From an uncultured Clostridia bacterium (GTDB taxonomy: Bacteria; Bacillota; Clostridia; TANB77; CAG-508): a stretch of DNA of 64,000 nucleotides. This document shows positions 1 through 64,000 of this stretch, piece after piece (position 1 is the stretch's first letter; each line of letters opens with the position of its first letter). Position numbers and translations under genes: made by a program. The stretch covers positions 1 to 64,000 of the forward strand of contig CASYFC010000010.1 in assembly GCA_949482135.1 (NCBI GenBank). Reading direction: 5' to 3'. The notes beneath the pieces were generated by a model, which was given only the letters and a program-made list of their open reading frames with translations, searched no databases and was not told the DNA's origin.

Positions 1-228
1 TCTATGTATCACAGAAGACCAGGTTCAATGGGACCAACATCAACTCCAGGTAGAGTTTTCAAAGGTAAAAAATTACCAGGACACATGGGTGTAGAAAAAG
101 TTACTGTACAAAATCTAGAAGTTGTAAGAGTAGACTTAGATAAAAATGCTATTTTAATAAAAGGTTCAGTACCTGGAAATAAAGGATGCATTTTAAAAAT
201 TAGAAAAACAGTTAAAGCATCTAAATAG
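1..228 (+). CDS. rplC: 50S ribosomal protein L3, C-terminal part
   Basis: Only the last 75 codons are inside the window; the 5' end lies to the left. The protein binds 23S rRNA near the peptidyl transferase centre and helps start 50S assembly. The visible part has the family signature [20 protein letters not shown] and the usual beta-barrel C-terminus. It is followed 19 bases later by rplD behind a GGAGGA ribosome site, as expected in the S10 operon. The first codon in the window (TCT) is already in frame, so the ATG at position 4 is an internal Met and not a start. Confidence 0.97.
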
Positions 229-247
229 AAGGAAGGAGGAAGATTAA

Positions 248-871
248 ATGCCAAGTATAGATGTATATGATATAAAAGGAAAAAAAGTTAGTTCAGTAGA
301 TTTGAAAGAAGAAATTTTTGGAATCGAACCTAACGAAGCAGTTGTACACAGTGTTTTAGTTAACTATTTAGCTAATCAAAGACAAGGTACACAAAGCACA
401 AAAACAAGAGCTGAAGTAAGAGGCGGTGGAAGAAAACCTTGGAAACAAAAAGGTACAGGTAGAGCAAGACAAGGTTCTATCAGAGCTCCACAATGGATCA
501 AAGGTGGTATCGCATTAGGACCAAAACCAAGATCTTATAAATATAGAGTAAATAGAAAAGAAAGACAATTAGCAATTAAATCATTATTAAGTTCTAAAGT
601 ATTAGAAAATGATTTAGTAGTTGTTGATAAATTTGATTTCAAAGAAATCAAAACAAAACAAATGGCAGATGCTATGAAAAACTTAAAAGTTGAAGAAAAA
701 GCTTTAATAGTATTACCATCAAATAATGAAGTTGTTCAAAAATCAGCTAGAAATTTAGCTAATGTTACAACAAGTTCAGTAAATACAATTAATGTATATG
801 AATTATTAAAAAATAAAAAATTAGTTGTTACAGTAGATACAATTAAAAAATTAGAGGAGGTGTATGCTTAA
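248..871 (+). CDS. rplD: 50S ribosomal protein L4
   Basis: 207 residues, normal length for L4. It binds 23S rRNA, and its extended loop lines the peptide exit tunnel. The loop is visible as [19 protein letters not shown] around residues 55-75. In some bacteria L4 also represses the S10 operon; that is known for the family and not visible here. The ATG follows AAGGAGGA at proper spacing. The gene ends two bases before rplW, so the two are probably translationally coupled. Confidence 0.98.
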
Positions 872-873
872 TC

Positions 874-1221
874 ATGGTAGCAGAAGATATTATATTAAAA
901 CCTATCGTTACTGAAAAAAGTAGCATGGATATGCAAGAAGGAAAATACACTTTCAAAGTTGCTAAAAATGCAACAAAAGTTGAAATCAAAAATGCTGTAG
1001 AAAAATTATTTGAAGTTAAAGTATTAAAAGTAAATACAATGACTGTAAAAGGAAAAGAAAAAAGAGTTAGATATGCAGCTGGAAGAACTCCAGATTGGAA
1101 AAAAGCTATCGTAACTATAGATACAAACGTATCTGATATGAAATACCTTGGAAAAGGTGGAAAAGAAGTTAAAGTTTCTAAGAAGTATAAAGATTCAATT
1201 GATGAATTCATGGGAGCTTAA
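874..1221 (+). CDS. rplW: 50S ribosomal protein L23
   Basis: 115 residues. L23 sits at the exit-tunnel rim and docks trigger factor and SRP. The N-terminus ([15 protein letters not shown]) is the family signature, followed by the basic loop near [19 protein letters not shown]. The start ATG lies two bases after the rplD stop, and its ribosome site (GAGGTG) is inside the end of rplD. The order rplC-rplD-rplW-rplB is standard for the S10 operon. Confidence 0.97.
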
Positions 1222-1284
1222 GAATTTTAAAAAATATTGGGAAATAACCCAGATAATAAATTAATAAAAGGAGAGAAAGTAAAA

Positions 1285-2112
1285 ATGGGAATTAAACATT
1301 ATAGACCATATACACCATCAAGAAGAAATATGACTTCTTCTACATACGAAGAAATCACAAAGAAAACACCAGAAAAAACTCTATTAGCTACAAAAAGAAA
1401 AAATGCTGGTAGAAATTCATATGGTAGAATTACAGTAAGACATCAAGGTGGTGGAAATAGACAAAAATATAGAATAATTGATTTTAAAAGACAAAAAGAT
1501 AATATGACAGCAACTGTTATTGGTATCGAATACGATCCAAACAGAAGTGCCAATATTGCTTTAGTTGAATATGAAGATGGAACAAAAAGTTACATTTTAG
1601 CACCAGTTGGATTAACAGATGGTGATAAAGTAGTTTCTGGAGAAAACGTAGATATTAAACCAGGAAATGCAATGCCAATTTCTAGCATTCCAGTTGGTAC
1701 ATTAATTCATAATATAGAATTAAATCCAGGTCAAGGTGGAAAATTAGTTAGATCTGCAGGTCAAGAAGCTCAATTAATGGCTAAAGAAGGTGCTTATGCA
1801 CACGTTAGACTTCCATCAGGAGAAATGAGATTAATCTCTGTAAGATGTAGAGCTACAATCGGAACAATAGGAAACACAGATCATGAAAATATTAAATTAG
1901 GTAAAGCAGGAAGAAAAAGACATATGGGAATTAGACCTACAGTTAGAGGATCTGTTATGAACCCTAATGATCACCCTCATGGTGGTGGTGAAGGTAGAGC
2001 TCCAGTTGGACATAGCGGACCTATGACTCCTTGGGGTAAACCAGCTCTTGGATATAAGACAAGAAATAAGAAAAAACAATCTAACAAATTTATAGTTAAG
2101 AGAAGAAAATAA
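1285..2112 (+). CDS. rplB: 50S ribosomal protein L2
   Basis: 275 residues. L2 is needed for subunit joining and peptidyl transferase activity. I chose the ATG at 1285 because AGGAGAG sits seven to eight bases upstream and the product then begins [14 protein letters not shown], the canonical L2 start. An in-frame upstream start at 1237 would add 16 unrelated residues. The conserved C-terminal motif [14 protein letters not shown], with the functionally important His, is present. The following gene, rpsS, starts 17 bases after the stop. Confidence 0.98.
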
Positions 2113-2129
2113 GAGAAGGGAGAAAACTA

Positions 2130-2405
2130 ATGTCAAGATCAAGTAAAAAAGTACCTTATGTAGCTCCAGAACTTATGAAAAGAATTGAAGCTATGAACGA
2201 AACAGGTAAAAAAGAAGTATTAAAAACATGGTCAAGAGCATCTACAATATATCCTCAAATGGTAGGACATACAATAGCTGTTCATGATGGAAGAAAACAT
2301 GTTCCTGTATATATTTCAGAAGAAATGATCGGTCATAAATTAGGAGAATTTGCTCCTACAAGAACATTTAAAGGTCACGCAGGAGATAAAACAACAAAAA
2401 AATAA
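2130..2405 (+). CDS. rpsS: 30S ribosomal protein S19
   Basis: 91 residues, normal size. S19 pairs with S13 in the head of the 30S subunit near the A-site tRNA. The signatures [14 protein letters not shown] and [17 protein letters not shown] are clear. It starts with ATG behind GAAGGGAG and is followed at once by rplV, the expected S10-operon order. Confidence 0.98.
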
Positions 2406-2431
2406 AAATTTAGAAATTGGAGGATATAACA

Positions 2432-2791
2432 GTGGAAGAGAAAACAACTCAAGTAGCGGAAGCTAGAGCAACTCTTAGTTATGCTAGAATTTCATCTAGA
2501 AAAGTTAAAATTGTGGCTGACTTATTAAGAGGAAAAAGTGTTGAAGAAGCTCAAAATATAGTTAAATTCGCACCTAAAGCATCAAGCGAAATATTAGAAA
2601 AATTATTAAATTCAGCTATCGCAAACGCTGAAAATAATCATTTCATGAATAGAGCTAACCTTTATGTTGCAGAAATATATGCAAATCAAGGTCCTACATT
2701 AAAAAGAATTAGACCAGCTGCAAAAGGTTCAGCAGTTAGAATTAGAAAAAGAACAAGTCATATAACAATAGTTTTAAGAGAGAGTAAATAA
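2432..2791 (+). CDS. rplV: 50S ribosomal protein L22
   Basis: 119 residues. The long beta-hairpin of L22 lines the exit tunnel. [18 protein letters not shown] and the hairpin region ending [15 protein letters not shown] are typical. The start is GTG at 2432, placed by GGAGG at 2419-2423. An in-frame TTG at 2417 overlaps that ribosome site and is therefore unlikely to be the start. It lies between rpsS and rpsC as usual. Confidence 0.95.
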
Positions 2792-2811
2792 GAGAAAGGA
2801 GGATATTTACG

Positions 2812-3471
2812 ATGGGACAAAAAGTTCATCCAAATGGGATAAGAGTAGGTGTAATCAAAGATTGGAGTTCAAAATGGTATGCAGATGACAAAAATTTTAG
2901 TGATTACCTAGTTGAAGACCATAAAATTCGTGAATATGTGAAAAAGAAACTATTTATTAGTGGAATTTCAAAAATAGAAATCGAAAGAACTGCTAAATTC
3001 GTAAAAGTTAATGTTTATACAGCTAAACCAGGTTTAGTTATTGGTAAAGGTGGAAATCTTTCAGAAGCATTAAAAGCAGAACTTGAAAAAATGATAAACA
3101 AAGAAGTTAATTTAAATATAGTTGAGGTTAAAAATGTAGATACAGATGCTCAATTAGTTGCAGAAAGTATTGCAAATCAACTAGAAAGAAGAATTTCATT
3201 CAGAAGAGCAATGAAACAATCAATGCAAAAAGCTATGAAAGCTGGAGCATTAGGAATCAAAACAGCTGTATCTGGTAGATTAGGTGGAGCTGATATGGCA
3301 AGAACAGAATTCTATAAAGAAGGTACTATACCATTACAAACATTAAGAGCTGATATAGATTATGGTTTCTATGAAGCTGATACTACTTATGGAAAAATCG
3401 GTGTAAAAGTATGGATTTATAAAGGAGAAGTTCTTCCAGCTAAAAAAGAAGCAAAAGGAGGTAACGACTAA
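2812..3471 (+). CDS. rpsC: 30S ribosomal protein S3
   Basis: 219 residues. S3 lines the mRNA entry channel and contributes to mRNA helicase activity. It starts [19 protein letters not shown] type II KH domain with the GLVIGKGGN loop lies near residues 75-90, and the C-terminal [17 protein letters not shown] motif is present. A strong AAAGGAGGA precedes the ATG. The stop codon shares one base with the rplP start (TAATG), pointing to translational coupling. Confidence 0.98.
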
Positions 3472-3911
3472 TGCCATTAATGCCAAAAAGAACAAAGTTT
3501 AGAAAACAACAAAAAGGTAGAAATAGAGGAAAAGCAACAAGAGGTAATGTAGTTAATGAAGGACAATACGGAATTCAAGCTACAACAGCAGGATGGATTA
3601 AATCAAACCAAATTGAAGCTGCCAGAATTGCTGTAAACCGTTACATCAAAAGAGGTGGTAAAGTTTGGATTAAAATATTCCCAGACAAACCAGTAACAAA
3701 GAAACCAGCTGAAACTCGTATGGGTAAAGGTAAAGGAGCTCCAGAATATTGGGTTGCTGTAGTTAAACCTGGTAGAGTTTTATTTGAACTAGAAGGTGTA
3801 TCAGAAGATGTTGCTAGAGAAGCTTTAAGATTAGCTGCTCAAAAATTACCAGTTCAAACAAAATTCGTAAAAAGAGAAATTGAATTAGGTGGTGATAATG
3901 ATGAAGAATAG
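3471..3911 (+). CDS. rplP: 50S ribosomal protein L16
   Basis: 146 residues. L16 contacts the A-site tRNA elbow and the central protuberance. The core [34 protein letters not shown] and [18 protein letters not shown] are diagnostic. The ATG at 3471 overlaps the rpsC stop by one base and has AGGAGG nine bases upstream. The alternative ATG at 3480 would give the more familiar MPKR start but is 18 bases from the ribosome site. The end overlaps rpmC by about ten bases. Confidence 0.97.
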
Positions 3912-4104
3912 TAAAGTAAAAGAAATGTCTTCACCAGAGCTAGAAAAAGAGCTAAGTGAATTAAAATCAGAATTATTTAAATTAAGATTTAGCCTAGCTA
4001 CAAACGGATTAGATAATCCACTAAGAATTAGAGAAGTTAGAAAAGAAATAGCTAGAATAAAAACAATTTTAAGACAAAGAGAATTAAACAATAATAATCA
4101 ATAA
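3901..4104 (+). CDS. rpmC: 50S ribosomal protein L29
   Basis: About 67 residues, a small helical hairpin protein at the exit-tunnel rim that also contacts SRP. The visible motif [20 protein letters not shown] and the basic [19 protein letters not shown] fit the family. The start is uncertain within a few codons: ATGs at 3898 and 3901 lie inside the end of rplP, and AGGTGG at 3887-3892 is best spaced for 3901. The overlap with rplP suggests coupled translation. Confidence 0.94.
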
Positions 4105-4130
4105 TTTTAGTAAGAAAGGAGAATATCCTA

Positions 4131-4394
4131 ATGGAAGAAAGAAATCTTCGTAAAACAATGGTAGGTACAGTTGTATCTGATAAAATGGACAAAACAATAG
4201 TTGTTGCAGTAGAAACATCTGTTGCTCATCCAATTTACAATAAAACTGTAAAAAGAACATATAAATTAAAAGCTCATGATGAAAACAATGAATGTAAAGT
4301 TGGAGATAAAGTTGAAGTTATGGAAACAAGACCTTTATCAAAAGATAAAAGATACAGACTTGTTAAAATCGTTGAGAAAGCAGTTATAAAATAA
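4131..4394 (+). CDS. rpsQ: 30S ribosomal protein S17
   Basis: 87 residues. S17 binds 16S rRNA early in 30S assembly. The OB-fold pattern [19 protein letters not shown] and the later [20 protein letters not shown] are typical. It starts with ATG behind AAAGGAGAA and is followed by rplN after a 45-base spacer carrying AAAGGAGGA. Confidence 0.98.
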
Positions 4395-4439
4395 GATTAT
4401 CTATGTTATATAGAGAAAAATAAAAGGAGGAACTAAATA

Positions 4440-4808
4440 ATGGTACAGCAACAAACAAGATTAAAAGTAGCTGACAACACTGGTGCAAAAGAAATTATGT
4501 GCATTAGATGTTTAGGTGGTTCACATAGAAAAGTTGCCGAAATAGGAGATATAATAATGGCTTCTGTTAAAACAGCTACACCAGGTGGCGTTGTAAAAAA
4601 AGGTGAAGTTGTTAAAGCTGTAGTAGTAAGAACAAGAAAAGGTGTTAGAAGACATGATGGTTCTTATTTAAAATTTGATGAAAATGCAGCTGTTATTATA
4701 CGTGATGATGGTACACCAAAAGGAACACGTATATTTGGACCTGTAGCTAGAGAATTAAGAGATAAAGATTATATGAAGATTATTTCTTTAGCTCCAGAAG
4801 TTTTATAA
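4440..4808 (+). CDS. rplN: 50S ribosomal protein L14
   Basis: 122 residues, exact family length. L14 forms an intersubunit bridge and is the docking site of the silencing factor RsfS. The N-terminus [19 protein letters not shown] and the C-terminal [13 protein letters not shown] are diagnostic. It starts with ATG behind AAAGGAGGA. Unlike most organisms there is a 180-base gap before rplX, filled by a palindromic element. Confidence 0.98.
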
Positions 4809-4809
4809 A

Positions 4810-4935
4810 AATTTTAACGAAAAGCGTTGTCTAATGTCGTTAGATTTCAATTAAAAATTTAAATCACGTATATACATATGCTCTATTTAAATTTTTAATT
4901 CATCTGCCTAGTTATACTTGCTTTTGATTAAAATT
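4810..4935. repeat. Palindromic intergenic element, copy 1 (R1)
   Basis: A 126-bp element between rplN and rplX. The ends are imperfect inverted repeats: AATTTTAACGAAAAGC at 4810-4825 and GCTTTTGATTAAAATT at 4920-4935. Inside is a perfect 16-bp stem, AATTAAAAATTTAAAT (4849-4864) with ATTTAAATTTTTAATT (4885-4900). A second copy lies in reverse orientation at 10837-10957. The outer ~30 bp on both sides are well conserved between copies, while the central hairpin differs in sequence but still pairs. It could be a small MITE-like or REP-like element, or a structured RNA inside the operon transcript. Confidence 0.8.
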
Positions 4936-4988
4936 AGGAAAATGAAATTATTAAATAGAAACTCATAATAAAGGGGTGAAAAGAAAGA

Positions 4989-5297
4989 ATGAAAATCAAA
5001 AAAGGAGATACAGTTAAAATTTTATCAGGAAATGATAAAGGAAAAACTGGAGAAGTTTTAGATATAATACCAAAAACAAATAAAATAGTTGTTAAAGGTG
5101 TTAATATTAGAAAAAAACATATCAAACCTAGAAAACAAGGTGAAGAAGGCGGAATCATTTCTGTTGAATGCGCTATACATAGTGCAAAAGCTAATGTAGT
5201 TTGCCCAAAATGTAAAGCAGCTACAAAAGTAGGATATGTTGAAGAAAAAGGCGAAAAAGTTCGTGTTTGCAAAAAATGTGGTGCAAAATTAAAATAG
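4989..5297 (+). CDS. rplX: 50S ribosomal protein L24
   Basis: 102 residues. L24 is an assembly initiator binding the 5' end of 23S rRNA. The KOW motif KIKKGDTVKILSGNDKGKTG is at the N-terminus. The C-terminal half has CPKCKAATKVGYVEEKGEKV followed by CKKCGAKLK, four Cys in two CxxC pairs as in many L24 proteins. Its ribosome site is GGGGTGA. It follows element R1. Confidence 0.97.
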   Translation: MKIKKGDTVKILSGNDKGKTGEVLDIIPKTNKIVVKGVNIRKKHIKPRKQGEEGGIISVECAIHSAKANVVCPKCKAATKVGYVEEKGEKVRVCKKCGAKLK

Positions 5298-5327
5298 AAA
5301 GTTTTTAGAAAGGAGGAATAGATTTAC

Positions 5328-5867
5328 ATGGAAACACTTAGAGAACAATATGAAAAAGAAGTAGTTCCAGCAATGATGAAGAAATTTAATTATTCTTCAG
5401 TAATGCAAGTTCCTAAATTAGATAAAATAGTTATAAATATAGGATTAGGAGATACAAAGGATAATCCTAAAGCTTTAGATAATGCTATGAATGATTTAAG
5501 CATAATTACAGGTCAAAAACCAATAGTAACAAAAGCTAGAAAATCAATCGCAGCTTTTAAATTAAGAGAAGGTGCCAAAATAGGATGCAAGGTTACATTA
5601 AGAGCAGGAAAAATGTATGATTTTGCATTAAAACTATTTAATGTTGCTCTTCCAAGAGTTAGAGATTTCAGAGGAGTTTCAAGCAATTCATTTGATGGTA
5701 GAGGAAACTACTCAATGGGTATAAAAGAACAATTAATATTCCCAGAAATCGAATATGATAAAGTAGATAAATTAAGAGGTATGGATATTATATTTGTAAC
5801 AACAGCTAAAACTGATGAAGAAGCTAAAGAGTTACTAACATTATTAGGAATGCCATTTAGAGTTTAG
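5328..5867 (+). CDS. rplE: 50S ribosomal protein L5
   Basis: 179 residues. L5 binds 5S rRNA and contacts P-site tRNA. The signatures [15 protein letters not shown] and [19 protein letters not shown] and a C-terminus of [11 protein letters not shown] match the family. It starts with ATG behind AAAGGAGGAA and is followed 23 bases later by rpsN, the normal spc-operon order. Confidence 0.98.
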
Positions 5868-5890
5868 TTTTTTGAAGAAAGGAGAAAAAA

Positions 5891-6076
5891 ATGGCTAAAA
5901 AATCATTAAAAGTAAAATGTGCAAAACCACAAAAATTTAAAACAAGAGAATATAACAGATGTAAACTTTGTGGAAGACCACATGCATATATTAGAAAATA
6001 TGGTATTTGCCGTGTTTGCTTCAGAGAATTAGCTCATAAAGGTGAAATCCCAGGAGTTAAAAAGGCAAGCTGGTAA
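5891..6076 (+). CDS. rpsN: 30S ribosomal protein S14, zinc-binding type Z
   Basis: 61 residues, the short zinc (C+) form of S14. The zinc site is Cys24-x2-Cys27 and Cys40-x2-Cys43 ([20 protein letters not shown] region). It ends [16 protein letters not shown], the family C-terminus. It starts with ATG behind AAAGGAGAA. No zinc-free paralogue occurs in this window. Confidence 0.98.
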
Positions 6077-6114
6077 TAAAAATATAAAAAATATTAAAAA
6101 AGGAGGGTAAAAAA

Positions 6115-6513
6115 TTGAATACAACAGACCCAATAGCAGATATGTTAACAAGAATAAGAAATGCAAATAGCGCTAAATTTAAAACAGTTGATGTTCCAAC
6201 ATCAAAAATGAAAAAAGCTATTGCAGAAACATTACTTGAAGAAGGTTATATAAAAGCTTTTGAAGAAATAGAAAGCGATGTACAAGGAATCATTAGAATT
6301 TCTTTAAAATATGATGAGAAAGGTAATAGAGTTATAGATGGTTTAAGAAGAATCAGTAAACCTGGTTTAAGAATTTATGCATCTAAAGATGAATTACCAA
6401 AAGTATTAAATGGTTTAGGTGTTGCATTAATTTCTACTTCAAAAGGAATTATGACAGATAAAAAAGCTAGAGAATTAGGTATAGGTGGAGAAGTTTTAGC
6501 TTACATTTGGTAG
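6115..6513 (+). CDS. rpsH: 30S ribosomal protein S8
   Basis: 132 residues. S8 is a primary 16S rRNA binder and in E. coli represses the spc operon. It starts with TTG at 6115, eight bases after AAGGAGGG; no ATG fits. The product begins [18 protein letters not shown], the canonical start, and ends [10 protein letters not shown]. The TTG start may lower its initiation rate, which the very strong Shine-Dalgarno may offset. Confidence 0.97.
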
Positions 6514-6566
6514 AAATATCCACTAATAGAAAAATAAAATAGTTAAAAGAAGGAGGGAAATTCGAA

Positions 6567-7106
6567 ATGTCTAGAATAGGAAATAAACCTATTACAGTAC
6601 CAGAAGGTGTTGAAATTAAAATCGATGGACAAAAAATTACTGTAAAAGGTCCTAAAGGAACTTTAGAGAAAGAATTTCATAAAAATATGAAAATCAATCT
6701 TGAAAATAATGTTTTAACAGTAGTTAGACCAGATGATCAACCTGAAAACAGAAGTTTACATGGTTTAACAAGAACATTATTAAATAACATGATTGAAGGA
6801 ACAACAAAAGGTTTTGAAAGAAAATTAGAAGTTAATGGTGTTGGATATAGAGCAAGCAAAAAAGGAAATGACTTATTATTAAACTTAGGTTATTCTCATC
6901 CAGTAGAATTAGCTGCACCAGCAGGAATTACTTTTGATGTACCAAATGCAAACGAAATAATTGTTAAAGGTATGGATAAAGAATTAGTTGGTCAAACTGC
7001 AGCTGTTATCAGAACAAAGAGACCACCAGAAGTTTATAGAGGAAAAGGTATCAAATACGCTGAAGAAGTTATCAGACGTAAAGAAGGTAAAGCTGGTAAA
7101 AAATAG
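6567..7106 (+). CDS. rplF: 50S ribosomal protein L6
   Basis: 179 residues with two L6 domains, located near the GTPase centre. [17 protein letters not shown] and the C-terminal [21 protein letters not shown] are diagnostic. It starts with ATG behind AAGGAGGG. A 155-base spacer follows, much longer than normal for the rplF-rplR junction, and contains hairpins. Confidence 0.98.
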
Positions 7107-7126
7107 ACCATTAAATAAATTAAATC

Positions 7127-7235
7127 ATCTGTATAAACAGATAGTTTATGTAGTTAATATGTTAGGTAAAGTTGCTTTAGGGGGTATATTTAATCCCTTA
7201 AAGATATACCAAAATATGGGATTAGATATACCCCT
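7127..7235 (+). other. Two hairpins in the rplF-rplR spacer
   Basis: A short hairpin ATCTGT-ATAA-ACAGAT lies at 7127-7142. A long one pairs AGGGGGTATATTTAATCCC (7179-7197) with GGGATTAGATATACCCCT (7218-7235), about 17 pairs with one bulge, around a 20-base loop. There is no U-tract after it, so it is not a standard terminator. It could be an RNA-processing or stability element in the operon mRNA, or a remnant of a palindromic mobile element. Confidence 0.7.
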
Positions 7236-7261
7236 ATAAGGAGACCTAGAAAGGAGTAAAA

Positions 7262-7621
7262 ATGATTACTAAAATAGATAGAAAAGCTGAAAGAGTAAGA
7301 CGTCACGCAAGAGTACGTACAAAAGTTTCTGGAACAACAGAATGTCCAAGACTTGCAGTAACAAAATCTAACAAAAACATTATAGCTCAAATTATTGATG
7401 ATGTTAAAGGAGAAACACTTGTATATGTTTCTACATTAGATAAAGACATTAAAACAAAAGCTGCAAATGTTGAAGCTGCAAAAGAAGTTGGTAAAGCTGT
7501 TGCAGAAAAAGCTTTAAAGAAAAATATCAAACAAGTAGTATTTGATAGAGGTGGATTTATATATCACGGTGTTGTTAAAGCCTTAGCTGAATCAGCTCGT
7601 GAAGCAGGATTAGAATTTTAA
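7262..7621 (+). CDS. rplR: 50S ribosomal protein L18
   Basis: 119 residues. L18 binds 5S rRNA in the central protuberance. The signature includes [20 protein letters not shown] and [20 protein letters not shown]. It starts with ATG behind AAAGGAG. It lies between the hairpin-rich spacer and rpsE. Confidence 0.98.
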
Positions 7622-7657
7622 GATAGTTCTAAGAACGAAGTGATGTAGAAATATCTT

Positions 7658-7674
7658 ATACAGCGAAGCTGTAT
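7658..7674 (+). other. Hairpin in the rplR-rpsE spacer
   Basis: ATACAGC-GAA-GCTGTAT is a perfect 7-bp stem with a three-base loop. A short palindrome GTTCTAAGAAC lies just upstream in the same spacer. No T-run follows, so it is not an obvious terminator. Confidence 0.6.
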
Positions 7675-7706
7675 TCATTATTTAAGAAGGAGGAAAAAGT
7701 ATTCTC

Positions 7707-8195
7707 ATGGAAGAAAAATCAGTAGAATTAAAAGAAACTGTAGTAGCTATCAATAGAGTTGCAAAAGTTGTTAAAGGTGGTAGAACTTTTAGATTTAGCG
7801 CTGTTGTAGTTGTTGGAGATGAGCAAGGACATATTGGTGTTGGTAATGGAAAAGCAGCAGAAGTTCCAGATGCAATCAAAAAAGCTATTGAAGATGCTAA
7901 AAAGAATTTAATAACAGTTCCAATCGTTGGAACAACAATACCACATGAATTTGTTGGCAGATTTGGTAGTGCTAAAGTTATGTTAAAACCAGGTGCAGAA
8001 GGTACTGGAGTTATAGCTGGTGGTAGTGTTAGACCAGTTCTTGAACTTGCAGGTTATAAAGATATAAACACAAAAGTTATTGGAACAAACAATCCAAGAA
8101 ACGTTGTTTATGCTACTATCGAAGCTCTTAAAAATATGCAAACTGCTGAATCAGTTGCTAAAAAAAGAGGAAAAAAAGTTAGCGAAATATTATAA
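7707..8195 (+). CDS. rpsE: 30S ribosomal protein S5
   Basis: 162 residues. S5 contributes to mRNA unwinding and decoding accuracy. Its double-stranded-RNA-binding N-terminal domain ([19 protein letters not shown]) and the C-terminal region [19 protein letters not shown] are clear. It starts with ATG; AGGAGGAA lies about 14 bases upstream, a slightly long spacing. In most bacteria rpmD follows directly; here it is missing. Confidence 0.97.
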
Positions 8196-8215
8196 TAAAA
8201 ATTTAATAGAATTTA

Positions 8216-8243
8216 TTGAAATTGTATTATTTAATGATATAAT
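8216..8243 (+). promoter_or_regulatory. Candidate internal promoter before rplO
   Basis: TTGAAA (8216-8221), a 16-base spacer and TATAAT (8238-8243). It lies in the 90-base spacer where rpmD is normally found. An inverted repeat GAATTTATT/AATAAATTC overlaps it. It could add transcription for rplO-secY-adk-map. AT-rich sequence makes chance matches likely, so this is moderate evidence. Confidence 0.5.
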
Positions 8244-8285
8244 AAATTCGAATTTAATAAAACCAAATAGAGGAGGTGCAAAAAG

Positions 8286-8720
8286 ATGGAATTAGGAAAC
8301 ATTAAGCCAGCTACAAAAAGACAAACTAGAAGAAGAGTAGGTCGTGGAATCGGTTCAGGTCTTGGAAAAACTTCTGGTAGAGGTCATAAAGGTCAAAAAG
8401 CAAGATCTGGTGGCGGAGTAAGAAGAGGATTTGAAGGTGGTCAAACACCATTATATAGAAGATTACCAAAAAGAGGATTCACAAACATTCATGCTAAAAA
8501 TTATACAGAAGTAACTTTAACAATGCTTAATAAATCAGAAGCTACAGAAGTTACAGCTGAAACATTATTAGCAGAAGGAATCATCGGAAAAGTAAACGAT
8601 GGAATAGTTGTTTTAGCTACTGGAAATTTAGATAAAAAATTAACAGTAAAAGCAAAAAGATTTACTAAAGCTGCTGCAGAAAAAATAGAAGCTGCAGGTG
8701 GAAAGATTGAGGTGATTTAG
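8286..8720 (+). CDS. rplO: 50S ribosomal protein L15
   Basis: 144 residues. L15 is a late 50S assembly protein. The basic N-terminus contains [20 protein letters not shown] and [20 protein letters not shown], both diagnostic. It starts with ATG behind AGAGGAGGTG. Its stop codon directly abuts the secY TTG start, so the two are probably coupled. Confidence 0.98.
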
Positions 8721-10046
8721 TTGTTTAAAACTATTAAAAATGCTTGGAAAACTCCAGATGTAAGAAAAAGAATATTATACACACTATTATTAATAGTAAT
8801 ATTTAGATTTGGTTGTTATATTGCTGTTCCTGGTGTAGATACAATTGCTTTAGCTGAGCAAATGAATTCTGCAACAGGTAGTTTAACAGGATTAATCAAT
8901 ACAATATCTGGTGGAGCTTTCTCAAGATTATCAATATTCTCAATGACAATAACTCCATATATTACAGCATCAATTGTTATTCAATTGTTAGGTTGGATTA
9001 TCCCTTCATTAGAAAAAATGATGAAGGAAGGTGGAGAAGCTGGAAAACAAAAAATTAATAAATATACTAAAATGTTAAGTATTGTTTTAGCTTTAATAGA
9101 AGGTTTAGGAATTTATATTTCATATAGCTCATCTGGAATATTTATTAATCCAGGATTCTTAACAGGATCTGTAGTTGTATTATCTTTAATTACTGGTACT
9201 GCAATATTAATGTGGTTAGGTGATCAAATTACAAATAAAGGTATTGGAAATGGTATCTCAATGATTATCTTTGTTGGTATCATCTCAAGATTACCTTCAG
9301 GAGTAGTTACATTATTCAATATAATTGTAGGAGAAACAGGAATAAGTACTGTTGGTATAGTTACTTCACTTGCAATTATATTAGGAGCAATCCTTTTAGT
9401 TGCTGGAGTTGTTTTTGTACAACAAGCAGAAAGAAAAGTTCCAGTACAATATGCAAAAAAAGTTGTAGGAAGAAAAATGTATGGTGGACAAAATACACAT
9501 ATTCCACTTAAGCTAGCAATGGCTGGAGTTATGCCAGTAATTTTCGCATCATCATTCATGACATTCCCTGCAATGATTATTCAAATTTTTGCAGCAGATA
9601 AAATTGGAGGAACAGGATTTATTGCTGGTCTATACAATTTTTCAATAGCTACTTCTACATCAAATGTTGCTTGGGGATATAGTTTAGCAAACGCTATAGT
9701 ATATTTACTATTAATAGTTGGATTTACATTCTTCTATACATATGCAACATTTAATCCAGCAGAAGTATCTACTAATATTAAACAAAATGGTGGATTTATT
9801 CCAGGTATTAGAGCTGGAAAACCAACAACAGAATATATAACAGCAATATTAAACAAACTAACATGGTTTGGTGCTATATTCTTAAGTTTAATAGCAATCC
9901 TTCCAATGTTGATGAGATTTACAGATATTGATATTTCATTCGGTGGTACATCAATACTTATTGTAGTTGGTGTTGCACTAGAAACTGTTCAACAATTAGA
10001 ATCTCAATTAGTAATGAGACATTATAAAGGATTTTTAGAGAAATAG
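8721..10046 (+). CDS. secY: Preprotein translocase subunit SecY
   Basis: 441 residues, normal length, with ten predicted membrane segments. It forms the channel of the Sec translocon in the plasma membrane. The start is TTG at 8721, immediately after the rplO stop, with GAGGTG inside the end of rplO. Landmarks are FRFGCYIAVPGVDT near the N-terminus, the plug region after GGAFSRLSIFSMTITPYI, and the cytoplasmic loop QQAERKVPVQYAKK. The gene order rplO-secY-adk-map is standard. Confidence 0.98.
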   Translation: MFKTIKNAWKTPDVRKRILYTLLLIVIFRFGCYIAVPGVDTIALAEQMNSATGSLTGLINTISGGAFSRLSIFSMTITPYITASIVIQLLGWIIPSLEKMMKEGGEAGKQKINKYTKMLSIVLALIEGLGIYISYSSSGIFINPGFLTGSVVVLSLITGTAILMWLGDQITNKGIGNGISMIIFVGIISRLPSGVVTLFNIIVGETGISTVGIVTSLAIILGAILLVAGVVFVQQAERKVPVQYAKKVVGRKMYGGQNTHIPLKLAMAGVMPVIFASSFMTFPAMIIQIFAADKIGGTGFIAGLYNFSIATSTSNVAWGYSLANAIVYLLLIVGFTFFYTYATFNPAEVSTNIKQNGGFIPGIRAGKPTTEYITAILNKLTWFGAIFLSLIAILPMLMRFTDIDISFGGTSILIVVGVALETVQQLESQLVMRHYKGFLEK

Positions 10047-10065
10047 ATATAAATAAAAGTATATA

Positions 10066-10150
10066 GGGTGGATTAAATCCACCCATATATGCTTTAATTT
10101 TATGTTAATTAAATGATAATTAAGTTTTGAGTATTATTTAATTAGCATAA
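10066..10150 (+). other. Two consecutive hairpins in the secY-adk spacer
   Basis: GGGTGGAT-TAA-ATCCACCC (10066-10084) is a perfect 8-bp stem followed by a T-rich stretch, so it could act as a weak terminator. A second stem pairs TTATGTTAATTAAAT (10100-10114) with ATTTAATTAGCATAA (10136-10150), 14 of 15 pairs plus one wobble. Their position suggests tuning of expression between secY and adk, or mRNA processing. Confidence 0.65.
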
Positions 10151-10171
10151 ATTTTTAAGGAGGTAACTATT

Positions 10172-10837
10172 ATGGTTATTATTATGTTAGGAGCTCCAGC
10201 TTCTGGAAAAGGAAGTGTAGCAGAAATTCTTTCAAAAGAATTTAATATTCCAGCAATTTCTAGTGGAGATATTTTTAGAAAATATATTAGTGAAGGAACA
10301 GAAATTGGTCAAAGAGCTAATAGTTATATGACAAAAGGACAATTAGTTCCAGATGATTTAACTGTTGAGTTAATCACATCTAGATTAAAAGAAGATGATG
10401 TTCAAAATGGATTAATTTTAGATGGTTTCCCAAGAACAGTAAATCAAGCTAAAGTTTTAGATGAAATGTTAACAAAAGAAGGAAAGAAAATAGATATAGT
10501 AGTTAATTTAGAGACACCAGAAGAAGAAATTCTAGAAAGAATTACTAATAGAATGATTTGTACAAATTCAGATTGTAAAACTGTTTATAATACAGTATTA
10601 CATCCTTCAAAAGTTGAAGGTATTTGTGATAAATGTGGAAGCCCATTATATCAAAGAGATGATGATAAATTAGAAAAAGCAAAAAATAGATTAGAAGTAT
10701 ATCATAGAGAAACTGCGCCAGTAGCAGATTATTACAAAGAAACAGGTGCTTTATATTCAACAGTATTAAGTAAATCTGTAAATAGAATGAAAGATGAAGT
10801 TGCTGCTGATGTTATAAATTATCTTAAAAATAAGTAA
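10172..10837 (+). CDS. adk: Adenylate kinase
   Basis: 221 residues. It interconverts AMP, ATP and ADP in the cytoplasm. The P-loop is GAPASGKGS at the N-terminus, a slight variant of GAPGAGKGT. The NMP-binding motif ISSGDIFRKYI and DGFPRT are present. The long LID domain carries four Cys (CTNSDC and CDKC), so this is the zinc-LID form common in Gram-positives. It starts with ATG behind AAGGAGGT. Element R2 begins at its stop codon. Confidence 0.97.
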   Translation: MVIIMLGAPASGKGSVAEILSKEFNIPAISSGDIFRKYISEGTEIGQRANSYMTKGQLVPDDLTVELITSRLKEDDVQNGLILDGFPRTVNQAKVLDEMLTKEGKKIDIVVNLETPEEEILERITNRMICTNSDCKTVYNTVLHPSKVEGICDKCGSPLYQRDDDKLEKAKNRLEVYHRETAPVADYYKETGALYSTVLSKSVNRMKDEVAADVINYLKNK

Positions 10838-10957
10838 ATTTCAATCAAAAGCAAGTATAACAAGGCAGAATAAAAATTTTGAACGAAAATATACTAGTGT
10901 ATATTGAGTACAAAGTTTTGATGATAACGAAGTTAGACAAAGCTTTTCATTAAAATT
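10837..10957. repeat. Palindromic intergenic element, copy 2 (R2), inverted relative to R1
   Basis: A 121-bp element between adk and map. Its left end AATTTCAATCAAAAGC (10837-10852) and right end GCTTTTCATTAAAATT (10942-10957) are inverted repeats. Its reverse complement aligns with R1 (4810-4935): both ends match over about 30 bases with a few changes, including GTTATACTTGCTTTTGATT. The centre has a different but still palindromic hairpin, AATATAC-TAGT-GTATATT, flanked by AAAATTTTGAAC pairing with GTACAAAGTTTT (10 of 12). Confidence 0.8.
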
Positions 10958-10973
10958 ATTAGAGAGGAACAAG

Positions 10974-11744
10974 ATGATTACAATAAAATCAAAAAGAGAA
11001 ATTGAATTAATGCAAGAAGCTTGTAAAATAACTGCATTAACTTATGAATATATAGAAAAAATAATAAAACCAGGAATGAGTACTTTAGAACTTGACCATA
11101 TGGCAGAAAAATTCATAAAAGAGCATGGTGGAATTTCTGCTCAAAAGGGATATCCAAGTGGAGTAAGAGGGGTACCAAATTTTCCAGGAACTTTATGTAT
11201 TTCTATAAATGATGAAGTTATTCATGGAATACCATCAAAAGATATTTATATAAAAGATGGAGATGTTGTTAGTGTAGACTTAGTTGTATTAAAGAATGGA
11301 TATAACGGTGATGCAGCAAGAACATTTTTAGTTGGAAATTGTAGTAAGGAAGCCCAAGAATTAGTAGCAGTTACAAAACAAGCATTTTTTGAAGCTATGA
11401 AATATGCAAAAGCTGGAAACAGAATTGGAGATATTTCAAATGCAGTAGATTCTTATGTAAGACAATTTGGATTCTCAGTAGTTAGAGAATTCCAAGGACA
11501 TGGAATAGGAAAAGAAATGCATGAAGATCCAGGAGTGCCAAATTATGGAAAACCAGGTAGAGGACCAAAGCTTGAAGCTGGTATGACAATAGCAGTAGAA
11601 CCTATGGTAATAGCTGGAAAGCCAGACATTTGGGAATTAGATGATGGATGGACAATTGTAACTCAAGATGGAAGCTTGGCAGCACATTATGAAAACACAA
11701 TTTTAATCACAGAAAATGAGCCAAAAATCTTGACATTACTATAA
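10974..11744 (+). CDS. map: Methionine aminopeptidase, type I
   Basis: 256 residues. It removes the initiator Met from nascent proteins using two divalent metals. The metal ligands lie in the motifs VSVDLVVLKNGYNGDAART, GHGIGKEMHEDPGVPNYG, VEPMV and the C-terminal HYENTILIT. It starts with ATG behind AGAGAGGA. It follows adk, as usual in Firmicutes. Confidence 0.97.
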   Translation: MITIKSKREIELMQEACKITALTYEYIEKIIKPGMSTLELDHMAEKFIKEHGGISAQKGYPSGVRGVPNFPGTLCISINDEVIHGIPSKDIYIKDGDVVSVDLVVLKNGYNGDAARTFLVGNCSKEAQELVAVTKQAFFEAMKYAKAGNRIGDISNAVDSYVRQFGFSVVREFQGHGIGKEMHEDPGVPNYGKPGRGPKLEAGMTIAVEPMVIAGKPDIWELDDGWTIVTQDGSLAAHYENTILITENEPKILTLL

Positions 11745-11782
11745 AAATAAGATATAATATTCTAGATTATTGCTCAAGAGTC

Positions 11783-11804
11783 AACTTGAGAGATAATAAA
11801 TACA
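11783..11804 (+). other. Hairpin in the map-infA spacer
   Basis: CTCAAG pairs with CTTGAG, extended by ATTAT/ATAAT across small mismatches, within the 115-base spacer. A second short stem, GCCT-ATAA-AGGC, lies nearer to infA. No T-run follows. No small gene between map and infA is evident. Confidence 0.5.
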
Positions 11805-11859
11805 CGAAAATAATGCCTATAAAGGCTTACTTTGCGTTCTGAGTAAAGGGGGTTTTAAT

Positions 11860-12078
11860 TTGTCTAAAGAAGATGTAATCGAAGTAGAAGGTACAGTTGT
11901 TGAAACATTACCAAATACTAATTTTAAGGTAGAACTTGAAAATGGTCATCAAGTCTTAGCTCACATATCTGGAAAGCTTAGAATGAACTATATAAAAATT
12001 CTACCAGGTGACAAAGTAAAATTAGAATTATCACCATATGATTTATCTAAAGGAAGAATTACTTGGAGAGCAAAATAA
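11860..12078 (+). CDS. infA: Translation initiation factor IF-1
   Basis: 72 residues, exact family length. IF-1 occupies the 30S A site during initiation. An OB fold with [19 protein letters not shown] and [14 protein letters not shown] is diagnostic. The start is TTG at 11860, behind AAAGGGGG about 7 bases upstream; no ATG fits. It lies between map and rpmJ, as in Firmicutes. Confidence 0.97.
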
Positions 12079-12101
12079 TAATATTTTTAGGAGGAAGAAA
12101 G

Positions 12102-12215
12102 ATGAAAGTAAGACCATCAGTTAAGAAAATTTGCGAAAAATGCAAAATCATCAAAAGAAAAGGCGTTGTTAGAGTTATATGCGAAAACCCTAAGCATAAA
12201 CAAAGACAAGGATAG
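12102..12215 (+). CDS. rpmJ: 50S ribosomal protein L36
   Basis: 37 residues, exact family size. The product begins [17 protein letters not shown] zinc site is formed by Cys11, Cys14, Cys27 and His32, so this is the C+ form. It starts with ATG behind AGGAGGAA. A 203-base spacer separates it from rpsM, unusually long for this junction. Confidence 0.97.
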
Positions 12216-12418
12216 TTAATTATCCAAAAAAATTGATATTAACATAGTCTGGAGCGGCTGTCAGAAAAAACTGATATTCATACTGTGTTTATATATATGT
12301 CAAAAATAATTAGATTACTATTATATTTTATATAATACATTTCAGGTTTAATTATGTATGGCAACTAACAATAAAAAAGACAAAGTAAAGATAAAAATTT
12401 ATGGAGGTGCAAAAATTT
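12216..12418 (+). other. Long rpmJ-rpsM spacer with small palindromes
   Basis: No coding potential is evident. The spacer holds a stem ATTATAT-TTT-ATATAAT near 12319-12337, a short TCAG/CTGA stem near 12257-12273, and two related stretches beginning TGATATT. An AT-rich promoter cannot be excluded, but no convincing -35/-10 pair stands out. Confidence 0.4.
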
Positions 12419-12784
12419 ATGGCTCGTATAGCAGGAGTTGATTTACCTAGAGAAAAAAGAGTAGAAATAGGATTAACATACATATATGGTATTGGTTTAC
12501 CTACTTCTCAAAAAATTTTAAAAGAATCTGGTGTAAACCCAGATACTAGAGTAAAAGATTTAACAGATGATGAAGTAGCTAGTATAAGAAAAGCTATGGA
12601 AGGATTAAAAGTAGAAGGTGACTTAAGAAGAGAAGTAGCTTTAAATATAAAAAGATTAACAGAAATCGGATGCTACAGAGGTATTAGACATAGAAGAGGA
12701 CTACCAGTAAGAGGTCAAAGAACAAAAACTAATGCTCGTACAAGAAAAGGTCCTAGAAAATTAGTAAGTAAGAGTAAAAAATAA
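12419..12784 (+). CDS. rpsM: 30S ribosomal protein S13
   Basis: 121 residues. S13 lies in the 30S head and contacts P-site tRNA and L5. It begins [19 protein letters not shown] and has the C-terminal [20 protein letters not shown] chose the ATG at 12419 because GGAGGTG lies about ten bases upstream; the in-frame ATG at 12401 overlaps that site and adds unrelated residues. Confidence 0.97.
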
Positions 12785-12808
12785 AATTAATTAGGAGGTA
12801 AATACCAA

Positions 12809-13210
12809 ATGGCTAAAGCTAGTAACGTAAAGAAAACAGGTATCAGAAGAAGAGAAAGAAAAAACATAGATAAAGGTTCAGCTCATATTCATTCTAGTTT
12901 TAATAATACAATCGTTTCTATCACAGATACTCAAGGAAATGTTATCTCTTGGGCTAGTGCTGGAGAACTTGGATTTAAAGGATCTAGAAAAAGTACACCA
13001 TTTGCAGCTGGTCAAGCAGCAGAAACTGCAGCTAAAGCAGCAATGGAACACGGATTAAAAACTGTTGAAGTTTTCGTAAAAGGACCAGGTGCTGGTCGTG
13101 AAGCTGCAATTAGATCATTACAAACAGCTGGATTAGATATAACAATGATTAAAGATGTTACACCAATACCACACAACGGATGTAGACCACCAAAAAGAAG
13201 AAGAGTGTAA
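12809..13210 (+). CDS. rpsK: 30S ribosomal protein S11
   Basis: 133 residues. S11 forms part of the 30S platform near the mRNA exit. [19 protein letters not shown] and the C-terminal [17 protein letters not shown] are diagnostic. It starts with ATG behind TAGGAGGT and follows rpsM directly. Confidence 0.98.
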
Positions 13211-13256
13211 TAGGATTGATATAAAGAAAATTTAAGAAAGAGGTGTATTTAAACAA

Positions 13257-13883
13257 ATGGCAAGATATAAAGACGAACAATGCCGTATATGCCGTAGAGA
13301 AGGGCAAAAATTGTTCTTAAAAGGTTCAAGATGCTATTCTGATAAATGTAGCGTAACAAGAAGAAATTATGCTCCAGGACAACATGGACAAAAAAGAACA
13401 AAATTATCTGAATACGGTACTCAATTAAGAGAAAAACAAAAAACTAAATCATTCTACGGAGTAGGTGAAAAACAATTTAGAAAATATTTTGAAATGGCTT
13501 CTAATAAAAAAGGTATCACAGGTACAGTTTTATTACAAATATTAGAAAGCAGATTAGATAACGTTGTATATAGATTAGGTTTTGGTGTTTCAAGACCACA
13601 AGCTAGACAATTAGTAACACATGGTAACTTTGAAGTTAATGGAGTTAAAACAGATATAGCTTCTTATTTAGTAAAACCAGGTGATGTTATCACAATAAGA
13701 GAAAATAGAAAAGATAATAGTGTTATCAAAACTAACGTTGAAGCAGGTGCTATTAGACCAATACCAGAATGGTTAGATTTAGATAACAAAAACTTAAGTG
13801 CAAAAGTTGTTAGAGCTGTTAATAGAGAAGAAATTGATCTACCAGTTGAAGAACACTTAATCGTTGAGTTATACTCTAAATAA
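13257..13883 (+). CDS. rpsD: 30S ribosomal protein S4, zinc form
   Basis: 208 residues. S4 starts 30S assembly and lines the mRNA entry channel. The N-terminus has four Cys (Cys9, Cys12, Cys26, Cys31), the C+ zinc form. An S4 RNA-binding domain ([20 protein letters not shown]) follows. It starts with ATG behind AGAGGTG, about ten bases upstream. It sits between rpsK and rpoA as usual. Confidence 0.98.
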
Positions 13884-13931
13884 TAATTTGAATACTTAGG
13901 ATACGTACGTAGGATATATATAAATTTTAAA

Positions 13932-13948
13932 AGGTTATTTTTGTAACC
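13932..13948 (+). other. Hairpin just before rpoA
   Basis: GGTTA-TTTTTG-TAACC forms a 5-bp stem directly upstream of the rpoA ribosome site AGGAGGT. An 8-bp palindrome TACGTACG-type sequence lies nearby at 13903-13910. They may affect rpoA translation, but the stem is short. Confidence 0.4.
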
Positions 13949-13961
13949 ATAGGAGGTAAGA

Positions 13962-14909
13962 ATGATTGAATTTGAAAAACCAAACATCGAATGTGTAGAG
14001 ACAGACGATAAGAGGAATTATGCAAAATTCATATGTGAACCATTAGAGCGTGGATATGGAATGACAATAGGAAATTCTTTAAGAAGAATTTTATTATCAT
14101 CATTACCAGGAGCTGCTATAACAAGTGTTAAAATAAACGGCGTAGTACATGAATTTTCTACAGTTCAAGGAATTGTAGAAGATGTTCCTGAGTTAATTGT
14201 TAATTTAAAAAGTGTTAGACTTAAAGTATTTGATAATGAAGAAAAAGTTATTAGAATAGATCACAAAGGTGCTGGAGAAATTACAGCTGCTGATATCGTA
14301 ACAGATGGAACAGTTGAAATATTAAATCCAGAACTACATATAGCAACAACTTCAAATAGCTGTGATGTTCACATGGAAATGACAGTTAATAGAGGTAGAG
14401 GTTACAATGTTGCTGAGAAAAACAAAAAAGATAATAATCCAATAGATGTATTACCAATCGACTCAATATTTACTCCTGTAAAGAAAGTTAACTATACAGT
14501 AGAAAATACTAGAGTTGGACAAATGGTAGATTATGATAAATTAACAATTGAAGTTTGGACAGACGGTAGTTTAAAACCTTTTGAAGCTTTGAGTTTAGCT
14601 GCTAAAGTTATGACAGGTCACTTAGAGTTATTTATTGACTTATCAGAAACAGCTAAAAATACTCAAGTTATGGTAGAGAAAGAAGAATCTAAAAAAGAGA
14701 AAGTTTTAGAAATGCCTATAGAGGATTTAGAACTTTCTGTAAGATCTTACAATTGCTTAAAGAGAGCTGGTATCTCAACAGTTGAAGATTTAACAAATAA
14801 ATCACAAGAAGATATGATGAAGGTTAGAAATCTTGGAAAGAAATCATTAGATGAAGTTACAAACAAATTGATTTCTTTAGGATTAAACTTTACATCAGAA
14901 GATGAATAA
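13962..14909 (+). CDS. rpoA: DNA-directed RNA polymerase alpha subunit
   Basis: 315 residues, normal length. The N-terminal domain ([20 protein letters not shown]) dimerises and assembles the polymerase. After a linker rich in Glu and Lys ([13 protein letters not shown], about 235-247), the C-terminal domain [20 protein letters not shown] binds UP elements and regulators. It starts with ATG behind AGGAGGT and is followed by rplQ. Confidence 0.98.
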
Positions 14910-14932
14910 TATTAAGGAAGGTGGAAAGTAAA

Positions 14933-15442
14933 GTGGCAGGAACAAGAAAACTTGGAAAACCAACTGATCAAAGATTAGCAATGTTAAAAACACAAACAAC
15001 TGATTTAATATTAAATGGTAAATTAGTTACAACAGAAGCTAGAGCTAAAGAAGTAAAAGCTATAGTTGATAGTGTTATAGCATTAGCTGTTAAAGAACAT
15101 AAAAACTACGAAGAAGTAGAAGTTAAAGTTGTAAAAGCTAAACTTGATGACAAAGGTAGAAAAGTTACTGAAAAAGTAACAAGCAAAAATGGTAAAGAAT
15201 ACCTTAGAGTTGTTAAAGAAGAAAAAATGGAAAAAAGACAAAAAGATATGCCATCAAGATTAAATGCTAGAAGAAAATTAATGAAAAAAGTTAACAAAGT
15301 TGAAGGTGTTGACTTAATGGATAAATTATTCAACGAATTAGCTCCAAAATATGAAGGAAGAGCTGGTGGATATACTAGAATATTAAAAATGGAACCAAGA
15401 AAAGGTGACAACAGCAAACAAGCTATTTTAATGTTAGTATAA
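14933..15442 (+). CDS. rplQ: 50S ribosomal protein L17
   Basis: 169 residues, longer than the usual 115-130. The start is GTG at 14933 behind AAGGAAGGTGG, giving [19 protein letters not shown]. The extra length is an inserted charged segment around residues 60-105 ([20 protein letters not shown] and following); the C-terminal [18 protein letters not shown] is normal. Such insertions occur in some Clostridia. It is the last gene of the ribosomal cluster. Confidence 0.96.
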
Positions 15443-15456
15443 ATTACAGAAAAAGC

Positions 15457-15479
15457 AAGCCGAAAGGCTTCTTTTTTTT
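15457..15479 (+). terminator. Rho-independent terminator after rplQ
   Basis: AAGCC-GAAA-GGCTT with a GAAA tetraloop, followed by CTTTTTTTT. It ends the S10-spc-alpha transcription unit. Confidence 0.9.
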
Positions 15480-15480
15480 A

Positions 15481-15509
15481 TTGTAAAAAAATTTTCTATA
15501 TGTTAATAT
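15481..15509 (+). promoter_or_regulatory. Candidate promoter of the transglutaminase-like gene
   Basis: TTGTAA, a 17-base spacer and TAATAT lie just after the rplQ terminator and 20 bases before the next start codon. The boxes are imperfect, but the position is right. Confidence 0.45.
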
Positions 15510-15529
15510 ATAAATTATAGGAGAAAATT

Positions 15530-17230
15530 ATGAATATAGTCACAGAAAAGGAAGTTAATGGCCGTTTAATAGATGGAATGCAAACAATTTTAACACTAAA
15601 TGATCAAGATTTTGATAGATTATTAGAAGAGTTAGTTCCACCAAAAGAAAAAGAATATTTAGATACTATACGTTTTTATTATGTTACAGATCAATCAGAA
15701 TGTCCCAATAATCCTATTCAACTAGGATTAGAAAAAACTTTTGAAAGTGGTAAATTTATAGGTAGATCATATTATGGGGCAAAAAAAGTTCCAACATATG
15801 AATTATTTTATCATTTCGAAAAGTTATTATCTAATTTTGATTCTCATTCTAAAAATTATAAAAGAATTGTAGATTTATTAAAAACAAGAGATGTTAAAGC
15901 ATTTAAACAAAGTCTATTAGAGAGAGGAATAGCAGATCAGGAATTATTAGATAAAGTTTTTGAAATTTTATCAGATGAAGAAATTTTTAAGAGATTTCTT
16001 GATTTTGAAAATAATAAAGAAGAATTTAATATAGATGGAAAACCAAGAAAAATTTCCGAATATTTAAAATGTTTAGGAAGTATTTTCGGGCAAAAAACTT
16101 CTGTGGGTCAACTAGAGAAAAGTAATGATATTTATAATAATTATTACATTCCAAATTTTTATGATTTACAAGAAAGATACATAAAAATATTTGATAGTTA
16201 TAATATGGATAGATATGTAAATCCGCTATATGAATTTAGAAGTTTTAATTCATTAGCATATATTCATGATAGAATAATTAGAAAAGATGAAGAACCAGAT
16301 TGGCAAATTAATGCAGAACTTCGTGAGGCAGTATATAAAGAGTTTCCTGAAGATGGTACTCTAGAAGAAAAAGTTATGCATATTTATTGCAAGCTATGTC
16401 AACATCTACAATATGATGAAGGATATTTTTATAAAGATAAATTACCTGAAGAGTGTTATCAACATACATTTTCACAGGAACATTTAGAAGCTATAAAACC
16501 AGATTCACCAATTACATGTTGGGACTTTTCTAGAATATGTAGTAAAATGATTAACGAATTGGAAGGAGATATTGAAGCTGTAATACTTTCAAAAGGTGAG
16601 AATCAAGGTCATTTTGCGGTTGGATTTTATACAGATAAAGTTTCAGCTATATTAGAGGCAATTAATGCTAAATCTAAAGGAACAAACGATTTAATGAAAG
16701 CTAAAAATGGAATTGAATTAGAAGGCGTTGAAATTGTTTCAGATAGACAAGGGTTAATTGATAAAGCTCTAAAAAGTGTATATCCAAAAGTTTTAGGAAG
16801 AAATCAAATTAATATAATTAAATATATGATGAGTTTAAAGGCTCTTCCAGAAACTGTTGTTGAAGATAATTTGGAAAAGAAAATACAAGCATTTGTTGAT
16901 GTAATGAGAGAAAATAATATTCATGGTAATGAAGCCATGCAAGCATTGAATGTATATTATAATACTGGTTTTTTTGGAGAAAAACTAAAAAAAGCATATG
17001 TAGGAAGGGAGCTTGTAAATTCTGAACAAATAAGATTTAAAAGAAGTGTATTAATTGTTCCTAAAATCGAAAGTATGTTGCTAGATACAGTTGTTTATTC
17101 AATAGATACGCAAAGTTTAAAATTATCAACACATACTGCACAAGATATTATAAATAGTTTAAATTCAGGGGAACTTGTATATGAAGATAAAAAACATACA
17201 TTACCAGATGTAGATGGAGAAGGAAGATAA
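15530..17230 (+). CDS. Transglutaminase-like cysteine-peptidase-fold protein
   Basis: 566 residues, no signal peptide, so probably cytoplasmic. I do not recognise a named family. The middle resembles a transglutaminase-like core: Cys330 in SPITCWDFSRICSKM at the start of a helix, His361 in NQGHFAVGFYTD, and an acidic residue at Glu376 in AILEAIN, the order Cys-His-acid expected of that fold. A helical N-terminal region (1-300) and C-terminal region (400-566) are of unknown role. It starts with ATG behind TAGGAGAA. It overlaps the next small gene at the stop (TAATG), so the two probably work together. The catalytic assignment is inference from motifs. Confidence 0.6.
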   Translation: MNIVTEKEVNGRLIDGMQTILTLNDQDFDRLLEELVPPKEKEYLDTIRFYYVTDQSECPNNPIQLGLEKTFESGKFIGRSYYGAKKVPTYELFYHFEKLLSNFDSHSKNYKRIVDLLKTRDVKAFKQSLLERGIADQELLDKVFEILSDEEIFKRFLDFENNKEEFNIDGKPRKISEYLKCLGSIFGQKTSVGQLEKSNDIYNNYYIPNFYDLQERYIKIFDSYNMDRYVNPLYEFRSFNSLAYIHDRIIRKDEEPDWQINAELREAVYKEFPEDGTLEEKVMHIYCKLCQHLQYDEGYFYKDKLPEECYQHTFSQEHLEAIKPDSPITCWDFSRICSKMINELEGDIEAVILSKGENQGHFAVGFYTDKVSAILEAINAKSKGTNDLMKAKNGIELEGVEIVSDRQGLIDKALKSVYPKVLGRNQINIIKYMMSLKALPETVVEDNLEKKIQAFVDVMRENNIHGNEAMQALNVYYNTGFFGEKLKKAYVGRELVNSEQIRFKRSVLIVPKIESMLLDTVVYSIDTQSLKLSTHTAQDIINSLNSGELVYEDKKHTLPDVDGEGR

Positions 17231-17454
17231 TGAAATTAGATGATATAAAATTAATGAATGATACAATGATAAAATATTTAGAGTCTATGGGTAAATCAAC
17301 AGAAAGAAATGAAATAATAAAACACATATTAGAAGATGATGACTGCTTTCGAAAGCTATCAAAAGAAGATGCAGTCATTGTTTTAAGAGATGTTGGTATA
17401 TCAGATGAAAAAATTGATGTCGTATACTTAAATCTTGTGTCAATAAACAATTAA
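17230..17454 (+). CDS. Small acidic protein of unknown function
   Basis: 74 residues. The ATG overlaps the stop of the transglutaminase-like gene by one base, and GGAGAAGGA lies just upstream, so it is translationally coupled to it. The sequence is charged and helical (KLDDIKLMNDTMIKYLESMG) with no membrane segment or Cys pair. I do not recognise a family. It could be a partner, chaperone or regulator of the upstream protein. Confidence 0.65.
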   Translation: MKLDDIKLMNDTMIKYLESMGKSTERNEIIKHILEDDDCFRKLSKEDAVIVLRDVGISDEKIDVVYLNLVSINN

Positions 17455-17499
17455 TAAACATAATATATAGCATAATTGTTATACGAAAAGGAGGAGATT

Positions 17500-17832
17500 A
17501 TGCTTGAAATTATTGTTTATGGCCTTATATGGTGTTTTGCTTTATATGGAATTTTAGTAATGATACAGGAATTAACAAGAAAAAGTACATATAAAAAAAT
17601 TGAAGAAAATGTAAAACTTATAATGACTGTAAAAAACGTAGAAGATGGAATAGAAAATTATGTAAGAGAACTATCTATGGGAAGAAACTTTTATAATAAT
17701 TTAGTTATTATAGATTTGAATTCTACTGATGAGACACTATCAATTTTAAGAGAATTGGAAAAGGAGAATATTAATTTAAAAATCTTAACAGAACTAGAAG
17801 GAAAAGATTATTTAGAAAATCAAATTGAGTGA
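17500..17832 (+). CDS. Short membrane-anchored GT2-like protein, possibly a remnant
   Basis: 110 residues. It starts with ATG behind AAAGGAGGAG. One membrane segment (IIVYGLIWCFALYGILVMI) covers residues 3-21. The rest looks like the first half of a family 2 glycosyltransferase fold: VKLIMTVKNVEDGIENYVRE, then LVIIDLNSTDETLSILREL, where DLNSTDET resembles the usual D-x-S-x-D-x-T. The catalytic DxD and acceptor half are absent, so it is either a truncated gene or a non-catalytic accessory. It ends just before a bidirectional terminator. Confidence 0.6.
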   Translation: MLEIIVYGLIWCFALYGILVMIQELTRKSTYKKIEENVKLIMTVKNVEDGIENYVRELSMGRNFYNNLVIIDLNSTDETLSILRELEKENINLKILTELEGKDYLENQIE

Positions 17833-17843
17833 ATAGATTAATA

Positions 17844-17882
17844 AAAAAAGAAATGCTATTTTAGAAGTAGCATTTCTTTTTT
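17844..17882. terminator. Bidirectional terminator between convergent genes
   Basis: AAAAAAGAAATGCTA (17844-17858) pairs perfectly with TAGCATTTCTTTTTT (17868-17882), giving a U-tract on both strands. It serves the plus-strand GT2-like gene and the minus-strand RelA/SpoT-like gene, whose stop codon it overlaps. Confidence 0.9.
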
Positions 17883-19332
17883 AACGAATTTCATCGTCAG
17901 TAACTATTTTAGGCGTATTTATTTTTATAGTTTGTTTGCCTTTTTGTCTATCTTCAGAAGTTTCTACAACATAAATTTCAACAACTGGTTTAGAAGATGC
18001 AGATGTATTTCTACTTAGAGATAATATACTATCTGTTGCATTAGAAGCTTCTAATATAGATTGGTATGTTTCCTTACCACTAGATAATTTTTCTAAATCA
18101 GCAGTAGATAAGAATATAGGTGTTATGAAATTGTCAACAACTGTTAATTGGTTAGGTTCGTCTGAAACTTCAAGTCCATGATTTGGATGATAGAATATAC
18201 GTTTCTTACCATCTATAATTGCTTCTCTTTCATAACTTGTGAATGTATCTCTAAAATCTACTAAAGATATATCTCTTAAATAAACTCCATTAGGGTCATA
18301 TATTCTTAAGAATGGAACGTGTCCAAAGTGTTTTCTACAAGATTCTTCTAAGTTTAAAGATTTAAATCTATTATTTTCTTTACTATATTCTATATAAAAT
18401 GGAATGGATAATCTGTGATAACTACCAAGTTTTTTATAATTGTCATGACAAAATGTACCATGTTCAGCTTCATCATTCATTTCTATTGTTCTGATTTGAT
18501 ATTCAAAAGAATATTCGGTTCTTAGTGGTGGAATTATATGGGGTGGAAGTGTAGGTTTATTTACAGAAGAAGAATATTCTGGTGTTGCACAAACATGATA
18601 ACTTTGATATCCAGTATCTTTTGGATGATCTACATAATTTTTTACATAAGGTACTAAATAATCAGGTAACCTATCTGGATTTCCATCTGCTCTCATTTTT
18701 TGTAATTTTTGTGGGTGATTTTTAGTATTTACAGGTATAAATTTATAATTATTTTCTTCAGCCGCCATTCTAATTCCATGAAAATCTAATAAATCAACAA
18801 GAATATCTTGTAAGAAATCTAATTCTGCTGATTCTCCTAAGTCTTTTATTTCTTGTGGAGGATTTACAATAATTCTTACTCCCATAAAATCTCTTAGACT
18901 TTCATTTAAATATCTTAAATCTGTTTCGTTTTCTAAGTATTCCTCAATTTTATCTTTTATTTTTTCAATAGCACTTATAGGTGATTTTATTCTACCATTT
19001 ATTGTTATAACACGAGGTAGAGTTATATCACTTGGATTATATTTTTGTGATAAATAATCATAATCTTTTTTCATATTTATTAAAGAGTGATTTAAAAAAG
19101 TAGGACCTGTTGAAAAATCAGATGCAGATGAATAAAGAATACTTTTATAGTAATCTAATGCATTATAGACAGCAGAATAAACCTCTCTGTTTTTTTTAGG
19201 AACAAGAGGGTTTCTTAAATATTTTTCTATATTTCTCTTTAATAATTTTATTGCATCAGAAGGGTGTCCAGCATAGTGCCTAAGATTTAAATCAACTTCT
19301 GGAACTTCCCAAAATCTCTTTTCATCAGACAT
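17881..19332 (-). CDS. RelA/SpoT-domain protein, possible alarmone synthetase
   Basis: 483 residues. Central residues show the nucleotidyltransferase core of (p)ppGpp synthetases: NGRIKSPISAIEKIKDKI, then LRDFMGVRIIV with the metal-binding Asp, DTGYQSYHVCA as the G-loop with its Tyr, and EYQIRTIEMNDEAEHG with the catalytic Glu. No HD hydrolase, TGS or ACT domain is present. The N-terminal ~80 residues and the C-terminal ~180 residues are not typical of RelP/RelQ (about 210-260 residues). The ATG at 19332 has TAGGAGT upstream; a longer reading adds 12 residues without a ribosome site. Synthetase activity is likely but unproven; toxin-type SAS enzymes also have this fold. Confidence 0.75.
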   Translation of the reverse strand: MSDEKRFWEVPEVDLNLRHYAGHPSDAIKLLKRNIEKYLRNPLVPKKNREVYSAVYNALDYYKSILYSSASDFSTGPTFLNHSLINMKKDYDYLSQKYNPSDITLPRVITINGRIKSPISAIEKIKDKIEEYLENETDLRYLNESLRDFMGVRIIVNPPQEIKDLGESAELDFLQDILVDLLDFHGIRMAAEENNYKFIPVNTKNHPQKLQKMRADGNPDRLPDYLVPYVKNYVDHPKDTGYQSYHVCATPEYSSSVNKPTLPPHIIPPLRTEYSFEYQIRTIEMNDEAEHGTFCHDNYKKLGSYHRLSIPFYIEYSKENNRFKSLNLEESCRKHFGHVPFLRIYDPNGVYLRDISLVDFRDTFTSYEREAIIDGKKRIFYHPNHGLEVSDEPNQLTVVDNFITPIFLSTADLEKLSSGKETYQSILEASNATDSILSLSRNTSASSKPVVEIYVVETSEDRQKGKQTIKINTPKIVTDDEIR

Positions 19333-19373
19333 TAATTTACTCCTAATCTTTAAAAATACGAAATTCAATCTAA

Positions 19374-19402
19374 ATTATAGCATAAATGTGCTTAAAATTC
19401 AA
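19374..19402 (-). promoter_or_regulatory. Promoter of the RelA/SpoT-like gene
   Basis: On the minus strand: TTGAAT, a 17-base spacer and TATAAT, about 40 bases before the start codon. It diverges from the promoter of the U32 gene. Confidence 0.7.
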
Positions 19403-19466
19403 TATTTATAAGCATTTTATTTGTATTTTAATAAATTAGTTTATAAGTTAAAACTAATTAGAGTGC

Positions 19467-19495
19467 TTGAAGATATTCGATTATAGTGATATAAT
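19467..19495 (+). promoter_or_regulatory. Promoter of the U32 family gene
   Basis: TTGAAG (19467-19472), 17-base spacer, TATAAT (19490-19495), 40 bases before the start codon. Confidence 0.7.
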
Positions 19496-19535
19496 ATTTT
19501 TGCAAAATTTAAATATATAAAAAGGAATAAGAAAT

Positions 19536-20765
19536 ATGAAAAAAATAGAATTATTAGCACCAGCAGGGTCATTTGAAAAAGCAAAAATCGCATTTATGTA
19601 TGGAGCAGATGCTGTATACTGTGGAACTCCAAAATTATCATTACGTTCAAGATCAGAAATACAAGATAATGATTTAGAAAAAACAATAAATTATGCGCAC
19701 AGTATAGGAAAAAGAGTACATGTTGCAATAAATATTTTTGCATGGGACGAAACATATGAAGAAATAAAGCTACAGGCAGCAGAGCTAAATAGGTTAAAGG
19801 TTGATGCAATTATTGTTGCTGATGGCGGGGTTGTTGATATAATTAGAGAATATGCTCCAGACACAGAAATACATATAAGTACTCAAGCAAATACTGTAAG
19901 TTATCATACTTGTAAATTCTGGCAAAGAAATGGTGCTAAAAGAATTATTTTAGGTAGAGAATTAAATAAACAGCAAATAAGAGATATTATGAAAAATAAA
20001 CCAGAAGGCCTAGATATAGAGATGTTTGGGCATGGAGCATTATGCTTTGGATATTCTGGAAGATGTTTCTTAAGTGAATTTTTGGCACAAAGAAATGGTA
20101 ATTTAGGGGATTGTGCTCAAAGCTGTAGATGGGCATATAATGTTTATGTTGAAGAAACTAATAATCCAGGAAACTTAATGCCAGTGGAAACTGATGAAAA
20201 AGGTACATACATATTTTCTTCCAAAGATTTATGCTTAATAAAAGAAATTCCAGATATTATAGATATGGGAGTAGATAGTTTAAAAATTGAAGGAAGATTA
20301 AAAACAGAATATTATGTCGCAACAGTTGTAAATGCCTATAGAAATGCAATAGATGACTACATGAAAGATCCAGAACATTATGATGCAGAAAAATATTTAG
20401 TAGAATTAGAAAAAACCAAAACAAGAGGTCTTACAACATTTTTCTTTAATGATAGAAATAATAAAGATTTTCAAGATTATTCTGGACGTCAATACAATAG
20501 TGATTATGAATTTGGTGGAAAAGTAATAGAAGAAAAAGATGATAAAGTATTAATAGAAATAAGAAATAAGTTAAGTATTGGAGACACTTTAGAATTAATA
20601 ATTCCAGGTGAAATAAAACCGTTAGTATTTAATATAGACAAACTATGGGATGCAGATACAATAGAAGAAATTACAACAGTAAATCCAGGAGTAAAAGAGC
20701 AGAAAGTAATATTAAAAATTCCTGCAAAAGTGAAAGAAGGTTGGATTATAAGAAGAAAAAAATAG
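19536..20765 (+). CDS. trhP: U32 peptidase family protein, TrhP/YegQ-like tRNA hydroxylation factor
   Basis: 409 residues. Family members (YegQ/TrhP in E. coli, YrrO in Bacillus) help make 5-hydroxyuridine at position 34 of tRNAs; older annotation calls them peptidases. The TIM-barrel N-terminus begins KKIELLAPAGSFEKAKIA. The Cys-rich signature is GHGALCFGYSGRCFLSEF with GDCAQSCRWAY, and the family motif SSKDLCLIKEIPDI-SLKIEGR follows. A C-terminal beta domain completes it. It starts with ATG behind AAAGGA. The membrane-protein gene follows within 14 bases. Confidence 0.85.
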   Translation: MKKIELLAPAGSFEKAKIAFMYGADAVYCGTPKLSLRSRSEIQDNDLEKTINYAHSIGKRVHVAINIFAWDETYEEIKLQAAELNRLKVDAIIVADGGVVDIIREYAPDTEIHISTQANTVSYHTCKFWQRNGAKRIILGRELNKQQIRDIMKNKPEGLDIEMFGHGALCFGYSGRCFLSEFLAQRNGNLGDCAQSCRWAYNVYVEETNNPGNLMPVETDEKGTYIFSSKDLCLIKEIPDIIDMGVDSLKIEGRLKTEYYVATVVNAYRNAIDDYMKDPEHYDAEKYLVELEKTKTRGLTTFFFNDRNNKDFQDYSGRQYNSDYEFGGKVIEEKDDKVLIEIRNKLSIGDTLELIIPGEIKPLVFNIDKLWDADTIEEITTVNPGVKEQKVILKIPAKVKEGWIIRRKK

Positions 20766-20779
20766 GATAGGAGAATACT

Positions 20780-23137
20780 ATGTTGGAGCTTTTATTACTA
20801 ATTATTTTCATAGCTTATGTATATAATACTAATAAAAAAGTTGAAAAATTAGAAAAAGAAAATTTACTGTTAAAAAAGGAGATAAAGAAGCTAAAAGAAG
20901 TTAATTTAGAAATTAATGTTGAAGATAATGCTATTGCAAATACAGTAGTTTCTACTCCAAAAACAGAAGAAAAAATTTTGACGGAAGAAGAAAAACAGAA
21001 AATAAAGTTAAAGAAAAAAGTAGAAGAGCAGGAAAGAAAAAACACAAGTATATTAATAACAGGAGCTATATTAATAGTTCTTTCAGCAATTGTATTTTTA
21101 ACTTCTGCATGGAATTCAATTCCAAATTTAATTAAAACATGTGTAATTATATTGTTAGTGGGGGTATTTTTAGGAGCAAGTAAAATTGCAAAAGAAAAAT
21201 TTAATTTAGATAAAACTAGTAGTACATTTTTCCATATTGCAATGGCATATATACCAATATGTTTAATATCATGTTCTGTATTTGCATTATTTGGTGAATA
21301 TCTATCAATTTATGGAGAAGGAAGCTTTATATATCTTACATTTGTAATGATATTAACCTCAGTAATATATTATATAAATTATAAAAGGAAACAATCAATA
21401 GGATTATTGTGTTCAAGTATTTTATCACAGATATCTGCTGTAATATTAGGCACTTTAATTTTTGAACCTAGTTTAAAATTAATAATTATCAATATATTAA
21501 TATATAATATTACTGCAATACTATTGTCTAAAAACAGTAGTATTGCAGAAATTAGTTTTATACAATATATAACAAAAGCAATTCCATATATTACAACATT
21601 ATTTATAGTAGTAAGTTTAAGCGATATTTCAATGTTAACACTTTTAATGTTAATACTGCTTGATATAAATTATTTGCTAAATTATATTAAAGATAAAAAG
21701 GCGATACTAGACTGTTACTTATTTAATATAATTATATATATGATTGGATTGTATTTAACATACAATTTTGAAGGTTTGAATGAATCATTTAAACTAGTTT
21801 TGGAAATGTGCTATGTTTTAATTGTTTTCTTAATTGAAAGAATGGTTGTAAAAACATATAAAGACAAAAACTTGGAAAAATCATCTATGATAGTTAGTAT
21901 TTTAGCAATTGCAGGAGTATATTTAGAAAGTTACGAATATGTAGATATATTCATAAAACCATATATGATAGCTATAGTGGAAGAATTATTTTTAATATTT
22001 GCATTTATTGGATCAAAGGAAACTGGTAAAAAAATATTAAGCTATTTGATACCAAGCTGTTTTATATTAATAGGTGTTAATTTATTAAGTGAGCTGGATG
22101 TGACATATCATTATTATATAATCTTTTCAATTATAACTTTTATAATTGGAGAAATGATAAATCATAAAGAATTACAAAAGGGATTTTTCGTAATATCAAA
22201 TATTTGGCTTGTAATAACATATATAGTAGCATTGGTATTTGATTTTAAAGAATTTTCAAATGATGTTATATACTTTATGGGATTACTTGCAATTTATGTT
22301 TATAACTATTTTAAATATCCAAATTATAAATTGTTTAAATATTTATCTTATGTTGTAGGATATATAGTTTTAAGTTCAATAGCGGAGTTTTTAGAATTAA
22401 AAGATGATGCATTAATATTAGTTCCCCTTGTACCAACTATAGTTATAACAATGCTAGAATATAAGAATAATAAAAAAATTACTATGGATACAATTTTTTC
22501 AGCAATATTTTTATGGATGACAATGGATTTTGTAGAAAGCAAAATCATGAATGCAGATTTAATAAATGAAATCTTATGTTTAATTTGGTCTGGATCACAT
22601 ATGTATATTTTTACGAGTACAAAAAGTAAAGATATATTTAAAGTAATTGTTTATTTCTGTTCATTAGAACTATATAACACTATTTTAGGAATTTTAGAAA
22701 TAGGACCATATACTGCATTTTCAATGATAGGATTTACAATTTTTGCACTTGCATGTAGTAAAACAATCTTAAAAAAATATGTAAAAGAAATAGATATAGT
22801 AGAATATATAGCTTTTTCAATAATATATTTGATGGCATTATCAATGTATGTTAATGAAAAAGATGGAATGATTTATGTTTTTGCGTTAGTTTGTTTAGTA
22901 GCATATAGTTATATGAAAAAATATGGTGCATTATTTATTGTAACAATATTAGCAATTATAGTTAACGCATTAGCATTAACTAGAGAATTTTGGTTCAGTA
23001 TACCATGGTGGATGTATTTATTAGTAATAGGTGTTACACTAATTGTATTTGCTATGAAAAACGAATCAGATACTAACAAAGAAAAACTTACAGTAGGAAT
23101 GCTATTAAAAAAAGTAAAAGATAATATAGAAAAATAA
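20780..23137 (+). CDS. Large polytopic membrane protein, unknown function
   Basis: 785 residues. A short N-terminal membrane segment (residues 1-16) is followed by a charged coiled coil (KKVEKLEKENLLLKKEIKKL) and Lys/Glu-rich linker to about residue 85. Some 20 hydrophobic segments fill the remainder. The first of them, AILIVLSAIVFLTSAWNSIP, resembles the start of DUF2157/SCO7613-type membrane proteins, which are uncharacterised. No transporter motif is visible. It starts with ATG behind AGGAGAA, 14 bases after the U32 gene, so they form an operon. Confidence 0.7.
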   Translation: MLELLLLIIFIAYVYNTNKKVEKLEKENLLLKKEIKKLKEVNLEINVEDNAIANTVVSTPKTEEKILTEEEKQKIKLKKKVEEQERKNTSILITGAILIVLSAIVFLTSAWNSIPNLIKTCVIILLVGVFLGASKIAKEKFNLDKTSSTFFHIAMAYIPICLISCSVFALFGEYLSIYGEGSFIYLTFVMILTSVIYYINYKRKQSIGLLCSSILSQISAVILGTLIFEPSLKLIIINILIYNITAILLSKNSSIAEISFIQYITKAIPYITTLFIVVSLSDISMLTLLMLILLDINYLLNYIKDKKAILDCYLFNIIIYMIGLYLTYNFEGLNESFKLVLEMCYVLIVFLIERMVVKTYKDKNLEKSSMIVSILAIAGVYLESYEYVDIFIKPYMIAIVEELFLIFAFIGSKETGKKILSYLIPSCFILIGVNLLSELDVTYHYYIIFSIITFIIGEMINHKELQKGFFVISNIWLVITYIVALVFDFKEFSNDVIYFMGLLAIYVYNYFKYPNYKLFKYLSYVVGYIVLSSIAEFLELKDDALILVPLVPTIVITMLEYKNNKKITMDTIFSAIFLWMTMDFVESKIMNADLINEILCLIWSGSHMYIFTSTKSKDIFKVIVYFCSLELYNTILGILEIGPYTAFSMIGFTIFALACSKTILKKYVKEIDIVEYIAFSIIYLMALSMYVNEKDGMIYVFALVCLVAYSYMKKYGALFIVTILAIIVNALALTREFWFSIPWWMYLLVIGVTLIVFAMKNESDTNKEKLTVGMLLKKVKDNIEK

Positions 23138-23211
23138 AACTTGATTTTTTATAAAGATGCAGTTATAATATTAACATTCTAATAAATTTCAAAAGAATTT
23201 CAGAAAATAGG

Positions 23212-23255
23212 GGCAAAACAAAATAACAAGAAATTGCTATTTTGTTTTGCCTTTT
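23212..23255 (+). terminator. Terminator of the U32/membrane-protein operon
   Basis: GGCAAAACAAAATA (23212-23225) pairs with TATTTTGTTTTGCC (23238-23251), 14 perfect pairs, followed by TTTT. Confidence 0.85.
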
Positions 23256-23412
23256 CATTTTATTTTTTTTCAAAGTACTTTTGTACGTCTTATTAAAAAT
23301 ATATTTATTTTTATTCTTATTAGATTTTCAATATTTAATAGCTTTTTTCTTTTGAATAAAAATTAGAATATTAGTACTGTAATAAACAGGAAAATTTAGC
23401 GTTTTAAAAGCA

Positions 23413-23441
23413 AAAATGCGTGTAGTTTATACACGCATTTT
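23413..23441 (-). terminator. Terminator of the dapA-HD-dapB operon
   Basis: AAAATGCGTGTA and TACACGCATTTT form a 12-bp stem with a 5-base loop. On the minus strand it is followed by T-rich sequence (TTGCTTTT). It lies 11 bases beyond the dapB stop. Confidence 0.75.
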
Positions 23442-23451
23442 GCAATATATT

Positions 23452-24198
23452 TTAACATAAATCATTCATATTATATAATCCTGGATTTTTATGAACTAGA
23501 TACATAGCAGCTTTTACAGCACCACTTGCAAAAACAGCTCTAGAAGTTACATTATGAGTGATTTCTAAGCTTTCATTATCTCCAAAGAAAATAACAGAAT
23601 GTTTTCCAGCTTCATTTCCACCTCTAATAGAGTGAATACCGATTTCTTTTTTATTTCTTTTTTCACGTTTTCCATGTCTGTTATATTCATAGTACATTGT
23701 ATTATCTAGGGCCTGATTAATACTATCTGCAAGAATTAAAGCTGTACCACTTGGACTATCTATTTTTCTGTTGTGATGTGTTTCTATAATTTCAATATCT
23801 GAATTGGATAGTTTTTTTGCAAGTTCAGCAACAAGTTTTGAAAGCAGATTAACTTCATAAGACATATTAGGTGATCTAAAAATTGGGAATTCTTTTGAAT
23901 ATTTTTCGATTTTTTCTAAATCCATATCAGATAATCCTGTTGTTGCAATAACAGTAGGAATTTTATTTTTTCTTGCATATTCTAATATATTCATTGTAGA
24001 TATAGGAACAGAAAAATCAATTATTACATCTGGTAATAAATCTATACTATTAGTATCTGTAAAAACAGGGAATAGGTTGTCACCTGTATCTGTTCTATCA
24101 ACTCCGCAAAGAATTTCGATATCTGGAGTTTTTCTTATTTCTTTTGCAACTTCTTGTCCCATCTTTCCGTTACAACCATTTATCAATACTTTTACCAT
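23452..24198 (-). CDS. dapB: 4-Hydroxy-tetrahydrodipicolinate reductase
   Basis: 248 residues. It reduces HTPA to tetrahydrodipicolinate with NAD(P)H in the lysine/diaminopimelate pathway. The Rossmann motif is INGCNGKMGQEV at the N-terminus. The substrate-binding and catalytic block is ETHHNRKIDSPSGTA, with the catalytic His/Lys. The ending IRGGNEAGKHSVIFFG is typical. It starts with ATG behind TGGAGAA. It is the last gene of a minus-strand operon dapA - HD protein - dapB, with 12 bases between the HD gene and dapB. Confidence 0.97.
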   Translation of the reverse strand: MVKVLINGCNGKMGQEVAKEIRKTPDIEILCGVDRTDTGDNLFPVFTDTNSIDLLPDVIIDFSVPISTMNILEYARKNKIPTVIATTGLSDMDLEKIEKYSKEFPIFRSPNMSYEVNLLSKLVAELAKKLSNSDIEIIETHHNRKIDSPSGTALILADSINQALDNTMYYEYNRHGKREKRNKKEIGIHSIRGGNEAGKHSVIFFGDNESLEITHNVTSRAVFASGAVKAAMYLVHKNPGLYNMNDLC

Positions 24199-24210
24199 TT
24201 TTTCTCCAAT

Positions 24211-24720
24211 CTATAAAAATTTAATTTTTTTTCGTAAAACTCTTAACATTTCACGAGAGGCACAATATTTATCTACTAAAGTAACAATATAGCTTTCTCT
24301 ATGAGAAGGAAGTTTTAATGTAAGTGGCCACATATGTTTAAGAATTATATCTTGTTCAAGTTCATTAAGATCAAACAAATCTTTAGCATTATTTAAAGCA
24401 ATTCTAGGGTGTCGAAACGCATGAAACTTTTTTTGACCTTCAACATTTTTATCTCTCCAATCATAGTAATAAAAATCATGAAGCATTGCACCACGAGCAG
24501 CAGAGATATAATCTAGTTTTAGTCTTTTACAAATTGCATATGTATAAAAAGAAACACATAAACAATGATAATATCTAGATTTATTTTTATGCTGAACGCG
24601 ATTTTTTAGTGATAATACATTAGGATTTGTTGCGATATCACTAATTATAGATTTAAATTCATTTATACTAGGTTCAGATATAACTAAACTTTGATTATCT
24701 TTTGTAATTTCACTGTTCAA
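24211..24720 (-). CDS. HD-domain phosphohydrolase-like protein inside the dap operon
   Basis: 169 residues if started at the TTG at 24720, which has ATAGGAG eight bases upstream; the more distal ATG at 24747 spans that ribosome site. HD signature residues are His in RYYHCLCVSFYTYA, the pair HD in GAMLHDFYYYD, His in LKHMWPL and Asp in TLVDKYCAS. The fold predicts a metal-dependent phosphohydrolase, substrate unknown. It is placed between dapA and dapB with tight spacing, so it is co-expressed with lysine/DAP synthesis; a functional link is inference only. Confidence 0.75.
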   Translation of the reverse strand: MNSEITKDNQSLVISEPSINEFKSIISDIATNPNVLSLKNRVQHKNKSRYYHCLCVSFYTYAICKRLKLDYISAARGAMLHDFYYYDWRDKNVEGQKKFHAFRHPRIALNNAKDLFDLNELEQDIILKHMWPLTLKLPSHRESYIVTLVDKYCASREMLRVLRKKIKFL

Positions 24721-24791
24721 GATAAATACTCCTATCTTTTGGCACATACTGAATATGTGATTAAATTTTTATTATAATTTATTTTAACATA

Positions 24792-25679
24792 TTATTTTAT
24801 TAAACCAAATGTTAATAATTCACTTTTTAGTTTTTCTTTTCCAGGATTACTCATTTCAAGAAGAGGTAAACGAGGTGTTCCAACATTGTATCCAATCATA
24901 TTTAAAGCAGCTTTAACAGGGATTGGATTTACTTCACAGAATAGTGCTTTAATTAGAGGAATAGCCTTTATTTGGCTATTAATAGATTCTTTTAAATTTC
25001 CTTTTTCAAAATTTTCTACAATATTATGAGTATATTCTGGTGCAATATTTGATAAAACTGAAATAACACCAATTCCGCCAACTGCCAGAATAGAAGTTAT
25101 TTGATCATCATTACCAGAATAGATATTTAAATTATCTTTGCAAAGATTTGCAATTTCAGCAATTTGTGAAAGATTGCCACTAGCTTCTTTTATAGCAACA
25201 ATATTTTCAATTTCAGATAATTTTTTGCAAGTTTGAGGCAAAATATTTACACCAGTTCTACTAGGAACACTATATAAAATTATAGGTAATTTTGTTTGAG
25301 TTGCAATAGTAGAATAGTGAGCAATTAAACCATCTTGAGTTGTTTTATTGTAGTAAGGAGTAACTATTAAAGCTCCATCTACACCAATACTTTCAGCCCA
25401 TTTTGTAAATTCAATTACTTGTGCTGTACAATTTCCACCAGTACCAGCGATTACTGGAATTCTTCCATTAACAGTTTTTACAGCAAATTCAATTGTTTGT
25501 TTTCTTTCATCAACAGTCATAGTTGAAGATTCACCAGTAGTTCCACAAACTATAATGCTATCTACTTTGTTTGCAATTTGAGATTCGATTAATTTCTCAA
25601 ATTGGTTAAAATTAACACCATTTTCATTAAAAGGTGTAACAATGGCTGTTCCACAGCCTTTAAAAATAACTTTTTTCAT
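24792..25679 (-). CDS. dapA: 4-Hydroxy-tetrahydrodipicolinate synthase
   Basis: 295 residues. It condenses pyruvate with aspartate semialdehyde, the first committed step to DAP/lysine. A TIM barrel with GTTGESSTM, the catalytic Tyr in LYSVPSRTGVNI and the Schiff-base Lys in IVAIKEASGN are seen. It starts with ATG behind a GGAAATT-type site (ATAGGAAATTTTT). It is the first gene of the operon. Confidence 0.97.
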   Translation of the reverse strand: MKKVIFKGCGTAIVTPFNENGVNFNQFEKLIESQIANKVDSIIVCGTTGESSTMTVDERKQTIEFAVKTVNGRIPVIAGTGGNCTAQVIEFTKWAESIGVDGALIVTPYYNKTTQDGLIAHYSTIATQTKLPIILYSVPSRTGVNILPQTCKKLSEIENIVAIKEASGNLSQIAEIANLCKDNLNIYSGNDDQITSILAVGGIGVISVLSNIAPEYTHNIVENFEKGNLKESINSQIKAIPLIKALFCEVNPIPVKAALNMIGYNVGTPRLPLLEMSNPGKEKLKSELLTFGLIK

Positions 25680-25731
25680 AAAAATTTCCTATCTTTAAAG
25701 AAACAAAATTCTTTAAAAGGTATTATAAATG

Positions 25732-25755
25732 TAAAAATATAATTATATTTTTACG
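25732..25755. promoter_or_regulatory. Perfect palindrome in the dapA leader
   Basis: GTAAAAATATAATTATATTTT plus TAC make a 24-bp perfect palindrome, starting six bases downstream of the dapA -10 box. Its position just past the promoter fits a repressor operator or a leader hairpin. It does not look like a lysine riboswitch, which is far larger. Confidence 0.5.
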
Positions 25756-25760
25756 ATATC

Positions 25761-25789
25761 ATTATATGTTAAAATTCTCAAAAAATCAA
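25761..25789 (-). promoter_or_regulatory. Promoter of the dapA operon
   Basis: On the minus strand: TTGATT, 17-base spacer, TATAAT, about 80 bases before dapA. Confidence 0.65.
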
Positions 25790-25790
25790 T

Positions 25791-25829
25791 TGAATTTAGG
25801 TGAATTTAGGGACGTTCCTTAAATTTCAC
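25791..25829. repeat. Hairpin with duplicated TGAATTTAGG between aroF and dapA
   Basis: TGAATTTAGG occurs twice in tandem (25791-25800, 25801-25810). The second copy forms a stem GTGAATTTAGG-GA with TTCC-TTAAATTTCAC (25815-25829) around CG. It lies just beyond the DAHP synthase stop and may end that transcript, although no U-tract follows. The GGGACGTTCC core resembles REP-like palindromes, but no second copy is seen in the window. Confidence 0.45.
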
Positions 25830-25835
25830 TCAAAA

Positions 25836-26864
25836 TCATAATAGTTCATTTAATTCTAATATTAATTTTTCTGTTTTTTCCCAACCTAAACAAGGATCTG
25901 TAATTGATTTTCCATATATTTTATCTTGTATAGTGCAAGTACCATCTTCAATATAGCTTTCTATCATAAGGCCTTTAACAATTTTTTTTATGTCATTTGA
26001 TTTATTTCTACTATTTAAAACTTCTTTTGAAATTCTAATTTGTTCTTCATATTTTTTACCAGAATTAGAATGATTTGTATCTATAATTACAGATGGATGA
26101 ATTAAACCCTTTTTTACATATTTATCATTTAAAGAAACTAAATCTTCATAGTGATAATTAGGTAATGCTTTTCCTTGATTATTTACATATCCTCTTAAAA
26201 TAGCATGAGCATATTCATTTCCAGAAGTTTGAACTTCCCAGCCTCTATAAATAAATTTATGAGAACTTTGGGCAGCCATAATAGAATTTAGCATTACAGA
26301 AATATCTCCACTTGTTGGATTTTTCATACCAGCAGGCATATCAAATCCACTTGCTGTCATTCTATGATGTTGATCTTCAACAGATCTTGCTCCTATAGCA
26401 ATATAAGATAGAATATCTGAAAGATATTCATAATTTTCTGGGTATAACATTTCATCAGCACAAGTTAAACCTGTTTCTTTTACAACATTAATATGTAATT
26501 TTCTTATAGCCTCTAAGCCATTTTTCATATCCTCTTTTCCTAATACATCTGGTTGATGAAGCATACCTTTATATCCAGTACCAGTTGTTCTAGGTTTATT
26601 TGTATAAACTCTAGGAATAATAAAAATTTTATCTGAAACTTTTTCTTGGATTTTGGCAAGTCTTTTTATATAATCTAAAACACTTTCTTCACAATCAGCT
26701 GAACAAGGACCAATTATTAATAAAAATTTATTTGATTTTCCTGATAGTATATTTTTTATTTCTAAATCTCTTTTTTCTTTTAAGATTTTCATATTTTCAG
26801 TTACAGGATATTTCTTTTTTATTTCTTCTGGTGATGATAATTTTTCAATATAATTTATTCCCAT
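25836..26864 (-). CDS. aroF: 3-Deoxy-7-phosphoheptulonate (DAHP) synthase, type I
   Basis: 342 residues, normal for the AroF/AroG/AroH class. It condenses PEP with erythrose 4-phosphate, the first step of aromatic amino acid synthesis. Motifs: LLIIGPCSADCEES, RVYTNKPRTTGTGYKG, GARSVEDQHHR, DTNHSNSGK and the C-terminal MIESYIEDG. I chose the ATG at 26864, seven bases after GAGGAGG; an in-frame start at 26891 would lie upstream of that ribosome site. A leader-peptide attenuator precedes it. The symbol is generic; the E. coli isozyme it matches cannot be told. Confidence 0.95.
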   Translation of the reverse strand: MGINYIEKLSSPEEIKKKYPVTENMKILKEKRDLEIKNILSGKSNKFLLIIGPCSADCEESVLDYIKRLAKIQEKVSDKIFIIPRVYTNKPRTTGTGYKGMLHQPDVLGKEDMKNGLEAIRKLHINVVKETGLTCADEMLYPENYEYLSDILSYIAIGARSVEDQHHRMTASGFDMPAGMKNPTSGDISVMLNSIMAAQSSHKFIYRGWEVQTSGNEYAHAILRGYVNNQGKALPNYHYEDLVSLNDKYVKKGLIHPSVIIDTNHSNSGKKYEEQIRISKEVLNSRNKSNDIKKIVKGLMIESYIEDGTCTIQDKIYGKSITDPCLGWEKTEKLILELNELL

Positions 26865-26885
26865 TTTTTCCTCCTCAAATTTATA

Positions 26886-26921
26886 AAACAAAAAACCTTA
26901 CTTAAGCTAATAAGTAAGGTT
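26886..26921 (-). terminator. Attenuator terminator in the DAHP synthase leader
   Basis: On the minus strand AACCTTACTTA pairs perfectly with TAAGTAAGGTT (11 bp, 6-base loop, 26894-26921), followed by TTTTTTGTTT. It lies between the leader peptide and aroF, only about 20 bases before the aroF ribosome site, so it must be conditional. Confidence 0.88.
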
Positions 26922-26959
26922 CTAATTTTATTATATTTTTATTTACGTAAAATATAAAA

Positions 26960-27067
26960 TTATAACAACTTACTAATAGCTTTTTCCATACAAAAATAAG
27001 CATAGAAACCAAAAAAGGCTACGCTGTAAAAGTTATATGAAAATACGCTATTAATTGAGTGTTTCAT
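26960..27067 (-). CDS. Aromatic-rich leader peptide of the DAHP synthase attenuator
   Basis: 35 codons. ATG behind AAAGGA. Residues 9-25 read FSYNFYSVAFFGFYAYF, which holds ten of the seventeen as Phe (6) or Tyr (4). This is the hallmark of a leader peptide whose ribosome stalls when charged tRNA-Phe or tRNA-Tyr is scarce. The last codons (Ala30-Lys33) have the RNA sequence GCUAUUAGUAAG (plus-strand 26969-26980), complementary with a small bulge to the 5' arm and loop of the downstream terminator. A stalled ribosome leaves it free to form an antiterminator; a ribosome that finishes at the UAA masks it. The mechanism is inferred. Confidence 0.85.
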   Translation of the reverse strand: MKHSINSVFSYNFYSVAFFGFYAYFCMEKAISKLL

Positions 27068-27095
27068 TTTTTCTTTTCCTTTACAATTTTTTACT

Positions 27096-27124
27096 AATAT
27101 ACAATATTTTTTATTTCTTGTCAA
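27096..27124 (-). promoter_or_regulatory. Promoter of the DAHP synthase leader
   Basis: On the minus strand: TTGACA (27119-27124), 17-base spacer, TATATT (27096-27101), about 30 bases before the leader-peptide ATG. Confidence 0.8.
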
Positions 27125-27154
27125 TAAAAAAATTTTTATAGGAAACAATTAGTA

Positions 27155-27183
27155 TTGTATAAGTTCTTAAAATATTGTATAAT
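27155..27183 (+). promoter_or_regulatory. ssrA: Promoter of the tmRNA gene
   Basis: TTGTAT, 17-base spacer, TATAAT; the transcript would begin some 30 bases before the mature 5' end. Confidence 0.65.
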
Positions 27184-27217
27184 AACAAAGTAGCCAAATT
27201 TATTATCATATAATTAT

Positions 27218-27571
27218 GGGGGTGTATTTGGTTTCGACAGTATTCTAGAAGGATAAATAGCGAGTAGTGGAGATGCCTGGCCACTTAAAAAGGCATAAAT
27301 TAAAAATAAACGCTGATAATAAAGAATTAGCATTCGCTGCCTAATTGTGGCGACGTCTTACTTTTGAAACCCACGGCTTAAGATAAGGCGACGATTAGTG
27401 GGAAACGAAGCTAATAATTGTTTTCGTTATTAGTGGGATATTTTGAAAACTACTTTAAATAAACTTTGTTTGTTTGGGATATTTAGAGGAAATTTTAATA
27501 ACAAACTGCACTCGGAGAAGTTTATTTTGAAGGGATTCTGGACAGGAGTTCGATTCTCCTCACCTCCACCA
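27218..27571 (+). ncRNA. ssrA: Transfer-messenger RNA (tmRNA)
   Basis: About 354 nt. The 5' end GGGGGTG pairs with CACCTCC before the encoded ACCA at 27568-27571. The tRNA-like domain has the TTTGGTTTCGAC motif near the 5' end and the GTTCGATTC T-loop near the 3' end. The tag frame GCT GAT AAT AAA GAA TTA GCA TTC GCT GCC TAA (27312-27344) encodes ADNKELAFAA. It rescues stalled ribosomes with SmpB. The tag ends in AFAA where ALAA is the most common form. Confidence 0.95.
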
Positions 27572-27572
27572 T

Positions 27573-27605
27573 AAAAGACACAAAACAATAAGTTTTGTGT
27601 CTTTT
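27573..27605 (+). terminator. Terminator of tmRNA
   Basis: AAAAGACACAAAAC and GTTTTGTGTCTTTT form a perfect 14-bp stem with a 5-base loop directly after the CCA end. Confidence 0.85.
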
Positions 27606-27636
27606 ACTATATTTTAGAAAAATAAAAAAATATATA

Positions 27637-27692
27637 TTGACAAAATTGGATTACAATTGTAAACTTGTTATATGAAGATTACAGTTGTAATC
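27637..27692 (+). promoter_or_regulatory. Promoter with two BlaI/MecI/CopY-type operators
   Basis: TTGACA (27637-27642), 17-base spacer, TAAACT (27660-27665). Two dyads match the TACA-N2-TGTA operator of this repressor family: TTACAATTGTAA (27651-27662), overlapping the spacer and -10, and GATTACAGTTGTAATC (27677-27692), overlapping the likely start site. They lie directly upstream of the BlaI-family gene, so autoregulation is strongly suggested. Confidence 0.85.
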
Positions 27693-27729
27693 TAGTTTGC
27701 TTTATAGTTGAAAATTAAAAGGAGGAAAT

Positions 27730-28107
27730 ATGAAAGATAAATATGATATAACAAATGCAGAATTAGAAATAATGCAAATTCTTTGGGATAACGGTGCTTG
27801 TGGTTTAACAGAAGTTTTATTAGAACTAGACAAAACTAAAAAAAGAAATAAGAATACAGTAAAAACACTTATTTATAGATTAGTAGATAAAGGTTCAATA
27901 GTTTCTCAAAAGAATAGTATGCAAGATGCTGTATATCTTCCAACAATAAATGAGAGAGATTATTTAGCTAAAGCTAATAAATCTTTTCTAAATAATATAT
28001 ATAAGGGAAATATAAAAAAATTATTATTAAATTTTGTGGAAGATGAAACAGTTTCTAAAGAAGAATTACAAAATTTAGTTAATTTATTAGAGAGTGAGGA
28101 AGAATAA
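27730..28107 (+). CDS. BlaI/MecI/CopY-family transcriptional repressor
   Basis: 125 residues, typical for the family. A winged helix-turn-helix (LEIMQILWDNGACGLTEVLL and KNTVKTLIYRLVDKGSI) fills the first 75 residues; the rest is the dimerisation helix region where the protease would cut. It starts with ATG behind AAAGGAGGAA. Two matching operators lie in its promoter, and the M56 sensor gene follows two bases after its stop. It probably represses its own operon until the sensor-protease is triggered. Confidence 0.93.
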   Translation: MKDKYDITNAELEIMQILWDNGACGLTEVLLELDKTKKRNKNTVKTLIYRLVDKGSIVSQKNSMQDAVYLPTINERDYLAKANKSFLNNIYKGNIKKLLLNFVEDETVSKEELQNLVNLLESEEE

Positions 28108-28109
28108 TT

Positions 28110-30152
28110 ATGTTTTTAGAAATGTTGTCCCAAATAGATTTCTTATCGCCAATATTTTATCAAGTATTGTATATGACAGTAATTGGAAGTATTGTAGGAA
28201 TTATCGTTTACTGTATAAGAAATATTTTTGATAAGAAAATATCTGGAAAATGGAAATGCATAATGTGGTGTATTGTTTTAGCTGTACTTCTAATTCCTGT
28301 TAGATTTGAAATAAAAACTAATAAAACATCAATAATAAATAATCAAATTATAAATAGCGCAGAAGGAATAAAAAATATTGCAAATTATGAAAATATTCAA
28401 AATGAATTAAATGAAAAGCAAAATCCAATGCCAATAAAAATAGAAAATGATAATGAAACTTTAGAAAAAGATATTCCTCAAATTTCAGACTTGGTAAAAG
28501 AAATAGATATAAAAACTATATTTGTTAATATAATAATTCCATATATCTGGTTATTAGGTACTTGTGTTTTTGTAGTAGTATTTTTCAGTGGAATTTTAAA
28601 AATAAATAGTAGAATTTCTAAAAACATATATAAAGATGAACGTTTAGAACTTATATTAGAAGAGTGTAAAAGAGAATTAAATATTAATAAAAAAGTGAAA
28701 ATAATTTTTCAAAAATATAAAAGAGTTCCTAGTATTTATGGAATATTTAAACCATCAATATTAATAACAGAAAAAACATTAGAAGAAGATGATGAGAGTA
28801 TTAAATATATTTTCTTACACGAATTAGCTCATTATAAGAGAAAAGATACAATATTTAATTTTATTTTATTATGTATATTATCAATTCATTGGTTTAACCC
28901 AATCATATGGTTTTTATTTAATAAAATTAGACAAGATATAGAAATTGGTGCAGATGAACTTGCATCCCAAAAATTAGATAAAAATCAAAAAAAAGAATAT
29001 GGAATGGTTTTAATAAATTTACTAAAAAGTAGACAAGAAGAGAGTTATACAGCAAATATGCTTTGTATGTCAGATACAGCTAAAAATATGGAAAGACGTA
29101 TAGTTATGATGAAAGGAAAAAAGAAAAATGTTATTTTTAGTTTTATATTATTTAGTGTAATTGCTGTATTTATTGGAAGAGTTGTATTTATTAAGTTTGT
29201 ATCTAAAGAAAATAGTACATATAAAGAACCAGAAAATGTAAAAATTCAAACTGAAACAAAAATGGAAAATGTAAAAACAAAAAATTTAAAAATAACAGGA
29301 GGAAGTGGATTTTCAGACGGACTTGCATGGGTCTCATTAGAAAGATTAGAAGGAGTTTATATAGATAAACAAGGAAACATTATTTCAATACCATATGCAA
29401 TAGGAATGGATTTTTCTGATGAATTAACATTAATTCACAAAAGCAGTGCTTATGGATTTGCGGATAAAAATGGAAATATAGTTGTAGATTATATATATGA
29501 AAATGCGTATCCTTTTTCTTCTGGACTTGCTCAAGTAAAAAAAGGTGGAAAATGGGGATATATAGATACAAAAGGAAATGTAGTTATAGATTTTACCTTA
29601 GAAGAAAGTCAGGTAGATTATTTTTTTGAAGGATTAAAGATAGTATATGATAGTGAAACAAACAAATGTGGTTGCATTGATATGGAAGGAAATATAGTTA
29701 TAGATTATATATATGATAATATGGGATATTTTTCAGAAGGACTATGTTGTGTAGAAAAAGACGGAAAAATTGGATATATAGATATCCAAGGAAATATTGC
29801 AGTAGATTTTAAATTTGTTCCTTTAGATGGAGGAAATTATGGATTTTCAGATGGACTTGCATTAGTATATGACGGTACAAAAGAAGTTTTTATAGATACT
29901 CAAGGAAATGTTGTTTTAATTCCACAATATGTTGTGTGTAGTAATTTTAGCGAAGATTTGTGCATAGTTAAAAAAGTTGATGGCGAAGAACATAAATATG
30001 GATTTATGGATAAACAAGGAAATATAGTATTAGATTTTCAATATAATGCAGTACATAGTATATTTTCAGAAGGTGTAGCTTTAGTAGAAAAAGACGGAAA
30101 ATGTGCATTTATAGATCATAATGGAAATGAAGTAATAGGAAGTTTTGATTAA
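28110..30152 (+). CDS. BlaR1/MecR1-like M56 sensor metalloprotease fused to WG repeats
   Basis: 680 residues. The N-terminal part has membrane segments (about 17-38, 48-66, 138-160, a fourth around 340-360) and an M56 zinc-protease motif HELAH (237-241) in FLHELAHYKRKD. The family cleaves the cognate BlaI repressor. Instead of the penicillin-binding domain of BlaR1, the outer part (about 395-680) is a chain of WG-type beta repeats such as KWGYIDTKGNVVIDF and KIGYIDIQGNIAVDF, about seven copies. The stimulus is therefore probably not a beta-lactam. It overlaps the BlaI gene region closely (2-base gap). Confidence 0.88.
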   Translation: MFLEMLSQIDFLSPIFYQVLYMTVIGSIVGIIVYCIRNIFDKKISGKWKCIMWCIVLAVLLIPVRFEIKTNKTSIINNQIINSAEGIKNIANYENIQNELNEKQNPMPIKIENDNETLEKDIPQISDLVKEIDIKTIFVNIIIPYIWLLGTCVFVVVFFSGILKINSRISKNIYKDERLELILEECKRELNINKKVKIIFQKYKRVPSIYGIFKPSILITEKTLEEDDESIKYIFLHELAHYKRKDTIFNFILLCILSIHWFNPIIWFLFNKIRQDIEIGADELASQKLDKNQKKEYGMVLINLLKSRQEESYTANMLCMSDTAKNMERRIVMMKGKKKNVIFSFILFSVIAVFIGRVVFIKFVSKENSTYKEPENVKIQTETKMENVKTKNLKITGGSGFSDGLAWVSLERLEGVYIDKQGNIISIPYAIGMDFSDELTLIHKSSAYGFADKNGNIVVDYIYENAYPFSSGLAQVKKGGKWGYIDTKGNVVIDFTLEESQVDYFFEGLKIVYDSETNKCGCIDMEGNIVIDYIYDNMGYFSEGLCCVEKDGKIGYIDIQGNIAVDFKFVPLDGGNYGFSDGLALVYDGTKEVFIDTQGNVVLIPQYVVCSNFSEDLCIVKKVDGEEHKYGFMDKQGNIVLDFQYNAVHSIFSEGVALVEKDGKCAFIDHNGNEVIGSFD

Positions 30153-30165
30153 AATAGGAGTAATT

Positions 30166-31278
30166 ATGAAAAAGGTTTTTGAATATTTAAAAAGCAATAT
30201 ACTAATATCAACAATAATTTGTGGAATTTTATGTGCTATGATAAATACTGCTTTAGAGGCAATGCACTTAAAATTTTTATATGTTATTTATATGATATCT
30301 AGTATAATGTTTATTATTGCAGTTGTTGCTGGAATATATCAACTTTTATTAAAATTAAAAAGATTTAAAATAATTCTAATAGTAATAGTTACAATTATAT
30401 TAAGTGCTATATTGCCAATTGTATATATAATATTGGCTATAAACTATCAGCCAACACATATAGTAGAAATAAATGGTGAAAAAATGATAGCACAAGTCTA
30501 TAATACATTTATGGTAAAAGTGGAGTATTATGATTACATAAATGCTTTAATAATTAATAAAACACCAAGAATGATAAAGGATTATGGAGAAGGCTCATAT
30601 GACCCAGTTGAAGATAATCATGAAGAATATCTAAATGGTATTTATTATTATGATAAAAAAGGTAATAGAGTTAGTGATTTTTGTGGTACACCATATATGG
30701 ATTTATCTTATATAAAAAATTACGATTCTAATGAAGCAAGTACAGAAGAGGCAATTAAGTTTTTAGAAACTATGCTAGAAAAATACAAAAATAATATATC
30801 TAAAATAGATTTATATAGAGAAGATGGATTTTTGATATATTTTTCAGAAAATTCAGAAGAAATAGCAGACAAAAATGAATTAAAAAGAGTAGAGTATGTT
30901 ATAAATAAATATATTGAAGAAATTAAGCTAATGGAAAGTGTACGAAATATATCTAAATATAATATTAGTGTAAATGATTATGGAATGATAAGTATTTATC
31001 CTGCTACTACACAATCTTCTACAATAATGAATCTTATTGCAATGGATATAACAGAAGATTTTATAAATGAACCTAGAGAAATTAAAGGGAAGGTATATTA
31101 CAAAGAACTTGAGGCAATTCATTTTAGAACTGATGATAATAAATACTTTATAATAAGAACTGATGATAGAATAAAATTTATTGATAGCATAACAAATGAA
31201 AAATATAATTTTAAAGATATACATGATGGAAATTATATAAGTACTACAATTGATAGAATAATTTATATAAATGAATAA
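30166..31278 (+). CDS. Membrane protein, third gene of the BlaI-M56 operon
   Basis: 370 residues if started at 30166, which has ATAGGAG seven bases upstream; an in-frame start at 30145 would overlap the M56 gene. Three membrane segments lie in residues 10-100 (ISTIICGILCAMINTAL, FLYVIYMISSIMFIIAVVAG, IILIVIVTIILSAILPIVYI). About 270 residues follow that are probably extracytoplasmic and contain no motif I know. As the only effector-like gene in the operon, it may be the target or the stress-response output of the sensor. Confidence 0.7.
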   Translation: MKKVFEYLKSNILISTIICGILCAMINTALEAMHLKFLYVIYMISSIMFIIAVVAGIYQLLLKLKRFKIILIVIVTIILSAILPIVYIILAINYQPTHIVEINGEKMIAQVYNTFMVKVEYYDYINALIINKTPRMIKDYGEGSYDPVEDNHEEYLNGIYYYDKKGNRVSDFCGTPYMDLSYIKNYDSNEASTEEAIKFLETMLEKYKNNISKIDLYREDGFLIYFSENSEEIADKNELKRVEYVINKYIEEIKLMESVRNISKYNISVNDYGMISIYPATTQSSTIMNLIAMDITEDFINEPREIKGKVYYKELEAIHFRTDDNKYFIIRTDDRIKFIDSITNEKYNFKDIHDGNYISTTIDRIIYINE

Positions 31279-31280
31279 CA

Positions 31281-31322
31281 AAACCCCGATGAATTAGAAA
31301 TCTAACTCATCGGGGTTTATTC
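31281..31322. terminator. Bidirectional terminator
   Basis: AAACCCCGATGA (31281-31292) pairs with TCATCGGGGTTT (31307-31318), with further TTAG/CTAA pairing inside. It ends the M56 operon and may also end the convergent PHP gene. Confidence 0.85.
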
Positions 31323-31355
31323 ATAGAAAATTAGCTTTTTCTAGAAAAGTAAATT

Positions 31356-32324
31356 TTAAGAAAAAATATTTTCAATCCAATCAAAGTCGTGGCAAGATAA
31401 AGAAAGAATTTGATTTTTCTTACCAAAGCCAACAAGTGTATCTGGACCAGAATGAAAATCTGTACCGCCACCTATTAAAAGTTTATTTTGTTTTGAAAAC
31501 TTGTATAAATAATCTCTTTGCTCAAAAGTGTGTGCAGAATGAAAAACTTCTATTCCAGCAGTTTTTGTGGTTTCTAAAACATGGTTTAAGAAATTCAAAA
31601 CATCAACTTGATTTTCATAGATATACAGGCAAGGATGTGCAACAATTGCAATACCACCATTAGCAACAGCCATATCAGCAACTTCGCTTACATGAGGTAA
31701 TTTTTTTGTAGTATCAATATAGAAATCGCTACTAGGGTGAATACAAAACTTTTTGAAAAATAGCTTTGGAGAAGTATATACAATTGGATGTGTTGCATCA
31801 AAAAATGCTTTGTTTTCAGGATATTTACTCAAATCTTTGCATAAGAATTCTGTTGCAAACATTCCTTCAGGCACTTGTAAATTTTCAGAGTGTTTCAAAT
31901 TATGTTTGTCACACTGGCGAATTAAAAATTGAAGTTGCTCATCTTGTGGAACCATACCATAATCGTACTTATCAATAAATGCTTGTACGTTTTCCGGATG
32001 AGGACCATAATAAAGAAGCTCGATTGGAATGTATACACCAGTTTTTTTGTCCAAAACTTTGCAAGCAATTTCTGAACCTACAAAAACCTTAATAGATTCT
32101 AATTCCTCCTTTGAAATAGACTTTAACTCATTGGCACAGCTTAGAATTTTATTGTGGTCTGTAATAACAATTCTTTTCAGTTGTGCATTTTTTGCTAATT
32201 CAATTACTTGCTTTAATGTGAAAGAACCATCTGAATATGTTGTGTGAATGTGATGATCACATTCTGTTTGGCATCCTAAGCTCAAAAGTTCATTTACAAG
32301 GTTGAGATTTTGATTGAATAGCAT
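31356..32324 (-). CDS. PHP-domain metal-dependent phosphoesterase
   Basis: 322 residues. The PHP metal motifs are CDHHIHTTYSDG near the N-terminus, VITDHNK, IVAHPCLYIY and GGGTDFHSG near the C-terminus. Relatives include histidinol phosphatase-type and nucleotide 3',5'-bisphosphate phosphatases; the substrate here is unknown. It starts with ATG behind GGAGGGAA. It is not clearly linked to its neighbours. Confidence 0.85.
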   Translation of the reverse strand: MLFNQNLNLVNELLSLGCQTECDHHIHTTYSDGSFTLKQVIELAKNAQLKRIVITDHNKILSCANELKSISKEELESIKVFVGSEIACKVLDKKTGVYIPIELLYYGPHPENVQAFIDKYDYGMVPQDEQLQFLIRQCDKHNLKHSENLQVPEGMFATEFLCKDLSKYPENKAFFDATHPIVYTSPKLFFKKFCIHPSSDFYIDTTKKLPHVSEVADMAVANGGIAIVAHPCLYIYENQVDVLNFLNHVLETTKTAGIEVFHSAHTFEQRDYLYKFSKQNKLLIGGGTDFHSGPDTLVGFGKKNQILSLSCHDFDWIENIFS

Positions 32325-32410
32325 AAAATATTCCCTCCAAATTTTTTACTTGAATCTAAAATGAGAATACTCATTCTTACAATGGTTAACATAACTGTTT
32401 GCCCTTTTAT

Positions 32411-32614
32411 TTAAATAGGGCTTTTCCGTCCGCCGATTCGGTAATCCAGAATATTGGCAGCCAAAATACTATCGGACTCAGAGCTGGGATATACATCATG
32501 CAGGTATCGAAGTACCGTAGAATGACATAGTCCGAAGTACTTAGCTGTCTGCCGAGATGTGGACTCGTTCTGGATGAAATAGTTTACAACCTTTTTTGCA
32601 AAAGTATAATCCAT
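32411..32614 (-). CDS. SpoIIID-like small DNA-binding protein
   Basis: 67 residues. The helix-turn-helix region STSRQTAKYFGLCHSTVLRY and the C-terminal LAANILDYRIGGRKS are close to SpoIIID, the mother-cell sporulation regulator (about 90 residues), though shorter and divergent. It starts with ATG behind GGAGGTAG. It is transcribed divergently from the 700-residue gene at 32741, with the two promoters overlapping an inverted repeat. Its base composition is less AT-rich than the neighbourhood, hinting at a different origin. Whether it is a sporulation factor or a local regulator is open. Confidence 0.75.
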   Translation of the reverse strand: MDYTFAKKVVNYFIQNESTSRQTAKYFGLCHSTVLRYLHDVYPSSESDSILAANILDYRIGGRKSPI

Positions 32615-32655
32615 AGCGCTACCTCCAATAAAATATTAAATTTTTTACCAAATAT

Positions 32656-32695
32656 ATTATAACATGTTTACATAAAAAAGTAAACGTGATATAAT
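32656..32695. promoter_or_regulatory. Overlapping divergent promoters with a GTTTAC/GTAAAC dyad
   Basis: Plus strand: TTTACA (32667-32672), 17 bases, TATAAT (32690-32695). Minus strand: TTTACT (32679-32684), 17 bases, TATAAT (32656-32661). The inverted repeat GTTTAC-N8-GTAAAC (32666-32685) sits between the -10 boxes. The minus promoter reads TTTTTTATGTAAACATGTTA then TAAT, matching promoters at 39986-40015, 48990-49019 and 63864-63893. Confidence 0.75.
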
Positions 32696-32740
32696 GACAA
32701 ATATTTTCGTTATACCACAATAATCATGGAGGTACAAAAT

Positions 32741-34843
32741 ATGAATGCTATAATGAATGCTCCAGAGCTTGAGTGGCTCAAAGGAAATGTAAATGGAACG
32801 CCAGATGGCAAAAGTATTGCTGAAATGGAATTTAAGCGTACTAAGTTAAGCTTGGATTTACTTCAGTGGGTTTTTGATGGAAATTATGAAAAATTTACTG
32901 AGTGTCAGTTAGGTAATACAAAGCTTAGTAGAAAAAGTTTTTATGAAATTCAGCAATATACTCGTAGCACATTGAAAACAGATGCTGATAAATATGCTAT
33001 GGAAGCATATTTAGTTATTAACGATTTAGGAAAAATTATTTCTTTTGTTGAAGAAGTCGAAAGCAAATTACATATTCAGTCTATTGACCATGATGAACTT
33101 CTGTATGAAGGATTAAAAAGAATGCCTGAATTGTCTCCTACATTTGTATCACTTTCAGATGATTACAAGGAAATTATTTTGAAAGGATTAAGTACAAATT
33201 TTAATATGGGACAATTTATTCAGTCTGAGAATTTGCCTGCCAATTTGTTGCCATTGCAAGGCATTGATATCAAAAGCTTGAATTACTATATGCTTCATGT
33301 ATTCTATGATATTGCAGGTGCTGCAGGTCATGTGAAAAGCAATGGAAGTATTATTGTTACAGATGATTATTGGAAAAGCTTTAAATCAGCTAATAATGAA
33401 ATCTGTGATATGGTATGTGGAAAGTTAAGTGCACAGGAGGCATATAACGCATACTTATCAAAAAGAGCAGAAATGGTAAACTTACAACTTGAGGGCAATC
33501 AAGATATTGCAATTGTTAAAATATGTAATCTTCTAAGAGTGTATTCCCCTGATGAGGCTGAGCAAATTAAAAAAAGCTATTGCAATCTTCCAGTACAGGT
33601 TAGAGAAATGTTAACAAAAGAACTATCTAAAGATGGGATTACAGAAAATGGAATCCTTCTTTACTATGCTCCTGCTACATTATCTAATGCTGTTAACTAT
33701 TTCAAAAATAATCGTGATTCAGATGCAATTAATAAGGGAATTGAGATTATTCTTCCAATTTTAGCCAATATATATGGTTTGGTTAAAGCTAAGATAAATA
33801 AAGCAAATAAAGAAGAAAAGGTCTGTACAGTATTTATTGCAGATGTTGCTCAAAAAGCAAAACAGCCTTTAGAATTGCCAAATTATAAATTTGATTTTAT
33901 AGATGTAAATGGGAATTATGATGTTAAATGCGATATTTTGGAGAAAATTAATCTTCCTACTATTCAAAAGCCAATTATTACTGGAAGTAATGTACTGGTG
34001 ATTGCGTTAGGTGGTGGTTCAGACTGTATTCAAGCAACGATGCTTGGGAAATTTGTACTTAAAGGTTGCAGAAATGTGATTTCTATCCGTACATACAAAA
34101 CATCTTCCCAGAACGAGAATGGAGAAATGGATAAAGAAAGAAAAATTTATAATCCTAAAGAAGTTCTTTCTGATGGAGTATATCTTTGTGATATTAATAC
34201 CAGTGCAGAAGGAAGATTTTTTGAAAATATGCCATCTCAAATAGGAATGAATTCGTATCTGATTATTGATAATGAAGATGGAACATTATTTTCTAAAATA
34301 CAAAGTGTTATTCAACATATTGAGATAAATTCTGGTGATGTTATTGATACTATTTTGGGTGTTGATACAGGTGGAGATTGTTTGTATCCTATTAAAAAGG
34401 ATGCTACTAATTCTGAAACTACACCAGACCAGGATAGAATTGGTCTTGAAACAATAATACAGTTTGAAAAATTTGGATTTAAAGTTTTCAATTCTATTGT
34501 TGCTCCTGGAATAGATAGTCCCAATGGCATTACAACTGAAATTTTAACTAAAGCAAATGCTATTTCATATCAGTTATCTATGCAGGAGAGAGAAGATATT
34601 CTTGAAATGTATTACAAGTGGAATATGACAGGAGATGATATCAAGAGATTTGGTAAGACATCACTTATATGGCAGTCAGCTTTGAGAAAACAAAGAGGAC
34701 TTGTAACAGTCAATATTCCTTTGAAAAATGTTCTTAGCGAAGATAATCCGTGGATTCCGACAGTTACAATAACAGACATTTCCGAAATGATTATTTTTAT
34801 GAAAACATCAGATTGCTTGAATGCAATTAGATTGTTTGAATAA
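32741..34843 (+). CDS. Large protein with DUF1152-like C-terminal domain
   Basis: 700 residues, cytoplasmic. The C-terminal half resembles DUF1152: LVIALGGGSDCIQATMLGKF, DTILGVDTGGDCLYP, TTPDQDRIGLETI and IVAPGIDSPNGITTE. Members of that group are uncharacterised Gly-rich nucleotide-binding-like proteins. The N-terminal half contains INDLGK, IDHDELLYEG and HVFYDIAGAAGH, scattered His/Asp that recall an HD-type hydrolase without proving it. I chose the ATG at 32741, behind GGAGGTAC; an in-frame ATG at 32726 overlaps that site. It diverges from the SpoIIID-like gene. Confidence 0.6.
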   Translation: MNAIMNAPELEWLKGNVNGTPDGKSIAEMEFKRTKLSLDLLQWVFDGNYEKFTECQLGNTKLSRKSFYEIQQYTRSTLKTDADKYAMEAYLVINDLGKIISFVEEVESKLHIQSIDHDELLYEGLKRMPELSPTFVSLSDDYKEIILKGLSTNFNMGQFIQSENLPANLLPLQGIDIKSLNYYMLHVFYDIAGAAGHVKSNGSIIVTDDYWKSFKSANNEICDMVCGKLSAQEAYNAYLSKRAEMVNLQLEGNQDIAIVKICNLLRVYSPDEAEQIKKSYCNLPVQVREMLTKELSKDGITENGILLYYAPATLSNAVNYFKNNRDSDAINKGIEIILPILANIYGLVKAKINKANKEEKVCTVFIADVAQKAKQPLELPNYKFDFIDVNGNYDVKCDILEKINLPTIQKPIITGSNVLVIALGGGSDCIQATMLGKFVLKGCRNVISIRTYKTSSQNENGEMDKERKIYNPKEVLSDGVYLCDINTSAEGRFFENMPSQIGMNSYLIIDNEDGTLFSKIQSVIQHIEINSGDVIDTILGVDTGGDCLYPIKKDATNSETTPDQDRIGLETIIQFEKFGFKVFNSIVAPGIDSPNGITTEILTKANAISYQLSMQEREDILEMYYKWNMTGDDIKRFGKTSLIWQSALRKQRGLVTVNIPLKNVLSEDNPWIPTVTITDISEMIIFMKTSDCLNAIRLFE

Positions 34844-34850
34844 AGGTGTG

Positions 34851-34879
34851 CCCCCATTGCTACTTGTTAGCAATGGGGG
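34851..34879 (+). terminator. Hairpin terminator after the DUF1152-like gene
   Basis: CCCCCATTGCTA (34851-34862) pairs perfectly with TAGCAATGGGGG (34868-34879). The following sequence is not T-rich, so termination efficiency is uncertain. Confidence 0.65.
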
Positions 34880-34915
34880 TTACATGCATATTTGAAGAAT
34901 TTTTTTGGAAAATAC

Positions 34916-34944
34916 TTGAAATAAATTCAACTTTTTAGTATAAT
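34916..34944 (+). promoter_or_regulatory. Promoter of the manganese-riboswitch operon
   Basis: TTGAAA, 17-base spacer, TATAAT, about 15 bases before the riboswitch. Confidence 0.7.
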
Positions 34945-34957
34945 TCTAATAGAATAT

Positions 34958-35045
34958 TTAAAAGGGAGTAACTTGAAAATTACTAATCAACAATCTCGAT
35001 ATTAATCTGGTTAGTAAAACCTTTAAGGTAAGTGAGACTTTTAAA
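34958..35045 (+). ncRNA. yybP-ykoY (Mn2+) riboswitch aptamer
   Basis: The leader begins AAAAGGGAGTAAC, matching the L1 signature (GGGGAGUA), has a middle loop with ACAATCTCGAT, and closes with GTGAGACTTTT, whose CTTTT pairs with the initial AAAAG (helix P1). This matches the yybP-ykoY class that senses Mn2+ and often precedes P-type ATPase, MntP or TerC genes. The 3' strand of P1 overlaps the following terminator, so metal binding would allow read-through. Assigned by pattern, not by covariance search. Confidence 0.78.
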
Positions 35046-35092
35046 GAAATAAACTGATTTTAGCTTATTTCTTTAAGAGTCTTATTTTGTTT
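35035..35092 (+). terminator. Riboswitch-controlled terminator
   Basis: AGACTTTTAAAGAAATAA (35035-35052) pairs with TTATTTCTTTAAGAGTCT (35065-35082), 17 of 18 pairs, then TATTTTGTTT. Its first bases (AGACTTTT) are shared with the riboswitch P1 helix, so the two structures exclude each other. Confidence 0.82.
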
Positions 35093-35142
35093 AATAGCAA
35101 TAAATAAGATTTATCTCCAATTAGTTTATGAAAGGAGGATAT

Positions 35143-36036
35143 ATGAATACAGAAATTATTAATTTTAAAGCAACAGATGGTTTTGAAAATGATGGATATA
35201 TAATAAATAGTAATTCAAAAAAAGTTATTATTTCAATTCATGGAATGAGTAGCGATTGCTTTAAAGAAAGAGATAGATTCATTTCTAGAAAAGCTTTAAA
35301 AAATGGATTTGCATATTTTGCATTTAATAATCGTGGAAGTGAACTTGTAAAATATATTAGGAAAACAATAGATGGAAAACAGATAAAACTTTTGGGTGGA
35401 ACAACTTATGAAGAACCACTAGAATCATATTATGATATAAAAGGTGCTATTTTAAAAGCAATTGAGCTTGGATACGAAGAAATTTATTTGCAAGGTCATA
35501 GTTTAGGAACAACTAAAATAATTTACACATATAACAAACTAAAAAACGAAAATTCAGAATTGTTAAAACATATAAAAGGTATTATATTATTATCTCTAGT
35601 AGATATACCAAGAACTTTAAAAATATTTTTAAATACAAATTATGATATTATTTTAAAGTATGCAGAAGAAAAAGAAAGTAAAAATGAATTATTAGATTTG
35701 ATGCCTAATGGAAGTTTTATTCATCCAATAAGCGTAAAAACATTTTTAAGGTATGCTAAGAATAATAAAGAAATAAATTTTGCACAATATAGTAATAAAG
35801 AGTATAATTTTGATGAATTAAATAATATAGAAGTTCCACTATTTATGAGATGGGGAAATTCTAATGAAATGATAGAACAGGATGCCGAAGTTTTAGTGGA
35901 ATTATTAAATAGAAAGATAATTAACAAAAATAAAGATATTAATTTTGTTGATGGTGCGGATCATGGATATACAGGAAAAGAAGAAGTTTTATCAACAGAA
36001 ATAATAGATTTTTTAAATAACTTAGCTAAAAAATAA
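35143..36036 (+). CDS. Alpha/beta hydrolase
   Basis: 297 residues. The nucleophile elbow is LQGHSLGTTK; the catalytic His is probably in GADHGYTGKEE at the end. The N-terminus has VIISIHGMSSDCFKERDRF (oxyanion region) and FAFNNRGSE. It resembles DUF1749-like hydrolases; the substrate is unknown. It starts with ATG at 35143 behind AAAGGAGG; the upstream in-frame ATG at 35128 precedes that site. It lies behind a Mn2+ riboswitch and 29 bases before the P-type ATPase gene, so it is probably co-induced by manganese. Confidence 0.8.
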   Translation: MNTEIINFKATDGFENDGYIINSNSKKVIISIHGMSSDCFKERDRFISRKALKNGFAYFAFNNRGSELVKYIRKTIDGKQIKLLGGTTYEEPLESYYDIKGAILKAIELGYEEIYLQGHSLGTTKIIYTYNKLKNENSELLKHIKGIILLSLVDIPRTLKIFLNTNYDIILKYAEEKESKNELLDLMPNGSFIHPISVKTFLRYAKNNKEINFAQYSNKEYNFDELNNIEVPLFMRWGNSNEMIEQDAEVLVELLNRKIINKNKDINFVDGADHGYTGKEEVLSTEIIDFLNNLAKK

Positions 36037-36065
36037 AATTATAAATAAAATTAGGAGGAATTAAA

Positions 36066-38756
36066 ATGGAAGAAAAATGGTTTTGTAAATCATTAAAAGA
36101 AACTGCCAAAATACTTGAAACAGACATTGAAAAAGGTTTATCTCAAGAAGAAGTAAACAAACGTTATGAAAAATATGGACATAATGAGTTAAAAGCAAAA
36201 GCTAAAAAATCATTGTTACTTAAATTTTTAGAACAATTTAAAGATTTTATGATTATTGTTTTAATTGTTGCAGCAGTTGTCTCTGGTATTGTTGGAGTTC
36301 AACAAGGTGAAGGAATTGCTGATACAATTATTATTTTAATAGTAGTTGTTGTAAATGCTATTATAGGAGTTGCTCAAGAAAATAAAGCTGAAAAATCTTT
36401 AGAGGCACTTCAAAAATTAAGTAGTCATGTGGCTAAAGTAATAAGAGATGGTAAATTAACTGTTGTACAATCAGCAGATTTAGTGCCAGGAGATATTATA
36501 GTATTAGATACTGGTGATTTTATTCCAGCAGATTTAAGAATTATTGAAGCTGTAAATTTAAAATCTCAAGAATCAGCCTTAACAGGAGAGTCAGTTCCAG
36601 TAGAAAAAACAGCAGACACTATTGAAGATGAAAGTGTTGGAATTGGGGATAGAAAAAATATGTTATTTTCTTCTAGCTTAATAACTTATGGTAGAGGAAA
36701 AGGTATAGTTGTTGAAACAGCAATGAAAACAGAAGTTGGTAAAATTGCTGAGATGATAAGTGAGGTTGAAGATAGCGAAACACCACTTCAAAAGAAATTA
36801 AATGGATTAGGAAAAACTTTAGGAATTGTTGCATTGGTAATATGTGCAGTAATATTTGTAGTTGGATTACTTTATGGAAAAGCACCACTTACAATGTTTA
36901 TGACAGCAGTATCACTTGCTGTTGCTGCAATACCAGAAGGTTTAGCAGCAGTATCTACAATAGTTCTTGCTATTGGTGTACAAAGAATGGTAAAAAGAAA
37001 TGCTATTGTTAAAAAATTACCAGCTGTTGAAACTTTAGGTAGTGCATCAGTTATTTGTTCAGATAAAACAGGAACATTAACGCAAAATAAAATGACAGTT
37101 AAGAAAATATTTACAAATGGGGAATTAGTAGATTTAGAAAAAATTACAGAGTTTAACGAAGAAAATACACTTTTATTCCAAGCAGAAATGCTTTGTAATG
37201 ATACGAAAGTTGCAGAAGATGGAAGTTTAACAGGAGATCCAACAGAAACAGCTTTAATTGATATGGGAAATAAAGTAGGATTTAAACTTGAAAATTACCC
37301 AAGAGTTGCAGAATTGCCTTTCGATTCAGATAGAAAATTAATGACAACAGTTCACAAAATAGGTGATAAATTTTACATTTTCACTAAAGGTGGAGTTGAC
37401 GAATTACTTGCTTGTTGTAGTTCTTATCAGAAAAATGGAGAAGTATTGTCTGATTTAAGTAATTATAAAGAAAGAATTCAAGAATGTAATAAAACAATGG
37501 CACAAAGTGCATTAAGAGTTTTATCAGCTGCTTATAAAGTGGTAAATCATCCTTTAACAGATGATGATATGAAAAAATTAGAGTCTGGTTTAACATTTAT
37601 TGGTATGGTTGGAATGATAGATCCACCAAGGGAAGAAGCAAAAGAAGCTGTAAAAAAATGTATTTCAGCAGGTATAAAAACAGTTATGATTACAGGTGAT
37701 CATAAAATTACAGCTACAGCGATTGCAAAAGAATTAGGAATTTTAAACGATGAAAAAGAAGCTATAACAGGAGCAGAACTTGAAAATATGTCTGATGAAG
37801 AATTAAAGAAAAAAGTTAGAAATATTTCAGTTTATGCAAGAGTTTCTCCAGAACATAAAGTTCGTATAGTAAAAGCTTGGCAAGCAAATGGTGAAATAGT
37901 TGCTATGACAGGTGATGGTGTAAATGATGCACCAGCTTTAAAGAAAGCAGATATTGGTTGTGCAATGGGTGTTGTTGGTACAGATGTTGCTAAAGAAGCT
38001 GCAGATGTAATTTTGACTGATGATAATTTCGCAACAGTTGTTGCAGCCGTTGAAGAGGGAAGAAGAATATATACTAATATTTTAAAAGCAATAGCTTTCT
38101 TGTTATCAAGTAATGTTGGTGAAATTGTTGTGTTATTTTTGGCAATATTATTAACACCTATTTTTGCAAGTCAGTTTGGTATTACAGATGAATATATTAA
38201 TGAGCTTAATATATTATTACCAGTACAACTTTTATGGATAAACTTAGTTACAGATTCACTTCCAGCATTAGCTTTAGCAGTAGATCCTGCTGAAAAAGGA
38301 ATAATGAAAAGAAAACCTTTAAAAAATAAAGGAATATTTACTAAAGGAATGACATGGAGAATTATTTATCAAGGAGTTATGATAGGACTTCTTACATTAG
38401 CTGCCTTTGTGCTAGGTTTAGCAACAGAAGGTGTATCTGTTTCAGAAAAAATTGCTATAGGTGAAACAATGGCCTTTACAGTTCTTGCACTTTCAGAACT
38501 TGTTCATGTATTTAATATTAGAAATAATAAAGAATCTGTATTTAAAACAAATCCATTTAATAATGGAAAATTAATTTTAGCAATATTCGTATCAGCTACT
38601 TTAATGCTTACAGTACTATTAGTGCCATCTTTAAGAGATATTTTTGGTATTACAGTATTGCCATTACACAAATTAGAAGAAACAATTCTTTTAGTATTTG
38701 CTCCTTTAGTTATTGTTGAAATATTTAAATTATTAAAAATAAATGGAAAAGACTAA
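36066..38756 (+). CDS. P-type cation-transporting ATPase (P2 class, Ca2+/Mn2+-like)
   Basis: 896 residues. The phosphorylated Asp333 is in CSDKTGTLTQNKM. Also present are the actuator motif LTGESVPVEK, the hinge MTGDGVNDAPALK, and the transport-site motifs PEGLAAVSTIVLAIG (M4) and LLWINLVTDSLPALALAVD (M6), typical of Ca2+-ATPases. The Mn2+ riboswitch upstream suggests that it exports manganese, as the related riboswitch-controlled ATPase of Lactococcus does. It starts with ATG behind TTAGGAGGAA. The cation specificity is inferred. Confidence 0.92.
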   Translation: MEEKWFCKSLKETAKILETDIEKGLSQEEVNKRYEKYGHNELKAKAKKSLLLKFLEQFKDFMIIVLIVAAVVSGIVGVQQGEGIADTIIILIVVVVNAIIGVAQENKAEKSLEALQKLSSHVAKVIRDGKLTVVQSADLVPGDIIVLDTGDFIPADLRIIEAVNLKSQESALTGESVPVEKTADTIEDESVGIGDRKNMLFSSSLITYGRGKGIVVETAMKTEVGKIAEMISEVEDSETPLQKKLNGLGKTLGIVALVICAVIFVVGLLYGKAPLTMFMTAVSLAVAAIPEGLAAVSTIVLAIGVQRMVKRNAIVKKLPAVETLGSASVICSDKTGTLTQNKMTVKKIFTNGELVDLEKITEFNEENTLLFQAEMLCNDTKVAEDGSLTGDPTETALIDMGNKVGFKLENYPRVAELPFDSDRKLMTTVHKIGDKFYIFTKGGVDELLACCSSYQKNGEVLSDLSNYKERIQECNKTMAQSALRVLSAAYKVVNHPLTDDDMKKLESGLTFIGMVGMIDPPREEAKEAVKKCISAGIKTVMITGDHKITATAIAKELGILNDEKEAITGAELENMSDEELKKKVRNISVYARVSPEHKVRIVKAWQANGEIVAMTGDGVNDAPALKKADIGCAMGVVGTDVAKEAADVILTDDNFATVVAAVEEGRRIYTNILKAIAFLLSSNVGEIVVLFLAILLTPIFASQFGITDEYINELNILLPVQLLWINLVTDSLPALALAVDPAEKGIMKRKPLKNKGIFTKGMTWRIIYQGVMIGLLTLAAFVLGLATEGVSVSEKIAIGETMAFTVLALSELVHVFNIRNNKESVFKTNPFNNGKLILAIFVSATLMLTVLLVPSLRDIFGITVLPLHKLEETILLVFAPLVIVEIFKLLKINGKD

Positions 38757-38764
38757 TTATTAAG

Positions 38765-38809
38765 AACAGAGCCTGTAAAAACTAAAAGTTTAACAGGCTC
38801 TGTTTTTTT
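38765..38809 (+). terminator. Terminator of the ATPase operon
   Basis: AACAGAGCCTGT (38765-38776) pairs with ACAGGCTCTGTT (38793-38804), followed by TTTTTT. Confidence 0.9.
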
Positions 38810-38888
38810 ATCTTATCTTAAAATTTGATTAAAGTATTGAATTTTCGACAAAATAATATATAATAATATTGTTAGGAGAAAATGAGAT

Positions 38889-39896
38889 ATGCTATATGGA
38901 ATGGAAGAATTCGATGATGAATTTGGTCTTATCCAAAAAGAGACCTTGAATGTGAAAAAAGTAAGTTTTGTAATAGCTATAATTGTTTTACTTATTATAG
39001 TATTTTCTTGTTTTATATTTTCTAAAGTTTCTAAAAATAAGGAAAATAATGTTTCTCAAGGTACAGTACCAAATTATCAAGAACAATTAAATAATGAAGT
39101 TAATAATGAACAATTAGCACAGCTACCAAATGAAGATGTACAAGTAGATAAAATAACTAATGTTAATGCTGTCCAAGAATATAATGGAGATCATAAACAA
39201 ATTGCTGAACATAGTATAGAATTAAATATACTTCCTGTTGCTAATGTAGAAGGACATAAATTAATAAAAGATATATATTATTCTGAAGAAAAACAAGTTT
39301 ATTTAACCTTTGATGATGGACCTTCTAAAGATATAACACCACAAATCTTAGATATATTAAAAGAAAATGATGTTAAAGCCACTTTTTTTGTTTTGGGAGC
39401 AAGAGTAGATTTATATCCAGAAACTCTAAAAAGAGAATATAACGAAGGTCATTATATAGCAAATCATGGTTATTCTCATGAATATTCACGAATATATCAA
39501 AATAAAGATACAGTTTATGATGAATTTAATCAATGTGAAGTTTCAATAAAAAATGCTTTAGGAAAACAAGAGTATAAATCATATTTATTTAGATTTCCAG
39601 GAGGCTCGCGAGGAGGTCGTTACGAAAAAGTAAAGGCAGAAGCAAGGCAATTACTTGAAGAATATGGTGTGGCATATACAAATTGGAACTGTCTAACAGG
39701 AGATGCAGCAGGTAAAAAAACTAAAGATGCATGTATACAAGAAATGTTAGAATCTAAAGGAAATCAAAATAGTGTAGTATTACTTATGCATGATGCTAAC
39801 GACAAATCTCAAACAGTAGAAGCTCTTCCAGAAATAATTCAATATTATAAAAACGAAGGTTATACTTTTAAAAATTTTTATGAAATATTTAAATAA
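38889..39896 (+). CDS. Membrane-anchored polysaccharide deacetylase (NodB domain)
   Basis: 335 residues. A short cytoplasmic N-terminus is followed by one membrane segment (about 24-44, VSFVIAIIVLLIIVFSCFIF) and an Asn/Gln-rich linker. The NodB domain starts near residue 135: catalytic pair Asp142-Asp143 in YLTFDDGPS, metal ligands His193 and His197 in NHGYSHEY, FRFPGGSRG and the C-terminal LLMHD. It is probably a peptidoglycan or glycan N-deacetylase (PgdA-like) acting outside the membrane. It starts with ATG behind TTAGGAG. Confidence 0.9.
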   Translation: MLYGMEEFDDEFGLIQKETLNVKKVSFVIAIIVLLIIVFSCFIFSKVSKNKENNVSQGTVPNYQEQLNNEVNNEQLAQLPNEDVQVDKITNVNAVQEYNGDHKQIAEHSIELNILPVANVEGHKLIKDIYYSEEKQVYLTFDDGPSKDITPQILDILKENDVKATFFVLGARVDLYPETLKREYNEGHYIANHGYSHEYSRIYQNKDTVYDEFNQCEVSIKNALGKQEYKSYLFRFPGGSRGGRYEKVKAEARQLLEEYGVAYTNWNCLTGDAAGKKTKDACIQEMLESKGNQNSVVLLMHDANDKSQTVEALPEIIQYYKNEGYTFKNFYEIFK

Positions 39897-39909
39897 TATA
39901 AAATACAAT

Positions 39910-39946
39910 AAAACTACAGTTGGTTTATACTAATTGTAGTTTTTTA
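39910..39946 (+). terminator. Terminator after the deacetylase gene
   Basis: AAAACTACAGTT (39910-39921) pairs with AATTGTAGTTTT (39932-39943), followed by TTT. Confidence 0.8.
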
Positions 39947-39985
39947 TTAGCAATTGTAAAAAATTAATAATGTTAAAATGAAAAC

Positions 39986-40015
39986 TTTGCTTTTTTATGT
40001 AAAGTATGTTATAAT
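39986..40015 (+). promoter_or_regulatory. Promoter with TTTATGTAAA in the spacer
   Basis: TTTGCT, an 18-base spacer containing TTTTTATGTAAAGTATGT, then TATAAT. The same layout is found at 32656-32684 (minus), 48990-49019 (minus) and 63864-63893. A small stem AACACC/GGTGTT follows in the leader at about 40044-40062. Confidence 0.7.
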
Positions 40016-40116
40016 ATCATCATATTTTTTATAAATCCCTCGAAACACCCGCTTTAGGTGTTTATATAGTAATAATGTAACTGAAAATTTATCAACAAAT
40101 TTAGGAGGGCATGAAT

Positions 40117-40878
40117 ATGCTTAAAAGTATTAAAACTCTGGAGGAACTGATGAACGAGGCAATCAAAATCAAAAATAAAGAAAAAGTGATTGTTTTTTGG
40201 CCACACTTTAACAAACATCAGGAGCAGGCGTACACATTAGCTGATGATTATTTCATAAGTGAACGGACTTATAACACTAACAATGGCGTAATAGCATTTT
40301 ATATGCAGAACGCCTTGTATGTTATTCCATACTTTAATGAAATTACCAAAATTTTAGAAGAAGAAGGATTTGAACAAAGTGATATGTTTGTTCCATTTTC
40401 TAACCGTGAGTACCCCATTGAATACAAGGAAAAATGGGAAGCTCTGATGGTAGAAGCTCATGTACTGCAGGAAGAAAGCTACCAGCAGGAATGCCTGGAA
40501 TATTCAGCAATGTTAGGTGTATCTCCAATAGATCCGGAACTTTTGAGTCAGAAATGTATGATAGTTCCTGGTGAAGGGATACTTGTAAATCATCCAGATA
40601 AAGAGCCTGAAAGAAAATTCCCTGTTGTTTGTGGATATTGCTGTGATAATATGACTTTGGAATACCTGGGGAGATACTTTGTAAATGTCAAGAATGGCAT
40701 TATCACATTTGTGAATGCAGATGGCAAACAGTATATTACCAGAAGTGAAGAGGTTCACAGACAACTGTTTGACAAAGGATATCGATTCACTAGCCGGTTT
40801 GAAGAGATTTTTAAAGAAGATGAAGAACCAGCAGAGGATGAGTTTGCGGAACTCTGGAATAAACTTACAATAGCATAA
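40117..40878 (+). CDS. Unknown cytoplasmic protein
   Basis: 253 residues. I do not recognise a family. It has no membrane segment or signal peptide. It contains a Cys-rich patch VVCGYCCDNMTLEY near residue 170, and the tail is acidic (EDEEPAEDEFAELW). The start is ATG 40117, seven bases after AGGAGGG; an ATG at 40111 is too close to that site. Codon use is richer in G and C than nearby genes, as in the SpoIIID-like and 48372-48911 genes, with which it shares its promoter type. It stands alone between two terminators. Confidence 0.65.
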   Translation: MLKSIKTLEELMNEAIKIKNKEKVIVFWPHFNKHQEQAYTLADDYFISERTYNTNNGVIAFYMQNALYVIPYFNEITKILEEEGFEQSDMFVPFSNREYPIEYKEKWEALMVEAHVLQEESYQQECLEYSAMLGVSPIDPELLSQKCMIVPGEGILVNHPDKEPERKFPVVCGYCCDNMTLEYLGRYFVNVKNGIITFVNADGKQYITRSEEVHRQLFDKGYRFTSRFEEIFKEDEEPAEDEFAELWNKLTIA

Positions 40879-40910
40879 TTCAAAACTGAATAACGACTGG
40901 AAATTCAGAG

Positions 40911-40946
40911 AAAACGGGTTGAGCAAGTAGAGCTTAACCCGTTTTT
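40911..40946 (+). terminator. Terminator after the 253-residue unknown gene
   Basis: AAAACGGGTT and AACCCGTTTT with inner AGC/GCT pairing, followed by TTTT. Confidence 0.85.
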
Positions 40947-41039
40947 ACATATTAAAATAATAAATAAATTTATACATATCTATTGACAAAACAAATATAT
41001 TTGTGCTAAGATATTTATTGTTGATGAAACAACAAGTAT

Positions 41040-41122
41040 GCGGATGTGGCGGAACTGGCAGACGCGCTAGACTTAGGATCTAGTGGGAGACCGTGGGGGT
41101 TCAAGTCCTCTCATCCGCACCA
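41040..41122 (+). tRNA. tRNA-Leu (anticodon UAG)
   Basis: The acceptor GCGGATG pairs with CATCCGC, followed by A and encoded CCA. The anticodon stem-loop is CTAGA-CTTAGGA-TCTAG, anticodon TAG. A long variable arm and a T-loop TTCAAGT mark a class II tRNA. It is the integration site of the mobile element that begins at its 3' end. Confidence 0.95.
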
Positions 41123-41125
41123 AAA
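41115..41125 (+). mobile_element. Attachment core, left (attL)
   Basis: CCGCACCAAAA at the 3' end of tRNA-Leu; the same 11 bases recur at 48150-48160 and mark the other end of the element. Confidence 0.7.
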
Positions 41126-41164
41126 ACAGCTGAATTTAAACCAAATTCAGCTGTTTTCATTTTT
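41125..41164 (+). terminator. Terminator of tRNA-Leu
   Basis: AACAGCTGAATTT pairs with AAATTCAGCTGTT (13 bp), followed by TTCATTTTT. It starts within the attachment core, so it was created or carried in by the element. Confidence 0.8.
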
Positions 41165-41268
41165 ATTCAAAAGTATTGGCAAGTACTGATATAACTATAT
41201 TATAGGTTCTTTTCATTATTCAACCTATTTTCAAAATTATTTAAAATTATTCATTGTTTTTTCACTTC

Positions 41269-41309
41269 TGCACACAATATGCACACAGAATTGCACACAT
41301 TGCACACAA
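41269..41309. repeat. Arm-type repeats, left end of the element
   Basis: TGCACACAATATGCACACA plus two more TTGCACACA copies. The 19-bp unit recurs exactly at 48076-48094. Probably integrase or excisionase binding sites. Confidence 0.7.
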
Positions 41310-41338
41310 AAATAAGGCTGTAAAAACAGCCTTATTTT
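41309..41338 (-). terminator. Terminator at the end of the minus-strand element operon
   Basis: AAAATAAGGCTGT and ACAGCCTTATTTT form a 13-bp stem; symmetrical, so it could work on both strands. Confidence 0.85.
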
Positions 41339-41353
41339 AAATGATTTATATAA

Positions 41354-41662
41354 TTATCTTTCTTCTTCAAAATCATTTAATATTTGCTTTGTTAATTCTT
41401 CAATTTCTTCGTTAATTATATATATCCAGTTGTCAGAGTATTCCGACAACAGCTTTTGTTGTTTTGGTGTTAGTTGTTCGTTTAAGTCATTAAACATTTT
41501 CTGTTCTTCCTTAAATAGTGTATCTAGTTCAGTATTATCTCTTTGCAAATACTCTATAATATCGTCAACTCTGTATATGTAATATTTTTTCTTAAAATCA
41601 GTATATGTTTCCAAAGTTTCTTCTTTTGTTTCAAGTTTTTGTTTTATTTCATTTAAACTCAT
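41354..41662 (-). CDS. Small helical protein of the mobile element
   Basis: 102 residues, highly charged and helical (IKQKLETKEETLETYTDFKK), no known motif. It starts with ATG behind AAAGATGG. It is the last gene of the minus-strand set, downstream of the MobV relaxase, so it may be a mobilization accessory. I cannot assign a function. Confidence 0.6.
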   Translation of the reverse strand: MSLNEIKQKLETKEETLETYTDFKKKYYIYRVDDIIEYLQRDNTELDTLFKEEQKMFNDLNEQLTPKQQKLLSEYSDNWIYIINEEIEELTKQILNDFEEER

Positions 41663-41729
41663 TATTTACCATCTTTCAATTATTTTTCCTTATTTAAGCC
41701 ATATATAAAAGAACCATATATAAAAGAAT

Positions 41730-42665
41730 TTACAGCCTTTTTAATCTTTCTTTTGAAAAATCAAATAATAAACTAACATACTCGAAAGTTTTATCAATAT
41801 AATCTCTTAATGTTAAAACTTCTTTTTTCAATTTTTCGTTTTCTTGCTTTAAAGTATAATTTTCTTCTTGTACCTGTTCAGTTTTATACATTGTTTCTTC
41901 AACAATATTCTTAATTCTAGTATATCTTTTGGCAAGAGTATTAAACTTGTTTATTATTCTTTTATAATCATTTCTTATAACATCAATATTATCGGTTATT
42001 TTCTCTTGTTCTAAACTGTTTGTATCTTTAAACATTTCTTGCATTTCAAAATTAGTAATCTTTTTTAATTTTTCTATTGGTATATGCTCATTATTTTTGG
42101 CATTTCCTCGTTCTAAATCAAAACCATTTTCAGTTACATATTTATAAAATCTATCTTGCAAAATTCTATAACTTTCTTTACCTTTCCAAAACTCACTACA
42201 AGCTATTTTATTTATTTCTTTTCCTTTTTTATTTGTTGTATGAACTACTGGTATAAATACAATATGAAGATGTGGGGTAGTTTCGTCATTATGGACTTTT
42301 GCAGATACTATAAATTCTTCTCCTAAATTATTGTAATTAACAACAAAGTCATAAGCTAACTTGAAATATCGTTTTGTTTCTTGCTCTCCAATTCTTTCAA
42401 AAAAATCTTTGTCAGATGTAATAATCAATTCACACATTACATTACTAACTTTCTTTATTTGACCTTTTAATTTGTATTTTTCTTTTATAAGATTAAAGGC
42501 TTTTTGATAGGATGTATTTATAGTTTTAAGAGAATAGTTTTTAATAGAATTACTTTTATTTATATCTTTATTAGAATAGTTAGTATTTTTTCTTTCATTG
42601 TGCCTATAAATATATGGTAGTTGTCCCATTTTATAGTTTTCATTTCTTATTATTGCATAACTCAC
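41730..42665 (-). CDS. mobV: MobV-family (Pre/Mob) relaxase
   Basis: 311 residues. The relaxase metal motif is AKVHNDETTPHLHIVFIPV, matching HxDExTPHxH with Asn in place of Asp at the third position. The N-terminus (MSYAIIRNENYKMGQ) and a C-terminal coiled coil (TEQVQEENYTLKQENEKL) are typical of Pre/Mob proteins. It would nick oriT and pilot the DNA during mobilization by a helper conjugative element. It starts with ATG behind AAGGAG. A candidate oriT lies just upstream. Confidence 0.92.
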   Translation of the reverse strand: MSYAIIRNENYKMGQLPYIYRHNERKNTNYSNKDINKSNSIKNYSLKTINTSYQKAFNLIKEKYKLKGQIKKVSNVMCELIITSDKDFFERIGEQETKRYFKLAYDFVVNYNNLGEEFIVSAKVHNDETTPHLHIVFIPVVHTTNKKGKEINKIACSEFWKGKESYRILQDRFYKYVTENGFDLERGNAKNNEHIPIEKLKKITNFEMQEMFKDTNSLEQEKITDNIDVIRNDYKRIINKFNTLAKRYTRIKNIVEETMYKTEQVQEENYTLKQENEKLKKEVLTLRDYIDKTFEYVSLLFDFSKERLKRL

Positions 42666-43018
42666 ATTTTAAAATCTCCTTTTTATTTTTTAGGGGAAAT
42701 CTTCGTAAGCTCTTACTTATGTTCTAATACTTTACAAGCCAGCTGATATAACACAACTAAAAAGTGTTAGAACATACTAGAACACTTTTTATACGCTATC
42801 GCTAAAAGTGTTCTGTATGATTAAGGGCAAGCCCCTAATAACCCCTTACAAGATTATTTGAAATTATTTATTGTATTCATTTGAATATCAATAAATAATG
42901 TAATTATACTAATTACTATTTCAATAATCTTGTTATTTGGGAAACCTCTGTCGATTTCCCAAACCTTTCCACTTCATTTGTGAAATCAATTAAATAAAAT
43001 TTAATCAATTTCACAAAT
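42666..43018. other. Candidate oriT region upstream of the relaxase
   Basis: 353 bases without a gene. Alternating inverted repeats: AAAAAGTGTT (42759-42768) with AACACTTTTT (42781-42790), and AGAACACTTTT (42779-42789) with AAAAGTGTTCT (42804-42814). The middle arm can pair with either side, giving two mutually exclusive hairpins, a layout typical of MobV origins. The sequence AGGGGCTTGCCC-type stem and CCCCTAATAACCCCTTA follow. The rest is AT-rich with nothing I recognise. Confidence 0.65.
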
Positions 43019-43285
43019 TTATCTTTCGTGTTCTGCATAAAAGTTAGTATTTTTTCCTTTGCAAATTCCGTCTATATATGCTTCAACTTCGTTCCAAGTT
43101 TTAAAGCAATGCTTATCGTCAACAGAGTACCAGTCTTTATTGCTATATTTTTTATCTACAATAGCAACAGCTTTATTATATGTATAGTCATTAGAGATTT
43201 TTAAAAGTAATAATTTCTTGTCGCTATTTTCTAGCATATATTCATTTAAGCCGTTAATTCTTTTTTGTATATCTATTTTGCTCAT
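43019..43285 (-). CDS. Small protein coupled to the integrase gene
   Basis: 88 residues. Its ATG overlaps the integrase stop (ATGA), indicating coupled translation. The sequence (KAVAIVDKKYSNKDWYSVDD, then FKTWNEVEAYIDGICKGK) resembles a small alpha/beta domain. No family recognised. Confidence 0.65.
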   Translation of the reverse strand: MSKIDIQKRINGLNEYMLENSDKKLLLLKISNDYTYNKAVAIVDKKYSNKDWYSVDDKHCFKTWNEVEAYIDGICKGKNTNFYAEHER

Positions 43286-44676
43286 CTTTCAATTTCTCCT
43301 TTTTCAATTTTTTCTTCAATTTGATTTAATTCTTTCTCTAATTCGTCTAAAAATTTCGTGTATGAATTATATTCTTCAATAGGAATAGACCACATTTCAG
43401 CCCAATCTTCTATTGATTTTCTTAAATTTAACATTATCTCATTACTATCTTCAATACCAGTAATTTCAGGTAAAATTTTTTGGCTATTTGGGTTGATAAT
43501 ATCGTTATTCATATAGTAATCATTAACTTTTTCTAATTCACTTTCTTTATACTTATTGAAAACAGAAGTATAGGTATTTAATGTAACAGATACATCAGTA
43601 TGTCCCATAAGTCTTTGAAGTGCAACGGCTCGCATACCAGCCTCAACACATCTTGTGCCGTATGTATGTCTTAAGCTATGAGAACTTATATTTTCTATAC
43701 CTAGTCTTTTTAATAAGGCTTTTAATTTATCATTAGCAGTAGTTGGTCTAACATAATTGCCGTTAGTATCTAAAAATAATTGCTTATCTTTATTGTTTTC
43801 AGCTAATTTCATTTGATTTATTATGTCATTTCTTATAAATGAGGGAATAGGTACTTCTCTAATTCCTGCATAAGTCTTTGTTGCTTTTCCCATTATAACT
43901 TTATTGTCTTTATCTCGTGTTAAAGTCTTATTTACTAATAATAAATTTTTTTGTAAGTTTATATCTGTACTTTTTAAAGCTAATACTTCACCAATACGCA
44001 AGCCTAAATACATTTGTATTAAATAAGCTACTTTATAAGGCTCTTGTGAAATGGGAATACTTGTTAGATAATCTGTTAATGCTTGTTGTTCTTCAATTTC
44101 TAATGCTCTAACAACTTTCTTGTCTTTTGTACTTTTTGGCTTTACAACATCACACATAGGGTTTCTAAAAAGATACCCTCTATTTACAGCAAGTTCAAAG
44201 GCTTGTGAGAATTGTTCTGCTATTTTTTTTATTGTAGAAGTACTGTAATCTTTTAAAGCATTAAAGTAATTTTGAATATCATTGCTTGTTATATCTATAA
44301 TGTTTTCTCTTGTTACAGGTGCTTTTTCAATTTGTTTAATAGTTTTTAATATACGACCATAAGTTCTTTCACCAATTAAATTTAATTCTAATTTTTTATC
44401 AGCATTTTCCCTCATAAGTTGGTTTAGAGGGATACCATTATTTTTTATAAATAAATTATTTCCTTTTTGAAATTGAATACTTGTTAAAAAATCTTGTGCT
44501 TCTTTTTCTGTTGGAAAAGATTTAGTTTTTCTAATTTCTTGTCCGCTAGTAATTTCATAAGCATAATATATACATCTCCAATTTTTCCTTGTATTATCAA
44601 AATAAATGCTTCCAGTTTTTATTTTTTTATCTTTTTCTATAATAAATACCTCTAAACACGCTTGCTCATTTTCCAA
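43282..44676 (-). CDS. int: Tyrosine recombinase (integrase)
   Basis: 464 residues. An N-terminal AP2-like/arm-binding region (GSIYFDNTRKNWRCIYYAYE) and a core-binding SAM-like domain precede the catalytic domain. Catalytic motifs: Arg in YLGLRIGEVLAL, HSLRHTYGTRC, GHTDVSVTLNTY with the nucleophile Tyr. It integrates the element into tRNA-Leu. The start is uncertain: the TTG at 44676 overlaps the upstream excisionase-like gene by 25 bases and has no clear ribosome site. It may rely on translational coupling. Confidence 0.93.
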   Translation of the reverse strand: MENEQACLEVFIIEKDKKIKTGSIYFDNTRKNWRCIYYAYEITSGQEIRKTKSFPTEKEAQDFLTSIQFQKGNNLFIKNNGIPLNQLMRENADKKLELNLIGERTYGRILKTIKQIEKAPVTRENIIDITSNDIQNYFNALKDYSTSTIKKIAEQFSQAFELAVNRGYLFRNPMCDVVKPKSTKDKKVVRALEIEEQQALTDYLTSIPISQEPYKVAYLIQMYLGLRIGEVLALKSTDINLQKNLLLVNKTLTRDKDNKVIMGKATKTYAGIREVPIPSFIRNDIINQMKLAENNKDKQLFLDTNGNYVRPTTANDKLKALLKRLGIENISSHSLRHTYGTRCVEAGMRAVALQRLMGHTDVSVTLNTYTSVFNKYKESELEKVNDYYMNNDIINPNSQKILPEITGIEDSNEIMLNLRKSIEDWAEMWSIPIEEYNSYTKFLDELEKELNQIEEKIEKGEIER

Positions 44677-44957
44677 ATAAGATAGGAAAGAAGCATTACT
44701 TGATTAGATTTGCCAATATTTATTGAGGGAAAATCATTTCTTTTAAATGTTCTATAAGCTATTGTTTCACAAATATTCAAATCTCGCATAATATCTTTTA
44801 CACTTAACATTTTAAAAGGGTTTTTTATTCTTTTTATACTTTGTATAGCCATAAGTTGTTCAGGGGTTAATGGTGCTGATAAATTTATATTTATTTTCTT
44901 TTCTTCTGTATCAATTTCATTTGCAACTTTCGTTGATATATTATCTATTTCGTTCAT
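44652..44957 (-). CDS. HTH protein, probable excisionase
   Basis: 101 residues. The C-terminal half has a MerR/excisionase-type helix-turn-helix: MLSVKDIMRDLNICETIAYR followed by FKRNDFPSINIGKSNQVML. It overlaps the start of the integrase gene. Position and fold fit an Xis that directs excision. It starts with ATG behind AAAGGAG. Confidence 0.78.
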   Translation of the reverse strand: MNEIDNISTKVANEIDTEEKKININLSAPLTPEQLMAIQSIKRIKNPFKMLSVKDIMRDLNICETIAYRTFKRNDFPSINIGKSNQVMLLSYLIWKMSKRV

Positions 44958-44970
44958 TTTATAAACTCCT

Positions 44971-45513
44971 TTAATTTGAATTATCTTTTATAAATTTCAA
45001 AATAATACTTTGTATTCCTAAAATCATTTTTAAAGTTTCGTTTGTTTCAAAACACTCATTATTATCAATGGTAGGAGAAACAATATCATTTTCTCCAATT
45101 CCTTTTTCTATAATGAGTTTGCCTTTGCTTTTTAAAGAATTTTGTTTAGAGTTTGGAATATATCTGCCTTTTTCGTCAAAATTGTCATAGTTGAAACTAG
45201 CTCTTTTCAAAAATTCTCTATACTTAATGGCTTGTTCTTTTGTTAATGATTTAAAGTTCTCGTTTTCTCTACAAATTATAACTACATCTCCTCGTATAGA
45301 AGAACCAATACTTAAAAATTCTGTATTGATATAAATATTAGGTTTTAAATGTTCTCTGTTTTTTCGTGCTATTATTGTTATATCTTCATAGGGTATATAG
45401 TCTAGCTCGCCACCTATTAAATCTTCAAAGGTCTTTTGTTCGTTTTTAATCTTCCTAAACTCTGCATCTGTGCCAACTTTTTTATAAATGATTATAATTT
45501 CTTTATTAGTCAT
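44971..45513 (-). CDS. DUF3846-like protein
   Basis: 180 residues from the ATG at 45513; a GTG at 45522 is an alternative, and neither has a strong ribosome site. The first 85 residues (IIIIYKKVGTDAEFRKIKNE, then GGELDYIPYEDITIIARKNR and SIRGDVVIICRE) resemble DUF3846, a small domain common in mobile elements and phages of Firmicutes, function unknown. The start overlaps the preceding small gene by eight bases, so translation is probably coupled. Confidence 0.6.
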   Translation of the reverse strand: MTNKEIIIIYKKVGTDAEFRKIKNEQKTFEDLIGGELDYIPYEDITIIARKNREHLKPNIYINTEFLSIGSSIRGDVVIICRENENFKSLTKEQAIKYREFLKRASFNYDNFDEKGRYIPNSKQNSLKSKGKLIIEKGIGENDIVSPTIDNNECFETNETLKMILGIQSIILKFIKDNSN

Positions 45514-45682
45514 ATAAATCACTACTTTCGTTGTTCAAGTTTGCTAGATACTGTTGATATGATAGGTTGTCAAAGTATTTTTGATTTTTGCTATCGTCTA
45601 AACTAATTACATTTTCTGTAAATAGGTTGTCCTTAATTTTAGTTAGTTTTTCTTTGGTAACAGGCTTTGAAATTTTTTTCAT
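45506..45682 (-). CDS. Small protein of the mobile element
   Basis: 58 residues, starting with ATG behind AAAGGAGATTTCAAA. The sequence MKKISKPVTKEKLTKIKDNL continues with an acidic, Asn-rich tail. The stop overlaps the start of the DUF3846-like gene. I recognise no family. The good ribosome site and overlap make it a likely real gene. Confidence 0.6.
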   Translation of the reverse strand: MKKISKPVTKEKLTKIKDNLFTENVISLDDSKNQKYFDNLSYQQYLANLNNESSDLYD

Positions 45683-45824
45683 TTTGAAATCTCCTTTTTA
45701 AAATTAGATTTCCAGAAATCTTTTCTCGTTCGAACAATTTAAGTTTAGCACGGAAGAAGTCTATAAAATCATTTTGCCTAGTTATGTGTAAAAATGCGTA
45801 GGAAAGCATAGGAATTTATAAAAA

Positions 45825-45887
45825 AAGACACAAAAATAAGACCTAGCTAATAATCAAAATTTACTAGCAAGTCTTATTTTGTGTTTT
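45825..45887 (-). terminator. Terminator-like hairpin after the Spo0A-C-like gene
   Basis: GACACAAAAATAAGAC pairs with GTCTTATTTTGTGTT with one bulge, and an inner CTAG/CTAG step closes the loop. It lies between the Spo0A-C-like gene and the downstream integration genes. Confidence 0.7.
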
Positions 45888-45891
45888 AGAA

Positions 45892-46269
45892 TTATTGAAC
45901 ATATATCAAACTAACAATTAAGTTAGTAAGAGATTTTGCTGTTATATAATACTCGTCATACTTAATATTGAAAATTGTTTCAAAGTTTTCTTTTGCTTTT
46001 GATGTGTCTTTAAATTTAAAAGCATAATCTATATTAGATTTAATAGTATTTGCCGTTGTATTTTCCTTTTCAGCTAATTTATTTCTCAAATCTATCAAGC
46101 TAATATCATTATAGTTATATTCTTGAATAGCAAGAGTTATAATATCTCTCAAATAAAATGTACCTTTACTTGTAGGGCTTAAACCTAGCTCAATAAGTTT
46201 AGCTTGTATAAAAGCACGATATGATATTTTTTCTTTATCTTTTGTAAAAACATCATATTTAGTTTTCAT
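45892..46269 (-). CDS. Spo0A C-terminal-domain-like DNA-binding protein
   Basis: 125 residues. IELGLSPTSKGTFYLRDIIT, followed by KLAEKENTTANTIKSNIDYA, mirrors the Spo0A effector domain (LGIPAHIKGYQYLREAI and the recognition helix before VERAIRHAIE). There is no receiver domain. Such free domains are seen on mobile elements and may regulate excision or replication. It starts with ATG behind AAAGGTTAG. It is the first coding gene downstream of the leader RNA promoter. Confidence 0.75.
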   Translation of the reverse strand: MKTKYDVFTKDKEKISYRAFIQAKLIELGLSPTSKGTFYLRDIITLAIQEYNYNDISLIDLRNKLAEKENTTANTIKSNIDYAFKFKDTSKAKENFETIFNIKYDEYYITAKSLTNLIVSLIYVQ

Positions 46270-46347
46270 ACTTACTAACCTTTCTAATAGATTTAATTAC
46301 TTATAAATATATTATACTTTCATTATGTAAACAAGTCAAAATATAGC

Positions 46348-46494
46348 AAATGTGCGTGCTACGCAACAAATGTTGCACTACACGCACATTTTAGGTTAAA
46401 AATGGGTGTTTTTGAGCTGATTTTTATATAAAAAGTTAGAAAAATTAGTAAAAATAGGTAAAAAGCATAAATTTGTGCGTCCCACGCAACAAAT
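46348..46494. repeat. Two related GTGCGT-ACGCAAC palindromes
   Basis: The first pairs AAATGTGCGTG (46348-46358) with CACGCACATTT (46381-46391) around GCAACA-AA-TGTTGC. The second is ATTTGTGCGT-CCC-ACGCAACAAAT (46471-46494). Both share GTGCGT followed by ACGCAACAAA. They could be regulator sites, a replication origin or RNA hairpins upstream of the Spo0A-C-like gene. Confidence 0.65.
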
Positions 46495-46601
46495 TAAAAT
46501 ATGCAAAGAAAAAGGAGGCTATTACTGCCTCCAAAATCTAGTCTTAGCAACCTCCACCGCCACCGTGGAAAAGCAATGACTGTTTTCTTTGATGATTTCA
46601 T
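46494..46601 (-). CDS. Possible micro-ORF in the leader RNA
   Basis: 35 codons starting MKSSKKTVIAFPRWRWRLLR, with AAAGGAAACC upstream. It reads through the terminator, which argues against a normal gene. A shifted frame in the same stretch ends FHGGGGGC and stop before the terminator but has only a TTG start. Either could act as a leader peptide sensed by translation. Weak evidence. Confidence 0.3.
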   Translation of the reverse strand: MKSSKKTVIAFPRWRWRLLRLDFGGSNSLLFLCIF

Positions 46602-46787
46602 CTGTTTGGTTTCCTTTCTATGTAATCTCTATTTCTTGCACATAAATTAGAAAGTCCAAACAAGTGGAAGTTCTATATATACAATTCGAGCCACTTTGCA
46701 GTAGCTCGAATAATAACTTTATGTTACAAACAAGCTACTGCTTGGGCAAAATCGTATATGAAAAGACTTTACCAAATAGGTATTTAT
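46506..46787 (-). ncRNA. Structured leader RNA with alternative hairpins and terminator
   Basis: A transcript of about 280 nt would start near 46787 and end at GGAGGC-AGTAATA-GCCTCC (46514-46532) plus TTTTTCTTT. A hairpin ATTCGAGC/GCTCGAAT (46684-46711) contains GCAGTAGCT (46698-46706), which can instead pair with AGCTACTGC (46733-46741), so two structures exclude one another. Read-through would reach the Spo0A-C-like gene. This looks like an attenuated leader controlling the element's genes, or an antisense-type regulator. Confidence 0.6.
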
Positions 46788-46793
46788 ATAAAT

Positions 46794-46822
46794 ATTATAC
46801 CATAAAATGCCTTATAAATCAA
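46794..46822 (-). promoter_or_regulatory. Promoter of the element leader RNA
   Basis: On the minus strand: TTGATT (46817-46822), 17-base spacer, TATAAT (46794-46799). Confidence 0.65.
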
Positions 46823-46850
46823 TTATATCAAGAGTTATACTGATTTTGTG

Positions 46851-46879
46851 TTGAATATTTTTCCATATAATAGTATAAT
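46851..46879 (+). promoter_or_regulatory. Promoter of the XRE regulator
   Basis: TTGAAT, 17-base spacer, TATAAT, 31 bases before the start codon; divergent from the leader RNA promoter. Confidence 0.7.
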
Positions 46880-46909
46880 AAATTTAATTTATATAAGGGG
46901 GTACTCATT

Positions 46910-47614
46910 ATGGCAGAATTTGATAGTAAAGATTTTGGAGAAAGACTAAAAAATTATAGAATACAAAAAGGTTTAAGCCAAGAAAATATGGCGATACTTC
47001 TTAATAAAAATAGAAGCACTATTGCAAGATACGAAGCAGGAGAAATTTTGCCTGATGTTAGAGATATTAGTATAATTTGCGAAGAACTAGGAATATACGA
47101 GGCTGACTTATACGGAAATGATACTAATCGAACAAGTCAAAATAATAAATCTAAAAACCCTTTTGGTACTGATAAATTGTATGTCTATTTCAATGCTTAT
47201 AATTTTAGGACAAAACAATTTGCACCGGATAAATACATATTAGAATTAGAGCAAAAACAAAATATCTGCAAAGCAAAGTTTGTAGATTATCACGATAAGA
47301 GAATATACTCAGAGGGCTACTTAATATGCAATGACGAAATTGTATTTGCTGTAATGGAAAATTACAAACCTACAAGCACTCGTGTTGATGTTGCTGTACT
47401 TGAAATAAATATTTGCAATGGTACAGACGGCTTAATGCTTGGTGGTTACTTTGGAACAAATGCAAAATGCGAGCCTAGTTTAAGAAAGTGTTATTTTTCA
47501 AAGAAAAATGTTGATTTTAGCAATGAGATGTTTGAACAATTAAAGTTAAATGAAAACGAACAAGAAATATTAAATAAACAAAATGCTTTATATTTAGATA
47601 TTTTTAATATATAA
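46910..47614 (+). CDS. XRE-family transcriptional regulator
   Basis: 234 residues. The N-terminal helix-turn-helix is GERLKNYRIQKGLSQENMAI through NRSTIARYEAGEILP (about 8-60). The C-terminal ~150 residues form a beta-rich domain with several Cys (KAKFVDYHDKRIYSEGYLIC), perhaps a ligand or protein sensor. It starts with ATG behind AAGGGGG. Divergent from the leader RNA, it probably controls excision/transfer genes of the element. Confidence 0.85.
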   Translation: MAEFDSKDFGERLKNYRIQKGLSQENMAILLNKNRSTIARYEAGEILPDVRDISIICEELGIYEADLYGNDTNRTSQNNKSKNPFGTDKLYVYFNAYNFRTKQFAPDKYILELEQKQNICKAKFVDYHDKRIYSEGYLICNDEIVFAVMENYKPTSTRVDVAVLEINICNGTDGLMLGGYFGTNAKCEPSLRKCYFSKKNVDFSNEMFEQLKLNENEQEILNKQNALYLDIFNI

Positions 47615-47649
47615 TTATAAAGACAAATAGTAATTTGTAGAGGTGTAAT

Positions 47650-47997
47650 ATGTTTAATGAAATATGTATATATGAAGCGAAACTAAACAAACTTGATGAA
47701 ATTGAAGAACTAATGAAGGAAGTAGCAGAATTTTATTTGAAACAAGATGGAGTTATTGATGTACACTATATAAAACGTACTCATCGACAAAAAGATTTTA
47801 ATGCAGTAAAAAAAGGTGAACTACCTATTAGGCTTACAAGAAATGTAGGTAAGGTTATATATATCTTATATTGGGTGCTAGAAAGCGAAGAAGCACATGC
47901 AAGAGTGTCTAAACTTGGTGTAGAAAAATTTTATAAACGTTGGAATAGGTGTTTAACGACAATGCCTAAAATAATTTTGGGTGAAAATATTGTCTAA
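47650..47997 (+). CDS. ABM-like (dimeric alpha/beta barrel) protein
   Basis: 115 residues. CIYEAKLNKLDEIEELMKEV at the start and YILYWVLESEEAHARVSKLG later resemble the antibiotic-biosynthesis-monooxygenase-like ferredoxin fold. The role is unknown. It starts with ATG behind AGAGGTG and follows the XRE gene by 35 bases, as the last gene of the element. Confidence 0.65.
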   Translation: MFNEICIYEAKLNKLDEIEELMKEVAEFYLKQDGVIDVHYIKRTHRQKDFNAVKKGELPIRLTRNVGKVIYILYWVLESEEAHARVSKLGVEKFYKRWNRCLTTMPKIILGENIV

Positions 47998-48075
47998 CTA
48001 ATAAATTACAATTTGTAAAAGAGATGTAAAATGCTTAATATAACATTATATAACATTACATATTAGTAAGTTTTT

Positions 48076-48160
48076 TGCACACAATATGCACACAAACAAT
48101 TTCAAAAATGCTTGTAAATAGCATATTACAGCAATTCGAGTTGTATCTACCGCACCAAAA
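48076..48160. mobile_element. Right end of the element: arm repeat and attR core
   Basis: TGCACACAATATGCACACA (48076-48094) is identical to the left arm repeat; CCGCACCAAAA (48150-48160) repeats the tRNA 3' core. Confidence 0.75.
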
Positions 48161-48232
48161 GAAGTAGTAAATTAAAACTACTTCTTTTTTGTTTATGAAA
48201 TTAAATATATAAGAGTAATTGAAAAGAACATA

Positions 48233-48272
48233 TAAAAAACAGAAGTGCCTGGGAATTTTCCCAGGCATTTCT
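48233..48272 (-). terminator. Terminator of the 179-residue gene
   Basis: TGCCTGGGAA-TT-TTCCCAGGCA with AGAA/TTCT extension; on the minus strand it is followed by CTGTTTTTT. Confidence 0.85.
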
Positions 48273-48371
48273 GCTTTTATTCAGGATTTTATAATCTTTT
48301 TAGAAAAAGTTGTTTTATTAAAGCGATTTTCTATCCTAAATATGAAATTAAGTGAAGATTTTAATTGTTAC

Positions 48372-48911
48372 TTATCGTACATAAGGGAGAAGCAGAATAT
48401 AGTGCTCACAGTCCTCGGTTTTACCGAAAAAGTAGCCGTAATCAGCAACAGATTTTTTGATATTTTCGATTCCGAAAGAAGCCAAAGCTGAGCAGAGCTC
48501 CTTAGAACTGTTGAAATTACCACTAACCTTATATTCTCGGTTGTAGATATCTACTGTGACCAGTTCAAATGGGTCTTCGATACTTTCTTCTTTTGGAATA
48601 GAATTAGATTCTTCCTCAGAGCTAGTAGCGGACTCAAGCTGGTTTTCCAGTATAGCATATAACTCTTGGTAATGCATTTCAAGTGTTGCCAAGGACATAA
48701 CAGTGTTTTCTATAAATGTATGGTTGGTTTTCTCGCAATCCTTTGATAGTCTTGTTACTGCTTCTAACTGAACTTGCATGGTAGAATTACTTGAAGTTAA
48801 TTTGTCCACTTCAGCTTTGAGGCTAAGATTCATGCTCCAAAGAGCAATACAGCTCACAGTAGAGAACAGTAGCAGAGATATAGTAGCGATGGTTAAAATC
48901 TTCTTTTTCAT
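48372..48911 (-). CDS. Membrane-anchored protein of unknown function
   Basis: 179 residues, starting at the ATG behind GGAGGATGC; an in-frame ATG 15 bases earlier overlaps that site. One N-terminal hydrophobic segment (ILTIATISLLLFSTVSCIAL, about 5-26) anchors it. A coiled-coil stretch (SLKAEVDKLTSSNSTMQVQL), a Ser/Glu linker (ATSSEEESNSIPKEESIEDP) and a compact C-terminal domain follow. The Cys after SLLLFSTVS is not a convincing lipobox. Base composition and promoter (48990-49019) match the other set of unusual genes in this window. Confidence 0.65.
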   Translation of the reverse strand: MKKKILTIATISLLLFSTVSCIALWSMNLSLKAEVDKLTSSNSTMQVQLEAVTRLSKDCEKTNHTFIENTVMSLATLEMHYQELYAILENQLESATSSEEESNSIPKEESIEDPFELVTVDIYNREYKVSGNFNSSKELCSALASFGIENIKKSVADYGYFFGKTEDCEHYILLLPYVR

Positions 48912-48989
48912 GTTTGCATCCTCCAATTATTGATAAATTTAATTGACTGATAGGGAAAATACAAGATTCTAAAAGAAATCTCACTTATA

Positions 48990-49019
48990 ATTATACTATA
49001 CTTTACATAAAAAATCAAA
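48990..49019 (-). promoter_or_regulatory. Promoter with TTTATGTAAA in the spacer
   Basis: On the minus strand: TTTGAT, 18-base spacer TTTTTATGTAAAGTATAG, TATAAT. Nearly identical to 39986-40015. Confidence 0.7.
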
Positions 49020-49091
49020 CTTTCAACAAGAGTGGATATATAGAAAATTAAATTTATTTCTTTTTCTTTATTAAAATATTAAAAAAATATA

Positions 49092-49119
49092 TTGATACTT
49101 ATGCTCTTAATGATATAAT
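49092..49119 (+). promoter_or_regulatory. Promoter of the giant nucleotidyltransferase gene
   Basis: TTGATA, 16-base spacer, TATAAT, 36 bases before the start codon. Confidence 0.6.
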
Positions 49120-49154
49120 AAAATTATATAAATTTAAAGAATGGAAAAAATTAT

Positions 49155-52100
49155 ATGGGAGTTAATTTAGATGGACTTGAAAACGTTCCAAGAGAAGAAA
49201 GACAAGTTTTAAGCCAAGAAAAATTTTATGAATATATAAAATCTGTAGAAAGAACTTATTCAGAATCTATAAATTATTATATAATTTCAGAAGCTATACG
49301 AAGAGGTAAAGCAAATTTTGAAAGTATTTATCAAGAATATGTTATAAGTACAAAAGAAGAGTTAGCAGAAATTCTTGAAAAAGAAGTTGGCTTTAACATT
49401 TTAACTTATGATTTAAAAGAATTAATAAAAAATGTACCAGAAGAAATAATTAGTCAAATAGGTGATTTAGATTCTATAATTGATAGCATCCATGATTATG
49501 ATGATTATGAAAAAATATCTGATGAAATAGATTTTTCTAATGTAGATGAACTATTTACAAAAAGATTAATAGATATTGCTACTGAAGTTAGTAAATGTGA
49601 TTTAAGTCAAATTACTCAAGAATCTTATGCTAGAGCTAAATTTTTAAGATATATTAACTTTCAAAATACAGGAGCTAAATTAGATTTTGAATATATAAAA
49701 CAAAATAGAGAAGATTATAAAATATATATAAGTTCTGAAAATTTGAAAGGAACAGAATTAATTTCATTTGATATTGATTTATATAATAGAACAGAAGAGG
49801 AAACTCCAAAGGAAGAATGGCCTTCTTTTATAAAAACTATTCAATTAAATCCCGAGAATTTTGATGTATCTCAATATCAAACTGTAATAGATAGCTATAA
49901 TATTGCAAATAAATGGATTAATAATGAAGTAGGATTATTTTTAGTAAATCAAGAATTACAAAAAAATAGTAAATGGTTAATAGATTATGCATTTGCCAAT
50001 ATAAAACAAGGTATATTTTTAGCAGAAAATATATGGAGTCAATTAACAAAAGAATCTCAAATTGAAAATAAAAATTGTTTTAAAAGTATACTAGATTATA
50101 TTAAAGATTCTGAAAATACATACTTGTGGTCATCAGTATTTAAAACTACTGCTCCTGAGATTATGGATGAAAATTCAGAAGATATAAATAAAATATTTAC
50201 AAATGATGAAGGTATTTTACAGGATTCTTTTTTCTATGTAGCTTTTCCATATTTTAGTAATAATTATAAAGAGCAGATGTATAAAGATAGTGAGGATTTG
50301 CCTTTTGAAAAAAGAGCTTTAATTTTATCAAAAACAAATCCACAATATATTAATGATAATTTTATAGAGTTATTTGATGGACTAATAAATAGTCCGGAAA
50401 CAAATGTTGGAAGATTTTTTTATACAAATAAATTAATGCAACATTTTACATCTCATGAATTTGATGTAGCTAATATGGAACATTTTATGGAGGTTATCAA
50501 AGAAGCTTCTATAAATAGTGAATATGATTATTCAACAGCAATAAGTAATATATTTGCTTATTTAAATTGTAAAAATCAAATAGATTATTATAAAAAAATT
50601 ATGCAAATAGGAATAGATAATAATATACCTGAGAAAAATATTGCACGCGTTTTCGAAAGTATGGATTCTCATGTTAAAGAAGAAAACTTTATTGATATAT
50701 TAGAATTTTCACAAACACTTTCACCTAAGATTGCTCATTATATAAGAGGTTCTGGATATATAAGAATGGTTCAGAATATGCCAGATAAAAAAAGAGCAGA
50801 ATTTATAGAGAAAAATTATAAAGATATATTGTTGTCTTTAAGGACTAAATTTACAGATTCAGAAGTTGGTTTTGAAGATACACTTTCATCATATGAAAGA
50901 GAAAAATTTGATAGTAATTATTCAGGAAAATTTGTAGCTATTCTTCTGGCAATGGACAAAAAAGGAGAGTTAAATTCTGATAATATTAATATAGTTATAG
51001 ATAATTTGCCAAAACTTGGTGAAGATACTATTAGTAGATTATATAACTCTAATTCAGATATGATAAGAGCAAATTCAAGTCAATTAATAACATCAGTATC
51101 AGCTTTAGGTAGAGAAGATGCAATTGCATTAATAGAAGATACGGAAAGATTATTTTCAAAAGATACAATTCCTGATTTTGTAAAGTTGTATAAATTTTAT
51201 GAAAACGTTGTAGAGAGGCAAAAACATGTTTTAAGTAATGCAATAAATAAAAAAGAGAATTATTCTCCAGAACTACAACAAGCTGGTTCGGAAGAAGCTG
51301 GTAAAAGGATTATATTTTCTGATTTATTAAATATTTCTTTAAAATCTAATAATAAGTCTTTAAAAAAATTTATAGGTTTATTAGAAAAAGGAAATGAAAT
51401 ATATGTTAAATACTTAAATAATGGTAAAGATTTAAGTTCATTAACTGATGAAGAAAAAGATACTTTAAGAAAATATTCAGAAACTTTATATACTATTTAT
51501 GATGAATCTTTAGTTTCAAAATATGATAAAAAAGATCCTAGAAGAAGGATTAAAAATTCTAAAGATTATATGAAGACATTAGAGGATTTAACTAAAAGAT
51601 ATATAGGTAACGCATTCCCAAAAGATTTATCTAATGAAGTAATAAAAACTGTAATAGGCAGATATGATGAATTAATTGCAGGAAGAAGAACAATTGAAGA
51701 TTTTAAAAAGTATATGAGAGATGTTAATATAGAATCTAATAAACGTCATGCAAGACTAGAAAAAACAAAATTAACATTAGAGCCAGGAGATTTAATCAAA
51801 GGTGTCCAAAATGCAAACAATTTCTTACAAGATTTATTTTCAAATGGTATTAGAGCTGGAGAATTTTTAGGAACAGATACTCATACAGATGCTACACCTC
51901 TTGATTCTGATCATTCTATAATATTACCAAATAATGTAGGAGAATCTTTAAGAGATACAATATCTAGAACTTCTTCAAACCTTTATGGATCTTTTTATTT
52001 AGTAATAAAAAAAGATGAACAAAAGATTAAATATACAAGAAACGACCCCGAATATACTTTTAAATCAGAAAAAGCACCTGAATATCAAAGTAAACTTGGA

Positions 52101-53480
52101 AAAAATGCTGATAGAGAAGCTATCAAAGCAAGAATTAATAATAGAATTAATGGGTCTTTTGAAGAACCGAAACTTGAGGCGTTTTCAAGTTATGTAACTG
52201 GAATTGATCACTATGGTATAAGAACTGGCATGTCTATTACAGATGTTGATTATATAGTGGTATCTAATTATGATAAACGCATAGGATATGAACTTGCTAT
52301 GAATGGTACATTTATTCCAGTGGTAGATATGTCAACTAACGAGGTTGTTTTTGGAACTCAAGATTATAAAAAAATAAGAGAGCAAATGCAAGGTTTATCT
52401 TATTTTGGAACAAAAAGATTTGAAGTTGAACAATCAGCATATAATTTACAAGTAGAAAAGAAAGTGGAGCAATTGTTTCCAGATGGTGATGTTAGAGAAT
52501 CTATTAGTGAAAAAGATGCTAGAGTGAAAAGAGAAATTATTGAAAGAAAAGTACGTGAATCAATACTAGAAAAATTAGGATTAGGATTTGAAAGTAAAAT
52601 TACAGGAGATATTACTCCAGGATTTATAGAATTTATAGATACAGGCTCAACAGGAAGAGGAACTAACCTTCCAGGTGATGGAGATTTTGATTTTTCAGTA
52701 AAAATTGATAAATCAATATTTGATAATTCTAAGAAAATGGATGAATTTAGAAGAGTATTAAAAGATGTACTTGCTATTCCTTCAAATCATGAAGAATGTA
52801 AATTAGATGAATTTAATGGTAATTTTAGATATAAAAAAGTACAAATTGAAGGGGCTCCAATACCACTAGATATTGATATTACATTTATGCAAAAAAGTGA
52901 GGATGTTACATATTCAACAGATATGGCTGTAAAAGATAGACTACAAGGGCTTAAACAAAATGATCCAGAAGGGTATAAAAGAGTAATTGCTAATATTGTT
53001 ATTGCTAAAGAAATGCTAAAAAAAGAAGGTATTTATAAGAAAAAGTCATCAGATGGAGCTACTCTAGAAGGTGGATTTGGTGGTGTAGGAGTTGAAAATT
53101 GGATTTTACAAAATGGAGGATCTTTTGTAAAAGCAATGCAAACATTTTTAGATGCCTCAGAAAAGGCAGAAAGTTTTAATGAATTTATGGATATATATCC
53201 AATATTTGACTTCGGACAAAATCATATGGCAAAGGGATATCAACATGATAGTTTTATAAAAGGTTTATCTGAATTTGGATATAAAAAAATGCAAGAAAAA
53301 TTTAAAGAATTTATAGAAGAATTAGCTCCAAATCAAGTTCAAGAAATTACTATGAAAGATTTGGCACGAAATGCATTAAAACAAGGAATAAGAACAGAAG
53401 AATTTAATGAAGCATATAGAAGTATCGCTCAAGAAGAATTGCAATTAGATACAGATAAAGATTTTATAGGAGGAGAATAA
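49155..53480 (+). CDS. Giant protein with C-terminal nucleotidyltransferase fold
   Basis: 1441 residues, no signal peptide. Residues 1-850 are helical and Asn/Glu/Lys-rich with no motif I know. A middle domain (about 900-1120) contains SNGIRAGEFLGTDTHTDATP, SIILPNNVGESLRD, DHYGIRTGMSITDVDYIVVS and IGYELAMNGTFIPVVD; I cannot name it. Residues 1150-1400 show a polymerase-beta-type nucleotidyltransferase: Gly1164-Ser1165 in TGSTGRGTNLPGDGDFDFSV, Asp1177 and Asp1179, and a third acid at 1239 or 1241 (IPLDIDITF). GGFGGVGVENWILQNGGSFV resembles the following helical domain of archaeal CCA-adding/OAS-like enzymes. The substrate is unknown. The ribosome site is weak. It is coupled to the next gene. 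Confidence 0.65.
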   Translation: MGVNLDGLENVPREERQVLSQEKFYEYIKSVERTYSESINYYIISEAIRRGKANFESIYQEYVISTKEELAEILEKEVGFNILTYDLKELIKNVPEEIISQIGDLDSIIDSIHDYDDYEKISDEIDFSNVDELFTKRLIDIATEVSKCDLSQITQESYARAKFLRYINFQNTGAKLDFEYIKQNREDYKIYISSENLKGTELISFDIDLYNRTEEETPKEEWPSFIKTIQLNPENFDVSQYQTVIDSYNIANKWINNEVGLFLVNQELQKNSKWLIDYAFANIKQGIFLAENIWSQLTKESQIENKNCFKSILDYIKDSENTYLWSSVFKTTAPEIMDENSEDINKIFTNDEGILQDSFFYVAFPYFSNNYKEQMYKDSEDLPFEKRALILSKTNPQYINDNFIELFDGLINSPETNVGRFFYTNKLMQHFTSHEFDVANMEHFMEVIKEASINSEYDYSTAISNIFAYLNCKNQIDYYKKIMQIGIDNNIPEKNIARVFESMDSHVKEENFIDILEFSQTLSPKIAHYIRGSGYIRMVQNMPDKKRAEFIEKNYKDILLSLRTKFTDSEVGFEDTLSSYEREKFDSNYSGKFVAILLAMDKKGELNSDNINIVIDNLPKLGEDTISRLYNSNSDMIRANSSQLITSVSALGREDAIALIEDTERLFSKDTIPDFVKLYKFYENVVERQKHVLSNAINKKENYSPELQQAGSEEAGKRIIFSDLLNISLKSNNKSLKKFIGLLEKGNEIYVKYLNNGKDLSSLTDEEKDTLRKYSETLYTIYDESLVSKYDKKDPRRRIKNSKDYMKTLEDLTKRYIGNAFPKDLSNEVIKTVIGRYDELIAGRRTIEDFKKYMRDVNIESNKRHARLEKTKLTLEPGDLIKGVQNANNFLQDLFSNGIRAGEFLGTDTHTDATPLDSDHSIILPNNVGESLRDTISRTSSNLYGSFYLVIKKDEQKIKYTRNDPEYTFKSEKAPEYQSKLGKNADREAIKARINNRINGSFEEPKLEAFSSYVTGIDHYGIRTGMSITDVDYIVVSNYDKRIGYELAMNGTFIPVVDMSTNEVVFGTQDYKKIREQMQGLSYFGTKRFEVEQSAYNLQVEKKVEQLFPDGDVRESISEKDARVKREIIERKVRESILEKLGLGFESKITGDITPGFIEFIDTGSTGRGTNLPGDGDFDFSVKIDKSIFDNSKKMDEFRRVLKDVLAIPSNHEECKLDEFNGNFRYKKVQIEGAPIPLDIDITFMQKSEDVTYSTDMAVKDRLQGLKQNDPEGYKRVIANIVIAKEMLKKEGIYKKKSSDGATLEGGFGGVGVENWILQNGGSFVKAMQTFLDASEKAESFNEFMDIYPIFDFGQNHMAKGYQHDSFIKGLSEFGYKKMQEKFKEFIEELAPNQVQEITMKDLARNALKQGIRTEEFNEAYRSIAQEELQLDTDKDFIGGE

Positions 53481-53938
53481 TGATAAACTTAAGATATAAA
53501 AATGCATATAAAGAAGTATTAGAAATAATAAAATATCTTCCTCCAAAAGATTTTTGTAAAATACCTAAAGAGAAAATTGAATACTTTCAAAGAAATCAAA
53601 ATATAGATTATGATTTTTGTTTGGATGCATCTATTCCATTAGAAAAACAAAAAATTTCAAGGGAAGCAAATGCAATTATTTTAAATTTATTTAAAGAGTA
53701 CTTTATAGCTGATAAACAAAAAGTAAACCTTTTAAAATTATTAGATATTAATGAAAAAGAATATAATGAAAAACAGAAAGAAAAGTATAATCCAGATAAT
53801 ATTTTTGATAATAGTGAAAAAATTGATAATGAAAAATCAGATTCTAAAAATTTACCTACTGAAGTTTATAAAGAAAACATATTTATAAAAATAATTCAAT
53901 ATTTAAAAAGGTTCTTTAATAAAAATAAAGAAAGATGA
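53480..53938 (+). CDS. Small partner of the giant nucleotidyltransferase protein
   Basis: 152 residues. The ATG overlaps the stop of the large gene by one base, with AGGAGGAG just upstream, so translation is coupled. The N-terminal half (IIKYLPPKDFCKIPKEKIEY and REANAIILNLFKEYFI) is a helical domain. A disordered Asn/Lys/Glu linker and a basic amphipathic C-terminus (FIKIIQYLKRFFNKNKER) follow. No family recognised. It may regulate, localise or neutralise the large protein. Confidence 0.65.
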   Translation: MINLRYKNAYKEVLEIIKYLPPKDFCKIPKEKIEYFQRNQNIDYDFCLDASIPLEKQKISREANAIILNLFKEYFIADKQKVNLLKLLDINEKEYNEKQKEKYNPDNIFDNSEKIDNEKSDSKNLPTEVYKENIFIKIIQYLKRFFNKNKER

Positions 53939-53986
53939 ATTTGATTTCATCTTTCTTTATCTTTATACAAAAGTTATGAAAATGAT

Positions 53987-54166
53987 TTAAGCATTTTGGT
54001 CATCTTGTAAATTTTCTAATGCCACCCTTACAGCCTCTATAACAAATGCAGTGAATGTACATTCTTTTCCTGTAATTGATTCTTCAACTTGTTCAATTAC
54101 ATCATTAGGAAAACGAATACATTTATTTGTTGTTGATGGTGTTGATGGTATTTTAAATTTTTTCAT
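53987..54166 (-). CDS. Ribbon-helix-helix protein
   Basis: 59 residues starting at the ATG behind GGGAGGG. The pattern TNKCIRFPNDVIEQVEESI, then FTAFVIEAVRVALENL, is the beta-strand plus two helices of Arc/CopG-like DNA-binding proteins. It is probably a small regulator; a perfect palindrome lies in its upstream region. No toxin partner is adjacent. Confidence 0.75.
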   Translation of the reverse strand: MKKFKIPSTPSTTNKCIRFPNDVIEQVEESITGKECTFTAFVIEAVRVALENLQDDQNA

Positions 54167-54190
54167 AATTACATCCCTCCCGAGCATTAC

Positions 54191-54210
54191 ATATACATAT
54201 ATATGTATAT
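54191..54210. promoter_or_regulatory. Palindrome upstream of the RHH gene
   Basis: ATATACATATATATGTATAT, a perfect 20-bp dyad some 25 bases before the start codon. This is the expected position for an RHH autoregulatory operator. Confidence 0.55.
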
Positions 54211-54435
54211 AGTATAAACGGAAAATCGCAATTTATAAGCATAACATATGCGTTGCCAAACAAAACAAAATATTGTATACTATTTTATGCACAAAAAAAT
54301 ACGGTAAAGCGATAAGTTGCGAAAAAAATTAAAATAAAATAAATTTATAAATATTTATTATAATTATTATTTTTAAAGATATATTTTTATGATATAATTT
54401 TTCAAATATCTTAAATTTATTAAGAAGGTGAAAAA

Positions 54436-55140
54436 TTGGAAAGAGTAGATAAAATAATTTCAAATCAAACTGATTATACAAGAAGTGATGTAAAAAAATT
54501 AATAAAATCAAAAAAGATAATGGTAAATAATATTATAATAGATAAATCAGATATAAAAGTAGATATAGAAAAAGATACTATTAGTATAGATGGAATAAAT
54601 GTTGTTTATAAGAAAAATGTATATCTTATTTTAAATAAACCAGCAGGATATATTTCTGCAACAGAAGATCGAAAAATGCCAACTGTATTAGATATTGTAT
54701 CTGGCGACTATGGAAATAGAAATTTATTTCCAGTTGGAAGGTTAGATAAGGATACAACAGGTTTAATGATTTTGACAGATGATGGCGATTTTGCTCATAA
54801 AATTTTGTCGCCTAAAAAGGATTCTAAAAAAATATATATTGCAACAATAGATATTCCTGTTACTACAGAAATGAAAATAGGCTTTGAAAAAGGTATAAAA
54901 CTTATTGATGGAGAATGTAAAACGTCAAAATTAGAAATAATTGATAAATATATTGCTAAAGTCACTTTAACAGAAGGGAAATATCATCAAATTAAAAGAA
55001 TGTTTGGATGTTATGGAGCAAAAGTTACTAAGTTGAAAAGAATACAAATTGGAGATTTTTGTTTACCTGAAAATTTAACTGAAGGTGATTATAGAGAATT
55101 AACACAAGAAGAGCTAAAATTAGTACAAGGAATAAAATAA
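54436..55140 (+). CDS. rsuA: 16S rRNA pseudouridine synthase, RsuA family
   Basis: 234 residues. An N-terminal S4 domain (RVDKIISNQTDYTRSDVKKL) precedes the catalytic domain with GRLDKDTTGLMILTDDGDFA, where the Asp after RL is catalytic. ITEGKYHQIKRMF-type motif (LTEGKYHQIKRMFGCYGA) confirms the RsuA/RluB/RluE group. The size favours RsuA (16S U516), but RluB-type function is possible. It starts with TTG at 54436 behind GAAGGTG. Confidence 0.88.
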   Translation: MERVDKIISNQTDYTRSDVKKLIKSKKIMVNNIIIDKSDIKVDIEKDTISIDGINVVYKKNVYLILNKPAGYISATEDRKMPTVLDIVSGDYGNRNLFPVGRLDKDTTGLMILTDDGDFAHKILSPKKDSKKIYIATIDIPVTTEMKIGFEKGIKLIDGECKTSKLEIIDKYIAKVTLTEGKYHQIKRMFGCYGAKVTKLKRIQIGDFCLPENLTEGDYRELTQEELKLVQGIK

Positions 55141-55210
55141 TTTATTTTGCAGAATAATACTTTTTATAGAACACAACAAGGTTCTAAATTTTAAATAAGA
55201 GGAGCTTTAT

Positions 55211-55351
55211 ATGTTAGATAAAAAGGAAAATGTTACTAAATATGGGGAACAAGTATGTTCAGAATTTGCTTGGCTTCCACTTGATAAACAAAAAGAGAAT
55301 GCTGAAAAATTTGCAAAAATAACGTCGAAAAAAAGTAATAATAATAAATAA
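55211..55351 (+). CDS. Small protein of 46 residues, unknown
   Basis: ATG behind AAGAGGAG at ideal spacing. The sequence contains CSEFAWLPLDKQKENAEKFA and ends with a Lys/Ser/Asn-rich tail. No membrane segment. The strong ribosome site and clean frame suggest a real small gene. I recognise no family. Confidence 0.55.
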   Translation: MLDKKENVTKYGEQVCSEFAWLPLDKQKENAEKFAKITSKKSNNNK

Positions 55352-55430
55352 AACCTGACCACTAATTTTATAGACAAAGAAATAAATAAATGATAAAATG
55401 CTAATATAATAAAAATATGGGAGAAATTAT

Positions 55431-56114
55431 ATGATAGAAATTTTAGGAGAAATAGAACAAATGTTAGCTATTCAAGAAATTGAAACTTTTTTAAAATTAG
55501 TTTTAATAGTAATTTTATCAGGAATAGTTGGTTATGAACGTGAATCTTGGAATAAGCCAGCTGGTTTTAGAACTCATGTTTTAGTTGGAATAAGTGCTGT
55601 TTTAGTAATGATTTGCGGAGAGTATTTATCACAAAAAAGTGGTGCAGATCCAACAAGAATACCTGCTCAATTGTTATCTGGTATAGGTTTTTTAGGAGCG
55701 GGAACAATTTTAAGAGATGGATTTAATGTAAAAGGATTAACAACAGCGGCTGGATTACTTGCAATTACATGTATAGGACTTTTTGTTGGTGCAGGTTATT
55801 ATTTGGGTGCAATTATTGCAACAGCAGTTGTATATGTAGTTTTATCTTATTCACATAAGTTATCAAGTAAACTGGAACATACAGATATACTAGATTTAAA
55901 TATTTCTGCTAATAATCCAAAAGAAATTATAAAAGAACTAAATGAAATATTTAAATTAAGTAATGTAGAAATTGTTAGATTAAAAGTAATTGAGAATGAA
56001 GATAGAGAAGACTATATAAGAGTTATTTTAAAGTATAAAGAAAATACAGATAAAAATGAAATTTTGTCAAAGATTATTGAAATAGATAGGGTAAAGGAAG
56101 TTGTAGAAGGATAG
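55431..56114 (+). CDS. MgtC/SapB family membrane protein
   Basis: 227 residues. Four to five membrane segments lie in residues 20-140, including the conserved GIVGYERESWNKPAGFRTH and LLSGIGFLGAGTILRD. A C-terminal ACT-like cytoplasmic domain (ILDLNISANNPKEIIKELNE) follows. Family members act in Mg2+ or membrane-potential homeostasis; the exact role is unknown. It starts with ATG behind GGGAGAAA and is followed one base after its stop by the GltD-like gene. Confidence 0.9.
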   Translation: MIEILGEIEQMLAIQEIETFLKLVLIVILSGIVGYERESWNKPAGFRTHVLVGISAVLVMICGEYLSQKSGADPTRIPAQLLSGIGFLGAGTILRDGFNVKGLTTAAGLLAITCIGLFVGAGYYLGAIIATAVVYVVLSYSHKLSSKLEHTDILDLNISANNPKEIIKELNEIFKLSNVEIVRLKVIENEDREDYIRVILKYKENTDKNEILSKIIEIDRVKEVVEG

Positions 56115-56115
56115 A

Positions 56116-57360
56116 ATGAAAAGTGTTAGTGAATGCGCAAATTATTGTTTAAATTGTAAATTAAAACCATGTAGTTTAAAAGGATGTCCAATGCAAACTA
56201 AAATTCCAGAATTTATTATGGAAGTAAAAAATGAGAACTATGAAGAAGCATATAAATTGTTACAAGAAAATAATGTTTTTTCTCATATTTGTAGTATTGT
56301 ATGTCCACAAGAAGATCAATGTGAAGGAAGTTGTATAAGAGGCATAAAATCGGAACCAACTAATATTGGAATATTAGAAAAATTTGTTAATGAGTGGGCT
56401 ATTGAAAATAAAATAGAATATAAAATTAATAAAAATAAATCTAATGGAAAAAAAGTAGCTGTAATAGGATCTGGACCAGCAGGACTTGAATGCAGTATAG
56501 AACTTTTGAAAGCTGGATTTGAAGTAGATATATTTGAAAAAGACGAAACCCCAGGTGGGATACTAATTTATGGCATTCCTGATTTTAGATTATCTAAAGA
56601 TATAGTAAGAGATATAGTAGATAAAATAAAATATTTAGGTGGAAAATTCTATAATAATAGAGCTTTAGGTATAGATTTTGATATAAAAGAATTATCGCAA
56701 AAATATGATGCTGTATTTATTGGAATTGGAGCAACAAAATCTTCTAAATACAAATTAACTGATGAAGAAATGGCAGATATTTATGATTCAGATATTTTCC
56801 TAAGAGCTTATAGAGAAAATAAATATCCTAAAGATTTAGGAACGGTTGTAGTAATTGGTGGTGGAAATGTGGCTATGGATTGTAGTAGAGTGGCTGTTCG
56901 TATGGGAGCAAAAAATGTAAAAATTCTATATCGTAGAGATAGACAACATATGCCAGCAAGAGAGATAGAACTTGAAGAAGCAATTCAGGATGGTGCCCAA
57001 TTTAAAGAATTAACAAGAGTAGAAAGCTGTAATATAGAAAATGGAAAAATTGTTAGCGTAAATTGTGTAAAAACTGAAATAATTGATGGAAAAGCAATAG
57101 ACAAAAATCCAATAGAAACTTTTATTGAAAAAGCTAATACTATTGTTTTTGCAATAGGATTAAAACCAGACAAAAATCTTATATTAGAAAATGGAATCGA
57201 ACTTGATGATTGGGGTTATATAAAAATAGATGAAAACGGTAAAACAAATCTAGAAAATGTTTTTGCAGGAGGAGATAATACAGAAAGTAAGTCAACAGTT
57301 TGTAGAGCATTAGCAGCAGGAAAGAAAGCTGCTAATGGTATAATGAAATATTTGACATAA
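56116..57360 (+). CDS. GltD-like NAD(P)-dependent oxidoreductase
   Basis: 414 residues. The N-terminal domain has two Cys clusters (CANYCLNCKLKPCSLKGCP and CSIVCPQEDQCEGSC) like the Fe-S helical domain of glutamate synthase small subunit and NfnB. Then come FAD-binding GSGPAGLECS, NAD(P)-binding GGGNVAMDCSRVAVRMGAK and FAGGDN. No large GltB subunit or NfnA is nearby, so its electron partner is unknown. It begins one base after mgtC, so the two are co-transcribed. Confidence 0.9.
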   Translation: MKSVSECANYCLNCKLKPCSLKGCPMQTKIPEFIMEVKNENYEEAYKLLQENNVFSHICSIVCPQEDQCEGSCIRGIKSEPTNIGILEKFVNEWAIENKIEYKINKNKSNGKKVAVIGSGPAGLECSIELLKAGFEVDIFEKDETPGGILIYGIPDFRLSKDIVRDIVDKIKYLGGKFYNNRALGIDFDIKELSQKYDAVFIGIGATKSSKYKLTDEEMADIYDSDIFLRAYRENKYPKDLGTVVVIGGGNVAMDCSRVAVRMGAKNVKILYRRDRQHMPAREIELEEAIQDGAQFKELTRVESCNIENGKIVSVNCVKTEIIDGKAIDKNPIETFIEKANTIVFAIGLKPDKNLILENGIELDDWGYIKIDENGKTNLENVFAGGDNTESKSTVCRALAAGKKAANGIMKYLT

Positions 57361-57401
57361 TATTTTGGGGGCTAATATATTTTACAGGAGACGATGTATA
57401 A

Positions 57402-60400
57402 ATGAATTATAATATTGATAAGAATTTAGAAATGGATCAAATATTACAATTAACAGGAAATATATGTAATAGAGCAGATATCATATATAGAAATTATTCA
57501 AAAATGAAAGACTCTATTTCAAATTATGTTCAAAATAATGATACCAAAAATGTACAAAATATTTTGGAAACAATAGATGAAACAATGTTTATTGTAAAAA
57601 AGATGAAAAAATATGGTAATGAAATACTTACATCAATTAATACTGATGTAAGTAAAAATGATGTAATTTATCAAAAAATTGATTTATATAATAATTTCTT
57701 AAATAAAAATGAAAATCGTATACTATCAAATAGTTCTTTTATAAAAAGTATGATAGACAATAACAATCAATTAGTTCAAAATACAGAATTAGTAAAATTT
57801 ACTAAAAAAATAAAAGTAAAAACTGATGAAACAATAAAGCCAAAAGTGAATTTGCAATCTATAGTTGCAGAAAACGAATTAAATGCAGAAAATAATGTTG
57901 AGTATTCAGACTTATCAAGAAATATATCAATTTCTGAAGATGATAATCATTTTGAAGAAACTTATCAAGAAAGCTATGAAGTTGAAAAGAAAAATAATCG
58001 CCAAATAGAAATTCAATTTAAGAAAAGTAAAAAAAATGAAGCAATAGAAAGCAAAATTTTAGTTAAAGATAAGGAAGAATTAATAGAAGAAAATCAAATA
58101 TTAAGTGATTCAAATAAAGCGTTATTTGAAGAAAATGAAACTTTATTTAGTGAAAACGAGAGACTTCTTAAAGAAAATGAAAAGCTTTCAAAAAGTAAAG
58201 AAAAAGTATTAAAAGAAAGACAAGTCTTAACAAGTAAAAATAGCGAATTGTCTAAAGATAAAGAAGAACTACAAAATGAAAAAGAAAAATTAGAAAATGA
58301 ATATAATAAATTACTAACTCAAAATAAAGAATTACTTATTCAAAAAGAAGATTTATTCAAATTAAATAAATTATTAACAAAAGAAGTTCAAGAATTTGAA
58401 TTGCCTTATAAAAACAAAATAGAGAAAATGGAAAAAGAATATGATAATGTAATTAGTGCAAAAAATAAATTGGAACAAAGTTGTGAATTATTAAAAAATG
58501 ACACAGATAAATATAAAGATTTGAATGAATTACAAAAAAATGAAATAGATGATTTAATACAAGAAAAAAATGAATTATTAAATGATAAAAAAATACTAAT
58601 AACTGAAATAGAAACATTAGAAGAAGAAATTGAAAATCTGAATAATGATAAATTAGAAGTTATAAATGGAAATAAATTGTTAGAAGATAATAATGAGAAA
58701 ATATTATTAGAAAATCAGGAATTAAAAAACGAAAATGAAAAGATAAATAGTGCTTATGATGTATTAGCAGGAGAAAAAGAAGAAGTAGTAAATAAAAATG
58801 AAAATCTAAAAAAAGAAATAGAAGATTTAAATATTAATAAATTGGAATTGGAAAACAATAATAATTTACTTGAACAGGAAAAAGAAAATTTAATATTAGA
58901 AAATCAAGAATTGAAAGTTACTATTGAAAATAAAGATACTGAGTATAATAAATTAGTAGAACAAAAAGAAGAATTAAATAGTGCATATAATGAGTTAGCT
59001 GAACAAAAAGAAGAATTAAGTAGTGCATATAATGAATTAATTGGAGAAAAAGAAGAATTAGATATTGCATACAATAAATTTGCAGAAGAAAAAACAGAAT
59101 TAAAAAATGAAATCAAAACTTTACATAATAACAACTTAGAATTTTCAATTGCTAATAAATTATTGAAACAAGAAAAAGAAGAACTAAATAATCAAAATGA
59201 AGAATTAAAACAAGATATAGAAAATTTATTATTAGAAACTCAAGATTTGAAAGGAATTATTGAAAATAAAGATACTGAGTATAATAAATTAGTAGAACAA
59301 AAAGAAAATCTAAATACTACATATAATGAATTAGTACTAAAAAATGAAGAGATGAATGCTATATATAATGAATTAGTAGTACAAAAAGAAGAATTAAAAC
59401 AAGAAAATGAAAGTCTATTATCAGAGAATCAAAACTTTAAAGATGCTATTAAAAGCAAAGAAATTGAGTATGATAAATTATTAGAACAAAAAGAATGTTT
59501 AAATACTTCATATGATGAATTGGCAAGTCAAAAGAAAGAATTAACAACGATATATAATAAAATATTAAAACAAAAAGAAAAACTAACAAATGAAAAAGAG
59601 GAGTTAAAAAAAGAACTTAAAGATTTAAAAAATAACAATTTAGAATTTGTAAATATTAATAAAGTATTAGAGCAAGAAAAAGAAAAACTATTAGTAGAAA
59701 TTCAAGAAATAAAAGAAACATCAGAAAAGAAAAATACTGAATATAATGAACTATCAGAACAAAAAGAAAATTTAAATACTATATACAATGATTTAGTAGA
59801 ACAAAATAAAAAATTAAACATTACATATAATGAATTAGTAGAAAAAAAAGAAGGATTAAATATTGTTTATAATACGTTAGTGGTTCAGAAAGAAAAATTA
59901 AATGATGCATATAATACACTAGTAGTACAGAAGGAAAAATTAAATGGTGCATATAATACATTAGTAGTACAGAAGGAAGAATTAAATAATGCATATAATA
60001 CACTAGTAGAAGAGAAAAAAGAACTAAATAATGGATATAATACACTAGTAGAAGAGAAAGAAGAACTAAATAATGCATATAATACACTAGTAGAAGAGAA
60101 AGAAGAATTAAATAATAATTATAATAAAATATTAAAACAAAATGAAAAGTTAACAAATGAGAAAAAAGAATTAAAAAAAGAAATTAAAGAATTAAATAAT
60201 AATAATTTAGAATCTATAAATGCAAAAAAAATATCAGAACAAGAAAAAGATGAACTAATAAAATCATATAAAGCTCTAGAAGAAGTTTATCAAAATAAAT
60301 TAACAGAATTGGAGATAAAGTATAATAAAATTATTACAGAGAAAGATAAAGTTGAAAAACCTGAAAAGAAGGTGCATTCAAGTAATACTATAAATAAATA

Positions 60401-60794
60401 TAGTACAGAACTTAAGGATAATAATGTATTATTAATTTCTAGAAAAGATGGAATGGTTTATTTACCATACAATATTCAAGAGATTATAGATTATAAAAAA
60501 TATAATAAAGTAGATTTAAGCATAGAAGAAATAATAGATGAAAAATATATTATTCCAATTAGATACTATAAAAATAAACAAAAAGCTAGATATGCAGAAA
60601 CATATGATTTAATGAGAAATAAATCTAGAGAAAGTATTGCAAATTCTATAAAAACAGCTTATGAAATTTCTCAAAATGAAAAGATACATCCAGCTATAAT
60701 AACTGCTTGTAAGAATAAAGATGAATTAGATACATATATTCTGTGCTTACAAAATAATAGTAAGTTTAAAATCTTTGATATAAAATACGAATAA
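57402..60794 (+). CDS. Giant coiled-coil protein with tandem 14-residue repeats
   Basis: 1130 residues, no signal peptide or membrane segment. Residues 1-130 are helical and probably globular. Residues 215-1000 are nearly continuous coiled coil rich in Glu, Lys, Asn. From 59847 seven 42-base units encode 14-residue repeats such as KEELNNAYNTLVEE. A C-terminal globular domain (about 1000-1130: VLLISRKDGMVYLPYNIQEI, IPIRYYKNKQKARYAETYDL) has no family I know. It may be a cytoskeletal scaffold or a polar/division organiser; this is a guess. It starts with ATG behind AGGAGAC. Confidence 0.75.
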   Translation: MNYNIDKNLEMDQILQLTGNICNRADIIYRNYSKMKDSISNYVQNNDTKNVQNILETIDETMFIVKKMKKYGNEILTSINTDVSKNDVIYQKIDLYNNFLNKNENRILSNSSFIKSMIDNNNQLVQNTELVKFTKKIKVKTDETIKPKVNLQSIVAENELNAENNVEYSDLSRNISISEDDNHFEETYQESYEVEKKNNRQIEIQFKKSKKNEAIESKILVKDKEELIEENQILSDSNKALFEENETLFSENERLLKENEKLSKSKEKVLKERQVLTSKNSELSKDKEELQNEKEKLENEYNKLLTQNKELLIQKEDLFKLNKLLTKEVQEFELPYKNKIEKMEKEYDNVISAKNKLEQSCELLKNDTDKYKDLNELQKNEIDDLIQEKNELLNDKKILITEIETLEEEIENLNNDKLEVINGNKLLEDNNEKILLENQELKNENEKINSAYDVLAGEKEEVVNKNENLKKEIEDLNINKLELENNNNLLEQEKENLILENQELKVTIENKDTEYNKLVEQKEELNSAYNELAEQKEELSSAYNELIGEKEELDIAYNKFAEEKTELKNEIKTLHNNNLEFSIANKLLKQEKEELNNQNEELKQDIENLLLETQDLKGIIENKDTEYNKLVEQKENLNTTYNELVLKNEEMNAIYNELVVQKEELKQENESLLSENQNFKDAIKSKEIEYDKLLEQKECLNTSYDELASQKKELTTIYNKILKQKEKLTNEKEELKKELKDLKNNNLEFVNINKVLEQEKEKLLVEIQEIKETSEKKNTEYNELSEQKENLNTIYNDLVEQNKKLNITYNELVEKKEGLNIVYNTLVVQKEKLNDAYNTLVVQKEKLNGAYNTLVVQKEELNNAYNTLVEEKKELNNGYNTLVEEKEELNNAYNTLVEEKEELNNNYNKILKQNEKLTNEKKELKKEIKELNNNNLESINAKKISEQEKDELIKSYKALEEVYQNKLTELEIKYNKIITEKDKVEKPEKKVHSSNTINKYSTELKDNNVLLISRKDGMVYLPYNIQEIIDYKKYNKVDLSIEEIIDEKYIIPIRYYKNKQKARYAETYDLMRNKSRESIANSIKTAYEISQNEKIHPAIITACKNKDELDTYILCLQNNSKFKIFDIKYE
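59847..60140 (+). repeat. Seven tandem 42-bp repeats within the coiled-coil gene
   Basis: Units begin at 59847, 59889, 59931, 59973, 60015, 60057 and 60099. The last core units are nearly identical (for example AATAATGCATATAATACACT occurs repeatedly), indicating recent slippage or recombination. Earlier, more diverged units lie at about 58975-59100. Confidence 0.9.
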
Positions 60795-60800
60795 TACATA

Positions 60801-60837
60801 AAAATTCCTCTGGTATGAACCAGAGGAGTTTTGTTTT
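60801..60837. terminator. Terminator between convergent genes
   Basis: CCTCTGGT-ATGA-ACCAGAGG, flanked by AAAATT and AGTTTTGTTTT. It can serve both the coiled-coil gene and the minus-strand ABC gene. Confidence 0.85.
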
Positions 60838-60876
60838 GGACTCTTATTTAAGATTTTCCAAATTGCTTTGTGTTTT

Positions 60877-62700
60877 TTAATAGGTAACTGAAGAATTGAT
60901 ATTTTTTATTTTGAGAATTGATGTGTTAAGGTCAGTTGCAAAGGAAATTTCCTTGTTGCAGATTGGACGAACCAAATCGACCTGATGTGTTGCTAAGAGA
61001 ACTATTCGTTTCATATCACGCTGTGTAAAATCATAAACGTACTGAATGCATTGTTTTGCAGTATTATCATCTAAACGATTGAATGCTTCATCAAGCGCAA
61101 TTACTTGATGTGTGGAATCCATTAGGTACAAAAGCTTTACAAGAGCCAATCGCTGTTGCTGACCACTGGAGAATTGCTTAATTTTCCTTGACTGTAATAA
61201 TTCAAAGACCATCTCAGAATCAGATAGATTAGCTAAGTTTAAATCTTTATCAGATTTAGCCATTCTTAAAAATTCATAATATAAATTTAATCCACGTAAA
61301 ATTTCACAGAGTTTGGTATGATTGATATCTCTTTTGCTATCATTACAAAGCGTTATTTCATTTAGTGCAAATCCGTTAACCATAGCTTTGTCTGTCTGAT
61401 ACGAAATTGAGGAAAGATAACCATTTTCACCATTACTGAAATATATCGGATTGTTGTGAATTCTAAGCTTTCCAGTAAGAAGCATCAGCAGAGTGCTTTT
61501 TCCACATCCAGTAGGTCCCTGAACTAAAGCAAAATCGCCCTTGCTTAAAACAAATGGTGTATCATTTTTTAGCAGATAGCATTTTTTTGGATCTTGAGTT
61601 GCGAAAAAATGACTAACAGAAATCTCGTCTACATTGCTTTCAGAAAATTGCTTGTTACTCTCTTCTACATAAACATCATAGATGTTTTTAAAATCATCAT
61701 ATAATGCCTCAATGTCAATTTTATTATCTGCTAAAACTTCAAATTCATGAAGAATATTTCCGATTTTAGCAAGAATAGTGCTATATACAGAAGATACTGC
61801 TACAACATTTAAAATAACTGACATATCAAGAGCTTGAGCGGTAAAAACTTTAAAAAGCAATATTGCTATCATAAAACCAGATGCAATACAACTCCTTTGG
61901 ATAAAAACACGATTTAATTTAAATCGTTCGGTTTTGCTAATTTCCACCTCTTTCATGAGAACTTTTTTGAATTCTTTGGCATGATAATCGAAATCGCTTT
62001 TTGATATGAAATCAACATTTTTCATTTCAGTAAATAGAACTTCTTTTATGCTTTCAGCTTCTTTTGATTGCTTGCGATAATTCTTTTTCAGCTGAATTCG
62101 TTTCTTTCCAAGAACAAAATATACTGCAATACAGATTATCAAAAGTGTCATGATGAATGCTGTTTGAACAGGATCGCTTTCATTAATTTCAACGATTATC
62201 ATTCCAGCAATCATACCAACAAGAATAATACATTCAGATATTGTTTTTGGAAGACACCACCAGAAATTCCATACAGCACTTAAATACCAATTTGATTTTT
62301 GCATAATCTCGGCATTTTCCATCAGTGTTGATTTTCCATTATCCTTTTTGAACACTTTTGAACGACACATGTTACAAATATTCATAACAATCTGAATTGT
62401 TTCAGTAGAATAAATCTGCCTAAATATGTCATTTTGTAAATCTGCATAAGTGGCATAAGATGTGTCAATAGTTCTTTGCCCAAAATACAATATGAGCATA
62501 AAGATCGATAAAGGAATCATACCAGCAGCCATAGCAGATTCTGCACCTTTTAAGGAAAAACTAAGAGCATCAAGAATTAATGTTGCCAAAATAGAGATAA
62601 CAATAATTTTTCCTTTAAAGATCTTGATTTGCTGTGGTTGTTTCAAGATTGGAAAATTAATTTTTTTCCAGAATTCCCGGAAAGTTTCTTTGTTTGCCAT
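60877..62700 (-). CDS. ABC transporter, fused permease and ATP-binding protein
   Basis: 607 residues. Five to six membrane segments lie in residues 30-320, and the ATPase domain in 370-600: Walker A QGPTGCGKSTLLML, signature FSSGQQQRLALVK, Walker B HQVIALDEAFNRLD, switch His in LATHQVDLVRP. It is a half-transporter exporter type and would act as a homodimer. Substrate unknown. It starts with ATG behind GAGAGGTAGG. It diverges from the phosphoribosyltransferase gene. Composition is less AT-rich than the native genes. Confidence 0.88.
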   Translation of the reverse strand: MANKETFREFWKKINFPILKQPQQIKIFKGKIIVISILATLILDALSFSLKGAESAMAAGMIPLSIFMLILYFGQRTIDTSYATYADLQNDIFRQIYSTETIQIVMNICNMCRSKVFKKDNGKSTLMENAEIMQKSNWYLSAVWNFWWCLPKTISECIILVGMIAGMIIVEINESDPVQTAFIMTLLIICIAVYFVLGKKRIQLKKNYRKQSKEAESIKEVLFTEMKNVDFISKSDFDYHAKEFKKVLMKEVEISKTERFKLNRVFIQRSCIASGFMIAILLFKVFTAQALDMSVILNVVAVSSVYSTILAKIGNILHEFEVLADNKIDIEALYDDFKNIYDVYVEESNKQFSESNVDEISVSHFFATQDPKKCYLLKNDTPFVLSKGDFALVQGPTGCGKSTLLMLLTGKLRIHNNPIYFSNGENGYLSSISYQTDKAMVNGFALNEITLCNDSKRDINHTKLCEILRGLNLYYEFLRMAKSDKDLNLANLSDSEMVFELLQSRKIKQFSSGQQQRLALVKLLYLMDSTHQVIALDEAFNRLDDNTAKQCIQYVYDFTQRDMKRIVLLATHQVDLVRPICNKEISFATDLNTSILKIKNINSSVTY

Positions 62701-62949
62701 AATGTATAACCTACCTCTCTAAAATATACTAAATGTCAATGTGCTACAAAGCATGTTATTTCCTAATAGGGAAAACTATTTACCTAAAAATATATAGAAA
62801 AACATGTTAACATAATTTTAACATAAATTGCGAGAAAAATCTATACATTTTAAAAGTTTACATAATTGACTTGAACGTATAATTTTGCTATAATATAAAA
62901 GTAATAAAAATATGGAAACCAATAACGAAAACTTAAAGGAGGCTATAAT
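62701..62949. other. Divergent intergenic region with ATGTTAACAT-type repeats
   Basis: 249 bases. On the minus strand it contains TTTATGTTAAAATTATGTTA then ACATG, two related ATGTTAA copies at about 62801-62826. On the plus strand GTTTACATAA (62856-62865) abuts the -35 box of the downstream gene. These recall the TTTATGTAAA motif of other promoters. Confidence 0.5.
62866..62894 (+). promoter_or_regulatory. Promoter of the phosphoribosyltransferase-like gene
   Basis: TTGACT, 17-base spacer, TATAAT, with GTTTACATAA directly upstream of the -35 box. Confidence 0.7.
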
Positions 62950-63765
62950 ATGCTTAGGCTGAATGGTTATGAAATTGAGACGGAACGGTTTGCAAACAAT
63001 GAGGCTCGTGTAAAGGATTTTGAAGGGCACATTTTGTTTGAAAGGGAAAATGTGCTGGAATTCAAGTACTTTAACGATGAGGATCTCATTTTATTAATGT
63101 TTGTAAAGAAGCGGATTGATGAATTTAATGTGCCATGCACACTCTTTATATGGTACATGTCGTACAGCAGGATGGACAGAAAGATAGAAGGAGATTTATT
63201 CAATCTCAAGTATATCTGCAGTTATATAAATTGGCTCAACTTTGCAAAGATTATTGTAATGGAACCTCATTCTGAGAAAACCTTGGAGTTACTAAAACGA
63301 GCTACGGCAGTTTTTCCTGTAAAAGATTGGATAAAACCTGAGAAAATTGGTAGTGGAGTCCAGATTGTATTCCCTGATAAAGGTGCAGTTGCACGATACA
63401 GTGATTGTGGCTATCAAAATATCTGTGTTATGCAGAAAACCAGAAATCCTTTCAATGGTTGGATTACAGATATGCATCTTAAGGAGGGGGATGTTATACC
63501 AGGCGCTAAATGCATCATTATCGACGATCTTTGTGCTACTGGCGGAACAATGTATAGGGCAGCTAATATCTTAAAGGAAAAAGGCGCGAGTGAAATTGTG
63601 CTTGTAGTTTCACATTGTGAACCAAAGGTGTTTGATGGAGACTTGTTAAAAGAAGGTTCACCTATAAGCAGAATCTATACAAGCAAGTCGATTATGAGCA
63701 TCGAACATCCCAAAATTCATTATATGGATATCGACGTGATGAAATACGTGAATCAAAATAGTTAA
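62950..63765 (+). CDS. PRPP synthetase-like phosphoribosyltransferase-fold protein
   Basis: 271 residues. The PRPP-binding loop is CIIIDDLCATGGTMYRAANI (about 190-209), the type I PRTase signature with the two acidic residues. The N-terminal half (VKKRIDEFNVPCTLFIWYMS, YSRMDRK) resembles ribose-phosphate pyrophosphokinase, although shorter than the usual 310 residues. It could be a PRPP synthetase relative or a salvage phosphoribosyltransferase. It starts with ATG behind AAAGGAGGC. It shares the compositional style and TTTACATAA-type promoter of the unusual gene set. Confidence 0.75.
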   Translation: MLRLNGYEIETERFANNEARVKDFEGHILFERENVLEFKYFNDEDLILLMFVKKRIDEFNVPCTLFIWYMSYSRMDRKIEGDLFNLKYICSYINWLNFAKIIVMEPHSEKTLELLKRATAVFPVKDWIKPEKIGSGVQIVFPDKGAVARYSDCGYQNICVMQKTRNPFNGWITDMHLKEGDVIPGAKCIIIDDLCATGGTMYRAANILKEKGASEIVLVVSHCEPKVFDGDLLKEGSPISRIYTSKSIMSIEHPKIHYMDIDVMKYVNQNS

Positions 63766-63816
63766 TTTTTTGTTTTTTGGTTAGCTGGATTTATTAAATT
63801 AGGCTTATAAAAAGAG

Positions 63817-63855
63817 AAAAGTGGGGAAGGCGAATGCCTTCTCCACTTTTTATAC
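63817..63855 (+). terminator. Terminator after the PRTase-like gene
   Basis: AAAAGTGGGGAAGGC-GAAT-GCCTTCTCCACTTTT, 14 of 15 pairs, then TTATA. Confidence 0.88.
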
Positions 63856-63863
63856 AAATTGTA

Positions 63864-63893
63864 TTGACAAATTTATGTAAAGGATGTTATTAT
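63864..63893 (+). promoter_or_regulatory. Promoter with TTTATGTAAA in the spacer, ahead of a T-box
   Basis: TTGACA, 18-base spacer AATTTATGTAAAGGATGT, TATTAT (a TATAAT three bases later is an alternative). Same layout as 39986-40015. Confidence 0.7.
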
Positions 63894-63914
63894 AATAATT
63901 ATCAATAACTAAAA

Positions 63915-64000
63915 ACTTTGAAAAGGACACGGTAAATAAAAGTAAAACCTTAAGAGAGCAAACAATTTGGTGAAATGTTTGTAGGAAAATAGTTTATTTA
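63915..64000 (+). ncRNA. T-box leader, 5' part (cut by the window end)
   Basis: The sequence shows stem I hallmarks: AGTAAAACC, then AAGAGAGC, AAACA-ATTTGGTGAAA-TGTTT with the GGTGAAA distal-loop motif, and continuing AGGAAAATAG. T-boxes sense uncharged tRNA and control synthetase, amino acid biosynthesis or transport genes. The specifier codon and the controlled gene are beyond the window. Confidence 0.8.

What the first reader, a model, noticed from the sequence alone, without database searches (positions are those of the whole stretch)
26886..27124. Phe/Tyr leader-peptide attenuator controlling DAHP synthase
Seen directly: a promoter, a 35-codon ORF with a good ribosome site in which residues 9-25 (FSYNFYSVAFFGFYAYF) are 10/17 aromatic, then an 11-bp terminator with U-tract just before aroF. 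The codons for Ala30-Lys33 (GCUAUUAGUAAG) can pair, with one bulge, with CUUACUUAUUAGC of the terminator 5' arm and loop; the AT-rich sequence between them forms its own stem (TAATTTTAT/ATAAAATTA) that would bring them together. A ribosome stalled at the Phe/Tyr run leaves this strand free (antitermination); one reaching UAA masks it (termination). This is the classical logic of pheA/trp attenuators. In Gram-positives T-box or TRAP control is more usual, so a ribosome-mediated Phe/Tyr attenuator on DAHP synthase would be notable.
Basis: partly seen in the sequence, partly recalled or inferred. Interest (0 to 1): 0.85.

Follow-up and report, generated by a model that had tools for sequence, protein, structure and literature searches.

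The report
Phe/Tyr leader-peptide switch before aroF
A short RNA leader ahead of the first gene for making aromatic amino acids carries a tiny Phe/Tyr-rich coding sequence and competing RNA hairpins, so that ribosomes slowed by lack of phenylalanine or tyrosine should switch the gene on; close relatives carry the same device, and kin of it precede other phenylalanine genes.

Summary
On the minus strand: a promoter, a 35-codon ORF (27067-26960; 10 of residues 9-25 aromatic), an antiterminator/terminator pair, then aroF (DAHP synthase). Five of the 14 same-genus genomes that have aroF (53 searched) carry this leader (class A). The antiterminator strand GCTATTAGTAAG is identical in all five although one reads it in another frame and one after the stop, so it is kept as RNA. 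A second leader class (B, nine examples, same family) precedes aroF (5), a pheA/aro cluster, aroQ, pheS and an amino-acid permease; covariation in its antiterminator is present but modest. Ribosome-mediated Phe (with Tyr) attenuation is well supported, though untested at the bench. It is not unprecedented: His and Leu leader peptides in Firmicutes and a predicted Phe-uORF before aroF in Acholeplasma (uORFC-13-1) are published. No Rfam family matched these leaders at gathering score; I file them as new members of a known kind. A real oddity: the five class-A genomes keep this regulated, selected aroF, yet AroB, AroE and AroC were not found in any of them.

The parts
27096..27124 (-). promoter: -35 TTGACA (27124-27119), 17-nt spacer, -10 TATATT (27101-27096)
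   Evidence: 11 of 12 consensus; by eye, similar boxes stand at a like place in the four class-A relatives
27077..27082 (-). Shine-Dalgarno-like AAAGGA of the leader ORF
   Evidence: read
26960..27067 (-). 35-codon leader ORF, Phe/Tyr-rich
   Evidence: relatives; no Pfam family
26993..27043 (-). aromatic codon run, codons 9-25 (10 of 17 Phe/Tyr)
27047..27055 (-). strand 1 (ATTAATAGC, codons 5-7), pairs with strand 2 (1:2 hairpin enclosing the aromatic codons)
26969..26980 (-). strand 2 (GCTATTAGTAAG, codons 30-33), antiterminator 5' strand; identical in five genomes in spite of different reading frames
26904..26918 (-). strand 3 (CTTACTTATTAGCTT), 5' arm and loop of the terminator; pairs with strand 2
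26892..26923 (-). intrinsic terminator hairpin (strands 3:4), U-tract running on to about 26890
   Evidence: A-U to G-C change on both sides of one pair in two relatives
25836..26864 (-). aroF: type I DAHP synthase (TIGR00034 aroFGH), the regulated gene
   Evidence: dN/dS 0.08-0.20

Best explanation
A ribosome-mediated transcription attenuator that senses charged tRNA-Phe and, less certainly, tRNA-Tyr, and controls DAHP synthase. RNA polymerase starts at about 27090 and a ribosome follows on the 35-codon leader. With ample Phe and Tyr the ribosome reaches the UAA and covers strand 2, so 3:4 forms and transcription stops at about 26890. With little Phe or Tyr the ribosome stalls in codons 9-25, 1:2 cannot form, strand 2 stays free and pairs with strand 3 (2:3), the terminator fails and aroF is transcribed. 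Without translation, 1:2 and 3:4 form and the gene stays off. Shown by computation: the ORF, the three mutually exclusive pairings, their presence in relatives, and the functional company of class-B leaders. Inferred: the start site, ribosome stalling, strand masking, which of Phe and Tyr matters, and all quantitative behaviour.
For: (1) Same leader before aroF in 4 further genomes of the genus; the class-A model hits 5 of 390 family genomes, once each, at these five places. (2) Strand 2 invariant while the frame changes: L083 stops 5' of it, L085 reads it in another frame. (3) 1:2 hairpin, 2:3 duplex (-12.1 to -15.8 kcal/mol) and terminator hairpin predicted in 5 of 5, 1:2 in a shifted register in L083; 2:3 matched by only 1, 10, 12, 3 and 6 of 300 shuffles. 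(4) Pairs in register: 1:2 plus 3:4 95.8% of cells paired against 14-55% when slid; one terminator pair goes A-U to G-C in two genomes. (5) Class B in the same family: same plan with other letters; 2:3 helix 100% paired against 42-66% when slid, two pairs changed on both sides; 9 of 9 leaders pair their own strands; strand 2 read in different frames. (6) Genes behind class B: aroF x5, pheA cluster, aroQ, pheS, permease. (7) Survey: 11 of 93 aroF upstream regions have SD, aromatic ORF and terminator; 0 in 20 shuffled passes, 0 on the reverse strand.
Against: No expression, toeprint or reporter data. Covariation is weak against column shuffles: class A 1:2 plus 3:4, 50 of 500 shuffles reach the score and 362 of 500 the number of doubly changed pairs; class A 2:3 none (500 of 500); class B 2:3, 27 of 500 and 212 of 500. 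Only five class-A sequences, from draft genomes; the frame changes in L083 and L085 could partly be assembly errors. The L085 terminator is weak (-6.9 kcal/mol, -10.0). Two promoter-like sites lie inside the leader (26988-26959 and 26958-26930, 10 of 12 each) and could start transcripts that carry the terminator but not the ORF. 82 of 93 aroF homologues fail the survey test, though it also misses likely true ones such as L085. The class-A genomes lack other shikimate genes, which sits badly with a simple supply role.
Confidence: 0.92

Rival explanations
1. The ORF encodes a small functional hydrophobic peptide (membrane peptide or toxin-like), and the hairpin is just the terminator of that small gene.
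For: 35 aa and aromatic-rich; a promoter precedes it and a terminator follows it. Other promoter-like sites between ORF and aroF exist.
Against: The peptide's C-terminus is not kept (L083 truncated, L085 frame-shifted) while the nucleotides are; strand 2 is complementary to the terminator arm in 5 of 5; no Pfam match; the kept relatives sit before aromatic genes and one permease.
Confidence: 0.03
2. A T-box or another RNA that binds tRNA or a metabolite directly, without translation of the ORF.
For: T-boxes are used in this genome (6 matches, 4 over the cut-off).
Against: No T-box or riboswitch family at gathering score in this region and only unconvincing matches at E up to 10; the aromatic coding run and SD would be unexplained.
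Confidence: 0.02
3. Chance: an AT-rich intergenic stretch with an accidental Phe/Tyr ORF and an unregulated terminator.
For: Phe/Tyr-rich readings occur 19 times among 1044 in this window.
Against: 0 of 5000 shuffles reach 10/17; the leader is kept in five genomes; fold z -3.6; class B company.
Confidence: 0.01
4. A translation-coupled attenuator that senses ribosome inhibition in general (antibiotic-type uORF) rather than Phe/Tyr.
For: Ribosome-stalling leaders with terminators are known in Firmicutes (for example PMC4191407, bmrCD; seen in the listing only).
Against: Aromatic codons dominate the leaders (class B: 8-11 Phe and 2-5 Tyr in the seven counted) and the genes behind are aromatic biosynthesis, Phe-tRNA ligase and a permease.
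Confidence: 0.02

Closest known systems
uORFC-13-1 motif (PMC8632094; Acholeplasma and environmental sequences)
   Same: A uORF coding for Phe, followed at once by an intrinsic terminator, exclusively upstream of aroF; predicted attenuation (passages read)
   Different: Described as 24 representatives from Acholeplasma or unknown organisms with at least one Phe codon; no full 1:2/2:3/3:4 set and no target other than aroF in the passage. Its alignment was not available, so common descent could not be tested
Enterobacterial pheA (pheL) and pheST (pheM) attenuators (recalled, from no call)
   Same: Phe-rich leader peptide, competing hairpins, targets pheA and pheST
   Different: No Rfam leader family matched at gathering score; here aroF is the main target and the host lineage is Clostridia-like
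Firmicute leader-peptide attenuators: his (hisS*/hisZ, PMC2965389) and S. aureus ilv-leu (PMC5794164)
   Same: Ribosome-mediated attenuation with amino-acid-rich leader and terminator in Firmicutes (passages read)
   Different: Other amino acids, genes and sequences
T-box riboswitch (RF00230)
   Same: Antitermination in response to uncharged tRNA; present in this genome
   Different: Binds tRNA directly; no T-box at this leader

Membership tests
ribosome-mediated (trp/phe-type) transcription attenuator | short ORF with ribosome site, rich in codons for the end-product amino acid | tested here: met
   10/17 Phe/Tyr, SD, shuffles 0 of 5000; aromatic run in five genomes. That it is translated was not tested
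ribosome-mediated (trp/phe-type) transcription attenuator | intrinsic terminator between ORF and structural gene | tested here: met
ribosome-mediated (trp/phe-type) transcription attenuator | antiterminator strand at the end of the ORF, exclusive with the terminator | tested here: met
   double changes in class B, modest against shuffles
ribosome-mediated (trp/phe-type) transcription attenuator | strand 1:2 (protector) hairpin within the leader ORF | tested here: met
   5 of 5 class A by folding, 93.3% of cells paired in register; in class B a hairpin brackets the aromatic codons but pairing of strand 1 with strand 2 was not shown
ribosome-mediated (trp/phe-type) transcription attenuator | read-through rises when the amino acid is limiting and depends on translation | not testable with these tools
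   needs a reporter or RNA-seq
uORFC-13-1 | match to its consensus/covariance model | not testable with these tools
   alignment not held; whether Rfam 15 holds this motif was not checked
Rfam amino-acid leader families | score over gathering threshold | tested here: not met
   in the window only tmRNA and one tRNA; in 18 relative loci only a tmRNA (L082) and a T-box far from the leader (L036:416-665); for 26840-27150 at E up to 10 only unrelated weak matches
T-box (RF00230) | score over gathering threshold in the aroF leader | tested here: not met
DAHP synthase (aroFGH, TIGR00034) | score over curated cut-off | tested here: met
   280.7 against 173.2 bits; aligned to a solved DAHP synthase over residues 4-340

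The most novel reading that the evidence does not exclude
In the class-A lineage a Phe/Tyr-attenuated DAHP synthase under purifying selection works without the rest of the shikimate pathway (no AroB, AroE or AroC found), so that DAHP or a derivative made under Phe/Tyr starvation feeds an unknown or shared (cross-feeding) route to aromatic amino acids.
Probability: 0.25. Interest if true: 0.8.

Novelty: new member of a known kind. Interest (0 to 1): 0.58.

Why it matters
It shows classical leader-peptide attenuation as a recurring control of aromatic amino-acid genes in a Clostridia-like lineage that also uses T-boxes, with one leader class found before aroF, a pheA/aro gene cluster, aroQ, pheS and a permease: a small regulon readable from sequence. 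A strand kept as RNA while the reading frame drifts is a clean comparative argument for the mechanism. It also exposes a testable puzzle: regulated aroF in genomes where three later shikimate enzymes were not found.

Tried and rejected
Rfam: the window at gathering, 26840-27150 at E up to 10 and 18 relative loci at gathering gave no known leader family at these sites. T-box for this leader rejected. R2 match G037:C5 (E 0.069) lies within what reads by eye as a CcdA-like membrane-protein gene and was dropped. R3 match G310:C15 (E 0.026) lies at 313-415 of its contig, opposite a 253-aa ORF, with no ORF that passes the aromatic filter; it was dropped and its gene stays unidentified. Class-B model in 196 genomes of the class: 0 hits (no known positive among them, so uninformative). 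Leaders L036, L056 and L075 have an aromatic ORF and a terminator, but their 2:3 duplex is equalled by 25, 103 and 114 of 300 shuffles, and L056 and L075 fail the survey test; they are not counted as support, although L036 is one of the 11 of the survey. Other aromatic-rich upstream ORFs (L005, L010, L022, L031, L032, L044, L054, L059, L063, L076, L081) were taken as chance or unproven. PDT upstream regions: 1 of 25 has a class-B leader (L124); weak hits in L119, L126 and L127 were not pursued. Class-A 2:3 covariation: none; L083 is shifted by one column there. Literature: searches; in their listings and the passages read I saw no paper on a Phe/Tyr leader for aroF in Clostridia, in this open-licence library only. 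PMC5864092 and PMC4191407 were seen in listings only; PMC8632094, PMC2965389, PMC5794164 and PMC4833913 by passages.

Full report
Observation. The leader folds far better than shuffles (z -3.6). None of 5000 dinucleotide shuffles gave an ORF with 10/17 aromatics. Phe/Tyr-rich readings as such are common in this AT-rich window (19 of 1044 readings reach 9/17), but only this one has an SD-like sequence.

Anatomy. In the predicted fold, codons 5-7 (strand 1, 27055-27047) pair with codons 30-33 (strand 2, 26980-26969), enclosing the aromatic codons. Strand 2 can instead pair with strand 3 (26918-26904), the 5' arm and loop of the terminator. So three exclusive helices exist, 1:2, 2:3 and 3:4, as in trp-type attenuators. 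Two weaker promoter-like sites lie inside the leader.

Relatives, class A. Of 53 genomes of the genus, 14 have a DAHP synthase of this kind; the five with the closest enzyme (79-100% identity) have this leader. A covariance model (R1) finds it in 5 of 390 family genomes, once each, at those five places. All five show 1:2, 2:3 and a terminator hairpin; 2:3 is matched by only 1 to 12 of 300 shuffles. Strand 2 is identical in all five, yet L083 stops before it and L085 reads it in another frame: the letters are kept as RNA. Pair counts: 1:2 93.3% and 3:4 98.0% of cells paired, 95.8% together against 14-55% when slid; one terminator pair goes A-U to G-C in two genomes, but 50 of 500 column shuffles reach the covariation score. 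2:3 varies too little to show covariation.

Relatives, class B. Other genomes of the family carry a leader with the same plan and other letters, mostly read from TTG (ATG in L137; TTG or ATG unclear in L146). Nine were found: before aroF in G037, G033, G042, G226 and G466; before pheA and an aminotransferase in G042, where aroE, aroB and aroC hits follow on the same strand of the contig; before pheS in G087; before aroQ in G486; before an amino-acid permease in G002. Three routes built this set: inspection of aroF and PDT upstream regions, model R2 (6 of 390 genomes at E 0.1, 8 matches) and model R3 (9 of 385 at E 0.05, 10 matches). Of matches not used in building the model, R2 gave pheS, the permease and one reject, and R3 gave aroF, aroQ and one reject. 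In five aligned leaders the antiterminator helix is 100% paired (42-66% when slid) with two pairs changed on both sides; 27 of 500 column shuffles reach the covariation score and 212 of 500 the number of such pairs. 9 of 9 leaders pair own strand 2 with own strand 3 at -10.3 to -15.1 kcal/mol, against a mean of -6.2 for class A/B swaps, of which the best reaches -10.6. Strand 2 is read as F(N/S)E-stop in five, in another frame in L137 and L146, lies after the stop in L147, and holds the stop within it in L100.

Survey. Among 93 aroF upstream regions (two of 95 were too short), 11 pass a fixed test (SD, 12-45 codon ORF with 7 of 15 aromatic, terminator); shuffles 0 in 20 passes, reverse strand 0. 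The 11 are four of class A, four of class B, two from other Clostridia (L023, L066) with a third leader sequence and a good 2:3 duplex, and L036, whose duplex is weak. The test misses L085, so it undercounts.

Mechanism. Ribosome-mediated attenuation sensing Phe and probably Tyr, as in Best explanation. Shown: elements, exclusivity, presence in relatives, gene company. Inferred: translation, stalling, masking, amino-acid specificity.

Known or new. Leader-peptide attenuation is classical; in Firmicutes it was described for his genes (PMC2965389, passages) and leu (PMC5794164, passages), and a Phe-coding uORF with terminator before aroF was predicted in Acholeplasma (uORFC-13-1, PMC8632094, passages). 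No Rfam leader family reaches its gathering score at the window's leader or at those of 18 relative loci. I file them as new members of a known kind. Descent from uORFC-13-1 is open.

A loose end. Chorismate synthase was found in 4 of 53 genus genomes, DHQ synthase in the same 4, and shikimate dehydrogenase in 3 of 13 tested; none of the five class-A genomes (85-95% complete) has any of the three (of 14 control genomes 14, 11 and 14 rang). Yet their aroF is under purifying selection (dN/dS 0.08-0.20, 10 pairs) and its leader is kept. Prephenate dehydratase is present in 3 of the 5. The other shikimate steps were not searched. I have no tested explanation.

Limits. The lineage is inferred from the best named DAHP synthase relatives, the 80 best of 593 (61-68% identity): mostly Lachnospiraceae and other Clostridia, with a few Bacilli, an Acidaminococcus and a Treponema.

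Noticed in passing
G000 and the other class-A genomes (G005, G008, G015, G023): No chorismate synthase, DHQ synthase or shikimate dehydrogenase found although aroF is intact and has a regulated-looking leader; PDT in 3 of 5.
   Followed up: partly
L135 (G087:C3), L147 (G486:C60), L124 (G042:C5), L137 (G002:C3): Class-B Phe leaders before pheS, aroQ, a pheA/aminotransferase cluster and an amino-acid permease.
   Followed up: yes
L023, L066; L036, L056, L075: Two further groups of aromatic ORFs with terminators before aroF in Clostridia drafts; the second group lacks a significant 2:3 duplex.
   Followed up: partly
window 27218-27571 +: tmRNA gene divergent from the aroF leader; also near the leader in L082.
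   Followed up: no
window 63909 onward (G000:C10:63909-64149 +): A T-box over the cut-off starts at the very end of the window and runs past it.
   Followed up: no
window 23452-25679 -: dapA and dapB follow aroF on the same strand, so aromatic and lysine-pathway genes are neighbours.
   Followed up: no
G018:C1:148456-149500: Chorismate synthase appears as two pieces, one with an internal TAA, in this draft genome.
   Followed up: no
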